Source: Nitrospira sp.
GTDB lineage: Bacteria > Nitrospirota > Nitrospiria > Nitrospirales > Nitrospiraceae
Direction: 5' to 3'
DNA: 64,000 nucleotides
NCBI GenBank assembly: GCA_024998595.1
Contig: JACOEK010000002.1
Span: forward strand, 682,001-746,000
This document shows positions 1 to 64,000 of this stretch, piece after piece. Below the pieces are notes generated by a model. The model ran no database searches and was not told the origin of the DNA. It saw only the letters and a list, made by a program, of their open reading frames with translations. Position 1 is the stretch's first letter. Every line of letters begins with the position of its first letter. A program made the position numbers and the translations under genes.

Positions 1-606
1 CGAAGCAAATTGTTCATCGGAAATGATAAGGGGATCGCCCGTGAGGGCATCCGTGGCATTCAATAGGAGAATCGGTTTTCCCGGATTCAAATCGGCGAAG
101 GTCGCGCCTTGAAATAACCTTTCGTCCAGCGCCTGAATGACCTGTTCGGATGGAATGCGGTCCGTCAATGCGTACCGGAGCAGGTTGTGAGGAACCAAAT
201 ACCAGGGCCCCGCCACTGCGCCTTGGATATCACGGCCGATCTGCTCGACGAACCCGTTTTGAAAACTAAAGTCACGGTAGCCCTCCAGCGCATAAGACGC
301 AGCCGGCAACGCACCGCCCGACACGGCAGAGAGCACGTCCACCTGGGATAACAGGCCGACCCGATCCAGCTCCTTCATGACGGCCGCACCGAAGACCGCT
401 GCGCGGCTCCCGCCACCGGAGAACGCCAACCCCACGAACCGGCCATCCGCCAGTTCTTTTTCTCCCAAGTGCAGCGTTGCCCTGGTAGATGCAGGACGAG
501 GCTCAGGGGAAAGGGCCTGAGGAGGAGCAACGGTCGCACAGGAGGCGGAGGTGATCATCAGCACCGCGAGCCAGGAGCCGAGGGAACGTCCCGATAAGAT
601 GCTCAT
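1..606 (-). CDS. Patatin-like phospholipase lipoprotein (partial, C-terminus outside window)
   Basis: The reading frame is open from the ATG at 606 down to base 1 (202 codons), so the C-terminus is missing. Residues 1-24 form a signal peptide with a lipobox-like SAS-C, predicting an outer-membrane or periplasmic lipoprotein. A glycine-rich oxyanion loop (AFSGGGSRAA, about residue 55) is followed by the nucleophile region LSAVSGGALPAA, the usual order in patatin-like serine acyl hydrolases. The catalytic Asp lies outside the window. The family hydrolyses lipid acyl esters; the substrate here is unknown. The Shine-Dalgarno sequence is weak. Confidence 0.85.
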   Translation of the reverse strand, partial: MSILSGRSLGSWLAVLMITSASCATVAPPQALSPEPRPASTRATLHLGEKELADGRFVGLAFSGGGSRAAVFGAAVMKELDRVGLLSQVDVLSAVSGGALPAASYALEGYRDFSFQNGFVEQIGRDIQGAVAGPWYLVPHNLLRYALTDRIPSEQVIQALDERLFQGATFADLNPGKPILLLNATDALTGDPLIISDEQFAS

Positions 607-689
607 GAGTAACTCTACGGTCGAATCGGAAAAACGGATGTTTCTCCGGGAAGAGTAGTGACAACTTTGGAACCGTCGCAGGCGGTTCT

Positions 690-802
690 AAAGGGTCGTC
701 CAGCAAGACCGCAGGAAGCACGCTAGACCGAGGCGTATCCTCCGGGTACGTCGCAGGGAGGCGTGCGACTGAGAACGCTGCTGGAGGCCCTTTTCAACAG
801 CC
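690..802. repeat. Dispersed intergenic repeat, copy 1
   Basis: About 113 bp that share blocks in the same order with 34891-35012: GTCGTCCAGCAAGACCGCAG near the left end, a TACCC/GGGTAC-type centre (tatcctccgggtacgt) and gagaacg...tggaggcccttttcaacagcc at the right. The two ends are rough inverted copies of each other, so the transcript could fold into a long hairpin. It lies between the patatin gene and ettA. I see no coding potential. It looks like a small non-autonomous REP/MITE-type element. Confidence 0.65.
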
Positions 803-804
803 GG

Positions 805-2487
805 CTAGTTCCTGGTCAGTTTGCGATAGCGAATGCGATGCGGCTGATCGGCTTCTTTCCCGAGCCGCCGCTTCCGATCGGCTTCGTATTCGCTGTAGTT
901 GCCTTCGTACCAGACGACTTTGCTGTCGCCTTCGAAAGCCATGATGTGGGTCGCAATGCGGTCCAAAAACCAGCGGTCGTGACTGCTGATGACGGCGCAG
1001 CCGGCAAACCCTTCCAACCCCTCTTCCAACGCGCGCAACGTATTCACATCCAGGTCGTTCGTGGGCTCGTCGAGGATGATCAGGTTGGCGCCTTCCTTCA
1101 GCATGCGCGCGAGGTGCACGCGGTTCCGCTCGCCGCCTGAGAGATCCTTGACCTTCTTCTGCTGGTCGGTGCCGGCGAAGTTGAAGCGGGCGCAGTAGCC
1201 ACGGGCATTCACTTCGGCCTTGCCCAGCATGATCGTGTCTTGTCCCTCAGAAATGACTTCGTACACCGTCTTGTTGGGATCGAGCGTACGATCCTGATCG
1301 ACATAACCGAGCTTGACCGTCTCGCCGATGCGAATGCTGCCCGTATCCGGCTTCTCCTTGCCGATGATCATGCGGAACATGGTGGTCTTGCCCGCACCGT
1401 TGGGACCGACGACCCCGACGATGCCGCCCTTCGGCAGGCTGAACTCCACATTTTCATAGAGCACGTTGTCGCCGAACGCTTTGCTGATGCCCTTGGCCTC
1501 GACTACCAGGTCGCCGAGCCGGGGTCCCGGCGGAATATAGATTTCCAGATCGGCGGCCAGCTGGTCCTGCTTTTGATTGACCAATTCCTCATACCGGTTG
1601 AGACGCGCCTTGCCCTTCGATTGCCGGGCCTTCGGCGACATGCGAATCCATTCCAACTCGTGCTCGAGTGTTTTCTTGCGCTTGGATTCGGCCTTCTCTT
1701 CCTTCTCCAACCGATCCTGCTTCTGTTCGAGCCACGCGGTGTAATTGCCTTGGAAGGGAATGCCGGAGCCGCGATCGAGTTCCAAAATCCAGCCCGCCAC
1801 GTTGTCCAGAAAGTACCGGTCGTGGGTCACCGCGATGACGGTCCCTTTGTACTGTTGGAGGTGCTGCTCCAGCCACTGCACGGATTCGGCATCGAGGTGA
1901 TTGGTCGGCTCGTCGAGCAGCAGGATATCCGGCTCCTGGATCATGAGGCGGCAGAGGGCCACCCGACGCTTTTCGCCTCCTGAGAGCACGCTGATTTTCT
2001 GATCGGCGGGGGGGCAACGCAGTGCATCCATGGCGATTTCAAGTTCGCTCTCCAGCTCCCAGCCGTTCGCGGCCTCGATCTTCTCCTGTAGCTGGGCCTG
2101 CTTGTCGATGAGCTTTTCCATCTCATCGGGGCCGGCTTCGCCCATGCTGTTGCTGACCGCCTCGTACTCGTGCAGCAAGGCGACCAGTTCCTTCTTGCCT
2201 TCCTCCACGACCTCTTTCACGGTCTTGTTGGGGTCGAGTTGCGGTTCCTGCTCGAGCAGTCCGACGCTGTAGCCCTTCGAGCGGGTGATCTCGCCGACGT
2301 AGTTGGGATCGGTCCCGGCAATGATTTTGAGCAACGAGCTTTTACCGGATCCGTTCAACCCGAGGACACCGATCTTGGCGCCGTAGTAAAAGCCCAGGTA
2401 GATATCGCGCAGGACCTGCTTCTTCGGCGGATAGACCTTGCCGACACCAACCAGAGAAAAAATGACTTGCTTATCGTTCGTCGCCAT
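805..2487 (-). CDS. ettA: Energy-dependent translational throttle protein EttA (ABC-F ATPase)
   Basis: This 560-residue ABC-F protein matches the usual EttA length (about 555). It has two ATPase domains. The first has Walker A GLNGSGKS at 43-50, signature LSGGEKRR and Walker [12 protein letters not shown]. The second has [16 protein letters not shown] and [13 protein letters not shown] charged linker rich in Lys and Glu separates them. There are no membrane segments. EttA binds the ribosomal E site and gates entry into elongation according to ATP/ADP ratio. The start is backed by AGGGGAACGC before the ATG. It appears monocistronic. Confidence 0.96.
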
Positions 2488-2569
2488 GCGTTCCCCTATC
2501 TAAATAGTCCGATGCTGAGTTGTGAAGTTCGATCCCTCGGGATCGTTGCGAGACATTGCGTGCATGCCG

Positions 2570-3412
2570 CTACAGTGAATGTACGAGTTCGGCCCCGGCC
2601 TTCGCCCGCGCGGCCATGTCGGCCAGACCGGCTCTGACTTCGGACGCGCTCCGGACCGGATTGGTGAACGCGAGCCGTCCCCCCTGCATCCGCTCGGCGG
2701 TCTTGATGCGCAGATGAAAACCAAGCCGGTCCAGCGCGGTCATGGTCACCTGTTGTGCCTCGACCTTTCCGTAGACCCGGGCCAGGAGCAACAGCGTGGC
2801 GGTGTGCTGTTCATTCATCTCGCGGATCAACCCCGCCGCCTCATCGGCCAACGGGTCGACTGCAGCCACCGCATACTCCGCCGGCGCGACCCAGCCCATC
2901 GAGCCGAAGCCGCCGACGAAATAAATATCTGCGATCGCCATGCGAAAAAAACCGAAGTCGTTGAAATCCACCCAGTAGGCGGCGTTGGCATGCCGGGCCA
3001 GATAACGTTCGCGAACCAGCGCACTCTCCTCCTTCGCCACACGCGTCGCCGACCCCATCAACGTCACCCGGGCGGCACCCAGAGGATCGGTCCTGCTTTC
3101 CGGCGGCGTGACCAGCAAACTGGCACGTGGATCGCCCAGGAGGTTTTGCGTGTGCATGGCCATGGTGCTGATAAGAAACAGCGGCTGCCCCTGGTCGTCC
3201 AACGCATAGGGCATGACGGACCCGAATGGCCAGCCTGGTTGTTTGCGCGAGAGTGTCGAGAGACCACCCGTTTGTTGCAGATAGACGAGCGTTTTCCCCC
3301 GCTCGGCATGAGACGGCTCAGGGACTTCAGGTTCGTCGGAATCCGGCCCGCTATTATGTTGTTGTGTTGATGACAACGATGCCTCTTTTCTGTGCAATAA
3401 GCTGCGTGACAC
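2570..3412 (-). CDS. HugZ-like pyridoxamine 5'-phosphate oxidase-family protein with DUF2470 domain
   Basis: A 280-residue protein. The N-terminal half (about 35-185) is a split-barrel flavin/haem-binding fold (GWPFGSVMPYALDDQG, then LFLISTMAMHTQNLLGDPRASL). The C-terminal part (about 200-275) fits DUF2470 (RIKTAERMQGGRLAF). This architecture is that of HugZ/HutZ-like haem-handling proteins, but no haem-uptake genes are adjacent, so the substrate is uncertain. The listed start is a GTG with a crowded Shine-Dalgarno. A TTG about 13 codons downstream is an alternative. It could also act as a general FMN oxidase. Confidence 0.8.
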   Translation of the reverse strand: MSRSLLHRKEASLSSTQQHNSGPDSDEPEVPEPSHAERGKTLVYLQQTGGLSTLSRKQPGWPFGSVMPYALDDQGQPLFLISTMAMHTQNLLGDPRASLLVTPPESRTDPLGAARVTLMGSATRVAKEESALVRERYLARHANAAYWVDFNDFGFFRMAIADIYFVGGFGSMGWVAPAEYAVAAVDPLADEAAGLIREMNEQHTATLLLLARVYGKVEAQQVTMTALDRLGFHLRIKTAERMQGGRLAFTNPVRSASEVRAGLADMAARAKAGAELVHSL

Positions 3413-3592
3413 CTTACCTGGATACCACCGGAATTTCCACTGAGCGCGGGAGGGGAAGGAGGTATATGGACGACGCCCGGCCTATGCTCCTAGCAGGCTG
3501 CGGAAACCTCGATGGGTACGCCATACATGACGATCCACTCATGCGCCCTGTCGATGTGACGATAACCAACAGGCAGAGATCTCCGCATCCGA

Positions 3593-3760
3593 CTAGATGC
3601 CGAGCTCTTCGGTCAGCCGGACTTCTGATTCATCGAGGATGTCTTCCAGGCAGGTAAAGCAGGAAAACGGGAACTGACTCACCGGTATCGCGCACACTTC
3701 GCCGACCGGCGACTCGTCCAGCGCCGGACCACCGCATTCTTTATGGATCAGAACTAACAT
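3593..3760 (-). CDS. Small Cys-rich protein, function unknown
   Basis: 55 residues with four Cys: HKECGGP near the N-terminus, a central Cys, and CFTCLEDI. This is a possible single metal or zinc-ribbon site, but the spacing is irregular. I chose the ATG at 3760 because GGAAG lies 8 nt upstream; a longer frame from 3784 would overlap the stop of the preceding gene. It is the last gene after the two paralogous lipoproteins and is probably co-transcribed with them. I do not recognise the family. Confidence 0.55.
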   Translation of the reverse strand: MLVLIHKECGGPALDESPVGEVCAIPVSQFPFSCFTCLEDILDESEVRLTEELGI

Positions 3761-3780
3761 AGGTTTTACTTCCTGCGGCC

Positions 3781-4578
3781 TCACCGCGCAGCGTTCATGA
3801 CATCCAGCCGCTGTTCAATATCAGCCGCCACGTTTCTCCAGGTCGTCTCGTCAGGCTCACGTTGCCGAAAAAAGTCCGGCCACGTGCGTTCCGAATATCT
3901 GAGGAACAGATGATACCCCAGGAATGCCTCGGCATGTCGGCCCTCTTCCTCAAGCGCTCGTCCTCTCCAGTAATCGATATCTGACTCTGTTTGCAGGGCC
4001 GGCAGTATGTTTTTTGCCCGATTCCAGTCCCGCAACGCTTCGGTAAATTCACGGCTCGCGAAGTGGGCCTGTCCTGAACGGTAATCTGCCTCCGCTCCCT
4101 CATCCACCGCCTTATTGATGACAGGAGCCGTCGCCAACAGCGGCACTGAAGGGACAATCCACAGAGTGCCTGTCACAGCGTTATAGGGCAGGTAGAGGCC
4201 TGCAAGCAAATAGGCAGCCGATTTTGTCCCGGCACCGACCACCTTGTGCTCCTTGCTCGCGAACAGGCGGTCCAGATCCTGTTCTGTTTGAATTTTCGTT
4301 CCCGCAGCATTGCGCAACACCTGGCCGTTCGGAGCTCCGCGCGTCGTGCTGCGATAGGCAAGAATGGATTGATCGTAAAAGACATCCTCCCTGACCAGTG
4401 CATCTTGGAAGCCCGGGAGCTGCCTGAGATCGGAAAAGCCCGGCAACGAAATACAGCCAGACAGCGCAAGAACCAGTCCGCATCCAATACCCGTCGTCGC
4501 CGCATTCCAGAGCGTCACGCCTACCCTCCTCGTCCCGCTGACCGGTTCAGTAGCGACAGGGTTTTGCCCGCTATTCAT
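3781..4578 (-). CDS. Lipoprotein with TPR-like C-terminal half (paralogue of the upstream gene)
   Basis: 265 residues. A signal peptide ends in the lipobox LALSGC (about residue 40). A motif EDVFYDQSILAYR follows, then an apolar stretch, then a helical region with NYW/DYWRGRALEEEGR and AEAFLGYHLFLRYSE resembling tetratricopeptide helices. The start at 4578 has GGAGG 8 nt upstream and overlaps the upstream gene by 8 nt, so the two are translationally coupled. It aligns with the 4571-5428 product throughout and is a tandem duplicate. Probable inner face of the outer membrane or periplasm; function unknown. Confidence 0.7.
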   Translation of the reverse strand: MNSGQNPVATEPVSGTRRVGVTLWNAATTGIGCGLVLALSGCISLPGFSDLRQLPGFQDALVREDVFYDQSILAYRSTTRGAPNGQVLRNAAGTKIQTEQDLDRLFASKEHKVVGAGTKSAAYLLAGLYLPYNAVTGTLWIVPSVPLLATAPVINKAVDEGAEADYRSGQAHFASREFTEALRDWNRAKNILPALQTESDIDYWRGRALEEEGRHAEAFLGYHLFLRYSERTWPDFFRQREPDETTWRNVAADIEQRLDVMNAAR

Positions 4579-5428
4579 ACAGCGCCCCTCCAGGCCTGGC
4601 GGCAACCGCCTTGGCACGTTTCACGGAATCCCTCATGACCTCGGAGATTCGCGCCTCAGCCCGATCGGCCTTCTCTGTCCATGACGAATCATCCGGAAGC
4701 TGTGGCTTGAAATACGAGGGCACGACCGATTCCGAATAGGCGAGAAAGTCCCCGTAGGCGATGGCTGCGACGCGAGGCCTAGCGAGCGCATCGAAGCTCC
4801 GACCACGCCAGTAGTTCACATCTGAATAGGCTCGCAAGGACGGCATGACTTCTTCCGCATGGTCCCAGCTCGCGAGGGCTCGTTCATAGGAACCGGCCAG
4901 GAATTCCGTCCGTCCCTGTATGTAGGCTTGTTGCGCCTCTGTCACATACGTCGCCTCCAGACTCGTGGACACCGGCAGGGACGGAATTCCGAGCACCAGT
5001 CCTACGACGCTCATCGCCACGACGCAGGGAAAGAACACAATCACTCCTGCGAACGCGGCCGCCCCCGCTATGCCGACACCTGTCCACATCGTAACTGTCT
5101 CGCCGGTCGAGAACCTGCTGTCGATCGGCTCAAACAGCACCTGCAAATCCTCCTCTTGCTGGATCTTTCTCCCCAGCGGATCCCGCACGACGGTTCCAGG
5201 CTTCAATGTCCCGGGCTGTCTCGTTTCCTTTGGAAGATAGCGATAGGCTCTCACGGACTTGTCATACAAAAAATCCTCGCTCTTCTGAGCGAGCAAGGAT
5301 CCGGGACGTGCTTTCGGCGACTCCCTTTCCTTCTTCAGATCAGAAAACACAGCACACCCGGACGCGTGGCTCAACACCAGACAGGCCAGCAACATGACCG
5401 GAATGAGTGATCGACGAAACTGAGCCAT
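4571..5428 (-). CDS. Lipoprotein with hydrophobic hairpin and TPR-like C-terminus
   Basis: 285 residues. A signal peptide with lipobox SHASGC is followed by EDFLYDKSVRAYR. A long apolar segment (about 115-150: GVGIAGAAAFAGVIVFF and onwards) could be a membrane hairpin. The C-terminal helices include SYERALASWDHAEEVMPSL and DVNYWRGRSFDAL, TPR-like. The ATG at 5428 has AAGG 7 nt upstream and is preferred over a longer frame from 5497. It is first in a three-gene unit with its paralogue and the small Cys protein. I do not recognise a characterised family. Confidence 0.7.
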   Translation of the reverse strand: MAQFRRSLIPVMLLACLVLSHASGCAVFSDLKKERESPKARPGSLLAQKSEDFLYDKSVRAYRYLPKETRQPGTLKPGTVVRDPLGRKIQQEEDLQVLFEPIDSRFSTGETVTMWTGVGIAGAAAFAGVIVFFPCVVAMSVVGLVLGIPSLPVSTSLEATYVTEAQQAYIQGRTEFLAGSYERALASWDHAEEVMPSLRAYSDVNYWRGRSFDALARPRVAAIAYGDFLAYSESVVPSYFKPQLPDDSSWTEKADRAEARISEVMRDSVKRAKAVAARPGGALYE

Positions 5429-5582
5429 AAATCGACCTTCAGTGAGCAGAGCATGGGCACGGCTGAAAAACTTCAGCCCTCGCGTCACATGACCCATCCT
5501 GTTACGAGTTTACGGATCTTCGGGGGGATGAAAAGGAAATTCGAGCAACAAAGGAGGTGCCGGAAGCCCGTACTCCGTCGTG

Positions 5583-6338
5583 CTAGGCGCGAATCACCAG
5601 CCGACGAAACGTCTCCAAATGGTCGGGACTGCTCAACCGATGGTCGCCGGTTTTGAGCAGCAGTTCGATGGGGAACTCCGGATCCTGCGACAACACATGT
5701 TGCACGAAAGCCCAGCTGCCTTCGGGTTTGATCACCGTATCCTGCAGGCCGTGCAGGATGGTGGTCTTGACGCGACGCGGCATCGTGAGGCGACGGCGCC
5801 AGAGGGTCTGGCTGTCTTCTACCCAATGCCAGGGAATCGGGGCTTCTCTATGCAAGGGCTCGTCATCCCAGGGCATGGAGCCGGCCGACTGCCACCGTTC
5901 GCGCCGCTCAGCGGAGATTTGCGCCGCGCGCAGATCCATCATATTGAAAGCCGGGGCAATCAGAATCAGTTCCTCGACGGCCAACTGCTTCTGCGCGACC
6001 ATCCAGGCGAGCCAGCCGCCGAGGGAATTGCCGACGATCGTCACCGGTGGACCATCGGCCAACAAACTCGTCACGGCTTCCGCGTCCTCCAACCATTGGA
6101 GCAAGCGATACTCACCCCACTGCCCCTCTGAATCACCCCAGCCGCGAAAGTCGAAGCAGCAAAATCCCCAACCCCGTTCCTGGCACCATTGCGCCAGCGC
6201 CTTGCTCTTGTTGCCCCAGCGTTTCGAGAGAAACCCGGTGATGAACAACATCTGACGGTCTTTGCCCGGGATCCGATTGCCGCGTATGCGCTTGTGATCG
6301 GCGCCCTGTAATTCGAACATGGTCGGTTCAATTGTCAT
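5583..6338 (-). CDS. Alpha/beta hydrolase
   Basis: 251 residues, cytoplasmic. The alpha/beta-hydrolase signs are the oxyanion region FITGFLSKRWGNKS, a FDFRGWGDSEG strand-turn, the nucleophile elbow GNSLGG (Ser about 105) and a C-terminal GDHRLS carrying the probable catalytic His. The start at 6338 overlaps the upstream methyltransferase stop by 11 nt and has GGCGGA 8 nt upstream. The pair is likely an operon. The substrate is unknown; a small esterase or peptidase is equally possible. Confidence 0.82.
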   Translation of the reverse strand: MTIEPTMFELQGADHKRIRGNRIPGKDRQMLFITGFLSKRWGNKSKALAQWCQERGWGFCCFDFRGWGDSEGQWGEYRLLQWLEDAEAVTSLLADGPPVTIVGNSLGGWLAWMVAQKQLAVEELILIAPAFNMMDLRAAQISAERRERWQSAGSMPWDDEPLHREAPIPWHWVEDSQTLWRRRLTMPRRVKTTILHGLQDTVIKPEGSWAFVQHVLSQDPEFPIELLLKTGDHRLSSPDHLETFRRLVIRA

Positions 6339-7032
6339 GACGATGATCCGCCACTCGTGTAAGGGCCAATAATAACAACGCCGGGCAGCCAAGCCGGTCT
6401 CTCCAGGCTTCCCGGCGAGCGGTTAATTGATCTGTCACAGGTGGCTCCTGAAACTGTTCGACCGACAACCCTGCCTGTTGAATAGCCGTGAGGATGTTCG
6501 CCTTCTCATGAATGGTGCCTTCCGTACGATATTCGCGGCCCTCCGCCGTGAAGCGAACCGTGGGGCCGGTTCTTCGTTGCATGTCCGGGTGAATCGCCGT
6601 CACGATGGCACGCCCGCCTGGCCTGAGCCCTGCCGCAATGCCCAGAAAGAAATCGGCCACGTCGTGGACATGATCGACCACCAAGCCGGAGACGATGCGG
6701 TCGAACGTCTGTGAACAGAATGGTAGGCGCTCGACTGAGGCTTGCACCCATGTGGCTCCGATGGCCGGCAATGGTTGACGCCTGGCCCGCTCCAGCATAC
6801 CTCGGGACAGATCCAGGCCTACCACGAAGGCATCGTGACCAGCCAGTCTGAGATAGCGACCGATTCCACACCCCAGATCCAGAATTCGGCATCCTGCAAA
6901 CGGCTGCAGCATGGCGACAAGAAACGGCTGATCGAGGAGAACGGAAGGATCTTCGTCGTCATAATGTTCGGCCCATTCATCATAGGCCGACTGGGTGGAG
7001 AGATACCTGGCCGTACTGTGGCTCTTTGTCAT
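6328..7032 (-). CDS. Class I SAM-dependent methyltransferase
   Basis: 234 residues. SAM-binding motif I is RILDLGCGIGRYL (about 49-61), an acidic residue follows in VVGLDLSRGML, and motif post-I/IV appears as FDRIVSGLVVDHV. The family transfers methyl groups from S-adenosylmethionine. A substrate cannot be deduced; the UbiE/BioC-like small-molecule branch is the closest impression. It overlaps the downstream hydrolase, suggesting a shared task such as making and cleaving a methyl ester, which is inference only. Confidence 0.85.
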   Translation of the reverse strand: MTKSHSTARYLSTQSAYDEWAEHYDDEDPSVLLDQPFLVAMLQPFAGCRILDLGCGIGRYLRLAGHDAFVVGLDLSRGMLERARRQPLPAIGATWVQASVERLPFCSQTFDRIVSGLVVDHVHDVADFFLGIAAGLRPGGRAIVTAIHPDMQRRTGPTVRFTAEGREYRTEGTIHEKANILTAIQQAGLSVEQFQEPPVTDQLTARREAWRDRLGCPALLLLALTRVADHRHDN

Positions 7033-7083
7033 GAGATGTCACCCGCTCACTTGTGGCAAGAGAGCCCTATGCTACACAAAAAA

Positions 7084-7797
7084 TCAGACGAGGGTCTTCA
7101 GGATGAAACTTCCAAGCCGGCGCAGAATGGGCTCCGGAATTTCATGGCCTCCCCGGAACGGCTGCCAATCGACGACCAGCCCGCCCTGCTGAAATTCATC
7201 CCGCAAGCGCTCGGCCATGCTGAACGGCAGAATCGGATCTTGCGTGCCATGACTCTGATAGAGCGGCAACCCCTTTCGCTTCGTCAACAGCGGCGCCCAT
7301 TCCTGCCTGGCGACCAGCGTGCTCGACAGCTGGATGAGCCCGGCGTATGAGAGCGTACTATGCAGCAACGCATCGCAGGACAACATCGCGCCTTGCGAAA
7401 AACCTCCCAGCAGCGTGCGGGCAGGATCCACCCCCAGTTTCTTGTGCACATCCTCCAGCAACGCCTTCACTCGGTCCCGCGCTTCAGGCAGGCCGCGCGG
7501 AATTTCGCCGGACATGTCCCGGACCTTGCCTGCTGCTCGATCGGCCTGGATGCGGGCCATGTCGATCATCCACCAGGCGCGCGAATCGCCGAAGCCCATG
7601 GGAATTTGGATCGGCGCCTCGGGAAAAAGAAACCGCGTGCCTGCAGGGGCATCCAGATATTCGCTGAGCGGAACCAGGTCATCGCCCAGGGCACCAAATC
7701 CATGGAGCAGCACCACCCATGGTCCGTTGCCGCCGCCCTTGCCGTCGGTCCCGCCGGTCAGGCGAACCGTAAGGCCGCCGAGTTTTTCAACACGCAT
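7084..7797 (-). CDS. Phospholipase/carboxylesterase-family alpha/beta hydrolase
   Basis: 237 residues. The family signature is clear: VVLLHGFGALGDDL (oxyanion hole), GGFSQGAML (nucleophile Ser), QDPILPF (catalytic Asp) and RGGHEIPEPIL (catalytic His). The family hydrolyses short acyl esters or lysophospholipids and is related to YpfH and acyl-protein thioesterases. There is no signal peptide, so it is cytoplasmic. The ATG at 7797 has AGGAG about 5 nt upstream; a longer frame from 7836 is less likely. Confidence 0.88.
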   Translation of the reverse strand: MRVEKLGGLTVRLTGGTDGKGGGNGPWVVLLHGFGALGDDLVPLSEYLDAPAGTRFLFPEAPIQIPMGFGDSRAWWMIDMARIQADRAAGKVRDMSGEIPRGLPEARDRVKALLEDVHKKLGVDPARTLLGGFSQGAMLSCDALLHSTLSYAGLIQLSSTLVARQEWAPLLTKRKGLPLYQSHGTQDPILPFSMAERLRDEFQQGGLVVDWQPFRGGHEIPEPILRRLGSFILKTLV

Positions 7798-7886
7798 GTC
7801 GCTCCTGCTCCTTCGTCGGATCGGTCCACGGGTCAATGCACAGGCAGGTCGTCCCAGCGACCATCATGATACCCAGTGTAATGTGA

Positions 7887-10800
7887 TTACTGGCCGAGAT
7901 ACCAGTATTGCAGGAAGGCGAGAGCGGCCACCAGCGTCGCCTGTACCATCGGCTGCTGATAGAAGGGCACGAAGGCGCCTTGTTGTATGCCGTCGATGTC
8001 GGTGATGATCTGGCGTAAGCGGTCGCTCGAAGAGCCTGCAGCGACCTTAATCGGTGCCAGACCTCTTTCTTCAATGTGAGCCATGACGCGATCAAGTTGT
8101 TCCTGAACAGATGCCAGTATCCGCCGCTTCGCCTGGACCGCCGCCACATATAACAGGGTGGCACTGGTGATTAACACCAGACTATTGACCGTGAGGGCCA
8201 GGATCAACCCGGGGGGGAAATCCCAATTATCGAAGTAATGGTTCCGGGCGGCGATCAGCAGAAACAGGACCAGGAAGGGAGGAAGCACGCGCCGATTTAC
8301 CACCATGCTCCGCTCGACGATGAGGCGGATCTTTTGCATCGAGGTCAACTTGCTTGTGGCCGCCGGCATTTCCTGAATCCATTTGGTGCAGAGTATCACC
8401 GCATCCAACAAAGACAAATTCAAGAGAAGGAATGACAAGACGCTCACGGAGAGGAGCTTTGCATCAAGGGCGCAACTGAACTCCCCGCGACAGGGCACGG
8501 AGAGGCGGAACTCACCGCCGTTCATGACCAACACCATCGGTAGAATGAGGCAGAGATAGGCCACAAATCCCATTGCAATGCGAGCCGCGCGCGGTAAAAA
8601 CCCGTGGGCGCGGCGGTAACGCATCCACAGATCCTTCAGGTCGCCCGGATAGTCCTGCTTGGAGCCGTGGAACATCCAGTTCAAGTCGCTCCAGAAACCC
8701 TTCAGTTTGTCCCGCCATCCGCCGGGCGTGGGATCGGACGGCAAATCAGGGGAAAACGACTTGGTCAGCTCATCGAAGTTGCGGGCGGAATCCGCACGGG
8801 CCTTGAAGAGGAAAAAGAGACTGAGGCACATGGCCATAAACCGCAGAGCCTCGGTGGGCCAAATGCTCACGCCGTCGGTCCAGGAAAACGGTTCTTCTTC
8901 GGCATAGGTATCGAAGTGCGCTATCCAACAGGCAACTACCAACACCAGCACCAGGGGAATGGCGACCCAGCTGAAACGCGGAATCCATTGGAGACGGCGC
9001 ATGGCCGGATCCGGTTCGTCCCGTGCCGTCATCCAATTCCACAGGCGGCCGTAGCCCCAGAGCGCCAAAAACCCGAGTGTCAGTCCGACGATCCAGAGAG
9101 GCACGAGGTACGGCGGCGGATTGAATCCTCCGATTTCATCGACGTCGATACGAGCTGGGTGGACCGTATTCAATCTCGTCTCCGGCCGATCAGGACTCAG
9201 ATCCACCGCGCCATGGCGGCCGATTTCGAAGAGGCGGGGCGGAATCGTCTCATTCTGAGGCGTCGCCGCAACTGCACCGATCGCTTGCAGCACCGCAAAA
9301 AACGTGGAGGTTTGGAGCGAGCTGCGGAATGGAGGAATGCTCCGCTGCAACGACGGCTCCAGCTGGAGCCCGAATTGTGAGGCTACGATGAGGTTGCGCG
9401 TCCACTTTTGCTCATCCTCATGAAAATAGCGGGCATCCAGATCGGTTGCAAAGAACAGGGCATTCGGAAATTCTTCGCGTACGGCTTGGAGGATCAACAG
9501 CGCATCATACGGGTCTCGCCCTAGAATTCCGATGGCCTTAACCCGTCCTCTCCTTGCTTTAGTCGTCCGGTCGTCGGCAGAATTCCCCTCGCGGGTTTCA
9601 GACTTGATTCGTGCCACTAGGCGCCTAACATAATCGAGTTGCGCCTTTCCCTCCGGTCGTTCGTATGACGCGATGTCCCTGAAGGGACCCTTGCCTTCCG
9701 CATTGTCCCGTTCCTTGGCCTTGTCCTCATCTTTCGACTTGGTTCGTTTGGCATGATCCTCAGCCGTTTCACCATCCAGACCACTCAGGTAGCTGTATTG
9801 CGAGATATTGAGATCTTTAGGTGACAGCGCCCCACGGAGCAGGTTGTCGATCGCTGTTTGTATATCGGGGCAGGGGTTTATCAGCGACTCCTTTGTCTTT
9901 GTGGTCGCATGGTGACATGCGGCGGCAGTAAAGGTCACCGGCAGAGCCCTGGCATAGAACGAATCCCATTCCCCTATTAATACAATTCGATCTTTCCCGA
10001 CCTCGACCTTTCTCCTCTCAAGTTCATCGAGCAGGGATGCGAAAAGCACGTGGTCGCTGGTGACGGTGTACGCGGGAATTAGACCACCACTTATGAGCAA
10101 TTCGCGAAACATGTTTTCACAAGCAGCATAGCGGCGGCAGTCCATTCCACCATTCACGCCGCTATGCCGGTATGAATAGGACAGAAGACCGGGCATGGCC
10201 GTAGCCCATGGGGAATACAACTGGATCTTCTTGTCGCGCGTTAAAGGCTGCGCCACACCCCAGTGATTTAAACGAACTGGGAACTGCCAGCTATATCCCT
10301 CTCGAGGGTTGCGTTTGGAGAGCTCTTCGAGAATCCTCCGGAATTCAGACGACGTGCGAGGGCCGACGAGTTTCGCGGAGACTTGCGGAAATTTCGAAAC
10401 CAACTCACTGAGACGCGCCAAAATCCTGTCTTCATCCTCTTGCGCTTTCACCCACAGGACTAACACTTGGCTAGGGCTGTCGGGCGAATTGTCGGGCGGA
10501 GGACAAGTGCCGATCGCATTCCGGCTGTACCACTCGTAGGGAGTGTATTGTCGTGTCGAGTGGGAGCCAGTTTCGGAATCTAACGGCGTTTTGACCCGGC
10601 GTGATGCACCAGCGGATTCGGCTTGGACGGATTTCGGAAAATCCCACTTGAAGTACGACAGTGACTCGCCTTTGTCCGGAGCAAAACAGCTCACCTCCAG
10701 CGCGGCAGCCACCGCGTAGCGGTCTCGAATACGCACTTCAGTGGCCTCGACCGATGATCCACCTTGGGTCATCACCACTAACGCCAGAATTAAGTCGTTA

Positions 10801-11141
10801 TTGGCTTCGCTTATCCTGCTGCGCAGACTCTCCAGACCATCCCCACTGTGTAGCTCTTGACCAACCAACGCAGTCACTACACCGAGCCTCTGTTCATTGG
10901 CAACGACCTGAAGAGTAATCTGTCTCTGAGCTTCGAGAGCCCTCTCGACTGCTGCGAAGGGGTCTTCCCACAGACGCGCCCGTACTTTTAATTCGCCTGC
11001 CGCTTCGTGTAATCCCGTGCCGCTGCCGGGCGGCCGCGAACTTTGTAGTGGAGTCTTGACGAGCACCATGGCTGCCACAGCTAGCGCCAGGGTAACCGTC
11101 GTAGTTAAAGATAGGGTGGAATCGTCTCCCTTGAAGGCCAT
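7887..11141 (-). CDS. Large multi-spanning membrane protein with a receptor-like soluble domain, function unknown
   Basis: 1084 residues. One N-terminal membrane segment (about 12-30) is followed by about 630 soluble residues, then about eight membrane segments in the last 400 residues and a short C-terminal hydrophobic tail (FLQYWYLGQ). Part of the soluble region (about 505-640, with AIGILGRDPYDALLILQAV and FFATDLDARYF) resembles a periplasmic-binding or receptor-type Rossmann half. A low-complexity Lys/Glu/Asp stretch lies near 455-490. The start is the ATG at 11141 with AGGGA upstream, not the TTG at 11147. It is monocistronic. I do not recognise the family. Confidence 0.8.
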   Translation of the reverse strand: MAFKGDDSTLSLTTTVTLALAVAAMVLVKTPLQSSRPPGSGTGLHEAAGELKVRARLWEDPFAAVERALEAQRQITLQVVANEQRLGVVTALVGQELHSGDGLESLRSRISEANNDLILALVVMTQGGSSVEATEVRIRDRYAVAAALEVSCFAPDKGESLSYFKWDFPKSVQAESAGASRRVKTPLDSETGSHSTRQYTPYEWYSRNAIGTCPPPDNSPDSPSQVLVLWVKAQEDEDRILARLSELVSKFPQVSAKLVGPRTSSEFRRILEELSKRNPREGYSWQFPVRLNHWGVAQPLTRDKKIQLYSPWATAMPGLLSYSYRHSGVNGGMDCRRYAACENMFRELLISGGLIPAYTVTSDHVLFASLLDELERRKVEVGKDRIVLIGEWDSFYARALPVTFTAAACHHATTKTKESLINPCPDIQTAIDNLLRGALSPKDLNISQYSYLSGLDGETAEDHAKRTKSKDEDKAKERDNAEGKGPFRDIASYERPEGKAQLDYVRRLVARIKSETREGNSADDRTTKARRGRVKAIGILGRDPYDALLILQAVREEFPNALFFATDLDARYFHEDEQKWTRNLIVASQFGLQLEPSLQRSIPPFRSSLQTSTFFAVLQAIGAVAATPQNETIPPRLFEIGRHGAVDLSPDRPETRLNTVHPARIDVDEIGGFNPPPYLVPLWIVGLTLGFLALWGYGRLWNWMTARDEPDPAMRRLQWIPRFSWVAIPLVLVLVVACWIAHFDTYAEEEPFSWTDGVSIWPTEALRFMAMCLSLFFLFKARADSARNFDELTKSFSPDLPSDPTPGGWRDKLKGFWSDLNWMFHGSKQDYPGDLKDLWMRYRRAHGFLPRAARIAMGFVAYLCLILPMVLVMNGGEFRLSVPCRGEFSCALDAKLLSVSVLSFLLLNLSLLDAVILCTKWIQEMPAATSKLTSMQKIRLIVERSMVVNRRVLPPFLVLFLLIAARNHYFDNWDFPPGLILALTVNSLVLITSATLLYVAAVQAKRRILASVQEQLDRVMAHIEERGLAPIKVAAGSSSDRLRQIITDIDGIQQGAFVPFYQQPMVQATLVAALAFLQYWYLGQ

Positions 11142-11368
11142 GGGCAATCCCTGCTCTCAGTGGCTCAAGGCTGAGGGTGACCTCATTGACTCTACGTACA
11201 TGCAGCATCTCTCGTGCCAACTACGTAGTATGGAAATGACAGGGTAATTGATGGATTCTAGGCGCAACTAATAGGGCGACGGGCTCTTGTCGTATCGATG
11301 AGGATACAGGGCCGTATCCGATTGGATACCGTGGAACGGGCGGTGAGGACAACAGTGACAGTGAATCG

Positions 11369-12844
11369 CTACGATGAACAGCTCACACTCAGATGTTTGC
11401 CCCAGTTCGGCGGCGCCGCCGCGTAGGAATTCATGTCGGGGTGGTCTGAATACGGATCGTGAAGCAGGGTCAGCAGGCGGTCGATCTCAGAATAATCTTT
11501 CTGCTGCGCTTTCTCGATGGCCCCTTGAGCGAGATAGTTGCGGAGGATGTACTTGGGATTCACCAGATCCATCCGAATCCGTCGCTCTTCGTCCCGACTC
11601 TGTTCGCTCTGCAGTCTCTCGCGATATTGCCCGGCCCAGGCATCGAAGCGGTCCGGATTCAGAAAATGTTCTCGCAACCGTTCGTTCTTCGCTGAGGGGT
11701 CGGATGAAAAGGTGCCGAGTTCGCGCCAGAAAATCGTGTAGTCCACGCGGCTGCCGACCATGAGCGACTTCAACTCTTGCAACAGCGCCTCATCTTCAAC
11801 ATGATCCTCTGTCAGGCCGAACTTCATTCGCATGTGATCTCGGTAATAGCGATCAACCGTGGCCTGGTAGCCATCAAGCGCCGTTTTCAGTTCTTCCTTG
11901 GGTGCGAACGGTAACAGGGTTTGCGCAAGACAACTCAGGTTCCACAGACCAATGTAGGGCTGCTGATTGAAGGCGTACCGCCCGTTGTAGTCGGAATGGT
12001 TGCAGATGAAGCCCGGATCATAGTCGTCCATGAAGCCATAGGGGCCGTAGTCCAGCGTCAGTCCCAAGATCGACATATTGTCGGTGTTCAACACACCATG
12101 AGACCACCCCACCGCCTGCCACTGGGCGATGAGCTTCGCGGTGCGCTCGACGACCTCGGAAAAAAACCGGAGATACTTGTCGGCGGCGGGAGCGAGGTGG
12201 GGGAAATGCATCTCGATCACGTAGTCGGCCAATCGCTGCAGGTGCTCATGCTGCTTTCGGTAATAAAAAATCTCGAAGGTGCCGAACCGCACGTGCGAAG
12301 GCGCCATGCGGACGATGGTGGCACCGGTTTCCACCTGTTCGCGATACACCTTGTCCTCGCTGCCGATCAGGCACAAGGCGCGGGTCGTCGGGATGCCGAG
12401 TCCATGCATGGCTTCGCAACAGAGATACTCACGAATGGCTGAGCGAAGGACGGAGCGGCCGTCACCGTCGCGGGAAAACGGCGTCATGCCTGCGCCTTTC
12501 AAATGCAGATCCCAGCGTTCTCCGCGCCCGTTGACGATTTCTCCCAGAAGAATCGCCCGGCCATCGCCGAGTTGCGGCACGTACACACCGAACTGGTGAC
12601 CGGAGTAGAGCATGGCTAGCGGGTCCATCCCCGGCACCAGCAGGCTGCCACCGAACACTCCGGCGAACTCCGGTCGCGTGACTTCGTGAGGGTCGAGATC
12701 GAGCAGTTCCATCGCCGCCCGGTTCGCGCTGATCAGAAACGGCGCGGCCTGAAACGGTGTCGGATTCACCTTGGCGTAGAACACCTCGGGCAAACGTGCG
12801 TAACTGTTATCGAACGTGAGCGTTTCCAGCGTGTGATCCGTCAT
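11369..12844 (-). CDS. selO: Protein adenylyltransferase SelO (YdiU/UPF0061)
   Basis: 491 residues, the usual length. Family marks include YSGHQFGVYVPQLGDGRA, LHLKGAGMTPFSRDGDGR, SAIREYLCCEAMHGLGIP and the NTDNMSILGLTLDYGP segment with its metal-binding Asn/Asp. SelO is a pseudokinase that transfers AMP from ATP to Ser, Thr or Tyr of redox-related proteins. The C-terminus is VSCSS; the Cys sits where eukaryotic orthologues carry selenocysteine. The codon is TGC-type Cys, so no Sec insertion is implied. Confidence 0.95.
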   Translation of the reverse strand: MTDHTLETLTFDNSYARLPEVFYAKVNPTPFQAAPFLISANRAAMELLDLDPHEVTRPEFAGVFGGSLLVPGMDPLAMLYSGHQFGVYVPQLGDGRAILLGEIVNGRGERWDLHLKGAGMTPFSRDGDGRSVLRSAIREYLCCEAMHGLGIPTTRALCLIGSEDKVYREQVETGATIVRMAPSHVRFGTFEIFYYRKQHEHLQRLADYVIEMHFPHLAPAADKYLRFFSEVVERTAKLIAQWQAVGWSHGVLNTDNMSILGLTLDYGPYGFMDDYDPGFICNHSDYNGRYAFNQQPYIGLWNLSCLAQTLLPFAPKEELKTALDGYQATVDRYYRDHMRMKFGLTEDHVEDEALLQELKSLMVGSRVDYTIFWRELGTFSSDPSAKNERLREHFLNPDRFDAWAGQYRERLQSEQSRDEERRIRMDLVNPKYILRNYLAQGAIEKAQQKDYSEIDRLLTLLHDPYSDHPDMNSYAAAPPNWGKHLSVSCSS

Positions 12845-12871
12845 GCGATTGATAATCCTCTGTCCCTCATC

Positions 12872-13270
12872 TTACCGAAAATTGGCTTCGAGATCGGACT
12901 CTAACGTAAAGACGAAGATGCGCTCGCCGACCACCGTGTCGATGTCGGTGAACAACGCCATAATCTTGGCGCCGATCAGATCCGCCACCTGTTCACAGAG
13001 TCGTTCGCGTCCCTGGGCGATGAGGTTTTGACGCAGCCGCTTCACCATGTCGACGCCTTCGGCCGTTTTGGCCAATTGCCGCTCCGCCGGCGTGAGCACC
13101 CCTTTCAATCGCACGACCAGCATGTCGCGCACAATGAACACGCGGACCTCGTCGGGGCCACGGCCTAGAAATTCCTGTTCGAATTTGATGATCGCCGTGC
13201 GAACGGCGGCTTCTTTTTCTCCCTTACTGGGCGCAGGCACGATAATCTTTCTCCCTGATGGTACAGACAT
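12872..13270 (-). CDS. DUF2294 family protein
   Basis: 132 residues. It shows the DUF2294 pattern FEQEFLGRGPDEVRVFIVRDMLVV followed by LTPAERQLA and a C-terminal VVGERIFVFTL. The family is soluble and often sits near ion or CO2 transport genes; its function is not established. It lies 27 bp upstream of selO in the same direction and is probably co-transcribed with it. The divergent neighbour is the inorganic-carbon operon. The ATG at 13270 is preferred to a GTG 21 nt earlier. Confidence 0.8.
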   Translation of the reverse strand: MSVPSGRKIIVPAPSKGEKEAAVRTAIIKFEQEFLGRGPDEVRVFIVRDMLVVRLKGVLTPAERQLAKTAEGVDMVKRLRQNLIAQGRERLCEQVADLIGAKIMALFTDIDTVVGERIFVFTLESDLEANFR

Positions 13271-13402
13271 GGACGACCGGATTATAGTCACGGCCGCCTC
13301 AGGACTCCACCCCTATGGATGCCGGTACCAACACCCGGTCCCTCAGGCTATCGACCGAAGCCTGGTGCGCATACGCATTGGCCCGAATACGAGGAGTTTT
13401 CG

Positions 13403-13416
13403 CTTGCAATTGCAAG
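13403..13416. promoter_or_regulatory. 14-bp perfect palindrome upstream of the DAB operon (candidate operator)
   Basis: CTTGCAATTGCAAG is a perfect palindrome in the 367-bp divergent intergenic region between the DUF2294 gene and dabB. It lies about 235 bp before the dabB ATG. Its symmetry and AT-rich core fit a dimeric repressor or LysR-type site. No regulator gene is adjacent, so the binding protein is unknown. Confidence 0.45.
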
Positions 13417-13497
13417 GGGTTCACGGATACATCTAACCCAGTTTTCAGGTGGTGCCGACGAGAGCCGTGATTCGTGCGCGGCCCGGACCCACTCCAC

Positions 13498-13512
13498 AGA
13501 TGTAAGAGACAG
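13498..13512 (+). other. Tn5 mosaic-end-like 15-mer
   Basis: AGATGTAAGAGACAG equals the 19-bp Tn5/Nextera mosaic end with the internal GTAT missing. No transposase or second end is nearby. It may be chance or a trace of library adapter at an assembly join. I see no gene in 13271-13637 apart from this, the palindrome and the terminator. Confidence 0.3.
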
Positions 13513-13563
13513 GCAGTAGGGTCTTGCCGGTGTTTCCTTCCAGGGAAAGGCCGGGGACAGTGC

Positions 13564-13616
13564 AGGCCAGTCGTTGGTACCTTGTGGCAAGGACCGTCGG
13601 CTGGCCTTTTTCTTTT
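13564..13616 (+). terminator. Intrinsic terminator / possible attenuator before dabB
   Basis: AGGCCAG (13564-13570) pairs with CTGGCCT (13601-13607). An inner stem GGTaCCTT/AAGGACC lies inside, and a T-rich tail follows (13606-13615). It ends about 20 nt before the dabB ATG and its Shine-Dalgarno. With no gene on the plus strand upstream, it could attenuate the operon leader. A second hairpin-forming stretch precedes it (13528-13556). Confidence 0.6.
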
Positions 13617-13637
13617 CATGGCCGGCATGGAGTACGC

Positions 13638-15332
13638 ATGTCCTTCCTAGCCCTCGTCCCGCTGTTGCCGTTACTCACGGCCTTCATCGTGATGACCGGC
13701 GATCGAGCAGACCAGGAGCAGAACGCCCGCTCAGGCCTGTTCCCGATAGCGGCGTCCTTCTTTGGCTCCCTCATCATTTTGGTGACGGTGACCTCGGAAG
13801 GTCCGATCATGTTTCAACTCTATGATCCGGCCGCCATCGCCAATCTCGCCTTCCCGATCGGCGTCTACATCGACCGACTCAGCGCCGTCATGATGGTCCT
13901 GATTACAGGCGTGACCACGCTCATCTATCGTTATTCGATGGGTTACATGTATCAGGATCGCGGGTATCGACGGTATCTGGGAATGCTCGCCATCACCACG
14001 ACCATCCTGCTCTGCATGGTCTCCAGCGCCAACCTGGTGATGCTGTTCATTTTCTGGCAAATTCTCTCCTGGCTGTTGTTTCTGTTAGCCCACAATCACG
14101 GGCATGCGGCCACGCTGTCCGGCGCCTCCAATACGTTTACGACGTTGCGGCTCAGCGATGCGGCCTTCCTCGCAGGCATTGTCCTGGCCTATTCTCTCTA
14201 CGGCACGTTCGAGTTTCAGACGCTGTTCACCCGCGCCGCCGAGACACCGGTGACCTTGTCGATCTGGCCGGAACTCGGTTGGGACATGAACGGCTCCACT
14301 GCCGTGACCCTGCTCATTTTCGGTGGCGCCATGGGAAAATCGGCGCAATTCCCCATCCATACCTGGCTTCCGCGATCGCTGTACGCGCCGACCCCGATCC
14401 ACGCGCTGCTGCACGCCGGCATCATCAATGCCGGAGGGTTCCTGCTGAACCGGCTCGCCCCGCTCTACGGCCTGAGCCCGACGACACTGCATGTGGTCTT
14501 CGTCATCGGCATGCTCACGGCGGTCCTCGGCGCCACCATGATGTTGACGCAGAACGACATCAAGAAGACCCTGGGGTTCTCCACGATCGGACAGATGGGC
14601 TACATGATCATGGAGTGCGGGCTCGGCGCGTTTTCCCTCGCCGTCTTCCATCTCATCGCGCACGGCCTGTTCAAAGGCACAGTGTTCCTGAACTGCGGCA
14701 ACGTGATTCACAAGGCCCGCCAGGAACCTTCATTCCCGCCGATCGACCGCGAGACGGAGGAAAGCGAATTCTCCAACCTGACCTGGTCCACCGGGTTTTT
14801 CACGACCCTGTTGCTGCCGCTGGTCATTCTATTGGTCACGCACGGCGTGTTGCGCATTCCGCTGCTCGAGTCACAAGGAACGGTGATCTTCCTGTTCTTC
14901 ATCTGGGTCACCTCTTCGCAGGCAATCCTCTCACTGACGCGCATTCGGGCGGTAGCCTCCTGGAAGGTGTCCGCCGCCATGCTGGTGACGCTGGTGATCG
15001 TTGTCTTCACCTATCTGTTTGCCGTGGAGAGCTTCACCCATTTTCTGTACCCGAACCCTGAGGAAGTCGCCTTCTATTTCAAGGCTGCAGCACTCCCGGG
15101 ACGGCTGTTCGACAGTTTGGTGGTAGGCACGACGTTGTTGACGATTCTGAGCTGGATCTATCTGTACGCCCATGCTCATGGACGCTCGGTCACCATACCC
15201 GGTTGGATCGAGGCCTTCCTGCTCCGCCTGTACGTCCTGTTCATGAACCGGCTCTACCTCGATCAGCTCTATCTCACCATCGGTCGTGTCGTGACACAGG
15301 TCGCGCATCGCCTGGAGAAACGGCTCTCGTGA
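13638..15332 (+). CDS. dabB: DabB-like proton-conducting membrane subunit of the inorganic-carbon uptake complex
   Basis: 564 residues, about 14 membrane segments, related to NuoL/MrpA. Key channel residues are visible: K234 and H241 in MGKSAQFPIHTWLP and the His in IHALLHAGIINAGGFLLNR, plus Lys in NDIKKTLGFSTIGQMGYM. DabB couples ion flow to DabA, which converts CO2 to bicarbonate in the cytoplasm. The ATG at 13638 has GGAG 6 nt upstream; a longer frame from 13524 runs through the terminator and is rejected. First gene of the DAB operon. Confidence 0.9.
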   Translation: MSFLALVPLLPLLTAFIVMTGDRADQEQNARSGLFPIAASFFGSLIILVTVTSEGPIMFQLYDPAAIANLAFPIGVYIDRLSAVMMVLITGVTTLIYRYSMGYMYQDRGYRRYLGMLAITTTILLCMVSSANLVMLFIFWQILSWLLFLLAHNHGHAATLSGASNTFTTLRLSDAAFLAGIVLAYSLYGTFEFQTLFTRAAETPVTLSIWPELGWDMNGSTAVTLLIFGGAMGKSAQFPIHTWLPRSLYAPTPIHALLHAGIINAGGFLLNRLAPLYGLSPTTLHVVFVIGMLTAVLGATMMLTQNDIKKTLGFSTIGQMGYMIMECGLGAFSLAVFHLIAHGLFKGTVFLNCGNVIHKARQEPSFPPIDRETEESEFSNLTWSTGFFTTLLLPLVILLVTHGVLRIPLLESQGTVIFLFFIWVTSSQAILSLTRIRAVASWKVSAAMLVTLVIVVFTYLFAVESFTHFLYPNPEEVAFYFKAAALPGRLFDSLVVGTTLLTILSWIYLYAHAHGRSVTIPGWIEAFLLRLYVLFMNRLYLDQLYLTIGRVVTQVAHRLEKRLS

Positions 15333-15390
15333 CGAAACCAAGGCTGCTTCTCTGTCACGACCGCTCTGCGGCCGTCATCGGAGTGGGATC

Positions 15391-16698
15391 GTGATAGAGC
15401 CCTGGATGACACCCTGGCTTCTTCTGGCCATACCTGTTTTAGGCGCCAGCCTCGGCCTGCTGATGAGGGCCTCTCTTCAGCGCATGAAGGCCGTGGCCCT
15501 GGGGACTACGGGAGCAAGCCTGCTCGCCGTCATGGGCACATCCCTGGTGCAAAGCGAATCCACTGCTGCCATCTCTTTTCTCTGCCTGCTTCCGGCAACG
15601 GCGTTCCTCACGCTGCTTGGGCAGCCGTTGCACCGGGAGCACAGTTCAGCCTGGGTCATGACCTTGATCCTGCTCGGCGTGGCGCTGGGTATTCTCACCA
15701 GTCACGCCGCCGCGCGCGACCTCTTGCTCGTGCTGCTCCTTAGTATCGTGTGCGGCTTGCTGTATCGTCATCAACCGGGCTCCATGCCCGCAACCTGGCG
15801 GGGCATGTCGTCTTTCGGACTGGGCATTTTCTCCACCTTGATGGCGTTGGTCCTTCCGGCACCGGCTTCGACGCTCGCGTCGCTGGTCACCTGCGCGACG
15901 CTGCTGCCCCTCTTGCCCGTACACAGCGGATTCGTGGCGGCGCTGAGTGGACTGCCGGGTAATCTTCCTGCATTCCTGGCCTTTGTACTGCCGACAGTCG
16001 GATTCCATACCCTGTTGCTGCTGCTCCCCTCGCTCTCCACCACGATGCTCCACACAGTAGGCATTTTAGCGCTGGCCGGCGCCGTGTATGGTTCGCTGCG
16101 AGCCTTGATTCAGTCGCATCCGCTGCCTCGACTCGGATATGCCGCACTGGCCTTCTTCTGCATGCTCTGGTGGTACATTGCCGACACAGACACCGCCCCG
16201 GTCCAAGCCCTGGTCTATCTCAGCGCCGTGGGGCTCACCACCAGCGGGCTTTTGCTGGCTTGGTATGCCATTCGGGCGCGGTACGGGGATATCGATTTTC
16301 AAGCGCTCGGCGGTCTCGCCTACCCAATGCCTCGGTTCAGCACGTTGCTGGCGCTGCTGGCGCTAGCCGCCCTGGGCATGCCGCCATTCGGCGTTTTTTC
16401 CGGGTTCCTGGGAATGCTGCTGACGCCCGCATTTGCGCCGTCCGGCCCGTTCGCCATCATCATCCTCGTCTGGCTTACTGCCTCCTGGTACTACACCGAT
16501 CTGATCCAACAGGTGGTGTTCGGCAGGCCCCGCCTGGACCTGCGACATGAAGATTTGCGGCAGACGGAATTTATCTCCTTGCTCCTGGTGTTGCTGCTAC
16601 TCCTGATCCTGGGTACGGCCCCGTCTCGTGTGTTTGAGTCGCCCGCGGCCGGGCCTGCCGCTACGGTTGCCATGCAGGGTGAGACATGGACCCGATGA
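15391..16698 (+). CDS. Degenerate NuoM/NuoN-like membrane subunit, third component of the DAB operon
   Basis: 435 residues, about 12 membrane segments, starting at a GTG with GGAG 7 nt upstream. It resembles antiporter-like subunits in GLAYPMPRFSTLLALLALAALGMPPFGVFSGF. The helix-7/8 region reads LLPVHSGFVAALSGLPG...FVLPTVGFHTLL: a His (H178) is kept, but the conserved channel Lys is absent. It lies between dabB and dabA and overlaps dabA by 13 nt. Probably a structural or modified ion subunit; the standard two-gene DAB system lacks it. Confidence 0.75.
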   Translation: MIEPWMTPWLLLAIPVLGASLGLLMRASLQRMKAVALGTTGASLLAVMGTSLVQSESTAAISFLCLLPATAFLTLLGQPLHREHSSAWVMTLILLGVALGILTSHAAARDLLLVLLLSIVCGLLYRHQPGSMPATWRGMSSFGLGIFSTLMALVLPAPASTLASLVTCATLLPLLPVHSGFVAALSGLPGNLPAFLAFVLPTVGFHTLLLLLPSLSTTMLHTVGILALAGAVYGSLRALIQSHPLPRLGYAALAFFCMLWWYIADTDTAPVQALVYLSAVGLTTSGLLLAWYAIRARYGDIDFQALGGLAYPMPRFSTLLALLALAALGMPPFGVFSGFLGMLLTPAFAPSGPFAIIILVWLTASWYYTDLIQQVVFGRPRLDLRHEDLRQTEFISLLLVLLLLLILGTAPSRVFESPAAGPAATVAMQGETWTR

Positions 16699-19600
16699 TT
16701 CGTACCGACGACTCGACCGAGCTCGAAGCGCGCCGGATGGAGTTGCGAGGCATGATCCGGCTCGCCAGTGAAGTCATCGCGCAATATTGGCCCATGCGCA
16801 CCTTCGTGCACCACAATCCCCTGCACAGCCTCGAATATCTACCGTTTACCGAGACGGTCCGCCGTGGCCGGCAGTTCCTAGGCGGCAATGGATACCTTCC
16901 CGGCGACCTGTATCGGCGATATGTGAAAACAGGTCGGATCCTGGTCGGCCACATCGATGACGCATTGGCTTCGTTTGCGAAGGATGAAGACGTCGACCTC
17001 GGATCCTGCCGCATTTCACAGCGGGAGGTGTGGCGTGCCTGCCTGACTCATGGTCTCTCCCGGCCGGCAGAGGAACCGCTCGACCGCCTCATGGAACGCG
17101 AACCGATCGAGGAACAGGTGGATGCCCTCGCCGAGCGCCTCGTCGCCTTTGCCGCGCCGACCGTGCCGGAACGGATGGCCGCTATGGTTAGAGAGGATGT
17201 GGCCGCGCTGGGACGAGATCTGACGTTATCGAACTGGTGCGACCGGACGCTGGGCACCAAGATCGGAGAGCAGATCAACGGCGAACTGATCAAATGGTGC
17301 GAAGCTTTCCTGGACGAGGGCCACGCAACCTGGGCGATGCCGGGACGGCGCCAGGGGCTCTACACGGCCTGGAAACAGGTGGCTGCAAATGAGTGGGCGA
17401 CCTGCGGCATTACCGACAGCCGCCGAAAAATTGCTGCGCTGCCCGAGCATCCGGAAGACACGGTGTTCGACTGTCTTGAATCCTTGGCGATCCCGGCGGA
17501 GTTTCGGCAGGACTATCTCGCCCTCCAGCTCGCAGCGCTTCCCGGTTGGGCCGGTTTCATCAAATGGCGGGCCGAGGAAAACGACTATGCCTGGCAGCAG
17601 GCGTACCCCGTGGGCCTGGTGAAATTTCTCGCCGTGCGACTCTGGTATGTGCGCGAACTCGTCGAGAAAGTCTGTCAGGAAGAATTGGGCATCGAGGGCA
17701 ACTATCGCGCCGTGTTGCGCTTTATGGACCAGGAGTCCTCCGGATACTTCATGCGCAAGGAACGGGTCGCCGGCCGTTTGCCGGCTCCCTTTGCCGACCG
17801 GGTCGCGCGCCTGCACGCGCAATCGCGTGGTCAACAGAACAGGGTGACGCTCGCTCGCGAATGGGAGCAACTCACCCATCACTATCAGATCGAATTCGGC
17901 CCGCGCCGGGAACGGGCGGCGCAACGGGCGATGGCCAGACGCCTGCTCACGCTCGCCCACGCGCTTGAGATCGTACCCACCCTGTTGATGGACGCACCGC
18001 CGACCGCCCTCCTCCAGCTCCTCGACTGGATGGCCACGTTTCCGGAATCGGCGCATGGCCCGGTTTGGCTGAAGGCGTTTGAGGCAGGCTATCAGGATCA
18101 TCTGTTCGGCATGCTGCGGCGCGCGCCAACCAAACCGCAACCCGCCACGCCCGACGGTCAGCCGCCGGTCCGCCCCCATTCGCAATCGGTCTTTTGCATC
18201 GACGTGCGATCCGAGCCGTTCCGCCGTCACCTAGAATCGACGGGCGCCAACGAGACGTACGGCTTCGCGGGTTTTTTCGCCGCCCTCATTCGATATCGCG
18301 CGTGGGGCAAGGAGCATGAAACAGAGCAGTTTCCGGTCATCATGCGCGCCAAGAACGAGGTACGCGAAATTCCCCGCAGCTACTTGGATCATTACGTCTC
18401 CAAACACCAGTCGCGGGCCAAACTGGTCCATGCCGGCCATACGCTGCTACACGACTTGAAGGAAAACGTCGTCACTCCGTATGTGATGGTCGAATCACTC
18501 GGCTGGTTTTATGTCCTTCCGATGATGGGCAAGACCTTCCTGCCAGCCTGGTACAAACGATTGACCAGCTGGATTCGCCGGTTGTTCGTCCCGCCGATCG
18601 CCACCATTTTAACCGTCGACAAGCTAGCTCCGGCTGAAACTGAAGAAATGGTGGTGTCCGAGCAACGCGCGCTGATCTGGAAGGCCTTACGCGACCGACT
18701 TGGCCTGCATGGTTCGCGAGTCGAGGCCCAATTTGTCGAAGCCCTGCGACGGCGGGCCCTGGACGAGGACGCGCCCGTGGAGCCCTTTCTGAGCGAGGCC
18801 GCCCGGGCGGTCGATCTGTCAAACGAACAACTGACCACGTTCCTCGACGAACTGCGGCGGCATTATCGGATCAACCGGCGCGCAGCCTCGCGCCAGAAAG
18901 AACGCATTACCCGCACCGGATTTACTCTCGAAGAGCAGGTCATGACCCTCGAGACGGCCTTGCGCATGATGGGACTGGTGCGAAATTTCGCCCGGCTCGT
19001 GCTCTTCTGCGCCCATGGCAGCACGACGGAGAACAATCCGTTCGAGTCGGCGCTGGACTGCGGCGCCTGCGGCGGGAACGAAGGCAAACCGAATGCGCGC
19101 GTTCTGGCGGCGATGGCCAATCGCGCCCCGGTGCGCGAACGGCTGGCAAAACGCGGCATCGTCATTCCGTCGGATACGCACTTCCTTGCCGGGCAGATTG
19201 ATACCACGACCGATGAGGTGCAGCTCTTCGATCTCGAAGACGCACCCCCGACCCACCGGAAAGATGTGGCTCGCCTGTACGACGATTTACGGGAAGCCGG
19301 ACAACTCACCAGCCAGGAGCGCTGTACCAGATTTCCCGATGTCGGCGCCGTCCTGCCGTTCGACAAGGCATCGGGCCATGTCGCCGCAAGAAGCGCGGAC
19401 TGGAGTCAGGTGCGGCCCGAATGGGGTCTATCCGGAAATACGGCCTTTATCATCGGGCGGCGGGAATTGACGAAGGGGCTGAATCTTTCCGGGCGCGTCT
19501 TTCTGCAATCTTACGATTATCGCGAAGACCCGACGGATCGATGGCTGGAAGTGCTCCTCACCGCCCCGCAGGTCGTGGCGCAGTGGATCAACATGGAGCA

Positions 19601-19952
19601 TTATTTTTCAGCCGTGGATAACGATGTGTACGGAAGCGGAAGCAAGATCTATCACAATGTCGTCGGCCGCATCGGGATCATGTCCGGCCCCTGGAGCGAT
19701 CTTCGTCTCGGCCTGGCCTGGCAAACCGTCATGAACGACGAGTTGCCCTACCATGAACCGATGCGCTTGATGACGCTGGTCGAAGCCTCTCGACCGCGGA
19801 TCGAAAAACTCATCGCGCGGCATGAGATCTTGCAACATTTCTATCACAACGAGTGGGTCCACCTGGCCGCGCTGGATCCTGAGGACGGCACCTGGTATCG
19901 CTACATGCCGTCGGGGGTGTGGCGCAGGGTCAAGCATCCCAGTGAGGCCTAA
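16686..19952 (+). CDS. dabA: DabA (DUF2309), carbonic-anhydrase-like subunit of the inorganic-carbon pump
   Basis: 1088 residues, longer than the about 830-residue DabA2 type. The zinc-site residues line up with characterised DabA: C504 and D506 in SVFCIDVRSEP, then H777 in FCAHGST and C792 in LDCGACGG. The 15-residue His-Cys spacing matches that of Halothiobacillus DabA2 (H524, C539). DabA is a membrane-associated beta-carbonic-anhydrase-like protein driven one-way by DabB. GGTGAGAC precedes the ATG; it overlaps the preceding gene by 13 nt. Confidence 0.94.
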   Translation: MDPMIRTDDSTELEARRMELRGMIRLASEVIAQYWPMRTFVHHNPLHSLEYLPFTETVRRGRQFLGGNGYLPGDLYRRYVKTGRILVGHIDDALASFAKDEDVDLGSCRISQREVWRACLTHGLSRPAEEPLDRLMEREPIEEQVDALAERLVAFAAPTVPERMAAMVREDVAALGRDLTLSNWCDRTLGTKIGEQINGELIKWCEAFLDEGHATWAMPGRRQGLYTAWKQVAANEWATCGITDSRRKIAALPEHPEDTVFDCLESLAIPAEFRQDYLALQLAALPGWAGFIKWRAEENDYAWQQAYPVGLVKFLAVRLWYVRELVEKVCQEELGIEGNYRAVLRFMDQESSGYFMRKERVAGRLPAPFADRVARLHAQSRGQQNRVTLAREWEQLTHHYQIEFGPRRERAAQRAMARRLLTLAHALEIVPTLLMDAPPTALLQLLDWMATFPESAHGPVWLKAFEAGYQDHLFGMLRRAPTKPQPATPDGQPPVRPHSQSVFCIDVRSEPFRRHLESTGANETYGFAGFFAALIRYRAWGKEHETEQFPVIMRAKNEVREIPRSYLDHYVSKHQSRAKLVHAGHTLLHDLKENVVTPYVMVESLGWFYVLPMMGKTFLPAWYKRLTSWIRRLFVPPIATILTVDKLAPAETEEMVVSEQRALIWKALRDRLGLHGSRVEAQFVEALRRRALDEDAPVEPFLSEAARAVDLSNEQLTTFLDELRRHYRINRRAASRQKERITRTGFTLEEQVMTLETALRMMGLVRNFARLVLFCAHGSTTENNPFESALDCGACGGNEGKPNARVLAAMANRAPVRERLAKRGIVIPSDTHFLAGQIDTTTDEVQLFDLEDAPPTHRKDVARLYDDLREAGQLTSQERCTRFPDVGAVLPFDKASGHVAARSADWSQVRPEWGLSGNTAFIIGRRELTKGLNLSGRVFLQSYDYREDPTDRWLEVLLTAPQVVAQWINMEHYFSAVDNDVYGSGSKIYHNVVGRIGIMSGPWSDLRLGLAWQTVMNDELPYHEPMRLMTLVEASRPRIEKLIARHEILQHFYHNEWVHLAALDPEDGTWYRYMPSGVWRRVKHPSEA

Positions 19953-20009
19953 CTAGCCGGAGACACGCTCGTTGCCACATACGACGATCACTTTCAAAGG
20001 AGTCGAGAC

Positions 20010-20351
20010 ATGGCCGCACTCACGTTGCATCCCATGAAGGAAATTCGCGTCATCGTGTCCGGAGAGCATCGGCCGTTCGTCACGGAACTGCTGGACAAGG
20101 TCGAAGCGACCGGGTACACAATCATCGGCAACATCTCCGGGAAGGGGCACCATGGCGTACGCGAGGCGCACTTCATGTTCAGCGAGCAGGAAAGCCTGGT
20201 CATGATCATGGCTGTGGTACCGGCGGAAAAGGTGGAACCGGTGTTGGCCGGGTTACGGCCGTTGTTCGACCGCCACTCAGGAGTCATGTTCGTGTCTGAT
20301 GTGTCCGTCAGCCGGCGTGAATATTTCGGAAAGAAGAGCGCCAAATCCTGA
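20010..20351 (+). CDS. P-II-like regulatory protein of the DAB operon
   Basis: 113 residues with a ferredoxin-like betaalphabeta pattern (MKEIRVIVSGEHRPFVTELLDK, then AHFMFSEQESLVMIMAVV, then PVLAGLRPLFDRHSGVMFV). It resembles P-II/CutA-like proteins found next to dabA and other bicarbonate pumps. The uridylylation T-loop Tyr of GlnB is not apparent, so it probably senses nucleotides or bicarbonate directly, as SbtB does; this is inference. AAAGGAG precedes the ATG; 57 bp after dabA. Confidence 0.78.
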   Translation: MAALTLHPMKEIRVIVSGEHRPFVTELLDKVEATGYTIIGNISGKGHHGVREAHFMFSEQESLVMIMAVVPAEKVEPVLAGLRPLFDRHSGVMFVSDVSVSRREYFGKKSAKS

Positions 20352-20402
20352 CCCGGAGACCGCGAACCCGCGTCTGGTGAGCCCGCGAGCCCGAGACCGA
20401 CC

Positions 20403-20431
20403 TTGTCTTCTCACCGGTGATTGTCTACAAT
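20403..20431 (+). promoter_or_regulatory. Candidate sigma-70 promoter
   Basis: TTGTCT (20403-20408) and TACAAT (20426-20431) with a 17-bp spacer, about 35 bp before the small gene at 20467. Both hexamers have one mismatch to consensus. Confidence 0.4.
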
Positions 20432-20466
20432 GTGCCCCCGTTGGCCTGTAAGAGGAAGGACGGCAC

Positions 20467-20736
20467 GTGAAGGGACTACGGTTCGAACGGCTCGGGCGCG
20501 ATCGCCACTACAACATCATTTTCCACATCGGTACCAGCTACGTCCCGGTGAGCGACGAGACCCTCGACGAACTGAAGGCCCAAAGCCTCCTGTCCTCCGA
20601 ACGTTTTCTCGACCTGCTCATCGACAAAATCGGCTACACCAACTACCTCAAAGAACAGATCCGCGCGGAACTCCAAGCATCCGGTGACCCCATGACCCAG
20701 ATGACCGTCCTGCAGGGCGCGATCCGGGAACTGTAA
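20467..20736 (+). CDS. Small hypothetical protein
   Basis: 89 residues, GTG start preceded by AGGAAGG. No Cys, no membrane segment. The N-terminal half looks beta-rich (RHYNIIFHIGTSYVPVSDETLDEL) and the C-terminal half helical (SERFLDLLIDKIGYTNYLKEQIRAEL). The sense frame has good codon bias and a promoter-like sequence upstream. I do not recognise the family. Confidence 0.6.
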   Translation: MKGLRFERLGRDRHYNIIFHIGTSYVPVSDETLDELKAQSLLSSERFLDLLIDKIGYTNYLKEQIRAELQASGDPMTQMTVLQGAIREL

Positions 20737-20821
20737 CGCGCGATCCGCCGATATTCCGAGCACCGCCTCAGTCACCTCTTTCGTATTCTCTTTGTTCCAC
20801 ACTTCCCGAGGGCCATGCACC

Positions 20822-21907
20822 ATGGCGATGCCATTCGACGAGGCGACTCGATCTTACGAGCAATGGCTCGCCACCCACATGCCTCTCATCCCGGCGGATC
20901 TCGGGCTCAAACATGCCGCCATGCGCCGGGACGCGCTCTCGTTTCTGCGAGCGACCTTTTACCGGTGGATGCAGCTGTGGCCGACGATCTGCCCGGACAC
21001 CGCGACGGCACCAGCCCTGTTGGCGATCGGCGATCTTCACCTCGAAAACTTTGGAACGTGGCGGGATCGGGAAGGCCGCCTCGTCTGGGGCATTAATGAC
21101 TTCGATGAGACAGCCATCCTGCCGTACACCAACGACTTGCTGCGTCTCGCCGTCAGCGCCAGGCTGGCCATCAAGACCAACCAACTGACCCTGAGCCCCA
21201 AAGCTGCCGCAGAGGCGCTGCTGACCGGATATCTGGAAGGATTGCGGTCCAACGGACAACCGTTCGTGCTGGCAGAGCAGCACAGCTGGCTACGCGATCT
21301 CGCCACCGGCAAACTCCGCAACCCGGTGACGTTCTGGCAAAAGATGCGGGCACTGCCGCCGGCACAGGATCCGGTTCCCCGTTCCCTTCGCCTGCTGTTC
21401 AAGCGCCTGATGCCGGAACCTGGCCTCTCCTGGAGCCTGCGACACCGTGTGTCCGGCGTGGGAAGCCTGGGACGTCCGCGCTATGTGGCCCTGGCAGATT
21501 GGCGCGGAGGCATGATCGCGCGTGAAGCCAAGGCCCTGGCTCCTTCCGCCGTGGTATGGGCCAGAAGCGGACGAGAGACGACTAGTCCCTATCAATCGAT
21601 CGTGGACCAGGCGGTCCGGTCCGCCGACCCCTTTCTGCAACTCCACGGAACGTGGATCGTGCGACGGCTCTCCCCCTACTGCTCACGAATCGATCTTGCC
21701 ACCCTGCCGAAGAAGCGGGATGAGGGGCTACTGCTCTATACGATGGGCCGGGAAACCGCCAACGTGCATTTGGGAAGCCAAGACGCGATCGGAGCCGTAC
21801 GACAAGACTTTTCCAAAAGAAAAGCCGACTGGCTTCGAGTGGAATCCAAATCCATGGCTCGCGTCATACTCGCAGAATGGGAAGGGTGGAGAGACCGTCA
21901 CCCGTAG
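20822..21907 (+). CDS. DUF2252 family protein
   Basis: 361 residues. The family marks are SFLRATFYRWM, AIGDLHLENFGTWRD and INDFDETAILPYTNDLLRLA. The GDxHxxN and DFD elements recall kinase-like aminoglycoside-phosphotransferase folds (catalytic loop and metal-binding Asp), so a small-molecule or protein kinase activity is possible but unproven. The start is the ATG at 20822 (GAGGG upstream) or 20828; the TTG at 20792 is rejected. Monocistronic or weakly linked to the preceding gene. Confidence 0.8.
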   Translation: MAMPFDEATRSYEQWLATHMPLIPADLGLKHAAMRRDALSFLRATFYRWMQLWPTICPDTATAPALLAIGDLHLENFGTWRDREGRLVWGINDFDETAILPYTNDLLRLAVSARLAIKTNQLTLSPKAAAEALLTGYLEGLRSNGQPFVLAEQHSWLRDLATGKLRNPVTFWQKMRALPPAQDPVPRSLRLLFKRLMPEPGLSWSLRHRVSGVGSLGRPRYVALADWRGGMIAREAKALAPSAVVWARSGRETTSPYQSIVDQAVRSADPFLQLHGTWIVRRLSPYCSRIDLATLPKKRDEGLLLYTMGRETANVHLGSQDAIGAVRQDFSKRKADWLRVESKSMARVILAEWEGWRDRHP

Positions 21908-22257
21908 AACACCATTGGCCGCGGGGCCGCCAGATCCTGCCCTCCTTCAAGCGCCACAGTCGCGATCGCCATCGTCCATCACGCTGAGACTCCGCGCAGC
22001 CGGCACATCCTGCGCATGCGCCGGGGTTCCACCTCTATCCGCACAGAGCACCGATGACTCGTTGGTTTGTATGCGATCAGATACGGCTTCCGCTCGCCTG
22101 TATCTCCAGAGATACGCGTACGTAATCCGGCGGAACAATGCCAGCATTGTTTGCGACGTGAAATCGACGCGATCGGATTTCCCGCTTGAACGTTCGTCCA
22201 TTGCAATATGTGGGTACGGCACTTGCCTTGTCAGTGGGCAGAAAGGAGGTGAGTGCC
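21908..22257. other. Intergenic region without a recognisable gene
   Basis: 350 bp between the DUF2252 gene and the metalloprotease. No frame with plausible codon use or start was found. TTGAAC near 22187 with an AT-rich AATATG about 17 bp later could be the protease promoter. Confidence 0.4.
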
Positions 22258-23862
22258 ATGTCGACACTCTCAGGTAGACAGACGATGCATCCATCGCAAA
22301 AGAAATCTTCCACTCGCCGAGCCGGTGACACTGGTCCAATGACCAGTCTGGCCGACATCGACTCAGAAAGGACAAGGGTACGAGCCATGCTTCAGGAGAT
22401 CATTGAAGGTCCGACGGCGATCCTGCAATCAGCCGGCGGCGATCATGTCACCAAATCCTCAGCCATGACGATTCCGGTCGGTTATGTTCCGACACCGACT
22501 CGTGAATACCGTCAACATCGCAAACTGTTGCGTGCCGCCACGGGAATCGTGAGCCGCCCATCCATTCGCATCATTCCGGACCGAGAAATCGGACGCATCC
22601 CCGTCCCGGCGCCCATTCCCTTTCCCCGCATCAAAGGGTCACGCGTCTTGATGTGGAAACAGGACCCGTCGGTCAGCGAAATCGGCATTCGGAAGGCCTA
22701 CCTCAGCGGCCTGGTGTTGGCCGGACCCCGAGACGGCCGCATCACCATTCAGGGCCCACCGGTGGTGTCCCCCAATGCGATGGCGGATTTCATCGAAACA
22801 CCCGGCACACAGGAGTTCGATGCGGTACATACGTTTGCGGTCGTCCGCCAGATGCTGACGCTGGCGCAACGAGCCCGGGGCGGAGCCGTGGCTCCCTGGC
22901 AGTGGAACAGTCCGAGCAATACAGACCCGGTTACGGTGTTCCCTCGCGCCGGTGTCACCCCGAATGCGTTTTACAGCCGCAACCTCAAGGCGCTGAAGTT
23001 TTTCTTTTTTACAAAACCGGGCAGTCCTCCGGGGAGCCCGCAAGTGTTCACATGTCGCTCGTTCGACATTGTCGCGCATGAGACCGGTCACGCCATATTG
23101 GACGGCATGAAGCCAGGCTGGTTGGATGCCAGCAACCATCCGCAAACCGGCGGGCTCCATGAATCGTTCGGTGACCTCTGCGCAATCTTTTTGACCTTGT
23201 CACAATTCGACCAGGTCGAGGCGATCATCGCCCAAACGAAAGCGAATCTGCACGACAAGACATTCCTTGCCGACATGGCTGAAGAGTTCGGTCTCGCACT
23301 GGGCCGGCCAAACGGACTGCGCAATGCGGACAACGACCTGAAGCTCAGCGAAGTCACGAACGAGGTGCATGATCTGTCTCAGGTGTTCACGGGCGGGATC
23401 TACGACGTGCTCGCAGATATCTTTGCGTTCGAACGGAAGCCCGCTATGCGGGACGATGCGAGAGTGCTCCTGGAAGCGGGAGAGTATCTGTTCGGGCTGA
23501 TTCTACGTGCCGTCGCTGCCGCTCCGGCGGCCAATGCCACCTTCGCAGACATCGCCAATCAGATGTTGACGATTGCCCATGCCGACGGCAAACCAGTCCA
23601 ATATAGAAATTCCATTCGCAACCGGTTTACGCTGCGTGAAGTCGTCGTCTCACCGACCCCGCTGACGGCGGATCACAAGGCCGGAGTCAAACTGGCTCCT
23701 GTATTTACGGAAGAGGCCGGGATGGCGCAAGACCGACGAGGCTGTTGCGGGACCATGCAACTGCCCGAGTTCAACGGCGGGGATGCACTGCTGGAAGATG
23801 AACTTGACGAGCTGAGAAACTCCTTCAACGGGAACGGCAAAGGGAAACAGATCCATCGGTAG
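22258..23862 (+). CDS. M4-family (thermolysin/protealysin-like) metalloprotease
   Basis: 534 residues. Zinc motif HETGH at 274-278, then GGLHESFGDL giving the third ligand E302, and EVHDLSQVFTGGIYDVLAD as the likely transition-state His region. This is gluzincin M4 order, though the HExxH-to-Glu gap is 28 residues against 24 in thermolysin. No signal peptide, so it may act inside the cell as protealysin does. Start at 22258 follows a perfect AAAGGAGGTGAG. The next gene encodes an emfourin-type inhibitor. Confidence 0.85.
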   Translation: MSTLSGRQTMHPSQKKSSTRRAGDTGPMTSLADIDSERTRVRAMLQEIIEGPTAILQSAGGDHVTKSSAMTIPVGYVPTPTREYRQHRKLLRAATGIVSRPSIRIIPDREIGRIPVPAPIPFPRIKGSRVLMWKQDPSVSEIGIRKAYLSGLVLAGPRDGRITIQGPPVVSPNAMADFIETPGTQEFDAVHTFAVVRQMLTLAQRARGGAVAPWQWNSPSNTDPVTVFPRAGVTPNAFYSRNLKALKFFFFTKPGSPPGSPQVFTCRSFDIVAHETGHAILDGMKPGWLDASNHPQTGGLHESFGDLCAIFLTLSQFDQVEAIIAQTKANLHDKTFLADMAEEFGLALGRPNGLRNADNDLKLSEVTNEVHDLSQVFTGGIYDVLADIFAFERKPAMRDDARVLLEAGEYLFGLILRAVAAAPAANATFADIANQMLTIAHADGKPVQYRNSIRNRFTLREVVVSPTPLTADHKAGVKLAPVFTEEAGMAQDRRGCCGTMQLPEFNGGDALLEDELDELRNSFNGNGKGKQIHR

Positions 23863-23879
23863 ATGGGCCGAACCCTTCA

Positions 23880-23910
23880 GGGCCCGGACCCCCTTGTGGT
23901 GTCCGGGCCC
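23880..23910. terminator. Strong hairpin between protease and inhibitor genes
   Basis: GGGCCCGGAC (23880-23889) and GTCCGGGCCC (23901-23910) form a perfect 10-bp GC-rich stem with an 11-nt loop. No T tail follows, so it may act as an mRNA 3' stabiliser or partial terminator that sets the protease:inhibitor ratio. Confidence 0.7.
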
Positions 23911-23939
23911 GCGGAATGTAGTATCAGGGAGAGACCTGC

Positions 23940-24233
23940 ATGAAAGTCGAGATTCGGCGGACAGGGGGATTTGCAGGGCTTGAAGAGGAGCTGGCCTCAC
24001 TCGACACAGCCAAGATGTCACCCGATCAAGCACGCCAACTGGAAGAACGTATTCGCTCGATGGCGTTCTTCGGCCTAGCAAGTTCCTTCGGAACTCATAT
24101 CACAGGTGCGGACCTCTATCGCTTTCGAATCACCGTCGAGGATGGATCGCGCCGGCATACGGTCGAATTTCCGGATCACGACTCCCCCGAACTCACGCCG
24201 CTCAGGGAGTTGGTTCAAACCCTGGTCCGCTAG
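23940..24233 (+). CDS. Emfourin-like inhibitor of M4 metalloprotease
   Basis: 97 residues. The N-terminus MKVEIRRTGGFAGLEEEL and the C-terminal YRFRITVEDGSRRHTVEF match emfourin, the slow tight-binding inhibitor encoded beside protealysin. No signal peptide, consistent with an intracellular protease. It starts 77 bp after the protease stop with GAGAGACCTGC upstream. Its role is probably to restrain the neighbouring protease. Confidence 0.85.
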   Translation: MKVEIRRTGGFAGLEEELASLDTAKMSPDQARQLEERIRSMAFFGLASSFGTHITGADLYRFRITVEDGSRRHTVEFPDHDSPELTPLRELVQTLVR

Positions 24234-24320
24234 CACAGTCGCTACCGGGCGAGGACGATTGCGGGCAAGAGCGTCTCGCACCAGGCGTGAGGCGAGGCGG
24301 ACGTATGGGACTGCCGATGC

Positions 24321-25358
24321 TTAATCCCCGGTCTGGCCGCTGGCGAAGAGGGCGTTCATGATGGCGTTTTTCTTGGCAGGATCTTTTTCGAGGCGGATGG
24401 CTTTGGAGAAGTTTTCAGCCGCACTTTCCCGTTTTCCCTTGGCGGCATAGATTCTGCCGATGCCGTAGAGCGCTTGGGCGTCTTCGGGGTTGGCTTTCAC
24501 GGCGCGGTTGAAGGCATCCATTGCCTCAGTCGGGCGGGATTGCTCCATCAACAACCAGCCGAGTGCGGTGTGTGCCGGAGCGAGGTCCGGATTCGCTTCG
24601 GTGGCCGCGCGATATTCTTTGACGGCAAGATCCACGCGGCCTTTGGTTTCGTACACCCCTCCCAATGCGAAGTGAATTTCCGCATCGTTCGGATTGAGAC
24701 GTAGCGCCTCCTTGTAGGCTTGGAGCGCCGGTTCGAACTTCCCCTGCTCCGCCAACGCGCAGCCGAGATTCGCATGGGCGACGCCGTCGTTCGGATTCAG
24801 CTTGATCACTTCGCGATATTGGGGAATGGCCATTTCGAGCCGACCCTGTTCCTGATAGGCGACGCCCAGGTTCGTGCGCGCAGCGATAAATGCCGGATCG
24901 AGTTTCACCGCTTCCCGATATTCCTTGATGGCCATTTCGAGATGCTCCGCCCGCTCGTGGATCTGAGCCAGAAAATAATGGGGATAGGCGGATTGTGGCG
25001 CAAGGCGAGCGGCTTCTTTGTAGTACACCATCGATTGTTCAGACTGGCCGGACTGCGCCAGAAACATTCCCTGTACCAGGTTCAGGTGCGCGTTGTCGGG
25101 ATGCTGCTTCAGAAGGGTTTGCATCCATCCTCCCACCCGCTCGATGTCTTCCGCTTCCTGCAATGCATGAACATGCACACGCCACGCGTCGGCAAATTCA
25201 CCGCGAATCAGGTGCGCGACATTCATCGCGAAATAGGGACGGGGATCCTTTTCGTCGGCGGTTTCGAGCGCACGGACCCAGGTCCCGGCTTCATACCCCA
25301 ACCGGTCCCAGTCGCCTGCAAGGAGGGCCGTTTCGATCTGGTTGATAGGTTGATTCAT
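24321..25358 (-). CDS. Tetratricopeptide-repeat protein
   Basis: 345 residues made mostly of about seven 34-residue TPR units (for example AIKEYREAVKLDPAFIAA, ALQAYKEALRLNPNDAEI, AMDAFNRAVKANPEDAQAL). No signal peptide or membrane segment, so probably a cytoplasmic scaffold. It follows the ThyX-like gene by 18 bp in the same direction, suggesting an operon. The partner is unknown. Confidence 0.88.
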   Translation of the reverse strand: MNQPINQIETALLAGDWDRLGYEAGTWVRALETADEKDPRPYFAMNVAHLIRGEFADAWRVHVHALQEAEDIERVGGWMQTLLKQHPDNAHLNLVQGMFLAQSGQSEQSMVYYKEAARLAPQSAYPHYFLAQIHERAEHLEMAIKEYREAVKLDPAFIAARTNLGVAYQEQGRLEMAIPQYREVIKLNPNDGVAHANLGCALAEQGKFEPALQAYKEALRLNPNDAEIHFALGGVYETKGRVDLAVKEYRAATEANPDLAPAHTALGWLLMEQSRPTEAMDAFNRAVKANPEDAQALYGIGRIYAAKGKRESAAENFSKAIRLEKDPAKKNAIMNALFASGQTGD

Positions 25359-25376
25359 GAGATGGCTCGATACCGG

Positions 25377-26858
25377 TCAGCGCGTCAACGCATCCTGCAC
25401 ATCCGGCGGAGTCGCCTGCATGCGCGCGCCGAGGATGGGATACCGTGCGGAGATTTTTTCTTTCATCAGCCAGGCGATGGTGCGATAGGACCAGTGTCCC
25501 TTCACCCCTGATCGTAATTTCGCGATGTATTCCGCTTCGGCATAGTCCATCTTGAACAGGCAGCGTACGGAGAACCCGAACGGAATGGCGTAGAGTGCGG
25601 CTTCCTGGCTGGATTTCTTCAGCCGTTCGATATCCGATTTCACATGTCCCATGGCCTCTCGATATTCCTGTTCGAGCCCGGCTTCAGCCAGGATGGGCGG
25701 CGTGTCGAACCCATGCACCGTGGTGAAATTCTGCTGCACCTGCTGGCAGCGGCGATGCCGGTGCATATCGCGCCACCCGCCGATATCCATCATGACGTCG
25801 AAGATAAACGCATACCCGCTGCGGAATTCTTTAATCAATTCATCGTACGGACCGCGTTTTTGAAAGGCGATTTCCAGGGTGTCCTGCTTCTGTTTTTCAG
25901 TCCAATCCCGTACGACGGCGAGAATGTTTCGATACGAAGCTTGCGATGGCCGGTAGAGCAGCGTTGTCACCACTTCGTCCAGCGGATCGTGGGGCTCGAT
26001 TAAATCCACTGGTTCCGCGGCCCCGAAGGCGGATGCTTGATCCAGCCCGGTGCCCTTCAGCACCTCTTTCGCGTAGCGGGCCAGGTCGCTGTACACTTCG
26101 GCTTGATAGACGTTCGGTTTTGCATACCGCGCCAGGGTCGGCGCCATCGGCTCGCCTAACCCGGCCGCCTGGCCGGACAGTTCTCCCCAGAGATTCACCG
26201 GCGGCTTTCGGCAGGCTTCCTGTAAGTCTTCCCCCACTTGGCGCAATTCCGGCATTTGCGAGGACAAGAGACGGGTGATCTGCTTTTCGAGGGTGCGAAT
26301 GCTGACGACCTGCCCCACGTTCGTCTGCGCTGCCAAGGGCAGCAGGTAGCGTGTGACATCGAAGGCCCGGGCAGTAATTGCCCGTTGGTACGCGGCGGGG
26401 GTCATGCTTTCCGGTCGAGGCTCACGCTCGGTAAGGAATTGGCTCAAGGGATCATGCAGAGCGCGATAGACTGTCTGAAGCCCTCGCAGAATGCCCAGAT
26501 AGCTCCCCTCGGTCTCCTGTCCGCTGATAGTGCCAGGGACAAACCAACTGGTCGAGGCGAAATTCTGATACCGGCTCGACTTGGCCTGCCCGTCCCACAC
26601 CGGTTCGTCTTCAAGACGGATGGCGGCGAGTTCGGAAATCTGCTCGAAGCAAATGATGACATGGCCCAGGTCCGCGATCGAACCATGTCCGTAGTCGAAA
26701 TAAAACTGTTCCCAGAATTTCTCGGATGAATGGCCGTGTACCCACTTGATGCTGTCTTCGATCGAGTCCGGAGAGCGGCTGTACCGCGCCAGGGCATAGG
26801 CGGACTTCTCCGGTGGCATCGGAGCCAGGGCGATCACGCGGCGGCCTTGAGTGGTCAT
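25377..26858 (-). CDS. Two-domain FAD-dependent thymidylate synthase-like protein (ThyX family)
   Basis: 493 residues, about twice ThyX length, with two ThyX-like halves. The first carries AKSSRYQNFASTSW (the SxRY part of the ThyX motif); the second carries MHRHRRCQQVQQNF (the RHR part). Each half seems to keep a different part of the RHRx7S signature. ThyX makes dTMP from dUMP with methylene-tetrahydrofolate and FADH2. Whether this form is active for dTMP or does another uridylate methylation cannot be said. Divergent from hisS. Confidence 0.75.
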   Translation of the reverse strand: MTTQGRRVIALAPMPPEKSAYALARYSRSPDSIEDSIKWVHGHSSEKFWEQFYFDYGHGSIADLGHVIICFEQISELAAIRLEDEPVWDGQAKSSRYQNFASTSWFVPGTISGQETEGSYLGILRGLQTVYRALHDPLSQFLTEREPRPESMTPAAYQRAITARAFDVTRYLLPLAAQTNVGQVVSIRTLEKQITRLLSSQMPELRQVGEDLQEACRKPPVNLWGELSGQAAGLGEPMAPTLARYAKPNVYQAEVYSDLARYAKEVLKGTGLDQASAFGAAEPVDLIEPHDPLDEVVTTLLYRPSQASYRNILAVVRDWTEKQKQDTLEIAFQKRGPYDELIKEFRSGYAFIFDVMMDIGGWRDMHRHRRCQQVQQNFTTVHGFDTPPILAEAGLEQEYREAMGHVKSDIERLKKSSQEAALYAIPFGFSVRCLFKMDYAEAEYIAKLRSGVKGHWSYRTIAWLMKEKISARYPILGARMQATPPDVQDALTR

Positions 26859-27089
26859 AGTGTTAGAGAAGCGAGCTCAGCAGCTTGTGGTTGAGCAGGG
26901 TACTTGTGGGCGCCCATTCGTACAAGGTGGGCACTATACTCTCGCAGAATGGCCGGTGCAACACGGTGGTCTCTCGTATCTCCTCGCTCGCGATGCCCAG
27001 CGCGAGATACGGAGCGCGCCGCGTTGACTTGCCCGCGGGACCGCCGCTATAGTCCCGCTCGAACTTCCGGAAGACCCAATAGCAGAGCC

Positions 27090-28346
27090 ATGATTAAAGC
27101 GATTAAGGGCGTCAAAGATCTCCTACCTGAGGAGTCCCCCCGTTGGCGATTTATCGAAGATACCGCCAGGCAGTGGGCCCTCCGCTACGGTTTTCAAGAA
27201 ATTCGCGTCCCGATCTTCGAGACCACGACGTTGTTTGCGCGCAGCATCGGTGCGACCACAGACATCGTCGAAAAGGAAATGTACACCTTCGCGGATCGCG
27301 ACGGTTCGTCACTGACCCTGCGTCCGGAAGGGACGGCCGGGACGGTTCGCGCGTTCATCGAACATAATCGAGCCGCCGATCCCAGGCCGCAAAAATATTG
27401 TTATGCCGGTCCCATGTTCCGCCACGAGCGGCCTCAAGCCGGGCGGCTGCGGCAATTTCATCAGTTCGGGGTGGAGTCCTTCGGGGTGTCCGACCCGCGG
27501 GCCGATGTGGAAGTCCTGTCGCTCCTGTGGAGGTTCCTCTCAGATCTCACCCTGCCGGGGTTGACCCTGGAAATCAACAACCTCGGATACGCCGAGGACC
27601 GGGCCCGGTACAAACCGCTGCTGGTGTCTTTTCTGAAGGGCGTGGAAAGCCGCCTCTGCGGGAATTGCCAGCGCCGGATCGAGGCGAACCCGTTACGTGT
27701 TCTGGACTGCAAAGTCCCGGAATGCCGATCGGCGACTGAGGATGCTCCCCGCTTGGCCGATTCCTTATCACCCGCGGCACGAGACCATTTCGACCGGGTG
27801 ACGGCTGACCTCCAAGCCATAGGGATCCCGTTTCACGTCAATCCCCGCCTGGTCCGTGGCCTCGACTATTATTGCCTGACAGCGTTCGAGGTTACTTGCT
27901 CGCATCTCGGAGCGCAAAATGCGGTGGGAGCCGGTGGACGGTATGATGGTCTCGTCGAGCAGCTCGGCGGAACCCCAGTGCCGGCCGTCGGGTTTGCCGT
28001 GGGTCTGGAACGGATTGCGTTGATGCTGCCCGAGACGTTCATCGTGCCATCCATCCCGCGCGTCTATGTCGCGGCCTTCGGCACCCAGGCGGCAGATGTC
28101 GGGTTCGCGCTGCTTGATGAACTTCGCCGTGTCGGTGTGCCGGCCGATATGGATTTTCGGTCCGCGTCACTCAAGGCTCACCTCAGGCAGGCTGATCGCC
28201 TTGGAGCGCTCTATACCATTCTCCTGGGCGATGATGAGGTGGCAAAAGGTACGGCCACTGTGCGCAATATGCAGACGAAAGCCCAGGAGAATGTTCCCAT
28301 CCAAGACCTCGCGGCCGCTTGTCGTGACCGGCTTCTCGACAGGTAA
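27090..28346 (+). CDS. hisS: Histidyl-tRNA synthetase
   Basis: 418 residues, standard length. Class II motifs: KGVKDLLPEESPRW at the N-terminus, motif 2 FRHERPQAGRLRQFHQFGVE, the His-specific LVRGLDYYCLTAFEV, and motif 3 in VGFAVGLERIAL. The C-terminal anticodon-binding domain starts near residue 320. Start at 27090 fits the conserved N-terminus; the upstream extension from 26904 is rejected. Confidence 0.96.
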   Translation: MIKAIKGVKDLLPEESPRWRFIEDTARQWALRYGFQEIRVPIFETTTLFARSIGATTDIVEKEMYTFADRDGSSLTLRPEGTAGTVRAFIEHNRAADPRPQKYCYAGPMFRHERPQAGRLRQFHQFGVESFGVSDPRADVEVLSLLWRFLSDLTLPGLTLEINNLGYAEDRARYKPLLVSFLKGVESRLCGNCQRRIEANPLRVLDCKVPECRSATEDAPRLADSLSPAARDHFDRVTADLQAIGIPFHVNPRLVRGLDYYCLTAFEVTCSHLGAQNAVGAGGRYDGLVEQLGGTPVPAVGFAVGLERIALMLPETFIVPSIPRVYVAAFGTQAADVGFALLDELRRVGVPADMDFRSASLKAHLRQADRLGALYTILLGDDEVAKGTATVRNMQTKAQENVPIQDLAAACRDRLLDR

Positions 28347-28364
28347 TCCCGCTCCTTTTTGTAG

Positions 28365-28393
28365 TTGACTTTCCGGCCCAGAATTCGTACGCT
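28365..28393 (+). promoter_or_regulatory. Candidate promoter before the Dsr-like trio
   Basis: TTGACT (28365-28370) with a weak TACGCT (28388-28393) at 17-bp spacing. It lies just upstream of an AT-rich stretch that may be part of the origin. Confidence 0.3.
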
Positions 28394-28406
28394 CCGCTTG
28401 CAGTAT

Positions 28407-28501
28407 CGTACTTATAAATTATTGATTATTAAGCACTACTAAAGTTTTTCCACAGACACATTTTTATGGGCGCATTGAAGATCGGCCTCCTGTTATCCAC
28501 A
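28407..28501. other. AT-rich segment with DnaA boxes, distal part of a probable bipartite oriC
   Basis: 28409-28450 is strongly AT-rich for this genome (acttataaattattgattatt), a plausible unwinding element. It is followed by TTTTCCACA (28446-28454, one mismatch) and a perfect DnaA box TTATCCACA (28493-28501) inside the start of the DsrE-like gene. Together with the boxes before dnaA, this resembles bipartite origins of other bacteria. Confidence 0.55.
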
Positions 28502-28786
28502 CCCCCGTCACACCCCAGCGTGGAGACGGTGGCCGCGCTCTCATCGGAAGCGATCAGCCAAGGTGCCGACGTCTACCTCTATTGCATCGACGAAGGAGTG
28601 AAGAATCTTCGAGACCCTCGGTATGTCGATCTCGTCGGGCGCGGCATGAAGCTTTTTGTCTGCGCCTACGGGTGTCAACAACATGGAGTGTCTACGGATC
28701 AACTCGATCCCCGGATCTCACTCTGCGGGTTGGTCGTGCTCTCGAATATCGTGAACGGCTGTGACCGATTTCTAGCCTTCACCTAA
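28466..28786 (+). CDS. DsrE/TusD-like sulfur-relay protein
   Basis: 106 residues with the DsrE fold pattern: KIGLLLSTPPSHPSVETVAAL, VYLYCIDEGVKNL, then FVCAYGCQQHGV. The first Cys there aligns with the active-site Cys78 of TusD/DsrE. The protein ends NGCDRFLAF as DsrE/F members do. It would carry persulfide sulfur between donors and acceptors in the cytoplasm. First of three related genes. Its 5' end contains a perfect DnaA box. No dsrC or dsrAB is in the window. Confidence 0.75.
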   Translation: MGALKIGLLLSTPPSHPSVETVAALSSEAISQGADVYLYCIDEGVKNLRDPRYVDLVGRGMKLFVCAYGCQQHGVSTDQLDPRISLCGLVVLSNIVNGCDRFLAFT

Positions 28787-28808
28787 CGGTTCCTCCAAGG
28801 ATTGAATT

Positions 28809-29159
28809 GTGGCCGCGACCGCTTCCATTGCCCTGATTATTCGTGAAAATCCCCTGACATCCGCGGTTCCGGTCGAGGCGCTTCGCATTGCCTTAGGATT
28901 GGCTGCGGGGGAAAATCCTATCACGGTCATTTTGATGGGGCCTGCGGTCCATCTTTTAGCCGAAGACTCTGATGAGATTGTCGATCTCGAAATCCTCGAG
29001 AAATATTTACCCTCCTTCGAGCATCTCCAGATTCCATTTCTTCTTGTCTACACGTCCGACCCGCGGCCTGATATTCAGGAAGGATTTGCCGTGACTGTCG
29101 GGACAGTGGAGTCCGCTCGACAGGCCATGGCCGCGGCCGATCGAGTCTTGGTCTTTTAG
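28809..29159 (+). CDS. DsrF/TusC-like protein
   Basis: 116 residues, GTG start with AAGGA 8 nt upstream. Fold pattern ASIALIIRENPLTSAVPVEAL, VILMGPAVHLL and a C-terminal MAAADRVLVF typical of the DsrE/F family. No Cys, as in DsrF/TusC where the reactive Cys is absent. Probably forms a heteromer with its two neighbours. Confidence 0.7.
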   Translation: MAATASIALIIRENPLTSAVPVEALRIALGLAAGENPITVILMGPAVHLLAEDSDEIVDLEILEKYLPSFEHLQIPFLLVYTSDPRPDIQEGFAVTVGTVESARQAMAAADRVLVF

Positions 29160-29174
29160 GAATGGTGACATTCT

Positions 29175-29447
29175 ATGCCTGATCGAAAAACTCTGTATCT
29201 CCTTCGGCGGCCCATTTCTGATCCGGCCGAGTCGCTGCTACCGTCAGCTGCTGAGACTCAACTTTCCGATCGGGTGTCTCTCGTTCTTTTAGAAGCTGCC
29301 CTCTCGACGGCACCGGCATTTCCCGGTCCTGTCTATATTCTCCATCAAGACGCCGGTGCGCCGAGTCACGAGGGTTCCGCCAAAAAAATTTCTTATCGAG
29401 AGCTGGTCACGTTGATTGCCGAACATCATTCGACCATTGTGCTGTAA
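29175..29447 (+). CDS. DsrH/TusB-like protein
   Basis: 90 residues. The C-terminal KISYRELVTLIAEHHSTIVL matches the DsrH/TusB ending. The N-terminus KTLYLLRRPISDPAESLLPS fits as well. It lacks any Cys, so it cannot carry sulfur itself. It starts 15 bp after the DsrF-like gene and completes the EFH-type trio directly before the origin region and dnaA. Confidence 0.7.
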   Translation: MPDRKTLYLLRRPISDPAESLLPSAAETQLSDRVSLVLLEAALSTAPAFPGPVYILHQDAGAPSHEGSAKKISYRELVTLIAEHHSTIVL

Positions 29448-29457
29448 TCCTAATGCT

Positions 29458-29490
29458 CTTCTCTTATATATCTTTCTAGTTAAAGAGAAG
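29458..29490. terminator. Inverted repeat in AT-rich segment after the DsrH-like gene
   Basis: CTTCTCTT (29458-29465) and AAGAGAAG (29483-29490) form a perfect 8-bp stem with an AT-rich loop (atatatctttctagtta). It may end the Dsr-like transcript or be part of origin unwinding. Confidence 0.4.
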
Positions 29491-29529
29491 ATCAGGAGCC
29501 GTCGGAGTAGGAGTAGGGCATGTGGGTTC

Positions 29530-29760
29530 TGTGGATGAACGTCGGGGCCTGCGCGGGCATTGACGATGGAAGATCCTAGCCCATGTTGATGAGATGGTGT
29601 ATAAGGCATGGGGCCTTCAGGGATAACGTGAGGGGGCCTGTGTATGAGGGAGCGCGATGGATGTGAGGTGGTTGAATGTCCACAGGAACGCCGGGAAGAT
29701 TCTCGGCACAGCATCAATGAAATCGCACCGTCCTATGTATTTGTCCACACCTGTGTATAA
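29530..29760. other. oriC: Probable oriC, dnaA-proximal part (DnaA boxes)
   Basis: The 348-bp gap before dnaA has no gene. A perfect reverse DnaA box TGTGTATAA (TTATACACA) lies at 29752-29760. One-mismatch boxes are at 29741-29749 (TTGTCCACA), 29530-29538 (reverse TCATCCACA), 29596-29604 (reverse TTATACACC) and 29639-29647 (reverse TCATACACA). The order dnaA-dnaN-gyrB-gyrA downstream supports an origin here. Confidence 0.7.
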
Positions 29761-29795
29761 GCCTGTGAACATTCGTAAGTGATTGAATTAATAAG

Positions 29796-31139
29796 ATGAA
29801 TCAGATGTGGAACGACGCGTTGGTGTACATTCAGGAGAAAGTGCCTAAACAAGTGTATGAAACCTGGTTCACGCCGGTCGTGCTGGATCGGATTGAAGAG
29901 ACGACCGCGTATCTCGGAGTACCGAACAAGTTTTTCGGAGAGTGGCTGGGGGAGCATTATCACGATCTGCTGGCGGAAGCCGTGTCGGCCGCCCAGGGCG
30001 GCGGACGGATGGACGTCTCGTTCGTGGTCAACCACAAACAGGTTCCCGCGCAGGCACAGCACGATCAGTCTGCGCCGGATACAGCCGGGCGCGGCTTCGT
30101 GGCTTCGCGGTCCAAGCGCGGCATTCAACTGAATCCTAAATATACGTTCAAAAGTTTTGTGGTCGGCGCCGGAAACCAGTTTGCCCACGCAGCCTGTATG
30201 GCCGTGGCCGAACAACCGGCCAAGGCCTACAACCCGCTATTTCTCTATGGCGGCGTGGGATTGGGCAAGACCCACTTACTGAATGCCATCGGGAACTACC
30301 TGGCTGAACGCAGTGATCTGCGGATCGCCTATCTGACGACGGAACAGTTCACCAATGAGGTCATCAATTCGATTCGCTACGACAAGATGATCGATCTCAG
30401 GAAGCGGTACCGCAACGTCGATATGTTGATGATCGACGACATTCAGTTTTTGGCGGGCAAGGAGCGGACGCAGGAAGAATTCTTTCACACCTTTAACACG
30501 CTGTATGAAGCCCATAAACAGATTGTCCTCTCGAGCGATCGCTTTCCGAAAGACATGCCGGACATTGAGGAGCGGCTTCGTTCGCGGTTTGAATGGGGGC
30601 TCATCGCCGATCTGCAACCGCCGGACGTCGAGACTCGGATCGCCATCTTGCGAAAAAAATCCGAAGATGAGCGGATTGCGCTCCCTGAAGACGTGATCCA
30701 TTTCCTAGCGACCACGATGAAGAACAACATCCGTGAGTTGGAGGGCTCGCTCGTGCGGGTAGGCGCCTATTCCTCGCTCACGGGGCAGGCAATCACGCTG
30801 GAGATGGCGAAGAACGTCTTACGCGATCTCATCGGCGACAAGAAAAAGATTGTCTCTATCGAGGATATTCAGGAGGTCGTGGGATCGAAGTATCATGTGA
30901 AAATTGCCGATTTGAAATCGCGCCGGCGGAGTAAAACGCTGGTGCATCCCCGCCAGATCGCCATGTATCTCTGCCGGGAACTCACCGACGCGTCATTTCC
31001 TGAGATCGGCCGCCAGTTCGGGGGAAAGGATCACACCACGATCATTCACGCCTGCCGGCAGATCACGAAAGCCAAAGAGGCCGACAGCACCCTGCACACC
31101 ACGCTGGAAGGCTTGAAAGAACAGATCTTGAGGGCGTGA
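29796..31139 (+). CDS. dnaA: Chromosomal replication initiator DnaA
   Basis: 447 residues. Domain I starts [22 protein letters not shown] (written here only as position 4-25). AAA+ domain III has Walker [12 protein letters not shown] and Walker [17 protein letters not shown]. Domain IV ends with the DnaA-box-binding signature [15 protein letters not shown]. It binds DnaA boxes and melts oriC. The Shine-Dalgarno is weak, suggesting limited translation. It heads the dnaA-dnaN cluster. Confidence 0.97.
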
Positions 31140-31162
31140 GCGCCCTCTGAGGGAGACCGACC

Positions 31163-32293
31163 ATGAAGGTACGCATCGGACGAGAGGAATTGTTGACGGG
31201 CCTGCAGCGCGTGCAGGGTGTCGTGGAAAAACGGAACACCATGCCGATCCTCTCGAACATTCTGCTGGAGGCAAAACACGACGGGGCTGAAATTGTGGCG
31301 ACGGATCTCGAGATCGGCATGCGGGGGTTATACAAAGCCACGGTGCTGGAGGCCGGAGGCGTGACCATCTCGGCACGCAAGCTCTATGAGATCATCAAGG
31401 AACTGCCGAGCGGCGAGATTGAACTGACCTCGGGCGATAACAATTGGACGACGATCCAATTCGGCAAGAGTCAATTCAAGGTGGTGGGTCTCCCGAGCGG
31501 CGATTATCCCGCGCTACCCTCGATCGAACGGGAAGGACTGACGCCCTTGGCCGGAGCAGGCCTGTTGGAGTTGATCCGCAAGACCCTGTTTGCCGCCGGT
31601 GACAACGACGCCCGCTACATTCTGAATGGCCTGCTCGTCAGCCTGACGACCACCGACAAGAAGGCGACGCTCTTGCGCCTCGTCGGCACAGACGGTCACC
31701 GCCTGGCCGTGGCGGAGCGAGAAGTCGGAAGCCCGAACGCGAAGCCCTTGGCGCAGGACATCAAGGCGATCATCCCGAAGAAGGCGGCCCAGGAAATGCG
31801 GCGCTTGCTCGAAGAGGGAGGCGACGAAGAGCCGCTGATCGGCTTCACCAAGAACCTCATGATTTTCCGCAAAAGCGGCCTGCTGCTGACGTCCCGCCTC
31901 ATGGAGGGAAATTACCCCAATTACCAGCAGGTGGTGCCGAAGGAAAGCGGCAAGCGCATCGTCGTCAATCGAGGACTGTTGGAGAGCGCATTGCGGCGCG
32001 TGTCGGTGCTGTCGAAGGACAAGGCCAACGCGGTTAAGGTGTCGTTCGCCCCGGGCGGCATGACGTTATTCTCGAGTAATCCGGATTATGGTGAAGCCAC
32101 GGAAGAATTGGTGGCTCGTTATGAGGGCGAGGCGCTTCATACCGGCTTTAACGCCCGCTACCTTTTGGACGCCCTGAGCGTCATGGATGGAGAATCGGTC
32201 TCGTTGCAGATGGATACGGCCTTGAGCCCCTGCCTGATTCAGGAGGCCGAGAGTCCGGGATTCAAATGCGTCGTGATGCCGATCAAGATCTGA
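31163..32293 (+). CDS. dnaN: DNA polymerase III beta subunit (sliding clamp)
   Basis: 376 residues, three clamp domains of about 120 residues. Family marks: NTMPILSNILLEA, VGTDGHRLAVAE and the C-terminal DALSVMDGESVSLQM and VVMPIKI. It encircles DNA and tethers polymerase III and repair factors. It lies 23 bp after dnaA with a good GGGAG upstream, so probably one transcript. Confidence 0.97.
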   Translation: MKVRIGREELLTGLQRVQGVVEKRNTMPILSNILLEAKHDGAEIVATDLEIGMRGLYKATVLEAGGVTISARKLYEIIKELPSGEIELTSGDNNWTTIQFGKSQFKVVGLPSGDYPALPSIEREGLTPLAGAGLLELIRKTLFAAGDNDARYILNGLLVSLTTTDKKATLLRLVGTDGHRLAVAEREVGSPNAKPLAQDIKAIIPKKAAQEMRRLLEEGGDEEPLIGFTKNLMIFRKSGLLLTSRLMEGNYPNYQQVVPKESGKRIVVNRGLLESALRRVSVLSKDKANAVKVSFAPGGMTLFSSNPDYGEATEELVARYEGEALHTGFNARYLLDALSVMDGESVSLQMDTALSPCLIQEAESPGFKCVVMPIKI

Positions 32294-32388
32294 AATGAGC
32301 GATCGGCTGTCAGCATGCAGCGATCAGCAGATCGCCCCCGTCTGTGAGCTGATGGCTGAAAGCTGAGAGCAATCGACCAAGGAGTTGA
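32294..32388. repeat. Degenerate GCTGA-type short repeats in dnaN-gyrB spacer
   Basis: The spacer holds several imperfect GCTGA/TCAGC words (cggctgtcagc, gcgatcagc, gagctgatggctgaaagctgagagc) that can pair with each other. I see no gene. The gyrB ribosome-binding site AAGGAG follows. Confidence 0.45.
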
Positions 32389-34863
<2,475 letters not shown>

Positions 34864-34890
34864 ACGACCACATTGGTTCGATGAATTGAG

Positions 34891-35012
34891 AGGATGCTCA
34901 AAATGGTCATCCAGCGAGGCCGCAGGCGACGCCAACACCGCAGGTGTACCCTCAGGGTACATTGAGGATGTTGGCAAGCCGAGAACGAAGTTGGAGACCA
35001 TTTTCAGCATCC
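34891..35012. repeat. Dispersed intergenic repeat, copy 2 (between gyrB and gyrA)
   Basis: About 122 bp bounded by the inverted termini GGATGCTCAAAATGGTC and GACCATTTTCAGCATCC, with GAGGCCGCAGG near the left and the central GTACCCTCAGGGTAC palindrome. It shares ordered blocks with 690-802. It sits inside the gyrB-gyrA transcript and ends 11 nt before the gyrA ATG; the gyrA ribosome-binding site GGAGGG lies just outside it. Confidence 0.75.
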
Positions 35013-35023
35013 ATGGAGGGTAG

Positions 35024-37483
35024 ATGCCGCCAGATGAACGCTTAGGACAGATTGCGATCGAAGATGAGATGCGCTCGTCGTACCTTGACTACGCGATGAG
35101 CGTGATTGTCGGTCGCGCGCTGCCCGACGTGCGGGACGGATTGAAGCCGGTCCACCGTCGCATTTTGCACGGCATGAATGAGATGGGGCTGGCCGCGAAC
35201 CGGCCGTACCGTAAGTCGGCGAAGATCGTCGGCGAAATCATGGGTAATTACCATCCCCATGGTGACTCGGCGATCTACGACACCTTGGTGCGCATGGCGC
35301 AGAACTTCAACATGCGCTACATGCTGGTTGACGGTCAGGGCAACTACGGCTCAATGGACGGCGATGCGGCGGCGGCCATGCGGTACACCGAAGCCCGGTT
35401 GACCAAACTGGCCGAAGAGTTGCTGGCGGATATTGAAAAGGAAACGGTCGACTTCGGTCCCAACTATGACGAATCGCGCGTCGAACCACTCGTGCTGCCG
35501 TCCCGGGTGCCGAATCTGTTAGTCAACGGCGCCGGCGGGATTGCGGTTGGCTATGCGACCAACATTCCCACGCACAACCTCGGTGAAGTCATCGAAGGGT
35601 TGCTCATGCTGCTGGAGAACCCTGAGGTCACGATTGCGCAATTGATGAAGAAGATCCCCGGGCCGGACTTTCCGACCGCCGGGTTCATCTACGGCACGTC
35701 CGGCATTAAGGATGCGTATGAGACGGGGCGCGGGCTTCTCACGGTCCGGGCCAAGGTCGCCATCGAGACGGACGAACGCACCGACCGCGAGCGGCTGATC
35801 ATCACCGAAATTCCCTACCAGGTGAACAAGTCGAAGCTGATCGAAAAAATTGCCGATTTGGCGCAGGAAGACCGCGTGACCGGTATTTCCGATATTCGGG
35901 ACGAGTCCGATCGTGAGGGTGTCCGGGTCGTGATCGAGTTGAAACGGAATGAGATTCCGCTGGTGGTGTTGAACAATCTGTATAAGCACAGCCAGTTGCA
36001 GACGACCTTCGGCGTCAACATGCTGGCGCTCGTCAACAACCGGCCGGAGGTGCTGAACCTCAAACGGATTCTGGAAGCCTTCGTCGAGCACCGCCGGGAA
36101 GTGGTCGTGCGACGCACGGCCTATGATTTGCGCAAGGCGGAAGAACGCGCCCATATCCTCGAGGGGCTCAAGATCGCCCTCGACAATCTGGATGCCGTCA
36201 TCGCCCTCATCCGGCGCTCGCAATCGCCCGATGTGGCGCGCGCGGGTTTGATGCAGCAGTTCCGGTTGTCTGAAATCCAAGCCAATGCCATTCTCGAAAT
36301 GCGTCTCCAGCGGCTCACGCAACTGGAGCGAGACAAGTTGGTGGAAGAGTATCGCGAAGTGCTGAAGACGATTGAATACCTGCGCTCAGTTCTCGGCAGT
36401 GAAGCGTTGGTGCGCAAGATCATCCGCGACGAACTGACGGAGATCAAAGAAAAGTATCAGGACGAACGCCGCACGAAGATCGTCAAGGAAGAGGCCGAAC
36501 TCACGCTCGAAGACCTGATCGCCGAAGAAGAAGTCGTCGTCACGATTTCCCACGCCGGGTACATCAAACGGAACGCGGTGACCCTGTATCGCGCGCAACG
36601 GCGAGGCGGTAAAGGCAAGATTGCCATGGGTATCAAGGAAGAGGATTTTGTCGAAACTCTCTTCACGGCCTCCACGCACGACGCCCTGCTGTTTTTTACC
36701 GATGCCGGCAAGGTCTACTGGCTCAAGGTGCACGAAATTCCCGAGGCGAGCCGGGCCGCCAAGGGCAAGGCGCTGGTTAATCTCTTGGCCCTTTCCAAGG
36801 ACGAAAAGGTCACGGCAACCCTACCGGTGAAAGAGTATCGGGCCGATCGATTTGTCATCATGGGCACCAAGCAAGGCGTCATCAAGAAGACGGAATTGTC
36901 GGCCTACAGCAATCCGCGGCAGGGCGGCATCATCGCGCTCTCGCTCGATGCGGGTGATAAATTGATCGGAGTGGATCTCACCGACGGCCAGCGCGAGATT
37001 CTGCTAGGCACGAAGCAGGGCATCACCATCCGCTTCAAGGAGGAGGATGTGCGTGCCATGGGACGCACCGCCCACGGCGTGCGCGGGATTACCCTGGAGC
37101 CGGGCGATGAGGTCATCGGCATGGAGACCATCACACCCGATTCCACGACGGCGATTCTCACCGTGACCGAAGGCGGCTACGGGAAGCGCACCCCCGTGAA
37201 CGAGTATCGCGTGCAGGGACGCGGCGGCAAGGGCATCATCAGCGTCAAGACGAATGAGCGGAACGGGCCGGCCGTCGGCTTCCTCCAGGTCCGAGATGAA
37301 GATGAAATCATGCTGATGGCTGCGCAAGGCAAAGTGCTGCGCTGCAAGGTCGACGACATCCGTGAAATCGGACGCAACACGCAAGGGGTGCGTCTGCTCG
37401 ATATGGATGGTGATGAGGATCGCGTGGTCGCCGTGGTGCGGTTGGTCGAACGCGAAGAAGGGGTGCCCGAAGAGGGCGAGTAG
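35024..37483 (+). CDS. gyrA: DNA gyrase subunit A
   Basis: 819 residues. N-terminal [20 protein letters not shown], catalytic Tyr in [16 protein letters not shown] (about 121). The quinolone-determining segment reads [15 protein letters not shown] with the wild-type Ser and Asp. The C-terminal beta-pinwheel has a GyrA box QRRGGKG (about 525), marking it as gyrase rather than topoisomerase IV. Separated from gyrB by the repeat at 34891-35012. Confidence 0.97.
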
Positions 37484-37522
37484 TGACTCCGTGAACGGCG
37501 GCGGTTTCAGGCGGCCCTCATC

Positions 37523-38137
37523 ATGGTTATGAACCACCAGGCTCCGCCGGCGGCCGGAGTTCCGGCTGGACCTCCCGGTAAGCGTCCGCTGGATACGGTC
37601 GTGAAATTGGCGCTGGGCGTTCTGTTCAGCTCCTTTGCTTTGATCTGGGGCGGCATGTTCCTCAGCCGCCCGGATCGTTCGATTCCTCCCTACAGTATCG
37701 GCTCCCAAGAGCGTTTCATCGTCGCGGTGCACGTGCCGTCCTGGACCAGCGATACTGAGATCGAAACGCTGATCGAACGATTCCGGAAGGTTGCGGCGGA
37801 GACCCGGAATTTCGGCAGCATGAAAATCCAGCCGACGACTGCGGACGATCCCCGGGGGCGTTACCAGCACATCGCGATTTATATCTTCACCGATGAAGGG
37901 TGGACGGAACCGGAGGTGCTGCACAAGTACGTGACGGGTGAAGACCCGGCGGTGCGCGACGGATTCGAAGGATCAGTGCGAGGCTTCTACCGACTGGACG
38001 AGCAGGAAGAGGAAGGCCGCATCGGGCCGGTTCCAAAAGGTAAAGACAGCGCGGCTACCGCTGCCTATTCGCGGCAGTTATTCAAGGGGCTCGTCGAGAA
38101 GAGTCCGGCGGCGTCGCAGACAACGCCTGCGCCATGA
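37523..38137 (+). CDS. Single-pass membrane protein, function unknown
   Basis: 204 residues. A Pro/Gly-rich N-terminus is followed by one membrane segment (about 26-48, VVKLALGVLFSSFALIWGGMF) and a soluble domain with FIVAVHVPSWTSDTEIETLIERF. A Glu-rich C-terminus follows. It lies 40 bp after gyrA, and its 3' end overlaps the convergent dciA by 56 bp. I do not recognise a family. Confidence 0.65.
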   Translation: MVMNHQAPPAAGVPAGPPGKRPLDTVVKLALGVLFSSFALIWGGMFLSRPDRSIPPYSIGSQERFIVAVHVPSWTSDTEIETLIERFRKVAAETRNFGSMKIQPTTADDPRGRYQHIAIYIFTDEGWTEPEVLHKYVTGEDPAVRDGFEGSVRGFYRLDEQEEEGRIGPVPKGKDSAATAAYSRQLFKGLVEKSPAASQTTPAP

Positions 38138-38579
38138 TGGCCGCGAGCTGTTCCCTAAGGGCCGGATCCTGAATGCCTTGCGTGTGGAGTGTGGCTTCAC
38201 GGAGCAATTCGGCGCTCGGCTGAGGTGGAGTGGCTTCGAGGGCCGCAGGCGGCGCGCTGGTTGTGTGATCGGCAGAAAACTCCCCGATGCGCAGCACGAT
38301 TTCAGCCACCAGCGTTTCCCCGGCCATCCTATTCACTTTCTCCAGCAGCACCGGCTTGAGGAAGGTCAATTGCTGCAGCCACACGGAATTATGAACATAC
38401 ACGTGGAGCTTTTTGAATCGGATTTGGTCGGGGCGCGTGTGAGTGGCGATCGGTTCGCCCACGATCTCGGGCCAATGGCGTCGCAAGCGCGCCTCGAAGA
38501 GTTTGCTCTCCAGGCCCAACCGATGGGCGACACCTGCTAGAATGGTGCCGAAGGAATCGAGTCTGCTCTGTCCTCGCAT
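38082..38579 (-). CDS. dciA: DciA-like replicative helicase loader (DUF721)
   Basis: 165 residues. DUF721 core: LFEARLRRHWPEIVGEPIATHTRP, LHVYVHNSVWLQQLTFLKPVLLEKVN. DciA helps load DnaB helicase in bacteria lacking DnaC, and its place next to dnaA-gyrA fits. The C-terminal half is Ala/Pro-rich and probably disordered. ATG at 38579 (MRGQSRLDSFG) preferred over a longer frame from 38639. Divergent from smpB; its 3' end overlaps the preceding gene tail to tail. Confidence 0.85.
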   Translation of the reverse strand: MRGQSRLDSFGTILAGVAHRLGLESKLFEARLRRHWPEIVGEPIATHTRPDQIRFKKLHVYVHNSVWLQQLTFLKPVLLEKVNRMAGETLVAEIVLRIGEFSADHTTSAPPAALEATPPQPSAELLREATLHTQGIQDPALREQLAAIMAQALSATPPDSSRRAP

Positions 38580-38631
38580 GGCGACATCATAGCAAAATGA
38601 GCGTGGATGAAACAGCGGTCGGCGACTACAT

Positions 38632-39111
38632 ATGACCAAGGCTGAAGATAAAGACGATCAGTACAAAGTGGTGGCCAGCAATCGAAAGGCCTACCACGAC
38701 TATTTTATCGAAGAAAAGTTCGAGGCGGGCGTCATCCTGCGTGGAACCGAGGTGAAGTCTCTGCGCGAGGGCCGCGTGAACCTCCAGGATAGTTTTGCGT
38801 CGGTCGATGACGGCGAAGTATACCTGCACCATTGCCACATCAGTCCCTATTCACACGGTAACCTGATGAACCACGATCCGCTTCGCAAGCGGAAGCTCCT
38901 GCTGCATCGCAAGGAGATCAGCAAACTGATCGGGAAAACTCAGCTCAAGGGCCTCACCCTCGTTCCTCTCCGCATCTACTTTTCTAAACGCGGCCACGCA
39001 AAAGTGGAATTGGCCCTGGCGAAGGGCAAAAAGCAATACGATCGTCGCGAGTCCATCAAGGCTCGCGAGGCCGGCCGCGAAGTTGAACGGGCGATCAAGA
39101 GCCGGAAGTAG
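38632..39111 (+). CDS. smpB: SsrA-binding protein SmpB
   Basis: 159 residues. Signatures: [58 protein letters not shown] and a basic C-terminal tail [18 protein letters not shown]. It brings tmRNA to stalled ribosomes. No ssrA gene was recognised downstream. Confidence 0.96.
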
Positions 39112-39432
39112 CCTCTCCCCTTTCTGATTAGTCTGGTTTCGCCGTATTTTTTCCTCCTGCTCGACGGAGTTTTGTCACAGTCCTGCCCTGCCATTAGTTC
39201 TGCATTACCCCTCCCTTCAGCTGGCACGGGTTTATCCTCGGTGAGTTTGCGATCACGCTGATGTAAGGTAGAGACTCGGCAATAAACAATTCGTGAATGT
39301 GAGGAGGGAGACATTTGCACTTGACTTGGTTCTAACTAGAACTATTATAGTGTGGTGGAGGAAATCGGGGATGGGCACGTCCTCGGACTGACATCTTGGA
39401 TGTCCGGGTAGCTTCCAACCAGGAGGTGATCT
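39112..39432. other. Intergenic region without a gene, carrying the doxX promoter
   Basis: 321 bp. It has no convincing reading frame and no tmRNA-like termini. Its right half holds a strong promoter with a palindrome (39321-39348) and a leader hairpin GACATC-TTG-GATGTC (39390-39404) before the doxX ribosome-binding site. Confidence 0.6.
39321..39348 (+). promoter_or_regulatory. doxX promoter with palindromic operator in the spacer
   Basis: TTGACT (39321-39326) and TATTAT (39343-39348), 16-bp spacer. The spacer contains the perfect inverted repeat GTTCTA-AC-TAGAAC (39329-39342). A dimeric repressor bound there would block RNA polymerase directly. The HxlR gene at 44644 is the nearest candidate. 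Confidence 0.65.
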
Positions 39433-39879
39433 ATGAAGGCGCTTTTTGCGACCGACGATAGCTGGGCCGGTTTGGTCTTGCGGTTGACCCTGGGACTGGT
39501 CCTACTTCCCCATGGCGCCCAAAAGTTGCTGGGTTGGTTCGGGGGGTTCGGATTCGATGGCACCATGGGATTTTTTACCCAAAAGATGGGACTACCCTGG
39601 ATCGTTGGGTTTCTCGTCATCATGGGAGAGTTTTTCGGAAGTCTGGGATTATTGGCCGGTCTCTTGACGCGATTCACGGCAGCCAGCTTTATCGTGATCA
39701 TGCTCGGGGCCATTTTGACCGTCCATCTGCCGGTCGGTTTTTTTATGAATTGGTTCGGGCAGCAGCAGGGGGAAGGATATGAGTATCACCTTCTCGTGAT
39801 CGGATTGTCCGCCGCCTTGCTGATGACGGGGGCCGGTCGATGGTCGGCGGATAAGCTCATCGCGGAACGGCTCGGCTGA
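39433..39879 (+). CDS. DoxX family membrane protein (copy 1)
   Basis: 148 residues, four membrane segments. DoxX marks: LVLRLTLGLVLLPHGAQKLLGWF, GFFTQKMGLPW and GEFFGSLGLLAGLLTRF. DoxX/CatD-type proteins act in thiol and quinone redox protection at the membrane. It is highly similar to the protein at 48493. AGGAGG precedes the ATG. First gene of a likely operon running to 44582. Confidence 0.88.
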   Translation: MKALFATDDSWAGLVLRLTLGLVLLPHGAQKLLGWFGGFGFDGTMGFFTQKMGLPWIVGFLVIMGEFFGSLGLLAGLLTRFTAASFIVIMLGAILTVHLPVGFFMNWFGQQQGEGYEYHLLVIGLSAALLMTGAGRWSADKLIAERLG

Positions 39880-39892
39880 GTTTGAAGAACAC

Positions 39893-40096
39893 ATGGCCGG
39901 TCGCCCTCATCACTCCGCCGCGGAGACGGTGCATGCGCTTGTGGAACTCACGGGGGCGGAGGAGTACAGTCGTGAATCAGCAGCCAGCGCGCTTCGCGGC
40001 ATTCTCGGGCTAGCGGTCACCGTCGGTTATGAGCGTTCCGAGTTACCAGTGCGGGGAACGATCCCTCTCCCAGAGACATGGCTGGAGGAGGAGTAA
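39893..40096 (+). CDS. Small hypothetical protein
   Basis: 67 residues between doxX and the pirin gene, with 13- and 14-bp gaps, so plausibly co-transcribed. Acidic, no Cys, no membrane segment, mostly helical (VHALVELTGAEEYSRESAASALRGIL). The ribosome-binding site is weak (GAAGA). I do not recognise it. Confidence 0.5.
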   Translation: MAGRPHHSAAETVHALVELTGAEEYSRESAASALRGILGLAVTVGYERSELPVRGTIPLPETWLEEE

Positions 40097-40110
40097 GAAA
40101 GGGGGCCGAT

Positions 40111-40995
40111 ATGCAAGCAGAAACAATCAATGCCAAAGAACTCGTGGGAGTCTATCAAGCAGGGTCGCATCATATGGTCGGAGACGGGTTTCCGGTACGC
40201 AATATGATTCCCGGCGCGGGGGTTGAGGAACAACTGTCACCGTTTTTAATGCTCGACTATATGGGGCCGGAGGAATTTCCGCCGACCACCAGCCGGCTCG
40301 GCGTGGGTGAACATCCGCATCGGGGGTTCGAGACGGTCACGATCATGTATCATGGGAAAGTGGCGCATCGAGACTCGACCGGCAGCGGCGGCGTCATCGG
40401 TCCGGGCGATGTGCAGTGGATGACGGCCGCATCCGGTGTCGTGCACGAGGAACTGCATGAGAAAGAGTTTGCCGAGAAAGGTGGTCTCTTGGAAGGCGTG
40501 CAACTCTGGGTAAATCTGCCGAAGGCGTTCAAAATGGCGGCGCCGCGGTATCAGACCTTGCTCAGCAGCGAAATTCCGGCTGTAAATATCGGCGAAGGTG
40601 CCGGGCGGCTGCGCGTGATTGCCGGAGAGTTTCGCGGAGTCACAGGACCGGCGAAGACGTTTAGCCCGGTCCACCTCTATGACCTGCATCTAGCGGCTGG
40701 ACACCGGATCGAACTCGACTTGCCGGAGGGGTTCAATTCGTCCCTGTTCGTGCTCCACGGGCAGGTGTTGGTGAACGGGTCTCAGACGGTGGGTGAAGTG
40801 GAAATCGGGCTGTTCGGCCAGCGAGGCGAGCGGGTGGTGCTGGAGGCGAAGCAGGATGCCACCATGCTTGTGCTGAGCGGAGAGCCCATTGCGGAGCCGG
40901 TTGCCCGCTACGGTCCGTTTGTGATGAACACGCGCGATGAGATCATCCAGGCCGTGCAGGATTACCAAGCGGGAAAGATGGGACATTTGTCATGA
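40111..40995 (+). CDS. Pirin family protein (copy 1)
   Basis: 294 residues, bicupin. The N-terminal metal site is visible as EHPHRGFETVTIMYHGKVAHRD and the downstream HEELHEKEF. Pirins are iron cupins; bacterial members can act as quercetin dioxygenases or redox regulators. AAAGGGGG precedes the ATG at 40111. It overlaps the next gene by 4 nt (ATGA). Confidence 0.9.
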   Translation: MQAETINAKELVGVYQAGSHHMVGDGFPVRNMIPGAGVEEQLSPFLMLDYMGPEEFPPTTSRLGVGEHPHRGFETVTIMYHGKVAHRDSTGSGGVIGPGDVQWMTAASGVVHEELHEKEFAEKGGLLEGVQLWVNLPKAFKMAAPRYQTLLSSEIPAVNIGEGAGRLRVIAGEFRGVTGPAKTFSPVHLYDLHLAAGHRIELDLPEGFNSSLFVLHGQVLVNGSQTVGEVEIGLFGQRGERVVLEAKQDATMLVLSGEPIAEPVARYGPFVMNTRDEIIQAVQDYQAGKMGHLS

Positions 40996-41633
40996 CCGGA
41001 TCGGTGCTCACCATCGAGGTGTATTCCGACGTGGTCTGTCCCTGGTGTTATGTGGGGAAGCGACGGTTGGAGCAGGCGCTGGAATCGACAGGTCGACAGG
41101 AGTCTGCCCTGGTGTTCTGGCGCCCGTTCCAGTTGAATCCGACCATGCCGAAGGAAGGTATGGATCGCCGCGTGTATCTCGAAGCGAAGTTCGGCGGGCC
41201 CGGGGAAATGCAAGCAATTGAAAATCGAATTTCAGGGGCGGGTGCGAGTGCCGGTATTGAGTTCGCATTCGAGCGTATTGCTCGCACCCCGAACACCTTC
41301 GATGCCCATCGGCTGATCTGGTTCGCCCAGCAACAGGGCCGTCAGGATGCCGCGGTTGAAGAACTCTTTCACGGCTACTTTACCGAAGGGCTGACTATAG
41401 GAGAGGCCGGGGTGTTGGTGTCCCTTGCCGGCCGGGCCGGGTTGGACGTGGCAGCGGTCGGTCGTTTCTTGGCAAGCCATGACGGCATCGAGGCGGTGCG
41501 ACAGGAAGAGGCACGCGGGCGCCAGTTGGGGATCAGAGGTGTCCCCTACTTCGTGTTTAATGGGAAAACCGCGTTGTCGGGCGCGCAGCCGGTCGAGACA
41601 TTTCTTGAGGCAATCGAGCAGACTACCAGGTGA
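40992..41633 (+). CDS. DsbA family FrnE-like oxidoreductase
   Basis: 213 residues. The thioredoxin-fold active site is CPWCYVGKRRLE (CxxC at about 16-19), with the helical insertion (NTFDAHRLIWFAQQQG) and cis-Pro segment GIRGVPYFVF typical of FrnE and 2-hydroxychromene-2-carboxylate isomerase relatives. No signal peptide, so cytoplasmic disulfide or glutathione chemistry. Translationally coupled to pirin. Confidence 0.9.
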   Translation: MTGSVLTIEVYSDVVCPWCYVGKRRLEQALESTGRQESALVFWRPFQLNPTMPKEGMDRRVYLEAKFGGPGEMQAIENRISGAGASAGIEFAFERIARTPNTFDAHRLIWFAQQQGRQDAAVEELFHGYFTEGLTIGEAGVLVSLAGRAGLDVAAVGRFLASHDGIEAVRQEEARGRQLGIRGVPYFVFNGKTALSGAQPVETFLEAIEQTTR

Positions 41634-41645
41634 GGAGCAATCGAC

Positions 41646-42092
41646 ATGGCGGTTCAAGTCTACGGATGCAACCATATCGTGATCGAAGTGACCGACGCCA
41701 AGAAAGCGGTCCGGTTCTACTCGGACGTGTTCGGACTCAAGATGTTGCGTGGGGGCGAAGGCGCTGCCTGGTGCAAACTGGGCGAGCATCAATTCATGGC
41801 GATTTTTGAGGTCGAGCGGTTGCAGCCTGACCGCGTGAAACATTTCGGCTTGATGGTGCGTGATGCGGAGCAGATCAAGGAAGTCCGGCGCAAGCTCACC
41901 CAAAAGTACAAGCTGAAGATGGAGCCGCACTTCCGTTGCGATTTCCGCGATCCGTGGGGAAATCGCATTCAGGTCGGTGATCTGTCTGATGAGTCGCTGG
42001 TCTGGCTCCTCCCCTATCAGGAGGTTCAGAAGGCGGGCATTACATTTTCCAAGGCCTCGCGCGCTCGACAAGGAAAGGAGCAGGATGCCTAA
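41646..42092 (+). CDS. VOC family protein (glyoxalase/extradiol dioxygenase fold), copy 1
   Basis: 148 residues, two betaalphabetabetabeta modules. CNHIVIEVTDAKKAVRFYSDVFG supplies the first metal His; the final strand DPWGNRIQVGDLSDE supplies late residues where a Glu ligand often lies. The family includes glyoxalase I and CatE-like dioxygenases. It lies in the DoxX-pirin-DsbA run and overlaps the next gene by 8 nt. Confidence 0.85.
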   Translation: MAVQVYGCNHIVIEVTDAKKAVRFYSDVFGLKMLRGGEGAAWCKLGEHQFMAIFEVERLQPDRVKHFGLMVRDAEQIKEVRRKLTQKYKLKMEPHFRCDFRDPWGNRIQVGDLSDESLVWLLPYQEVQKAGITFSKASRARQGKEQDA

Positions 42093-42543
42093 TTTAGAGA
42101 AGGTTCGAACGCTTGCCAAAGACCTCACCAAGACCTATCCTCGCAGCCCGCGGGAAATGCTGGGGGGCTTTGTCATTGGCGCCCGCTGCGCGGACAAGTG
42201 CCGGGCATTTCTGCTTGGCATGAATGGAGAATACAATTACTGGCCTTGTTCGCTGGCGGGATTGTTGTTCGCGTTCACGGGGATCAAGCCGGAACAGTTC
42301 AAGGAGATCGTGGCAACGGGAGCGACCGATGAGGAGCTTGGCGCCTGGCTCAAGGCCAACAGCAAGGTACAAGACCGGCAGGCGATCATTGAGTGGAACA
42401 ACAAGATGCGAGACCTGCGTCTTTCGGAGATGGCGCCCTCAGTACAAGCCTACATGGAAGACTACATCCCGAAATATGTGCCGACTCATCGTCCCGTTTA
42501 CACCTACTTCGATGTGTATGATCTCGAAGAGAAGCGTTTGTGA
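42085..42543 (+). CDS. DUF5069 family protein
   Basis: 152 residues. Family pattern: YPRSPREMLGGFVIGARCADKCRA, GEYNYWPCSLAGLLFAFTGI and ATDEELGAWLK. The function is not established. Four Cys (in GARCADKC and WPC) suggest redox sensitivity but are not a known site. ATG at 42085 after AAAGGAG; overlaps the VOC gene by 8 nt. Confidence 0.82.
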   Translation: MPNLEKVRTLAKDLTKTYPRSPREMLGGFVIGARCADKCRAFLLGMNGEYNYWPCSLAGLLFAFTGIKPEQFKEIVATGATDEELGAWLKANSKVQDRQAIIEWNNKMRDLRLSEMAPSVQAYMEDYIPKYVPTHRPVYTYFDVYDLEEKRL

Positions 42544-42580
42544 CGGGCAAACCTAGAGCAGACACCTGAAGGAACTCGAC

Positions 42581-43687
42581 ATGCCGGATGAGACATGGAC
42601 TGAGATCGGTTTGGTCGATGAACTCATGCAACGTCCCCTCCAGCAAGTCGTCTGCGGCCAGACGAAGCTGGCCTTGTCCTATAAGGAGGGCCGGTTCGCG
42701 GCAATTTCAGGCGTCTGCAATCATATCGGGGGGCCGCTTGGTGAGGGACGGCTCGAGGGCGACTACGTCGTCTGTCCCTGGCATTACTGGAAGTTTCACC
42801 ATCGAACAGGCCAAGGCGAGCCCGGATACGAAGGCGATCAGGTTGCGACCTATGCCGTGAAGGTGGAGGATGGACGCGTCTTGGTCAATCTGACCCCCGT
42901 CACGAAGCGACGGAAGCAGTCGAAACAACCGCACCCGCTGGCGCGCCCGATCGTTCGAGCCGAGGGTCCCATTCGTGTGTTGGGCCTCGCCACGACTGCG
43001 ATGACCGCGGATCAGCCGCGTTTCAGCGCCTCCGACGCCCTTTTAGAGGAGGCCCTCGCGCATGCGCGTGAACACTTGCAGCTCGACACGCAACTGATCA
43101 AGCTCAGGGACCTCTCGTTCCGGGCCTGTGAAGGGTTTTATTCCAAGTCTGCAGAAGCCTGCACCTGGCCCTGCTCGATTACGCAGATGGACCCGACCGA
43201 TCAAATGGACCGCGTGTACGAAGCCGTAGTGCATTGGGCGGACGTGATTCTCGTCTCGACTCCGATCCGATGGGGCGGCGCGAGCAGCCTCTATTACAAA
43301 ATGGTCGAACGGATGAACTGCATTCAGAATCAGGAGACCATCGCCAACAGGCATCTCCTCAAGAATAAAGTCGCGGCCTTCATCATTATGGGCGGACAGG
43401 ACAATGTGCAAGGTGTCGCCGGTCAACTGATGACCTTTTTCGCCGAAGTCGGTTGCCAGTTCCCGCAGTTTCCCTTTATCGCCCATTCGCGCGGATGGAG
43501 CGCGGAGGACATGGAGCGGAACAACAGCGAGGTGCAGAACAGCCGGGAGTTACGCGAGGGGGCGCAGGCGCTCGTCTCACGCGCGGCGGACATGGCTCGG
43601 CTCATGGTGGAGGGGCAGCTGGCGATGCAGCCGCTCACCCGCGGCGGCCGCAAGGCGCATCAATTGGATAGTGAACCGACGGGATAA
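42581..43687 (+). CDS. Rieske ferredoxin-NADPH-dependent FMN reductase fusion
   Basis: 368 residues. Residues 1-108 are a Rieske domain with CNHIGGPLGEG and CPWHYWKF (two Cys, two His for [2Fe-2S]). After a Lys-rich linker (about 110-130), residues 130-350 are a flavodoxin-like NAD(P)H:FMN reductase (VILVSTPIRWGGASSLYYKMVERM, AFIIMGGQDNVQGVAG). The joined electron path suggests a self-contained reductase, perhaps for quinones or nitro compounds (inference). Confidence 0.85.
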   Translation: MPDETWTEIGLVDELMQRPLQQVVCGQTKLALSYKEGRFAAISGVCNHIGGPLGEGRLEGDYVVCPWHYWKFHHRTGQGEPGYEGDQVATYAVKVEDGRVLVNLTPVTKRRKQSKQPHPLARPIVRAEGPIRVLGLATTAMTADQPRFSASDALLEEALAHAREHLQLDTQLIKLRDLSFRACEGFYSKSAEACTWPCSITQMDPTDQMDRVYEAVVHWADVILVSTPIRWGGASSLYYKMVERMNCIQNQETIANRHLLKNKVAAFIIMGGQDNVQGVAGQLMTFFAEVGCQFPQFPFIAHSRGWSAEDMERNNSEVQNSRELREGAQALVSRAADMARLMVEGQLAMQPLTRGGRKAHQLDSEPTG

Positions 43688-43716
43688 GCGGGATCGATTC
43701 GCAAGGAGGCGAGATC

Positions 43717-44139
43717 ATGTCAGGTCAGGATCACATGCGCGCGCACCTGGGCAATCTGTCGCGGTCATTGCTGCGTCTGCATAAGGCGCTGCTGGACAGC
43801 GAACGGGTCTCCTATGAGCGGGTGCATGGGCGGATCGAGACGAATGGTGCTTTCTTTCAGCTTGTCTTGGGTGACGCGTGGTTCGCCTGGTTGCGCCCGC
43901 TCTCTCAATTGATGGTGAAGATCGATGAGCTGTCCGAGGAAGAGGAGATCGAGGACCGGACGGAGATGACTCAGACCATCGATGCGGTGCGGACCATGTT
44001 GACGCCCTCCGAAGAAGGCAATGGATTCGGCAGACACTATTACGACGCCCTGCAGCGCGAACCCGATGTGGTGCTGGCGCATGCGGCAGTCAGAGCGTTG
44101 CTTCGATCATCGTCGCCGGGGAAGGAGTCGAGCACATGA
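43717..44139 (+). CDS. Helical protein of unknown function
   Basis: 140 residues, almost wholly helical, acidic patch DELSEEEEIEDRTE. N-terminus LGNLSRSLLRLHKALLDSERVSYERVHG. No Cys or membrane segment. It overlaps the next VOC gene by 4 nt (ATGA), so it belongs to the same operon. I recognise similar sequences only as uncharacterised. Confidence 0.65.
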   Translation: MSGQDHMRAHLGNLSRSLLRLHKALLDSERVSYERVHGRIETNGAFFQLVLGDAWFAWLRPLSQLMVKIDELSEEEEIEDRTEMTQTIDAVRTMLTPSEEGNGFGRHYYDALQREPDVVLAHAAVRALLRSSSPGKESST

Positions 44140-44582
44140 AAGCACATTATCTCGGCCATGTCGTGTTCTATGTGAAAGATCTTGGGCGCTCGCTCGCCTT
44201 TTATCGCGATCTGCTGGGATTCCAGGAAGTGGGGAAAATTTTCAATGGCGCGGCCGCGGCTCTCACATCGGGCCGCACGCATCACGAGTTGCTGTTGATT
44301 CAAGTCGGCGATGCGCCGGGGCCTCCATCCGGACGACGTCGAGGGCTGTATCATATCGGCATCAAAGTCGGCGACAGCCTCGATGAGCTCCGTGCGGCCA
44401 AACAAGAATTCGAGCAGGCGGGTGTGGTCATCGACGGCATGAGCGATCACACCGTCAGCCAGAGTCTTTATCTGCACGATCCGGACGGCAACGAAGTCGA
44501 GGTGTACGTGGATGCCGATGAGACTATATGGAAGAATAACCCGTCGGCTGTGGTGTCGCCGATCAAGCCGCTGCACTTATGA
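44136..44582 (+). CDS. VOC family protein, glyoxalase/extradiol dioxygenase type (copy 2)
   Basis: 148 residues. Metal ligands are recognisable: LGHVVFYVKDLGRSLAFYRDLLG (His), GLYHIGIKVGDSLDEL (His) and DPDGNEVEVYVD (Glu). This His-His-Glu set is that of CatE-type catechol dioxygenases and some glyoxalases. Last gene before a hairpin that separates it from the convergent HxlR gene. Confidence 0.88.
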   Translation: MKAHYLGHVVFYVKDLGRSLAFYRDLLGFQEVGKIFNGAAAALTSGRTHHELLLIQVGDAPGPPSGRRRGLYHIGIKVGDSLDELRAAKQEFEQAGVVIDGMSDHTVSQSLYLHDPDGNEVEVYVDADETIWKNNPSAVVSPIKPLHL

Positions 44583-44595
44583 AGACAATGGGAAT

Positions 44596-44626
44596 GTGAG
44601 CGGCGTCCCTTCTCGCCCGCTCTCAC
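44596..44626. terminator. Hairpin between convergent VOC and HxlR genes
   Basis: GTGAGCGG (44596-44603) faces CCGCTCTCAC (44617-44626) with one bulged base. It lies between two convergent genes and could end both transcripts. T tails are weak. Confidence 0.4.
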
Positions 44627-44643
44627 CACGGTAAGCGTTCGCC

Positions 44644-44973
44644 TTACTCCCCGCCCTGTTCAGCAGCGGACGTATGTGCCACACCCCATTGATGCATCGC
44701 TTCGACCACGGGTCTTAAGCTGAAGCCCAGGGAGGTGACGGAGTACTCGACCTTGGGCGGTACCTGGGCAAAGACTTTGCGCGCGATGATCCCGTCACGC
44801 TCCATTTCCCGGAGTTGCTCGGTGAGCACCTTCTGCGTCACGCCGGTGAGGGCACGTCGTAACTCGGAAAATCGTTTCACATCTTGAAACAGATACCACA
44901 AGATCACGATCTTCCATCGGCCGGCGATCAACCTACTCGTCAATTCGGCCGGGCAGGTGCGGGATTGTTTCAC
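44644..44973 (-). CDS. HxlR family transcriptional regulator with N-terminal Cys
   Basis: 109 residues, winged helix: IAGRWKIVILWYLFQDVKRFSELRRAL and VTQKVLTEQLREMERDGII. A single Cys at residue 7 (RTCPAEL) sits where YodB and QsrR carry the Cys that reacts with quinones and diamide. Probably a dimeric repressor acting on the divergent pirin gene and perhaps the doxX operon. Confidence 0.88.
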   Translation of the reverse strand: MKQSRTCPAELTSRLIAGRWKIVILWYLFQDVKRFSELRRALTGVTQKVLTEQLREMERDGIIARKVFAQVPPKVEYSVTSLGFSLRPVVEAMHQWGVAHTSAAEQGGE

Positions 44974-44997
44974 CGGGGCTCCTCTTGGATCGGTTAC

Positions 44998-45019
44998 CAG
45001 GTGGTGCCTCGCCCACCTG
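44998..45019. promoter_or_regulatory. Inverted repeat in hxlR-pirin intergenic region (candidate operator)
   Basis: CAGGTGG (44998-45004) and CCACCTG (45013-45019) with an 8-nt gap in the 148-bp divergent region. A weak promoter (TTGTCT...TTATAC) lies downstream, directed at pirin. The site may serve HxlR, though its sequence differs from the doxX palindrome. Confidence 0.4.
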
Positions 45020-45121
45020 ACGGTGCCTTCTTGTCTTGCGCTCCATCGGCTTTATACAGAAAGTGCAGCGGCGAACCAAGATGAAAAGCAACCATGCCGC
45101 CAACAGGAAAGGAGCGCGACT

Positions 45122-45874
45122 ATGACCAGGCAAGAGACCAGCAGTCAACATCCGGCCGTGGATATCCGTCGTGCCGAGGATCGGTTCCATTCGCACATCG
45201 GCTGGCTGAATTCCCGGCACAGCTTCAGCTTTTCACACCACTATGATCCGGACAATACGCACCATGGCCTACTGTTGGTGAGCAATGACGACATCGTCGC
45301 GCCCCAGAGCGGGTTTCGTACCCACCCCCACAGAGACATGGAAATTGTGACCTGGGTGTTAGACGGAGAGCTGGAGCATAAGGATTCAGAAGGCAATAAA
45401 GGCCTCTTGTTTCCAGGACTGGCACAACGCATGAGTGCCGGAACCGGCATTTGGCACAGCGAGATGAACCCTCTGGGGGAAAAGCCCGTGCATTTTATCC
45501 AGATGTGGGTGCCGCCTGACACGGAACGGATCAATCCCGGCTACGAGCAACTCGACATCAACGGAGAGCTGAACAAGGGCGGGCTCATACCCATCGCGTC
45601 AGGACGGGGGCATCACGCAGCGATTTCAATTCGCCAGAAGGGCGCAGTCTTGTGGGGTGGCCGGCTCAAGGCTGGTGAACCAGTGCAGGTTCCGGATGCC
45701 GCCTATGTGCATGTCTTCATCGCAAAAGGGACGGCGGAACTGGAAGGCGCCGGTGATCTGCAGACCGGCGACGCCGTGAGGTTGACCGCCGCCGGTGCCC
45801 GTCGATTGACAGCTGATCGAGCCGGCGGTGCGGAAGTGTTGATATGGGAAAGCGACGCTGACGGTTCCTTCTGA
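45122..45874 (+). CDS. Pirin family protein, YhhW-like (copy 2)
   Basis: 250 residues. N-terminal cupin with FSHHYDPDNTHHGLLLVSNDD, FRTHPHRDMEIVTWVL and GTGIWHSEMNP (His/Glu iron ligands). The length and pattern fit YhhW-type quercetinase. ATG at 45122 follows AAAGGAG; the longer frame from 44957 crosses the intergenic operator and is rejected. Divergent from hxlR. Confidence 0.9.
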   Translation: MTRQETSSQHPAVDIRRAEDRFHSHIGWLNSRHSFSFSHHYDPDNTHHGLLLVSNDDIVAPQSGFRTHPHRDMEIVTWVLDGELEHKDSEGNKGLLFPGLAQRMSAGTGIWHSEMNPLGEKPVHFIQMWVPPDTERINPGYEQLDINGELNKGGLIPIASGRGHHAAISIRQKGAVLWGGRLKAGEPVQVPDAAYVHVFIAKGTAELEGAGDLQTGDAVRLTAAGARRLTADRAGGAEVLIWESDADGSF

Positions 45875-45893
45875 AGCAGGGCCAGCAGGACGC

Positions 45894-45923
45894 GCTCAGC
45901 CAGAGACTGATTGCTGGCTGAGC
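45894..45923 (+). terminator. Perfect hairpin after the pirin gene
   Basis: GCTCAGCCAG (45894-45903) and CTGGCTGAGC (45914-45923) form a 10-bp perfect stem with a 10-nt loop, 20 bp after the pirin stop. No clear T tail. Confidence 0.55.
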
Positions 45924-46049
45924 GGCTCCTTCATGTCAGACAGAACGTCACGTCGTGCATGCCATAGGGAGGGTGGAAGACCGGAAGCGAGAGGCCGTGT
46001 CGGTGGCGTTGCGTACTAAGCCGGTCGCGGTCATACTACGTCACGACTC

Positions 46050-48140
46050 ATGAATGACCGGCCACCCCTACCATCCCCACATGAGGTGCAAGGAGACAGT
46101 GCACGTTATGGCGCGCTGTTGCAGGTGGTGGAAGCCATCGCGACCCATTCCGACCTGTCGACCTTGATTCAGGATCTTGCCCGTCTCCTGCCCCTGCTCG
46201 TTCCCGTCAATTTTGTAGGCCTGTCACTCTACGATGCCCAACGGGGCGTCATGCGCCTGCATGTGCTGCAAGCGAATGTCCCGGCTGACATCATCGGCGG
46301 CCAGGAGGCGCCCCTAGCCGACACACCAGCCGGTCTAGTATGGGACACTCAGCGCCCCTTATTGATCAATGATCTGACCAAAGAATCCCGTTGGCCGACC
46401 ATCGTTGGGCTGATGCGCGAGGACGGCGTGCAGTCCTGCTGTCTGGTGCCGCTGACGTCGGTCGACCGCCAGCTGGGTGCGCTGGAATTTTCGAGCCTGC
46501 AGCCCAGTGCCTACGGCGAGCAGGATCTGGACTTGATGCAGCAGATCGGGCGTCAGGTGGCTGTCGCGGTGGAGAATGTCCTGAACCGGGAGGCGGCGAA
46601 CGCGTCTCGTCGAGATGTCGAACGGCAGCGCGATCGCTTCGCTCTGTTATTGCGCATGACCAATACAATGGCCTCCACGTTGGATCTGCGCGAGGTGTTC
46701 AAGGCGGTGAGCCTCTGCCTGCGCGAGATGGTGCCGCAGGAATACGCCAGCCTGATCCTCTATCAAAGCAAAACCAACCGTGTCCGCCTTGAGGCCTTGG
46801 ATTTTCCTGACAATGAGGGCGCGTTGACCGAGGGGGCGATGTCGGATGTCGCCGGGTCTCTGGCCGGCCTGGCCTTCGAGCGGAAGCGTCCCGCGGTCGC
46901 CAATACTCTGCCGGAGCTGCAGTCGTTTGCTCACGCCGTGCCACAGCTTCTCATAAGGAAGGGGTTCCACTCCATGTGCTCACTGCCGCTGCTGTCGCGC
47001 GATCGCGTGATCGGCTGCCTCAATCTGGCCAGCCGTCAGGAGCAGGCGTTTGGCGAACAGGACCTCGCGTTCCTGAGCCAGGTGGCCGGACAGATAGCGC
47101 TCGCGGTGGAAAACGCCCTGGCCTATCAGGAAATCACCGAACTCAAGGACCGGCTGACCGAAGAGAAGCAGTATCTCGAAGAGGAGATTCGCCTCGAACA
47201 TGGCTTCGACGACATCATCGGCGACAGTCGGGCGTTGAAGCAGGTGCTTTCGCAAGTCGAAATCGTGGCGCCGACGCACGCGACAGTCTTGATCCAGGGC
47301 GAAACAGGCACGGGGAAAGAACTGATTGCCAGGGCGATTCACCGGCTCAGCGGACGGAACCAGCGGACCTTCGTGAAACTGAACTGCGCCGCGATTCCCA
47401 CCGGTCTGCTCGAAAGCGAATTATTCGGTCATGAGCGGGGCGCATTCACCGGGGCCATCGCCCAGAAAGTCGGCCGGTTCGAATTGGCGCACGGCGGGAC
47501 GATCTTTTTGGATGAGGTGGGGGAAATTCCGTTGGAGCTGCAGTCCAAGCTACTCCGTGTCCTTCAGGAACAAGAATTCGAACGGCTTGGCAGCACACGT
47601 ACCGTGCACGTAGATATCCGGCTCATCGCGGCCACGAACCGGGATCTAGCCAAGCTGGTGGAGGACCATGAGTTTCGCAGTGATTTGTACTACCGGCTCA
47701 ATGTCTTTCCGGTCACCTTGCCGCCGCTGCGTGAGCGGAGGGAGGATATTCCCGTGCTGGTGCGCTATTTCACTCAGCACTATGCCGCTCGCATGAAGAA
47801 GCCGATCGAATCGATTCCCGCAGCCACGTTGGAGGCCCTGTCTCGCTATCACTGGCCGGGCAACATCCGCGAGTTGGAGAACCTGGTTGAGCGTGCCGTG
47901 ATTCTGACCCAGGGAACCCATTTGCAGGTGCCGCTTCCGGAACTCAAAATTCAGGCGCAAGAGCCTTCCCCTCCTGCAACCACGTTTCATGATGCCGAAC
48001 GCGATCAAATTCTGAGAACGTTGCGTGACACCCGATGGGTCATCGGCGGACCGGACGGTGCAGCCGCCAGGCTGGGCCTGAAACGTACGACACTCACCTC
48101 GAAGATCAAGAAGCTGGGTATCTCCCGTCCCCGGGAGTGA
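46050..48140 (+). CDS. Sigma-54-dependent transcriptional activator with two GAF domains
   Basis: 696 residues: GAF 1 (about 20-180), GAF 2 (about 205-365), a coiled linker ([19 protein letters not shown]), AAA+ domain with Walker [10 protein letters not shown] (from 417), the sigma-54 contact loop GAFTGA (464-469) and Walker [12 protein letters not shown], then a Fis-type helix-turn-helix ([21 protein letters not shown]). FhlA/NorR-like. There is no receiver domain, so it senses a small molecule by GAF. A sigma-54 promoter lies 140 bp downstream. Confidence 0.93.
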
Positions 48141-48187
48141 CGATCCGCTTCGTCACCTGACGACCTCTCGTCGCCTTCCCTTCGTCA
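48137..48187. promoter_or_regulatory. Cluster of TGACG/CGTCA half-sites (candidate enhancer for the sigma-54 activator)
   Basis: TGACG at 48138-48142, CGTCA at 48151-48155, TGACG at 48158-48162 and CGTCA at 48183-48187. They make overlapping inverted repeats (GTGACG-N8-CGTCAC and CGTCA-CC-TGACG) 100-145 bp upstream of the -24 element, the usual distance for an upstream activator site. Similar half-sites occur before the activator gene (45946, 46039). Confidence 0.5.
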
Positions 48188-48280
48188 CATATTCACTGTC
48201 AACAAGCGGATTTCTCCGGCCCATCGCAGATCATCCAAATATTTCAGGCGGTTACATGCAGTTGCGTGATTGCGCACTGG

Positions 48281-48297
48281 CTGGAACGGGCCTTGCC
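48281..48297 (+). promoter_or_regulatory. Sigma-54 promoter (-24/-12)
   Basis: CTGGAACGGGCCTTGCC has the invariant GG (48283-48284) and GC (48295-48296) exactly 10 bp apart, and one mismatch in the core CTGGCACG. Transcription would start near 48308, just before the small protein at 48340 and DoxX copy 2. Confidence 0.75.
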
Positions 48298-48339
48298 ATT
48301 ACTGATGCATAGCAACGCACAAGGAAGCCGGGGGACACC

Positions 48340-48471
48340 ATGAAAGACATGACGCTGTGGGTTGGATGGTACGGAATGCTCGTGACCCTGCCGCTCTTCG
48401 TGGCCGGGCTGTTGATGAAGGATCGAATGGCGAGTGTAGTTCCGCAATGGGTGCGGAGCCACCGACGGTAA
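48340..48471 (+). CDS. 43-residue single-pass membrane protein
   Basis: Translates as MKDMTLWVGWYGMLVTLPLF and then VAGLLMKDRMASVVPQW, ending SHRR. One membrane segment (about 6-25) and a basic C-terminus. Start preceded by GGGGG 6 nt upstream. It is the first gene after the sigma-54 promoter and 21 bp before DoxX copy 2, so it may be a partner of that protein. Unrecognised. Confidence 0.6.
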   Translation: MKDMTLWVGWYGMLVTLPLFVAGLLMKDRMASVVPQWVRSHRR

Positions 48472-48492
48472 TTCATATCAAGGAGGTGTGAC

Positions 48493-48999
48493 ATGTACAG
48501 CTTTTTCAAAACAGACGATTCCTGGGCGGGATTGATTTTGCGGGTGGTGCTGGGAGGCGTGATCTTCGCGCACGGCGCTCAGAAACTATTGGGATGGTAC
48601 GGCGGGTTCGGGTTTGAGGGCACCATGGGATTCTTTACGCAGAAGATGGGCCTCCCCTGGCTGGTCGCATTTCTCGTCATCATCGGTGAATCCATTGGCA
48701 GTTTGGGACTGCTGGCTGGCCTCCTCACACGGTTCACGGCGGCGAGCTTCATCGTGATCATGCTGGGCGCGATCATGACCGTGCATCTGCCGCAGGGGTT
48801 CTTCATGAACTGGTTCGGACAGCAGACCGGTGAAGGCTTCGAATATCACCTGCTCGTGATCGGCATGAGCCTGGCGTTGCTGGTTATCGGCGGAGGCAAG
48901 TGGTCGCTCGACAGCGTGATCGCTCGCTGGTTTGGCGAGCGGGCAGCGGCTCCGGTGGCGAAGGCACGAGAAGCGAGCTTCGCGTTACGCATGTTCTGA
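48493..48999 (+). CDS. DoxX family membrane protein (copy 2)
   Basis: 168 residues, four membrane segments. Nearly the same as the 39433 product through the core (HGAQKLLGWYGGFGFEGTMG, GLLAGLLTRFTAASFIVIML), with a 20-residue C-terminal extension. AAGGAGGTG precedes the ATG. The likely control is the sigma-54 promoter at 48281, unlike copy 1 which has a repressor-type promoter. Confidence 0.9.
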   Translation: MYSFFKTDDSWAGLILRVVLGGVIFAHGAQKLLGWYGGFGFEGTMGFFTQKMGLPWLVAFLVIIGESIGSLGLLAGLLTRFTAASFIVIMLGAIMTVHLPQGFFMNWFGQQTGEGFEYHLLVIGMSLALLVIGGGKWSLDSVIARWFGERAAAPVAKAREASFALRMF

Positions 49000-49060
49000 G
49001 CGTCATGCCGCGGCCGGGCATCGACCCGGCCGTGCTCGAGGGACGAAGGGAGCCACGACC

Positions 49061-49348
49061 ATGCTGAAAATTGCGGTGTCGAATACGAACCCCGGAACCA
49101 TCTTCGTTCTTTCCGGGCGGCTGGCCGGTCCCTGGGTCGACGAGGTACGGAATTGCTGGTTGAAGCAGAAGAAGCACGAGTCGGCCCCATGCCATGTCGA
49201 TCTCCGGGAAGTGACCTTCATCGATGAGGCAGGGACTAGGCTGCTGTCCCAGATGTATCGCCAGGGCGTCACCATTCAGGCGTCGGGCTGCCTGACCAGG
49301 GCCATCGTGCAGAATTTAGACAAGACAGGCGTTCACAAGCACGGATGA
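49061..49348 (+). CDS. STAS-domain-like protein
   Basis: 95 residues. VLSGRLAGPWVDEVRNCW and HVDLREVTFIDEAGTRLLSQM follow the anti-sigma-antagonist (SpoIIAA) fold. The usual phosphorylated Ser in the D-S-x-G loop is replaced (IDEAG), so partner switching by Ser phosphorylation is unlikely. Start at 49061 after GGGAG. Between DoxX copy 2 and an exported repeat protein; probably the same transcript. Confidence 0.7.
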   Translation: MLKIAVSNTNPGTIFVLSGRLAGPWVDEVRNCWLKQKKHESAPCHVDLREVTFIDEAGTRLLSQMYRQGVTIQASGCLTRAIVQNLDKTGVHKHG

Positions 49349-49361
49349 AAGGAGTCAAACG

Positions 49362-50279
49362 ATGACACGCACAACGGTTATTCTGGGTTCAATGGTTCTC
49401 AGCTTGTCGATGGCGGTGCCCTATGGATTCGCCGCCGAAGGCGGAGGCAAGAAGGCCACGCACATGAAGGTTAGCGGGGTCGTGTCGAATGTGCAGTCGG
49501 GCATCACCACCGTGAAGACCCCCTGGGGGACGATGAAAATCGCGTCGACGCTCACGCCCAAGAACCTTGAGGTCGGGGAAGAAGTGGACATGCAGGTCAA
49601 TGAAAACAATGCCGTGATCGATGTCCATCGCAAGGGAGACAAGGCCCATTCCCATCGCTTCGTGACCGGCAACCTGGCCTATACCTCGCCGGATAAGAAA
49701 GAAATCAAAGTGTGGACGCCGGAAGGAGAGAAGGCCATCGATGTCCAAACCGGAAAGTCCAAGTTGTCCGCCATAGAGGAAGGGGCACCGGTGACTATCG
49801 AGTTGAACGAGGCGGGAAAGATGATCGACATCCATCGTTTCACGGTAGAAATGAGCTTTGACGAGCACCCGCGCACGAAGCCCGGCTATGTCATTCAGGT
49901 GGATGGTACGGTCGTTAAGTTTGATGCGAGCCTGGCCTACGTAAAGACGCCGGCCGGACAGTACACGCTCTTGAAGAAGTATGCTCCGGCCGATGCGGCG
50001 GTCGGCGATCACGTGTCCCTCTGGATCAATGAAGAGGGCATGGTGATCGATGTGCATGGAAAAGATAAAGCCAAGGCCGGGACCCATCGGTTGATCTTCG
50101 GCAAATTGATCCGTACGGGACCCAACAAGAATCAGATCAAGCTCGCCACGCCGGAGGGCGAGAAAGTGTTCCCCCTGGAGCGGATGGAAATCAAGACTAA
50201 GCCGATTGCCGACGGAGACAATATCGTCGTCGAGCTGAACGAGGAAGGAACCGTCATCGACCTGAGAAAGGCGCAGTAA
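49362..50279 (+). CDS. Exported protein with four internal repeats
   Basis: 305 residues, Sec signal peptide (cut near AFAAEG, residue 25). Four repeats of about 60-65 residues, each ending in a V-x-L/V-N-E-x-G-x-V-I-D-x-H/R pattern (for example VNENNAVIDVHRKG, LNEAGKMIDIHRF, INEEGMVIDVHGKD, LNEEGTVIDLRKAQ). Each repeat is beta-rich and looks like a small OB/SH3-like barrel. Periplasmic. The function is unknown; His-rich positions could bind metal. Confidence 0.75.
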   Translation: MTRTTVILGSMVLSLSMAVPYGFAAEGGGKKATHMKVSGVVSNVQSGITTVKTPWGTMKIASTLTPKNLEVGEEVDMQVNENNAVIDVHRKGDKAHSHRFVTGNLAYTSPDKKEIKVWTPEGEKAIDVQTGKSKLSAIEEGAPVTIELNEAGKMIDIHRFTVEMSFDEHPRTKPGYVIQVDGTVVKFDASLAYVKTPAGQYTLLKKYAPADAAVGDHVSLWINEEGMVIDVHGKDKAKAGTHRLIFGKLIRTGPNKNQIKLATPEGEKVFPLERMEIKTKPIADGDNIVVELNEEGTVIDLRKAQ

Positions 50280-50288
50280 CTTGAATAG

Positions 50289-50318
50289 GTCTGGCGGGTG
50301 CCCACGCTCCCGCCAGAC
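50289..50318 (+). terminator. Perfect hairpin after the repeat protein gene
   Basis: GTCTGGCGGG (50289-50298) and CCCGCCAGAC (50309-50318) form a 10-bp perfect stem with a 10-nt loop, 10 bp after the stop codon. It has no T tail but probably marks the end of the sigma-54 transcript. Confidence 0.6.
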
Positions 50319-50402
50319 CGCAGTTCGGTCGCGATCAACCCTTGCGTCTCAACACGTATCGGGTAAAGGTGGACGTCAAAATAAGCCTATTCAAAGAGGT
50401 GC

Positions 50403-50702
50403 ATGATGCCGGTGACATTGATCAATGTGTTTACAGTCCCCGGTGCCAAGGAAGCCGAGTTTGTGCAGTGGTGGCAGGACGTTAAGGAACACATCACGAA
50501 GCAAGCGGGATTCATCAGCGGCACGTTTCACAAGAGCCTCAAACCGGACAGCCGGTTCAACTACATCAACGTGGCCATCTGGGAGAATGAGACTCTGTAT
50601 TGGAAGGCCTACGAGCAGAGCGTCACGCCGATGAAGGCAAAGCTCGGGCAGTTGGGGGTGGACATGACACCTGCACTCTATCACGTCGCCTTCGAATACT
50701 GA
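50403..50702 (+). CDS. Antibiotic biosynthesis monooxygenase (ABM) domain protein
   Basis: 99 residues, dimeric alpha/beta barrel fold: VTLINVFTVPGAKEAEFVQWW, GTFHKSLKPDSRFNYINVAIWE. ABM proteins oxidise quinol-like aromatics without a cofactor, or are haem-binding. The start may be ATG 50403 or 50406. Confidence 0.82.
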   Translation: MMPVTLINVFTVPGAKEAEFVQWWQDVKEHITKQAGFISGTFHKSLKPDSRFNYINVAIWENETLYWKAYEQSVTPMKAKLGQLGVDMTPALYHVAFEY

Positions 50703-50768
50703 TGTAATACTCATATGCAGCAGGGTTCACGAACCAGGTCACTCACCAACTTCACCAGGGAGGGCAGC

Positions 50769-51215
50769 ATGAAGATGCACAACACAGTTCGGGTGGCGAT
50801 CGGGGCGCTGGTTCTGGCCGGGGCGCTGATCGGGGCCGGTTGTCATCGTCACCACACGCCGGCGGAGCGTGCCGACTGGATGACGAACAAGATTGCCAAA
50901 CATTTGGATTTGGACGACCAGCAGAAGGCGAAGCTCATGGCTGTGAGGGATGAAATGGTCGCGGCACGGGCCGAGTCGCAGCAGGAGTATAAGGCGATCA
51001 TGGAAGAAGTGGTGGCCCAGGTGCAAAGCGACCGGCTGGATCAGGCCAAACTGACCCAACTGATGGATCGGCACCAGGCCGAACAGAAGCGCGTCATGCA
51101 ACGTGTGTTGCCCAAAGTTGCGGAGTGGCATGCGACTCTTCGGCCGGAACAGAAGGCTGAAGCTGTGGAGCACATTCGCAAGTGGATGGACCGGTACGAA
51201 GGTAGTCACAGATGA
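50769..51215 (+). CDS. Spy/CpxP-like periplasmic lipoprotein
   Basis: 148 residues. A signal peptide with lipobox LIGAGC, followed by long helices in which HLDLDDQQKAKLMAVRDEM and TLRPEQKAEAVEHIRKWMDR carry the LTxxQ-like motifs of Spy/CpxP and metal sensors. HRHHTP just after the Cys may bind metal. Likely a periplasmic chaperone or stress sensor. GGGAGG precedes the ATG at 50769. Confidence 0.8.
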   Translation: MKMHNTVRVAIGALVLAGALIGAGCHRHHTPAERADWMTNKIAKHLDLDDQQKAKLMAVRDEMVAARAESQQEYKAIMEEVVAQVQSDRLDQAKLTQLMDRHQAEQKRVMQRVLPKVAEWHATLRPEQKAEAVEHIRKWMDRYEGSHR

Positions 51216-51385
51216 ACAAGTTGTCGCTCGGAAGTGAGAGCGAACAGGGCTTGAATAGACGAACGAGACCCTCTAACGTGACCAGTTAGGGAGCAATGCG
51301 CGAACTGATTCGAATTGAGCATGGGCTGACGTAGATCGATGCAGGAAGAACGCCCATCGTTCAGCGATTCATAAGGAGGATGACC

Positions 51386-51757
51386 ATGGCCGCACCAGTG
51401 ATGATCAATGACCCGGCAAAAGCAAAAGAGTTTTTCGAAGCGAAAATGGCCTTCACCACCGGTCCGGTTGAACTGGAACGGATGATAAAGAACAAGGAAG
51501 TGAATATCGTCGATGTTCGCGCGGCCGAAGATTATGCCGAGGGGCATATTCCGGGCGCGGTGAACTTGCCGAAGGATCAGTGGCATTCCCTCAAAGGTCT
51601 ACGCAAGGACAAGACCAACGTGCTCTACTGTTACTCACAGGTCTGTCATCTTGCCGCGACCGCCGCGGTGCAGTTTGCGGAGCAGGGCTATCCCATTATG
51701 GAACTCGACGGCGGATGGCGCTGGTGGAAGGATGATGGATTCGACGTCGAGAAGTAA
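51386..51757 (+). CDS. Rhodanese-domain sulfurtransferase
   Basis: 123 residues, one rhodanese domain: EVNIVDVRAAEDYAEGHIPGAVNLP, then LYCYSQVCHLAATAA with the Cys loop (CYSQVC). Two Cys in the loop differ from the common CxxGxR/S form. The family moves sulfane sulfur to cyanide, thiols or proteins. ATG at 51386 is 6 nt after AAGGAGG, so the ATG at 51380 is rejected. Confidence 0.85.
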   Translation: MAAPVMINDPAKAKEFFEAKMAFTTGPVELERMIKNKEVNIVDVRAAEDYAEGHIPGAVNLPKDQWHSLKGLRKDKTNVLYCYSQVCHLAATAAVQFAEQGYPIMELDGGWRWWKDDGFDVEK

Positions 51758-51885
51758 GTACGTTGCCAATCAGTTCATCCTCGCTCACATGACAGGAGAT
51801 GAATCACGCAGGAAGTGGTGCAGCCTCTCCGTAGCAGGCGGTTGCATCACTCTCGTGTCACGAAGCGACGATCCAGAAAGGAATC

Positions 51886-52908
51886 ATGATGGCTCGTATG
51901 AAGGCCGTGCAAGCCACCAGACCTGGCGCCGACTGGGAGCTGGTTGAACGCGAGATTCCCAGACCGAAGCCGGGTCAGGTGCGGGTGAAGGTCCAAGCCT
52001 GTGGCGTCTGTCACAGCGACATGTTTGTGAAAGAAGGCCATTGGCCGGGGCTCCAATTTCCGCGCATCCCGGGGCATGAAATTGCCGGTCTGATCGATGA
52101 GGTGGGATCCGCCGTTACGGTCTGGAAACCCGGTCAACGTGTCGGTGTCGGCTGGCATGGAGGCCATTGCGGTCAGTGCGACGCCTGCCGCCAGGGAGAT
52201 TTTATCCTGTGCCGTTCGGGGCAGGTCTGTGGGATTAGCTACGACGGGGGGTGGGCGGAGTATGTGGTGGTGCCGGCGGAAGCAGTGGCCGCCCTTCCGG
52301 ATGAACTCTCGTTCGAGGAGGCCGCTCCCCTGCTGTGCGCAGGGATTACCACCTTCAATAGTTTGCGTCACAGCGGTGCGAAGGCGGGTGACCTGGTGGC
52401 CGTGCAGGGCATCGGCGGACTGGGACATCTCGGCATTCAGTACGCGTCGCAGCTGGGGCTGAGGACCGTGGCGGTCGGGCGCGGAAAAGACAAAGAACTT
52501 CTAGCCCGCAAGCTCGGAGCAACTCTCTACATCGATGCAGCGGTTGTGAATCCAGCCGAAGAACTCCAGCGACTGGGCGGCGCACGAGTTATTCTGGCGA
52601 CCGCGCCGGACAGCAACGCGATCGCATCGATGGTAGACGGACTGGGTGCGAATGGGACATTGCTCATCGTGGCCGCGCCAGGCGAACCGGTCATGGTGAA
52701 TGCCATCACCCTGATCGGCAAGCGCGCCTCCGTGCAGGGCTGGCCATCCGGCACATCAAAGGATTCCGAAGACACCTTGCGGTTCAGCGCTATGAGGGAC
52801 GTGCGGCCGATGATCGAACGGTTTCCTCTCGCCCGGGCGCAGGAAGCCTATCAGCAGATGATGAGCGGCAAGGCGCGGTTTCGCGCCGTACTGACAATGA
52901 ACGCTTAA
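51886..52908 (+). CDS. Zinc-dependent alcohol dehydrogenase
   Basis: 340 residues. Catalytic zinc in GVCHSD (Cys) and PGHE (His, Glu); structural zinc Cys set CGQCDACRQGDFILC. Rossmann NAD motif GIGGLGHLGIQYAS. MDR superfamily, similar to AdhA-type dehydrogenases; substrate an alcohol or aldehyde. AGAAAGGA precedes the tandem ATG at 51886/51889. Confidence 0.92.
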   Translation: MMARMKAVQATRPGADWELVEREIPRPKPGQVRVKVQACGVCHSDMFVKEGHWPGLQFPRIPGHEIAGLIDEVGSAVTVWKPGQRVGVGWHGGHCGQCDACRQGDFILCRSGQVCGISYDGGWAEYVVVPAEAVAALPDELSFEEAAPLLCAGITTFNSLRHSGAKAGDLVAVQGIGGLGHLGIQYASQLGLRTVAVGRGKDKELLARKLGATLYIDAAVVNPAEELQRLGGARVILATAPDSNAIASMVDGLGANGTLLIVAAPGEPVMVNAITLIGKRASVQGWPSGTSKDSEDTLRFSAMRDVRPMIERFPLARAQEAYQQMMSGKARFRAVLTMNA

Positions 52909-52922
52909 CCTTGGAGGATGCG

Positions 52923-53348
52923 ATGAAACGGAACGCTTCAGCAAAATGGCAGGGAGATCTCAAAACAGGCAAAGGGACGGTGTCGACGAACAGTGGTGTC
53001 CTGAGCGAGACGCAGTATTCGTTCAGCACCAGGTTCGAGGATGGAAAAGGCACCAACCCTGAAGAGTTGATCGCGGCCGCCCATGCCGGTTGTTTTACCA
53101 TGGCGCTCTCAGGCCAATTGGGTGCGGCCAATCTCGTGGCCGACCAACTGGCAACGACTGCTACGGTGACCATGGAGAAACTGGATGCCGGGTGGACGGT
53201 GACGGGTATTCATTTGGACGTGAAAGGGAAAGTGCCGAAGGCTGATACGGCGGCCTGGGAGAAAGCCACCACGGCAGCTAAAACCGGATGCCCGATTTCC
53301 CGCTTGCTGAATACCACTATCACGATGGACGCCAAGCTGGAGAACTGA
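52923..53348 (+). CDS. osmC: OsmC family peroxiredoxin
   Basis: 141 residues. Peroxidatic and resolving Cys are seen in AAHAGCFTMALS and TGCPISRLL. OsmC/Ohr proteins reduce organic hydroperoxides using thiols; the length and NPEELIAAAHAGC block fit OsmC rather than Ohr. Start at 52923 after GGAGG. It follows the alcohol dehydrogenase by 14 bp and is probably co-transcribed. Confidence 0.92.
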   Translation: MKRNASAKWQGDLKTGKGTVSTNSGVLSETQYSFSTRFEDGKGTNPEELIAAAHAGCFTMALSGQLGAANLVADQLATTATVTMEKLDAGWTVTGIHLDVKGKVPKADTAAWEKATTAAKTGCPISRLLNTTITMDAKLEN

Positions 53349-53353
53349 CAGAC

Positions 53354-54052
53354 ATGAGTGTTGTGGAAGATCACGATTCACTCGCGTTTCTATTCGACCT
53401 GGACGGCACGTTAGTGGATAGCGTGTATCAGCATGTGCTGGCCTGGCGCGAGGCGACTCAGGCGGCAGGCATCGAATTGCCGGTGTGGAGGATTCACCGG
53501 CAAATCGGCATGAGCGGCGGTCTCATGCTCCATGCGCTGTGGCGAGAAACCGGTCGACCGGTATCCAAGAGCGAAGCGGAAGGCATCCAGCGCGTGCATG
53601 CGGAAGCGTTCGAGAAACAGGTCCCTTCGCTGCGGGTGCTGCCGGGAGCGCAAGAACTGTTGGATGCCCTGACGGCGGCCGGTGTGCCCTATGCCATTGC
53701 CACCAGCGGACGACTCCGCAGCGCGCAACATACCTTGAAGTTGTTGAAGTTGCCTGCCGGCACGCCGGTGGTGACGCGCGATCAAGTCAAGCGCGCGAAA
53801 CCGGATCCCGATCTGTTCCTGACGGCTGCCGAGCAACTGCACGTGCCGATTGCGAAGTGCATCGTGGTCGGTGACAGCGTCTGGGATCTTCTGGCCGCCC
53901 GCCGGGCGTCCGCGCTCGGCGTGGGTCTGCTGTCAGGAGGGTATGGCCGGGAAGAACTGGAACGGGCCGGCGCCTATCGGACCTATCACGATCCGGCAGA
54001 CCTGTTGCGCCACCTGGACGAATGCGGTGTCCGGCCCGACCCGCCCGCATAA
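53354..54052 (+). CDS. HAD-superfamily hydrolase
   Basis: 232 residues. HAD motifs: I FDLDGTLVDS, II ATSGR, III Lys in VKRAKPDPDLF and IV VVGDSVWDLLAA. The helical cap (residues 20-90) places it with phosphoglycolate phosphatase and beta-phosphoglucomutase relatives. Substrate unknown. 5 bp after osmC. Confidence 0.88.
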   Translation: MSVVEDHDSLAFLFDLDGTLVDSVYQHVLAWREATQAAGIELPVWRIHRQIGMSGGLMLHALWRETGRPVSKSEAEGIQRVHAEAFEKQVPSLRVLPGAQELLDALTAAGVPYAIATSGRLRSAQHTLKLLKLPAGTPVVTRDQVKRAKPDPDLFLTAAEQLHVPIAKCIVVGDSVWDLLAARRASALGVGLLSGGYGREELERAGAYRTYHDPADLLRHLDECGVRPDPPA

Positions 54053-54151
54053 CCGATCCGACACCTGACGTGATGATACACAAGACCCAAAAGCGTACGA
54101 GGCCGGCGGGAGAGTGCGCACATTGTTCGTAACAACCAAGAAGGACCATTC

Positions 54152-54757
54152 ATGGAAAAACCGGCTGAGACACAATATCCCATTCATGATGTGCTGCGGC
54201 GTCGCTGGAGCCCGCGGGCTTATTCCGAACGGTTGGTTGAGCCGGAGAAGTTGAAGAGTTTGTTCGAAGCAGCCAGGTGGGCGCCCTCCTCAAATAATGA
54301 GCAGCCCTGGCACTTCATCGTCGGAACCAAGGCCGATCCGTCCGGGTACGACCGGCTCTTTGCCTGTCTCAAGGAAGGCAACAAGAAATGGGTGTTCCGG
54401 GCCCCGGTGCTGATGCTGTCTGTTGCACGGCTCAACTTTGAGGACGAAGGCACTCCAAATCGGCATGCCTGGCACGATACGGGGATGGCGGCGCTCAGCC
54501 TGTGCTTACAGGCCACGGCGATGGGATTGATCGCGCACCAGATGGCGGGCTTCGAAATAGAGAAGGCTCGCACAGATCTCGGTCTGCCCGTCGGGCATGA
54601 GCCGGTGGCGATGATCGCGGTCGGATACCCTGGTGATACCGCCGAGCTGCCTGACTATCTTCGGGAGCGGGAATTGAAACCGCGTGAACGGAAGCCCGTG
54701 ACCGAGTTCGTGTCTCACGGAACGTGGAATGGTCCCCCCGAGTGGCTCATTCGGTAG
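54152..54757 (+). CDS. Nitroreductase family protein
   Basis: 201 residues. HDVLRRRWSPRAYSE and ARWAPSSNNEQPWHFIV are the FMN-binding signatures, with GLIAHQMAGF and HEPVAMIAVGYP later. FMN enzymes of this type reduce nitroaromatics, quinones or enones with NAD(P)H. AAGAAGGACC precedes the ATG. Similar nitroreductases occur in quinone-stress regulons, matching the neighbourhood. Confidence 0.9.
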   Translation: MEKPAETQYPIHDVLRRRWSPRAYSERLVEPEKLKSLFEAARWAPSSNNEQPWHFIVGTKADPSGYDRLFACLKEGNKKWVFRAPVLMLSVARLNFEDEGTPNRHAWHDTGMAALSLCLQATAMGLIAHQMAGFEIEKARTDLGLPVGHEPVAMIAVGYPGDTAELPDYLRERELKPRERKPVTEFVSHGTWNGPPEWLIR

Positions 54758-55107
54758 CAGTCCTTGCTCACATGCGTCGCAGGCGCATCATCTTATTGCC
54801 GCCTACTCGTCCATCTGGAATTCCCATAGGAAGTGCTCTTTGACGATCATCCGGTTCCGCCGGATCTTCCGGATCGCGGTGGTAACCTCAGGCCAGGTTC
54901 TGAGGTGTTCCTCGCACTTGGACGACGAGATGATTCAGGCTGGCAAGAATTGCTGTTGGATCTCGGCTCCGGTGAATTGATACAGTGGGGCGCGCGAACA
55001 GGCTGTCTCGCTGCCCATCTTCCAGGCTGAGGTTTCTCCATGTTCGAGCAACGATTGCCACAATGGATCAACCACTGGAAAGCATCGCCAAGGGGAAGGC
55101 GCCGGTT
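54758..55107. other. Intergenic stretch, possible short ORF 54833-55030
   Basis: 350 bp before the SDR gene. A GTG-started 65-codon frame (54833-55030, with WQELLLDLGSGELIQW) has plausible codon use but its ribosome-binding site is too close. I cannot support it as a gene. An alternative SDR start at 55063 lies here. Confidence 0.3.
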
Positions 55108-55839
55108 ATGGGAGCCTTGACAGGTAAAGTCGCCATTGTGACCGGATCGTCCAGTGGCATCGGCCGCGCCATCGCTGAACGACTGGCCCGGGATGGCGCC
55201 ACCGTCGTGGTCCACTATCATGTGAATGCCGAGAAAGCCAAACACGTAGCCGAAGGGATTCAGTCCAGCGGGGGGACAGCCCTGGTGCGACAGGCCGACA
55301 TGAGCCGGGTAGCCGACGCCCAGCGGTTGGTGCGGGAGACAGTGAAGGAATTGAGCCGTCTGGACATTTTGGTGAATAATGCCGGCCGGTTTCTTCCCCG
55401 GCCATTACTGGAGACGACGGAGGAGGAGTTTGACGCCATTCTGGCCCTGAATGCGAAGGGCCCCTACTTCGCCATGCAGGAAGCGGCGCGGGTCCTCAGC
55501 GATGGGGGACGTATCGTGAATATTTCCTCGGCGCTCACCCATCTGAAATTCCCCGGTGCCACGGCGCATCTGGGAAGCAAGGCGGCGTTGGAGCAGTATG
55601 GCAAGGGTCTCGCGCAGGAATTGGCTCCACGAAAGATCACAGTCAACACGGTGCTCCCTGGTTTTACGGATACCGGAGTGTTGACCGAGCCCTATCGCCA
55701 GATGGGGGCGCAGATGTCCCCTGCGCAGCGTCTCGGACATCCCTCTGATATCGCCGACGTGGTGGCGTTTCTGGTGAGTGAACAGGCCCGGTGGTTGACC
55801 GGACAGGTGATCCAGGCCGGCGGCGGCCTCGTCATGTGA
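55108..55839 (+). CDS. Short-chain dehydrogenase/reductase lacking the catalytic Tyr
   Basis: 243 residues, Rossmann fold with TGSSSGIG, NNAG and SALTH (catalytic Ser region). The YxxxK position reads HLGSK (GATAHLGSKAALEQY), so the usual catalytic Tyr is His. C-terminal LPGFTDTGV and GQVIQAGGGLVM are normal. The change may alter or abolish dehydrogenase activity. Start at 55108 has GGGGAAGG upstream; 55063 is possible. Confidence 0.88.
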   Translation: MGALTGKVAIVTGSSSGIGRAIAERLARDGATVVVHYHVNAEKAKHVAEGIQSSGGTALVRQADMSRVADAQRLVRETVKELSRLDILVNNAGRFLPRPLLETTEEEFDAILALNAKGPYFAMQEAARVLSDGGRIVNISSALTHLKFPGATAHLGSKAALEQYGKGLAQELAPRKITVNTVLPGFTDTGVLTEPYRQMGAQMSPAQRLGHPSDIADVVAFLVSEQARWLTGQVIQAGGGLVM

Positions 55840-55936
55840 TAGGACGCGTGGCGTTCGAGATACAACGCTGTAAGTTGAAAGTAAAAAGTAATGGGTGGGG
55901 TAACAGTAGTTTTTTCTTACGTGTGAAGGAGGATTG

Positions 55937-56320
55937 ATGGCAAGGCAGAACGTTTCGACGGGGGGACCATGGGAAGGCAAAATCGGCTATTCGCGCGCGG
56001 TACGCGTCGGCCAATCCGTACAGGTTTCCGGCACGACCGCGATGACGGGGACGGGACTGGTGGGGAAGGATGATCCCTATGCGCAGACCATTCAAGCGTT
56101 GAAGACGATCGAGGCGGCGCTCGTTCAGGCGGGCGCATCGATCGCGGATGTGGTCCGGACGCGCATTTATATGGCCAATATCGATCAATGGCAGGAAGTC
56201 GGTCGCGCGCATGGCGAAGTCTTTGGGGCGATCAGGCCCGCGACTACCATGGTGGAGGTGAAGCGCTTGATCGATCCGGACATGCTGGTTGAAATCGAAG
56301 CGGACGCCATCGTCGCTTAG
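55937..56320 (+). CDS. RidA family (YjgF/YER057c) deaminase
   Basis: 127 residues. Patterns: YSRAVRVGQSVQVSGTTA, VVRTRIYMANIDQWQEVG (substrate-binding Arg) and RPATTMVEVKRL. RidA hydrolyses reactive enamines and imines released by PLP enzymes. AAGGAGGATTG precedes the ATG. Confidence 0.9.
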   Translation: MARQNVSTGGPWEGKIGYSRAVRVGQSVQVSGTTAMTGTGLVGKDDPYAQTIQALKTIEAALVQAGASIADVVRTRIYMANIDQWQEVGRAHGEVFGAIRPATTMVEVKRLIDPDMLVEIEADAIVA

Positions 56321-56336
56321 CCGAAGTGTGAGCACC

Positions 56337-56969
56337 ATGAGCGGGTCGCCTCCGGAAATTGCCCATCTCTGCAGGATCGATCCGGTGATGAAAGGCCTGA
56401 TCGGCCAGGTCGGCCCCTATGCGCTGCCGCCTCCGCCAAGGCGAACCCCGTTCGAGTCGCTGGTCCGTGCTATTGCCTACCAACAACTGCATGAGAAAGC
56501 GGCGGAGAGTATCCTCAAGCGGTTCATCGCCTTGTGCCCGGGCCGTCGCTTTCCGCAGCCGACCGATGTGTTGGCCTTGGCGCCGGAGAGTATTCGAGAA
56601 GCTGGCTTCTCTCGCGCAAAGATTGCGGCGCTGCAAGATTTGGCGACGAAGGCAATCGACGGGACCCTGCCGACCGCAGCTGTCATTCGGCGGCTCGAGG
56701 ATGACGCCATTGTCGAGCGACTGGTGGCGGTGCGGGGGATCGGCCGGTGGACCGTGGAGATGTTGCTGATCTTCCAACTGGGCCGTCCTGACGTCCTGCC
56801 GGTCGATGACTTCGGCGTGCGTAACGGATTCCGGATCGCCTACAAGCGGCAGGCGATGCCGACCCCTCAAGAACTGTTACGATATGGAGAACGGTGGCGG
56901 CCGTATCGTACTGCGGCCGCCTGGTATCTGTGGCGGGCGGTGGATCAGCGAAAGCCCTGCGCGCCGTGA
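56337..56969 (+). CDS. alkA: DNA-3-methyladenine glycosylase II-like protein (AlkA)
   Basis: 210 residues. Helix-hairpin-helix GPD domain: FESLVRAIAYQQLHEKAAESI, VRGIGRWTVEML and the catalytic Asp in DVLPVDDFGVR. It lacks the N-terminal TBP-like domain of E. coli AlkA, so it resembles the short bacterial AlkA/Mpg2 type. It excises alkylated purines. 16 bp after ridA. Confidence 0.88.
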   Translation: MSGSPPEIAHLCRIDPVMKGLIGQVGPYALPPPPRRTPFESLVRAIAYQQLHEKAAESILKRFIALCPGRRFPQPTDVLALAPESIREAGFSRAKIAALQDLATKAIDGTLPTAAVIRRLEDDAIVERLVAVRGIGRWTVEMLLIFQLGRPDVLPVDDFGVRNGFRIAYKRQAMPTPQELLRYGERWRPYRTAAAWYLWRAVDQRKPCAP

Positions 56970-57005
56970 CGCCACTGTCGAAACCCTCGACCAGGCGAGT
57001 CTCCA

Positions 57006-57884
57006 ATGGCCGATCCACATAAGCGATTAGATGCGAATATCGCCGGCAACTTCTACGTCGATGCCACCTGCATCAATTGCGATGCCTGTCGGCAGCTGGC
57101 CCCGGCCAGCTTCGAGGAAGTCGGCGAATACTCCGCGGTGCTGCGTCAGCCGGCCAGTGTGCAGGAAATCAGAGAAGCCTACCGCGCCCTCCTCGCCTGC
57201 CCCACCGGATCAATCGGAACCGAGCACAGCGACAACAGCGTGATGCAGGCGGCCAAGGCCGACTTTCCTCTGGCGGTGGACGATGGCGTGTACTATTGCG
57301 GGTTCAATTCAGAAAAATCCTTCGGTGCGAACAGTTTCTTCGTGCAACATCCGGGCGGCAACTGGTTGATCGATTCTCCGCGGTATCTCAAGCCGCTGGT
57401 CGAGGCCGTCGATCAGATGGGAGGAATCTCGCACATCTTTCTGACTCATGAAGACGATGTGGCCGATGCCGCCAGATACGCGCAGCGATTCGGGGCGAAG
57501 CGGATCATTCACCGCGCGGATGCCCATGCCATGCCTGATGCCGAAGTGATCATCGATGGTTTGGATTCTCGCTCGTATGGCGACAGGTTTCACATCATTC
57601 CTGTTCCGGGCCATACGGCGGGCAGCCTCTGTCTTCTGTACCGGAACCGTTTCCTCTTTACGGGCGATCATCTTTGGTGGGAGCCGGAGACCAACGAGTT
57701 GGCCTCTCCGCGGCAGTTGGTCTGGGACCCGGACGCGTTACGCCAATCAATCGCCCGCCTCGCGTCCTATCCGTTCGAATGGGTGTTGGCCGGGCATGGA
57801 GGGCGGATTCATATGCCTCAAGCACACATGCAAGCGGCCTTGCGCGATTTGGTTAACCGTCGCAAGGGAGATAGACAGCCATGA
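57006..57884 (+). CDS. Ferredoxin-metallo-beta-lactamase fusion hydrolase
   Basis: 292 residues. Residues 18-75 carry CINCDACRQ and CPTGSI, a [4Fe-4S] ferredoxin-type Cys set. Residues 90-280 are an MBL fold with THEDDVADA, PGHTAGSL, TGDHLWW and GHGGR as metal ligands. The joint architecture suggests a redox-gated hydrolase or oxidoreductase of the flavodiiron/persulfide dioxygenase kin. It overlaps the next gene by 4 nt. Confidence 0.85.
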   Translation: MADPHKRLDANIAGNFYVDATCINCDACRQLAPASFEEVGEYSAVLRQPASVQEIREAYRALLACPTGSIGTEHSDNSVMQAAKADFPLAVDDGVYYCGFNSEKSFGANSFFVQHPGGNWLIDSPRYLKPLVEAVDQMGGISHIFLTHEDDVADAARYAQRFGAKRIIHRADAHAMPDAEVIIDGLDSRSYGDRFHIIPVPGHTAGSLCLLYRNRFLFTGDHLWWEPETNELASPRQLVWDPDALRQSIARLASYPFEWVLAGHGGRIHMPQAHMQAALRDLVNRRKGDRQP

Positions 57885-58558
57885 ACGTCCTGCTTGCGGC
57901 TGTGTGTGCCGGGCTCGTCATGATCGTGGTGGCCATGGCCGGCGCCGACTCCCCTTCTGCCGAGAAGGACCAGCTATTGATCGGAGCAGCGGAACGCAAT
58001 GACGTGGAGTCGGTGAAACGGCTACTGAGAGAGGGCGCCGGCGTCCAGGCTCGTGATCAGCAGGGTCGCACGGGCCTGATGGCCGCGACCTATCACAACC
58101 ATGTCGAGGTGGCGAGGTTGTTGATCCAGGCTGGTTCGAATGTGAATGCTCAGGATCTTATGCAGAACAGCCCGCTGCTGCTGGCCGGCGCCAGCGGCTA
58201 TGTGGAAATTCTGCGGATGACATTGGCCGCCGATCCTGACTTCACGGTCTACAATCGCTACGGAGGCACCGCCCTGATCCCGGCCTGCGAGCGGGGCCAT
58301 GTGGACGTGGTGAAAGAATTGCTCAAGACCAGGATCGATGTAAACCATGTGAACCGGTTGGGCTGGACGGCCTTGCTGGAAGCCATTTTATTGAGTGACG
58401 GCGGAACGAAGCATCAGGAAATCGTCCGGCTGTTACTGGGGGCAGGGGCGAATCCAAATCTTGCCGACCACGATGGGGTAACGCCGCTGCGGCATGCCAG
58501 ACAAAAGGCCTATCGGGTCATAGCCGACCAGTTGGTGGCTGCGGGAGCACACGAGTAG
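57881..58558 (+). CDS. Exported ankyrin-repeat protein
   Basis: 225 residues, signal peptide (1-23) then about five ankyrin repeats (GRTGLMAATYHNHVEVARLL, GGTALIPACERGHVDVVKELL, DGVTPLRHARQKAYRVI). Probably periplasmic. Similar periplasmic ankyrins support catalase or peroxidase function in other bacteria. ATGA overlap couples it to the MBL fusion. Confidence 0.88.
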   Translation: MNVLLAAVCAGLVMIVVAMAGADSPSAEKDQLLIGAAERNDVESVKRLLREGAGVQARDQQGRTGLMAATYHNHVEVARLLIQAGSNVNAQDLMQNSPLLLAGASGYVEILRMTLAADPDFTVYNRYGGTALIPACERGHVDVVKELLKTRIDVNHVNRLGWTALLEAILLSDGGTKHQEIVRLLLGAGANPNLADHDGVTPLRHARQKAYRVIADQLVAAGAHE

Positions 58559-58583
58559 CTTCGACTGTGCTCGAGTATGTCGC

Positions 58584-58937
58584 TCAACTCCCGCGATAAG
58601 TGCTATAGCCGAAGGGGCTGAGCAGCAGCGGGATGTGATAGGTCTGCGCCACGTCTTGCACAGTAAATATCACCACCACCTCTGGAAAGAAACTCGCCAC
58701 GTTTCTGGCGTGAAAATAGCCGGAGACGTCGAATGTGAGGCGATAGGTTCCGGCTTGCATGCGAAGGGCGGCGGGATAGAGGTCTGAGCTGCGGCCCTCC
58801 GCATCGCTTCGGCCTTGGCCGACTAGCTTCCAGAGACCGGCCAAGCCACGAATTTCCAACGTCACGGGAATTCCCTCAGCTGGGCGCCCCTGCGATTGAT
58901 CGAGCACATGGATGCTGATGCGCTGCGAGTCCGCCAT
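58584..58937 (-). CDS. uraH: 5-hydroxyisourate hydrolase
   Basis: 117 residues, transthyretin-like. N-terminal ISIHVLDQSQGRPAEGIPV holds the first catalytic His; C-terminal YHIPLLLSPFGYSTYRGS is the family hallmark. It cleaves 5-hydroxyisourate in urate breakdown. No urate oxidase is in the window. It lies 24 bp downstream of oxyR in the same direction, so it may belong to a peroxide response. Confidence 0.92.
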   Translation of the reverse strand: MADSQRISIHVLDQSQGRPAEGIPVTLEIRGLAGLWKLVGQGRSDAEGRSSDLYPAALRMQAGTYRLTFDVSGYFHARNVASFFPEVVVIFTVQDVAQTYHIPLLLSPFGYSTYRGS

Positions 58938-58961
58938 GGATCTCCCCTTTCACGCGTTCGG

Positions 58962-59876
58962 TCAGGCCATTGCGGAGACCGGTTCGAGTCCCGGAATCTT
59001 TAACATCCCCACCGCGTCCTGAATGACGGCGATGACGGCCGGTCGAGCAAAGCCCTTGCGCCACGCCAAGGCAATGCGCCGCTCGGGCACCGGTTTCACG
59101 AACTCCAACACGGCCAGGCGTTTGTTTAAGTGTCTGCTGGTAACGGCGCTGGAAGGCATGACCGTAATGCCCAGGCCTGAGGCCACCATCTGACGAATCG
59201 TTTCCAACGAATTGCCCTGCAAGCCTTCCGAATCCGATCGGCTGAGCTCGGGGCAGGCTTCCAGCACCTGGTGCCTGAAGCAATGACCGGCATGGGGGAG
59301 CAGGACGCGCTCACCGCTCATGGCGGCGGGATCGATGTGCCCCTTCTTCGCCAGCCGATGATCCGCCGGCACGACGGCTTTGAACGGTTCGTCGTACAGG
59401 GCTTGCACCAGAATGCCAGGCTCCTCGAACGGCAAGGCAATCATGATGACGTCGAGTTTCCCGCTCTTCAGCATGGCGGTCAGGTTGACCGTTAAATTCT
59501 CCTCGATCTCCAGCGGCATCTCCGGGGCCCGTTTGTGCAGGAGAGGCACCAGATCCGGTAGCAGATATGGGCCTACCGTTGCGATGGCACCGAGCCGCAA
59601 CGCTCCCACCAACTGATTCTTTCCTTGAGCTGCGAGCAGCTTGATGTGATCCACTTCCTCCAGTACCCGCTGGGCTTGGTGGACGATCTGTTCCCCCAAT
59701 GGCGTCAGCACCACCTGATTCCTGCGCCGCTCAAAGATCGTGACGCCCAACTCTTCCTCCAGCTTCTTGATGGCCAGACTCAGCGCCGGTTGCGTAACGA
59801 AACTCCGCTCGGCGGCCCGGCCGAAATGTCGTTCTTGCGCAAGGGCGACGATGTATTGCAGCTCGGTCAGCGTCAT
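58962..59876 (-). CDS. oxyR: OxyR-type LysR regulator
   Basis: 304 residues. LysR HTH ([23 protein letters not shown]) and a regulatory domain with [14 protein letters not shown], matching the C199/C208 redox pair of OxyR. It senses hydrogen peroxide by disulfide formation. Divergent from the small lipoprotein and cytochrome c peroxidase genes, its likely targets. Confidence 0.92.
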
Positions 59877-59999
59877 GAACGAAGTCCTCAGAATATAAAT
59901 TTATCTAATCGATCGCCCATACACTATCAATTGGACTGATTATTCGGCAAGCGGTATCGTCACTTCGTACGATCAACTAGACAGCAAGGAGGTTGGCTG

Positions 60000-60206
60000 A
60001 TGCGACAGTTTGTAGCCGTGATAGGGGTGGGGTTCTTCATGGTTCTAGTGCAAGGTTGTGCTGCGCCGACAAAGCCGGTCGGTCATGAAACTGTAGCCTA
60101 CTCGGAAGAAAACGGGATGGCCCCATCGGAGGAAGCATTCGTCAAAAAGGTCGAACGGCACCTGGATCGGCAAGACCGTCCCGGTACGACGTTGATGTTT
60201 CGGTGA
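60000..60206 (+). CDS. Small lipoprotein
   Basis: 68 residues. Signal peptide with lipobox LVQGC, then a short charged tail (EEAFVKKVERHLDRQDRPGTT). AGGAGG precedes the ATG. 45 bp before the cytochrome c peroxidase gene and divergent from oxyR. Function unknown. Confidence 0.7.
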   Translation: MRQFVAVIGVGFFMVLVQGCAAPTKPVGHETVAYSEENGMAPSEEAFVKKVERHLDRQDRPGTTLMFR

Positions 60207-60251
60207 GCTGCCAGTGAATGGTCTTGAAGGGACAGGAAAAAAGGAGGGACT

Positions 60252-61325
60252 ATGGAAAAAAGCAGGGTGAGATGGCTTGCGGTCATGGCGGCAGCTGTCA
60301 TGGCAGGATTGATGGGGGTGGCAGCCACGAGAGTCATGGGTGAATCGTCTGCGCCGTCACCCGGCACGGTTCCAACTGCGCAGGAGGTGCCGCTCGGATT
60401 GGAGGATCCCGCGGGATACATTCCGGCCGACAATCCGCAAACGGCCAAGAAGATCGAGCTCGGGCGGATCCTGTTCTTCGACAAGCGGCTGTCCAAGACG
60501 AATACGGTGGCCTGTGCGAACTGTCATATGCCGGGATTGGCGTTCACCGACGGGCAGGCCGTGTCCTTGGGAATCAATCGGCTGCAGGGTGGACGAAGCG
60601 CGCCGACGGCCATCAACCGGGTGTATAGCAAGGTGCAATTCTGGGACGGTCGCGCGCAGACGTTGGAAGAGCAATCGACCGGGCCGTTCATCAATCCGGT
60701 TGAGCATGGATTTCTCGACTACGATGAAATGACGGCGAAGATGAAAAAGCTGAGCGGCTATCGCCAATTGTTCAAAGAGGTGTTTGCGGACGACATTACG
60801 GAAAAGAATATCGGCAAGGCCATCGCCAGTTTCCAACGGACGCTGATCTCAGGCAATAGTCCTGCGGATCGGTTCGACTTCGGCGGGGAGGAGCAGGCCC
60901 TGAGCGCCTCTGCCAAGCGAGGCCTGGAATTGTTCCGCGGCAAAGCCCGTTGCACGCGTTGCCACTCCGGCTTCAACTTCACCGACGAAAAGTTTCACAA
61001 CCTGGGTATCGGTTGGGATACGAATACCGTGGACCTGGGCCGTTACATGGTGACGAAAAATCCGGAGGATATCGGGGCGTTCAAGACGCCGACTTTGCGA
61101 GAGATTTCGCGCACGGCGCCCTATATGCACGATGGGCGGTTCGGGACGTTGGAGGAGGTCGTAACGTTCTACAACCAAGGCGGGATTTCGAATCCCCACC
61201 AGGACAATACGGTGATTCCCCTCGAGCTCACCGAGACGGAACAGCAGGATGTGGTGTCCTTCTTGCGATCCCTCAATGGCGAGGGTTGGCAACAGGTGGC
61301 CGCTCCCATCGAATTTCCTCAGTGA
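60252..61325 (+). CDS. Di-haem cytochrome c peroxidase
   Basis: 357 residues, signal peptide (1-30), CxxCH haem sites at C88 (CANCH) and C234 (CTRCH). PYMHDGRFGTLEEVVTFYN is typical of the CcpA/MauG family. It reduces H2O2 in the periplasm with electrons from cytochrome c. Adjacent to oxyR, so probably peroxide-induced. Confidence 0.94.
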   Translation: MEKSRVRWLAVMAAAVMAGLMGVAATRVMGESSAPSPGTVPTAQEVPLGLEDPAGYIPADNPQTAKKIELGRILFFDKRLSKTNTVACANCHMPGLAFTDGQAVSLGINRLQGGRSAPTAINRVYSKVQFWDGRAQTLEEQSTGPFINPVEHGFLDYDEMTAKMKKLSGYRQLFKEVFADDITEKNIGKAIASFQRTLISGNSPADRFDFGGEEQALSASAKRGLELFRGKARCTRCHSGFNFTDEKFHNLGIGWDTNTVDLGRYMVTKNPEDIGAFKTPTLREISRTAPYMHDGRFGTLEEVVTFYNQGGISNPHQDNTVIPLELTETEQQDVVSFLRSLNGEGWQQVAAPIEFPQ

Positions 61326-61469
61326 CGGAGGCGCTCAAGATGAGAAGGACCCTGGTTTCCACACCACGGTCCTTCTCGTCGGACCGTCGTCCCTGCTTGC
61401 AAATGCCTGTCCGGTACGGGTAACAGAGAGGATGACAATGGCGTTTGTGCCGCTTCTGATGACACCGTT

Positions 61470-63095
61470 ATGACAACTGCCGTTTCCCGCTGGATCGACC
61501 GCAATATTCTGGAGCTCGCCCGCGACTTCCAACTTTCCTATCTGCCTCCGCTCATGGTCTACATGGCGGCCGGTATTTCCGGGCTCACCGGCATCGTCGG
61601 CACGTTTTTCGTGAAAGATTATCTGGGTCTGTCCGCTGCCTTTCTCGCGGCATTGGGATTTTGGGCCGGCATTCCCTGGGCGCTCAAAATGCCGTTCGGA
61701 CATCTGGTGGATCTGCTGTGGCGCTGGAAAAGCCTGCTCGTCTATTTCGGCGCGGGCGTTATTGCCGCCAGTCTGCTGATCATGGTCGGCTTGATCGGTC
61801 ATCGAGAAGCGATGATTGCCGTGATGCCGGCCGAAGTCTGGTACGTGCTGAGCGCGCTCCTCGCACCGATCGGGTATGTGATCCAAGACACGGTCGCCGA
61901 TGCTATGACGGTAGAGGCTGTCCCGAGAGTAGACGAGCGAGGGCTTCCGATCGATGAAGCCAAGCTGAAGCTGATGCACACGACGATGCAGACGCTGGGC
62001 CGGGTGGCCATCATCAGCGGCGGCATTCTGGTGGCGCTGATCAATCTGTACCTGTTCACGGGTGTCGAACATCTGCCCAAAGAAAAAGTCGCGGAGATTT
62101 ATCAGCAGGTCTATCTCCTGGCCCTGACCATCCCGGCCGTGTCCGTGCTCGGGGTAATCACCGCGTCGATTCTTCGCCTGCGAGCAAAACGACGGTTGCT
62201 CCGTCAGGGCATGACGTCCGCCCAGGCTGCTGCGCTGCTGGACAGGCCTGAGGAACCGACCAAGCCCAATTGGTGGATTCTGGGAGGCAGCCTGCTGTTC
62301 GTGTTGTTCACCCTGACGGTGGGAATGGCGGATTTTCCGTTCAACGAAGAAATCGTCTTCGCCGGATCGATGGCCATCGTCTCAGTCTTGATGGTCCGTC
62401 TGACTCGCGAACTGGCTCCCGATGCCAGGCATGTACTCGTGGGCACGGCGTTGGTCGTGTTCGTCTTTCGCTCGGTACCTGGGCCCGGCGAAGGCGCGAC
62501 CTGGTGGATGATCGATAAGCTGAAATTCGATCAGCAGTTTCTCTCAGTCTTGTCGCTCATCGGTAGTGCCCTGACGCTCGCGGGCATGTTTCTTTTTCGT
62601 CGCTTTATGGCGGAACGGTCCATTGCCTACGTCGTCGGATTTCTGACCGTGGCGGCGTGTGTCCTGGGACTTCCCATCGTCAGCATGTATTACGGGCTTC
62701 ACGAATGGACCGCCGCGCTGACCGGCGGCGTGGTCGATGCGCGGTTTATCGCCCTGGTGAACACGGCGCTCGAATCTCCGCTGGGCCAGATCTCCATGAT
62801 CCCCATGTTGGCCTGGATTGCGAACTCCGCGCCGGCGAATTTGAAGGCCACCTATTTCGCTGTCATGGCCTCCTTCACCAATCTCGCGTTGTCGCTCAGT
62901 CAGCTCGGAACGAAATATCTGAACGAGCTGTTTGTGGTAACCCGGGAGGTGCGTGATCCGGTCACCAGCGCGCTTCAAACACCTGACGATTACAGTCAAC
63001 TGGGAATGCTGCTGATCGTGCAGACGGTGTTGGGTCTCGCGCTTCCCTTCGCGGCCATTCTCTTTGCGCGCTTCTCGCGTTTCCGGAGTGCCTGA
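61470..63095 (+). CDS. BT1-family folate/biopterin transporter
   Basis: 541 residues, about 12 membrane segments with a cytoplasmic loop near 245-270. LGFWAGIPWALKMPFGHLVDLL and VIQDTVADAMTVEAVPR are features of the BT1/MFS folate-biopterin family (as in the cyanobacterial Slr0642). Transport of folate or pterins is inferred. The start lacks a clear Shine-Dalgarno. Confidence 0.8.
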   Translation: MTTAVSRWIDRNILELARDFQLSYLPPLMVYMAAGISGLTGIVGTFFVKDYLGLSAAFLAALGFWAGIPWALKMPFGHLVDLLWRWKSLLVYFGAGVIAASLLIMVGLIGHREAMIAVMPAEVWYVLSALLAPIGYVIQDTVADAMTVEAVPRVDERGLPIDEAKLKLMHTTMQTLGRVAIISGGILVALINLYLFTGVEHLPKEKVAEIYQQVYLLALTIPAVSVLGVITASILRLRAKRRLLRQGMTSAQAAALLDRPEEPTKPNWWILGGSLLFVLFTLTVGMADFPFNEEIVFAGSMAIVSVLMVRLTRELAPDARHVLVGTALVVFVFRSVPGPGEGATWWMIDKLKFDQQFLSVLSLIGSALTLAGMFLFRRFMAERSIAYVVGFLTVAACVLGLPIVSMYYGLHEWTAALTGGVVDARFIALVNTALESPLGQISMIPMLAWIANSAPANLKATYFAVMASFTNLALSLSQLGTKYLNELFVVTREVRDPVTSALQTPDDYSQLGMLLIVQTVLGLALPFAAILFARFSRFRSA

Positions 63096-63115
63096 GCCGG
63101 AGGACATCATCGGCT

Positions 63116-64000
63116 ATGAATACGTTCGACTTCCTCGCCGAGCATGGTGCGTCGGTGCTGTTCTGGGTTGTCTTCGTCGAGCAGATCGGTCTTCCGCTTC
63201 CTGCCCTTCCACTCCTCGTGGCCGCAGGGGCACTGGTCGGAGCTGGAAAGATGAGTCTTGCCGCGGCCTTGCTGTTGCCGGTTGCCGCTTCCCTTCCGCC
63301 GGACCTCGCCTGGTATTACCTGGGTCGTCACAAGGGCGGCAAAGTGCTGGGGTTTCTTTGCCGCCTGTCGCTGGAGCCGGATTCCTGCGTACGGGATACG
63401 GAGAATGTGTTTCACCGGAACGGGCCTCGCGGATTGCTGCTGGCCAAATTCATTCCTGGGTTCAGCACCGTAGCGCCTCCGCTCGCCGGCATTGTCGGCA
63501 TGCCCGCCGCAACGTTTGTCCTGTACGATCTCGGCGGCACGCTGATTTGGGCAGCGATCAGTGCCGGGATCGGAGCATTGTTCAGCAATCAACTGGAGCA
63601 ACTCATCGGGCTATTTGACCAGGCCGGCGGGCTGATGCTCGTGATCATTCTCCTGGGTCTGGCCGGATTCATCGCGTATAAGTTTTATCATCGGCAGAAA
63701 TTTTTGCGTCATCTGCGGATGGCGAAAATTTCCGTGGATGAGCTCAAGCAGCGTATGGACGCCGGAGATGCTATCAGCGTGGTCGATGTTCGCCATCCGC
63801 TTGCCCTCGACCTCGATCCCGAGAGCATTCCCGGAGCCATCAACTTTACCTTGGAGGAAATCGAACATCGGCATCACGAAATCCCGCGCGACCGCGACAT
63901 CGTCCTGTACTGCACCTGCCCCAACGAAGTGTCCAGCGCCAGAACGGCTTTTTTGCTCAAGAAGAAAGGCATTCACCGGGTGCGGCCGCTGGAAGGAGGG
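63116..64000 (+). CDS. DedA-rhodanese fusion membrane protein (partial, C-terminus outside window)
   Basis: Open for 295 codons to the window edge. Residues 1-200 are a DedA (SNARE-associated) domain with about five membrane segments, EQIGLPLPALPLLVAAGAL, FHRNGPRGLLLAKFIPGFST. Residues about 205-295 are a rhodanese domain: AISVVDVRHPLALDLDP and VLYCTCPNEVSSART (active-site Cys loop). The fusion ties sulfur transfer to a membrane transport protein. GGAGG is 13 nt upstream. Confidence 0.88.
   Translation, partial: MNTFDFLAEHGASVLFWVVFVEQIGLPLPALPLLVAAGALVGAGKMSLAAALLLPVAASLPPDLAWYYLGRHKGGKVLGFLCRLSLEPDSCVRDTENVFHRNGPRGLLLAKFIPGFSTVAPPLAGIVGMPAATFVLYDLGGTLIWAAISAGIGALFSNQLEQLIGLFDQAGGLMLVIILLGLAGFIAYKFYHRQKFLRHLRMAKISVDELKQRMDAGDAISVVDVRHPLALDLDPESIPGAINFTLEEIEHRHHEIPRDRDIVLYCTCPNEVSSARTAFLLKKKGIHRVRPLEGG

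Follow-up and report, generated by a model that had tools for sequence, protein, structure and literature searches.

DAB2 of Halothiobacillus neapolitanus has been described as a proton-driven one-way carbonic anhydrase in which DabB2 and the finger motif of DabA2 form a putative proton path, Glu444 of that finger being essential (PMC13144422). The same 2026 paper on the DAB2 structure describes DAB1 of this organism as a three-subunit DAC that includes a small TM protein, hneap_0908 (PMC13144422), and the plasmid pFA-DAB1 of the 2020 reconstitution paper, which complements CA-free E. coli, carries dabAB1 together with an "unnamed interstitial gene (mrpA family)" (PMC7714395). Among YbcC/NuoL operons, COGNAT clade B has a NuoL-like gene followed by ybcC, with a P-II gene at the 3' end, and the passages of its description consulted here make no mention of a middle gene (PMC5700660). 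The operon analysed here, which lies in a 64,000-nucleotide stretch of Nitrospira sp. DNA (hereafter the window), is best placed among the DAB1 systems, as one from Nitrospirota whose middle subunit is longer. Its kind is thus already published, and the original prediction for this locus started from a wrong premise, namely that a standard DAB consists of DabA and DabB only. What is new is the unification of the middle proteins in one family, their loss of channel residues, natural fusions of DabB to the middle protein, about two losses of the gene, and a conserved mpsC-family neighbour.

Re-derivation of the coordinates (Table 1) reproduced the open reading frames, their order and lengths, and the overlap of the middle gene with dabA as originally given, and a P-II-like gene indeed follows dabA. 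DabB matches PF00361 with 161 bits and DabB2 (9rd0_B) with 116.5 bits; it keeps K234 (GKSAQ), D174, R171, K309/K310, H338, H342 and K346, the motifs GKSAQ, NDIKK and HLIAHGLFKG are present, and the TM5 Glu is replaced by Q141. DabA is long, as had been claimed, and retains all four zinc-site residues (C504, D506, H777 and C792), and the His and the Cys after it lie 15 positions apart, as they do in DabA2. Because E603 matches Glu444 of the DabA2 finger and the zinc site is intact, the DAB2 mechanism is the default here. The 89-residue ORF behind the P-II gene is kept at that place in the genus and in much of the family. Upstream of dabB, positions 13498-13512 read AGATGTAAGAGACAG, which resembles a shortened Tn5 mosaic end; this stretch is absent from every other locus fetched and may be due to chance.

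Table 1. Features of the dab operon and its flanks (window positions)
Feature	Position	Strand	Remark
mpsC-family gene (PF10057/DUF2294)	12872..13291	-	divergent from dab operon; Pfam 123 bits
dabB (MpsA/NuoL-like), 564 aa, start ATG 13638	13638..15332	+	Pfam PF00361+PF00662
middle gene, 435 aa, start GTG 15391, NuoM-derived, channel residues absent	15391..16698	+	
middle gene, N-terminal region (residues 1-156), ~5-6 predicted helices, low confidence	15391..15858	+	
middle gene, core domain (residues 157-413), NuoM/ND4 TM7-14 fold	15859..16629	+	
overlap of middle gene and dabA, 13 nt	16686..16698	+	
dabA (PF10070, 875 bits), 1088 aa, long type, start ATG 16686	16686..19952	+	
E603 codon in dabA, corresponding to finger-motif Glu444 of H. 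neapolitanus DabA2	18492..18494	+	alignment
P-II-like gene, 113 aa, start ATG 20010	20010..20351	+	PF00543 80 bits
ORF of 89 aa, family not recognised	20467..20736	+	behind P-II

A Pfam search gave no match for the middle protein; the NCBIfam model NDH_I_M matches its residues 162-416 (3.7e-19), and a NuoM profile matches residues 165-419 at 98.8% (E 1.4e-16). Reversed and shuffled controls stayed under 1%, both for this match and for the profile matches of the ~250-aa proteins described below. An AlphaFold2 model, made without Nitrospirota alignment rows, is confident for residues ~157-413, a C-terminal part of 257 residues, and these match TM7-14 of NuoM/ND4 (7qsd_M) with a Z score of 29.4 over 256 residues at 2.3 A. 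The N-terminal 156 residues were modelled poorly (pLDDT mostly 40-55) because Nitrospirota rows had been left out; this region is missing in the ~250-aa Proteobacterial form and mostly missing in the DabB fusions. The position of the NuoM TM7 Lys is taken by T202 and is T, A, V, S, M or L, never K, in 28 long homologues, and that of the TM12 Glu is taken by F339 and is F, L or I, never acidic, in 28 homologues. At the TM8 Lys position, 9 of the 28 long homologues have Arg and none has Lys. K33 is the single Lys in all 435 residues, leaving the core without any, and neither an acidic residue nor a Lys is conserved within the membrane. The original claim that the channel Lys is lacking was, if anything, understated. 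With both the TM7 Lys and the TM12 Glu missing, the middle protein is a NuoM relative, not a NuoM. To judge by a dN/dS of ~0.12-0.18 against five congeners, its gene is under purifying selection.

Across 61 genomes, comprising the genome of origin and 60 relatives, DabA occurs in 53 and the middle gene in 45; the middle gene was never seen without DabA (0/61), DabA without the middle gene was seen in eight, and in every one of the 35 neighbourhoods retrieved through the middle gene, dabA follows it directly. This conserved synteny and the low dN/dS speak against a chance arrangement. The genome of origin also has a second operon (contig C15:574001-594000, L001/L065) of the order DabB-DabA-P-II without a middle gene, and both designs therefore coexist in one cell. 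A weak mpsC paralogue lies ~5 kb from this second operon.

A scan based on a DabA alignment found 80 Proteobacterial loci, including those of a Halothiobacillus neapolitanus MAG, Guyparkeria, Thiobacillus, Nitrosomonas eutropha and Nitrococcus. The order DabB, a protein of ~242-267 aa, DabA parses cleanly in 74 of the 80, with P-II next in nearly all and overlaps of 10-16 nt between the middle gene and dabA in most operons; Thiothrix caldifontis (L152) is the only clear case in which dabB stands immediately before dabA. Plasmid 1 of Nitrobacter hamburgensis carries, twice in tandem, DabB, a 253-aa hypothetical protein with a 16-nt overlap into DabA, DabA itself (1037 aa) and P-II. In profile comparisons, residues 165-412 of the middle protein from Nitrospirota are matched by the ~250-aa proteins (98.8-99.2%, E 5e-17 to 8e-20; best match 99.2%, E 7.9e-20), and the AlphaFold2 model of this form has a pLDDT of 91 and a Z score of 28.2 to ND4 TM7-14. 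The ~250-aa proteins are thus homologous to the C-terminal part of the Nitrospirota middle protein. By its position and by a MAG that carries the same species name, rather than by the type-strain sequence, hneap_0908 is probably a homologue as well. In three further loci, no DabB could be recognised beside a long DabA gene within the stretch fetched (L189, 2601-5891; L199, 11902-15441; L200, 1959-5234). One candidate locus, L184 (G129), was set aside because it has the look of a NuoL-NuoM pair of the ordinary sort.

DabB is fused to the middle core in ten complete ORFs (~806-1034 aa) from more distant Nitrospirota, the middle part starting at residue 135-163 of the long form, or in one at 197; two further fusions are partial (L171, at a contig edge, and L055, with a broken dabB). 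The fusions group together as a single clade in the tree of DabA (SH-aLRT 99%), and they are strong evidence, the best obtained here, that the middle protein would sit with DabB. Together with the strict dabB-middle-dabA synteny, they support the enlarged complex that had been predicted, although its kind was already known from DAB1. On the same tree, a quick one with a midpoint root and long outgroup branches, the rows with a middle gene, from both phyla, share one group of 58 rows (SH-aLRT 85), which also contains the clade of middle-less second operons and Thiothrix. The fewest presence/absence changes of the middle gene on this tree are three; with the two-subunit DabAs outside, the pattern would fit one gain and about two losses, subject to the rooting and the long outgroup branches. 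Some DABs of the clade evidently do without the subunit, since it is absent from the second operon (L065) and from Thiothrix (L152).

The best solved match of the P-II-like protein is 5d4n/5d4l (119 bits, E 5.5e-34), which we take to be CPII of Thiomonas intermedia, a protein that, by the title of its paper, is reportedly regulated by bicarbonate. The extra control that had been suggested is plausible, but it is not special, as P-II at the 3' end has been published for COGNAT clade B (PMC5700660). On the other flank, the original prediction had missed the mpsC-family gene. Of the 61 genomes, 47 have a PF10057 match, and in the majority of these it is close to a dab operon. Nearly all the Nitrospiraceae relatives fetched have the gene where the window has it, and other families of the phylum also have it near dab; in the genus it is divergent and upstream of the operon, and in some fusion loci it is upstream but shares the strand of dab. 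An mpsC-family gene adjoins dab operons across Nitrospirota (the window, L033-L068, L169, L172, L173, L179 and L183), and none was found in the Proteobacterial loci examined. It has been stated that mpsC lies beside mpsAB only in staphylococci, where its deletion in S. aureus gave no growth phenotype (PMC6689103); the Nitrospirota genomes are counterexamples to that restriction.

How might the middle subunit contribute to such a pump? We consider it likely that the operon encodes a DAB1-type three-subunit DIC-accumulating complex, a proton-driven carbonic anhydrase with a non-conducting, NuoM-derived subunit of structural or coupling function. This reading builds on the homology, predicted fold, loss of channel residues, synteny and fusions that we observed. 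DabB would serve as a NuoL-like proton channel, and DabA as a zinc carbonic anhydrase whose one-way CO2 hydration would be driven by protons via DabB and the DabA finger, by extension from the DAB2 structure and mutants. The middle protein, apparently derived from NuoM by reduction to a TM7-14 core with a variable N-terminus, would pack beside DabB, probably as NuoM does beside NuoL; the half of NuoM that it keeps is the one that faces NuoL in complex I. It would carry no ions of its own and would most likely stabilise or brace DabB and tune its coupling to DabA, and the P-II protein would most likely regulate the pump. Tentatively, and with somewhat less than even confidence, we envision that DAB1 pumps rebuilt the distal NuoL-NuoM pair around a carbonic anhydrase, and that the NuoM partner ceased to conduct ions and became a fixed coupling or gating subunit that was joined covalently to DabB in one Nitrospirota lineage.

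Alternatively, the middle protein may serve in assembly or stability, or offer P-II a place to dock, and not be a permanent working subunit. Its loss in some lineages and its lack of a conserved membrane-embedded acidic residue or Lys would accord with such a role, as would the fact that DAB2 works with two subunits (PMC13144422), but a covalent fusion to DabB throughout a whole clade makes a transient factor unlikely, and we regard this alternative as rather improbable. The original prediction had also raised the possibility of a different coupling ion. Descent from the NuoM antiporter-like family is what would lead one to expect conduction by the middle protein, be it as a second ion path or with another ion for the pump; yet the TM7 and TM12 positions have lost their charge throughout the homologues, one Lys remains in the protein and none in its core, and DabB retains the normal conducting set. 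A second path through the middle protein was rejected on these residues, and ion conduction by it seems very unlikely altogether. That the operon has merely trapped a complex I gene, of which a neutral remnant is left, is scarcely credible: degenerate as the protein is relative to NuoM, such a reading is contradicted by the constraint seen in dN/dS, by the occupation of the same slot across two phyla and by the fusions to DabB. Taken as a whole, the original interpretation is partly supported, and the three-subunit complex with a non-conducting middle subunit is the reading that we prefer.

In the genome of origin (G000; 4.23 Mb, 15 contigs, 99% complete), Pfam searches of this 99% complete assembly found neither an alpha- nor a beta-carbonic anhydrase (PF00194, PF00484), and the RuBisCO large subunit (PF00016) was not found either, so the DABs may be its main source of bicarbonate outside the Calvin cycle. 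More generally, the third DAB1 subunit, published as an unnamed or hypothetical gene, can now be placed as a channel-dead half of NuoM, and the two-subunit DAB2 whose structure is solved shows only part of the design. The natural fusions of DabB to the middle protein are ready-made constructs that give the third subunit a testable role, in pumps that are of interest for the engineering of CO2 uptake.

Comparison with known systems places the locus as follows. With complex I NuoM/ND4 the middle protein shares the fold of TM7-14, whereas the channel residues are lost and the first half is reduced or absent. Cyanobacterial NDH-1MS (CupA, NdhF3 and NdhD3) similarly sets a carbonic-anhydrase-like subunit on a NuoL-like and NuoM-like pair; that complex is redox-driven, and we draw an analogy only, without claiming membership. 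The NuoL-like gene, ybcC and 3' P-II correspond to COGNAT clade B, unlike clade C, which has NuoM (COG1008) neighbours but ybcC upstream (PMC5700660). DAB2 of H. neapolitanus (PDB 9rd0) and MpsAB of S. aureus have homologous DabA and DabB proteins, and the zinc site and Glu444 are shared with DAB2, but both systems have two subunits and DabA2 is shorter (870-residue chain). In MpsABC, mpsC follows mpsAB in the same direction, whereas the PF10057 gene is divergent and upstream here. Compared with the DAB1-type Proteobacterial loci examined, the mpsC-family gene is an addition, and the middle protein has 435 residues against 250 in DAB1; a further difference from DAB1 is that the genome of origin yielded no RuBisCO. 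It is nevertheless DAB1 of H. neapolitanus (hneap_0907-0909) that the operon most plainly resembles, in the order DabB, TM protein, DabA, in a probably homologous middle protein, and in the P-II gene behind dabA, as seen in the H. neapolitanus MAG (L111).
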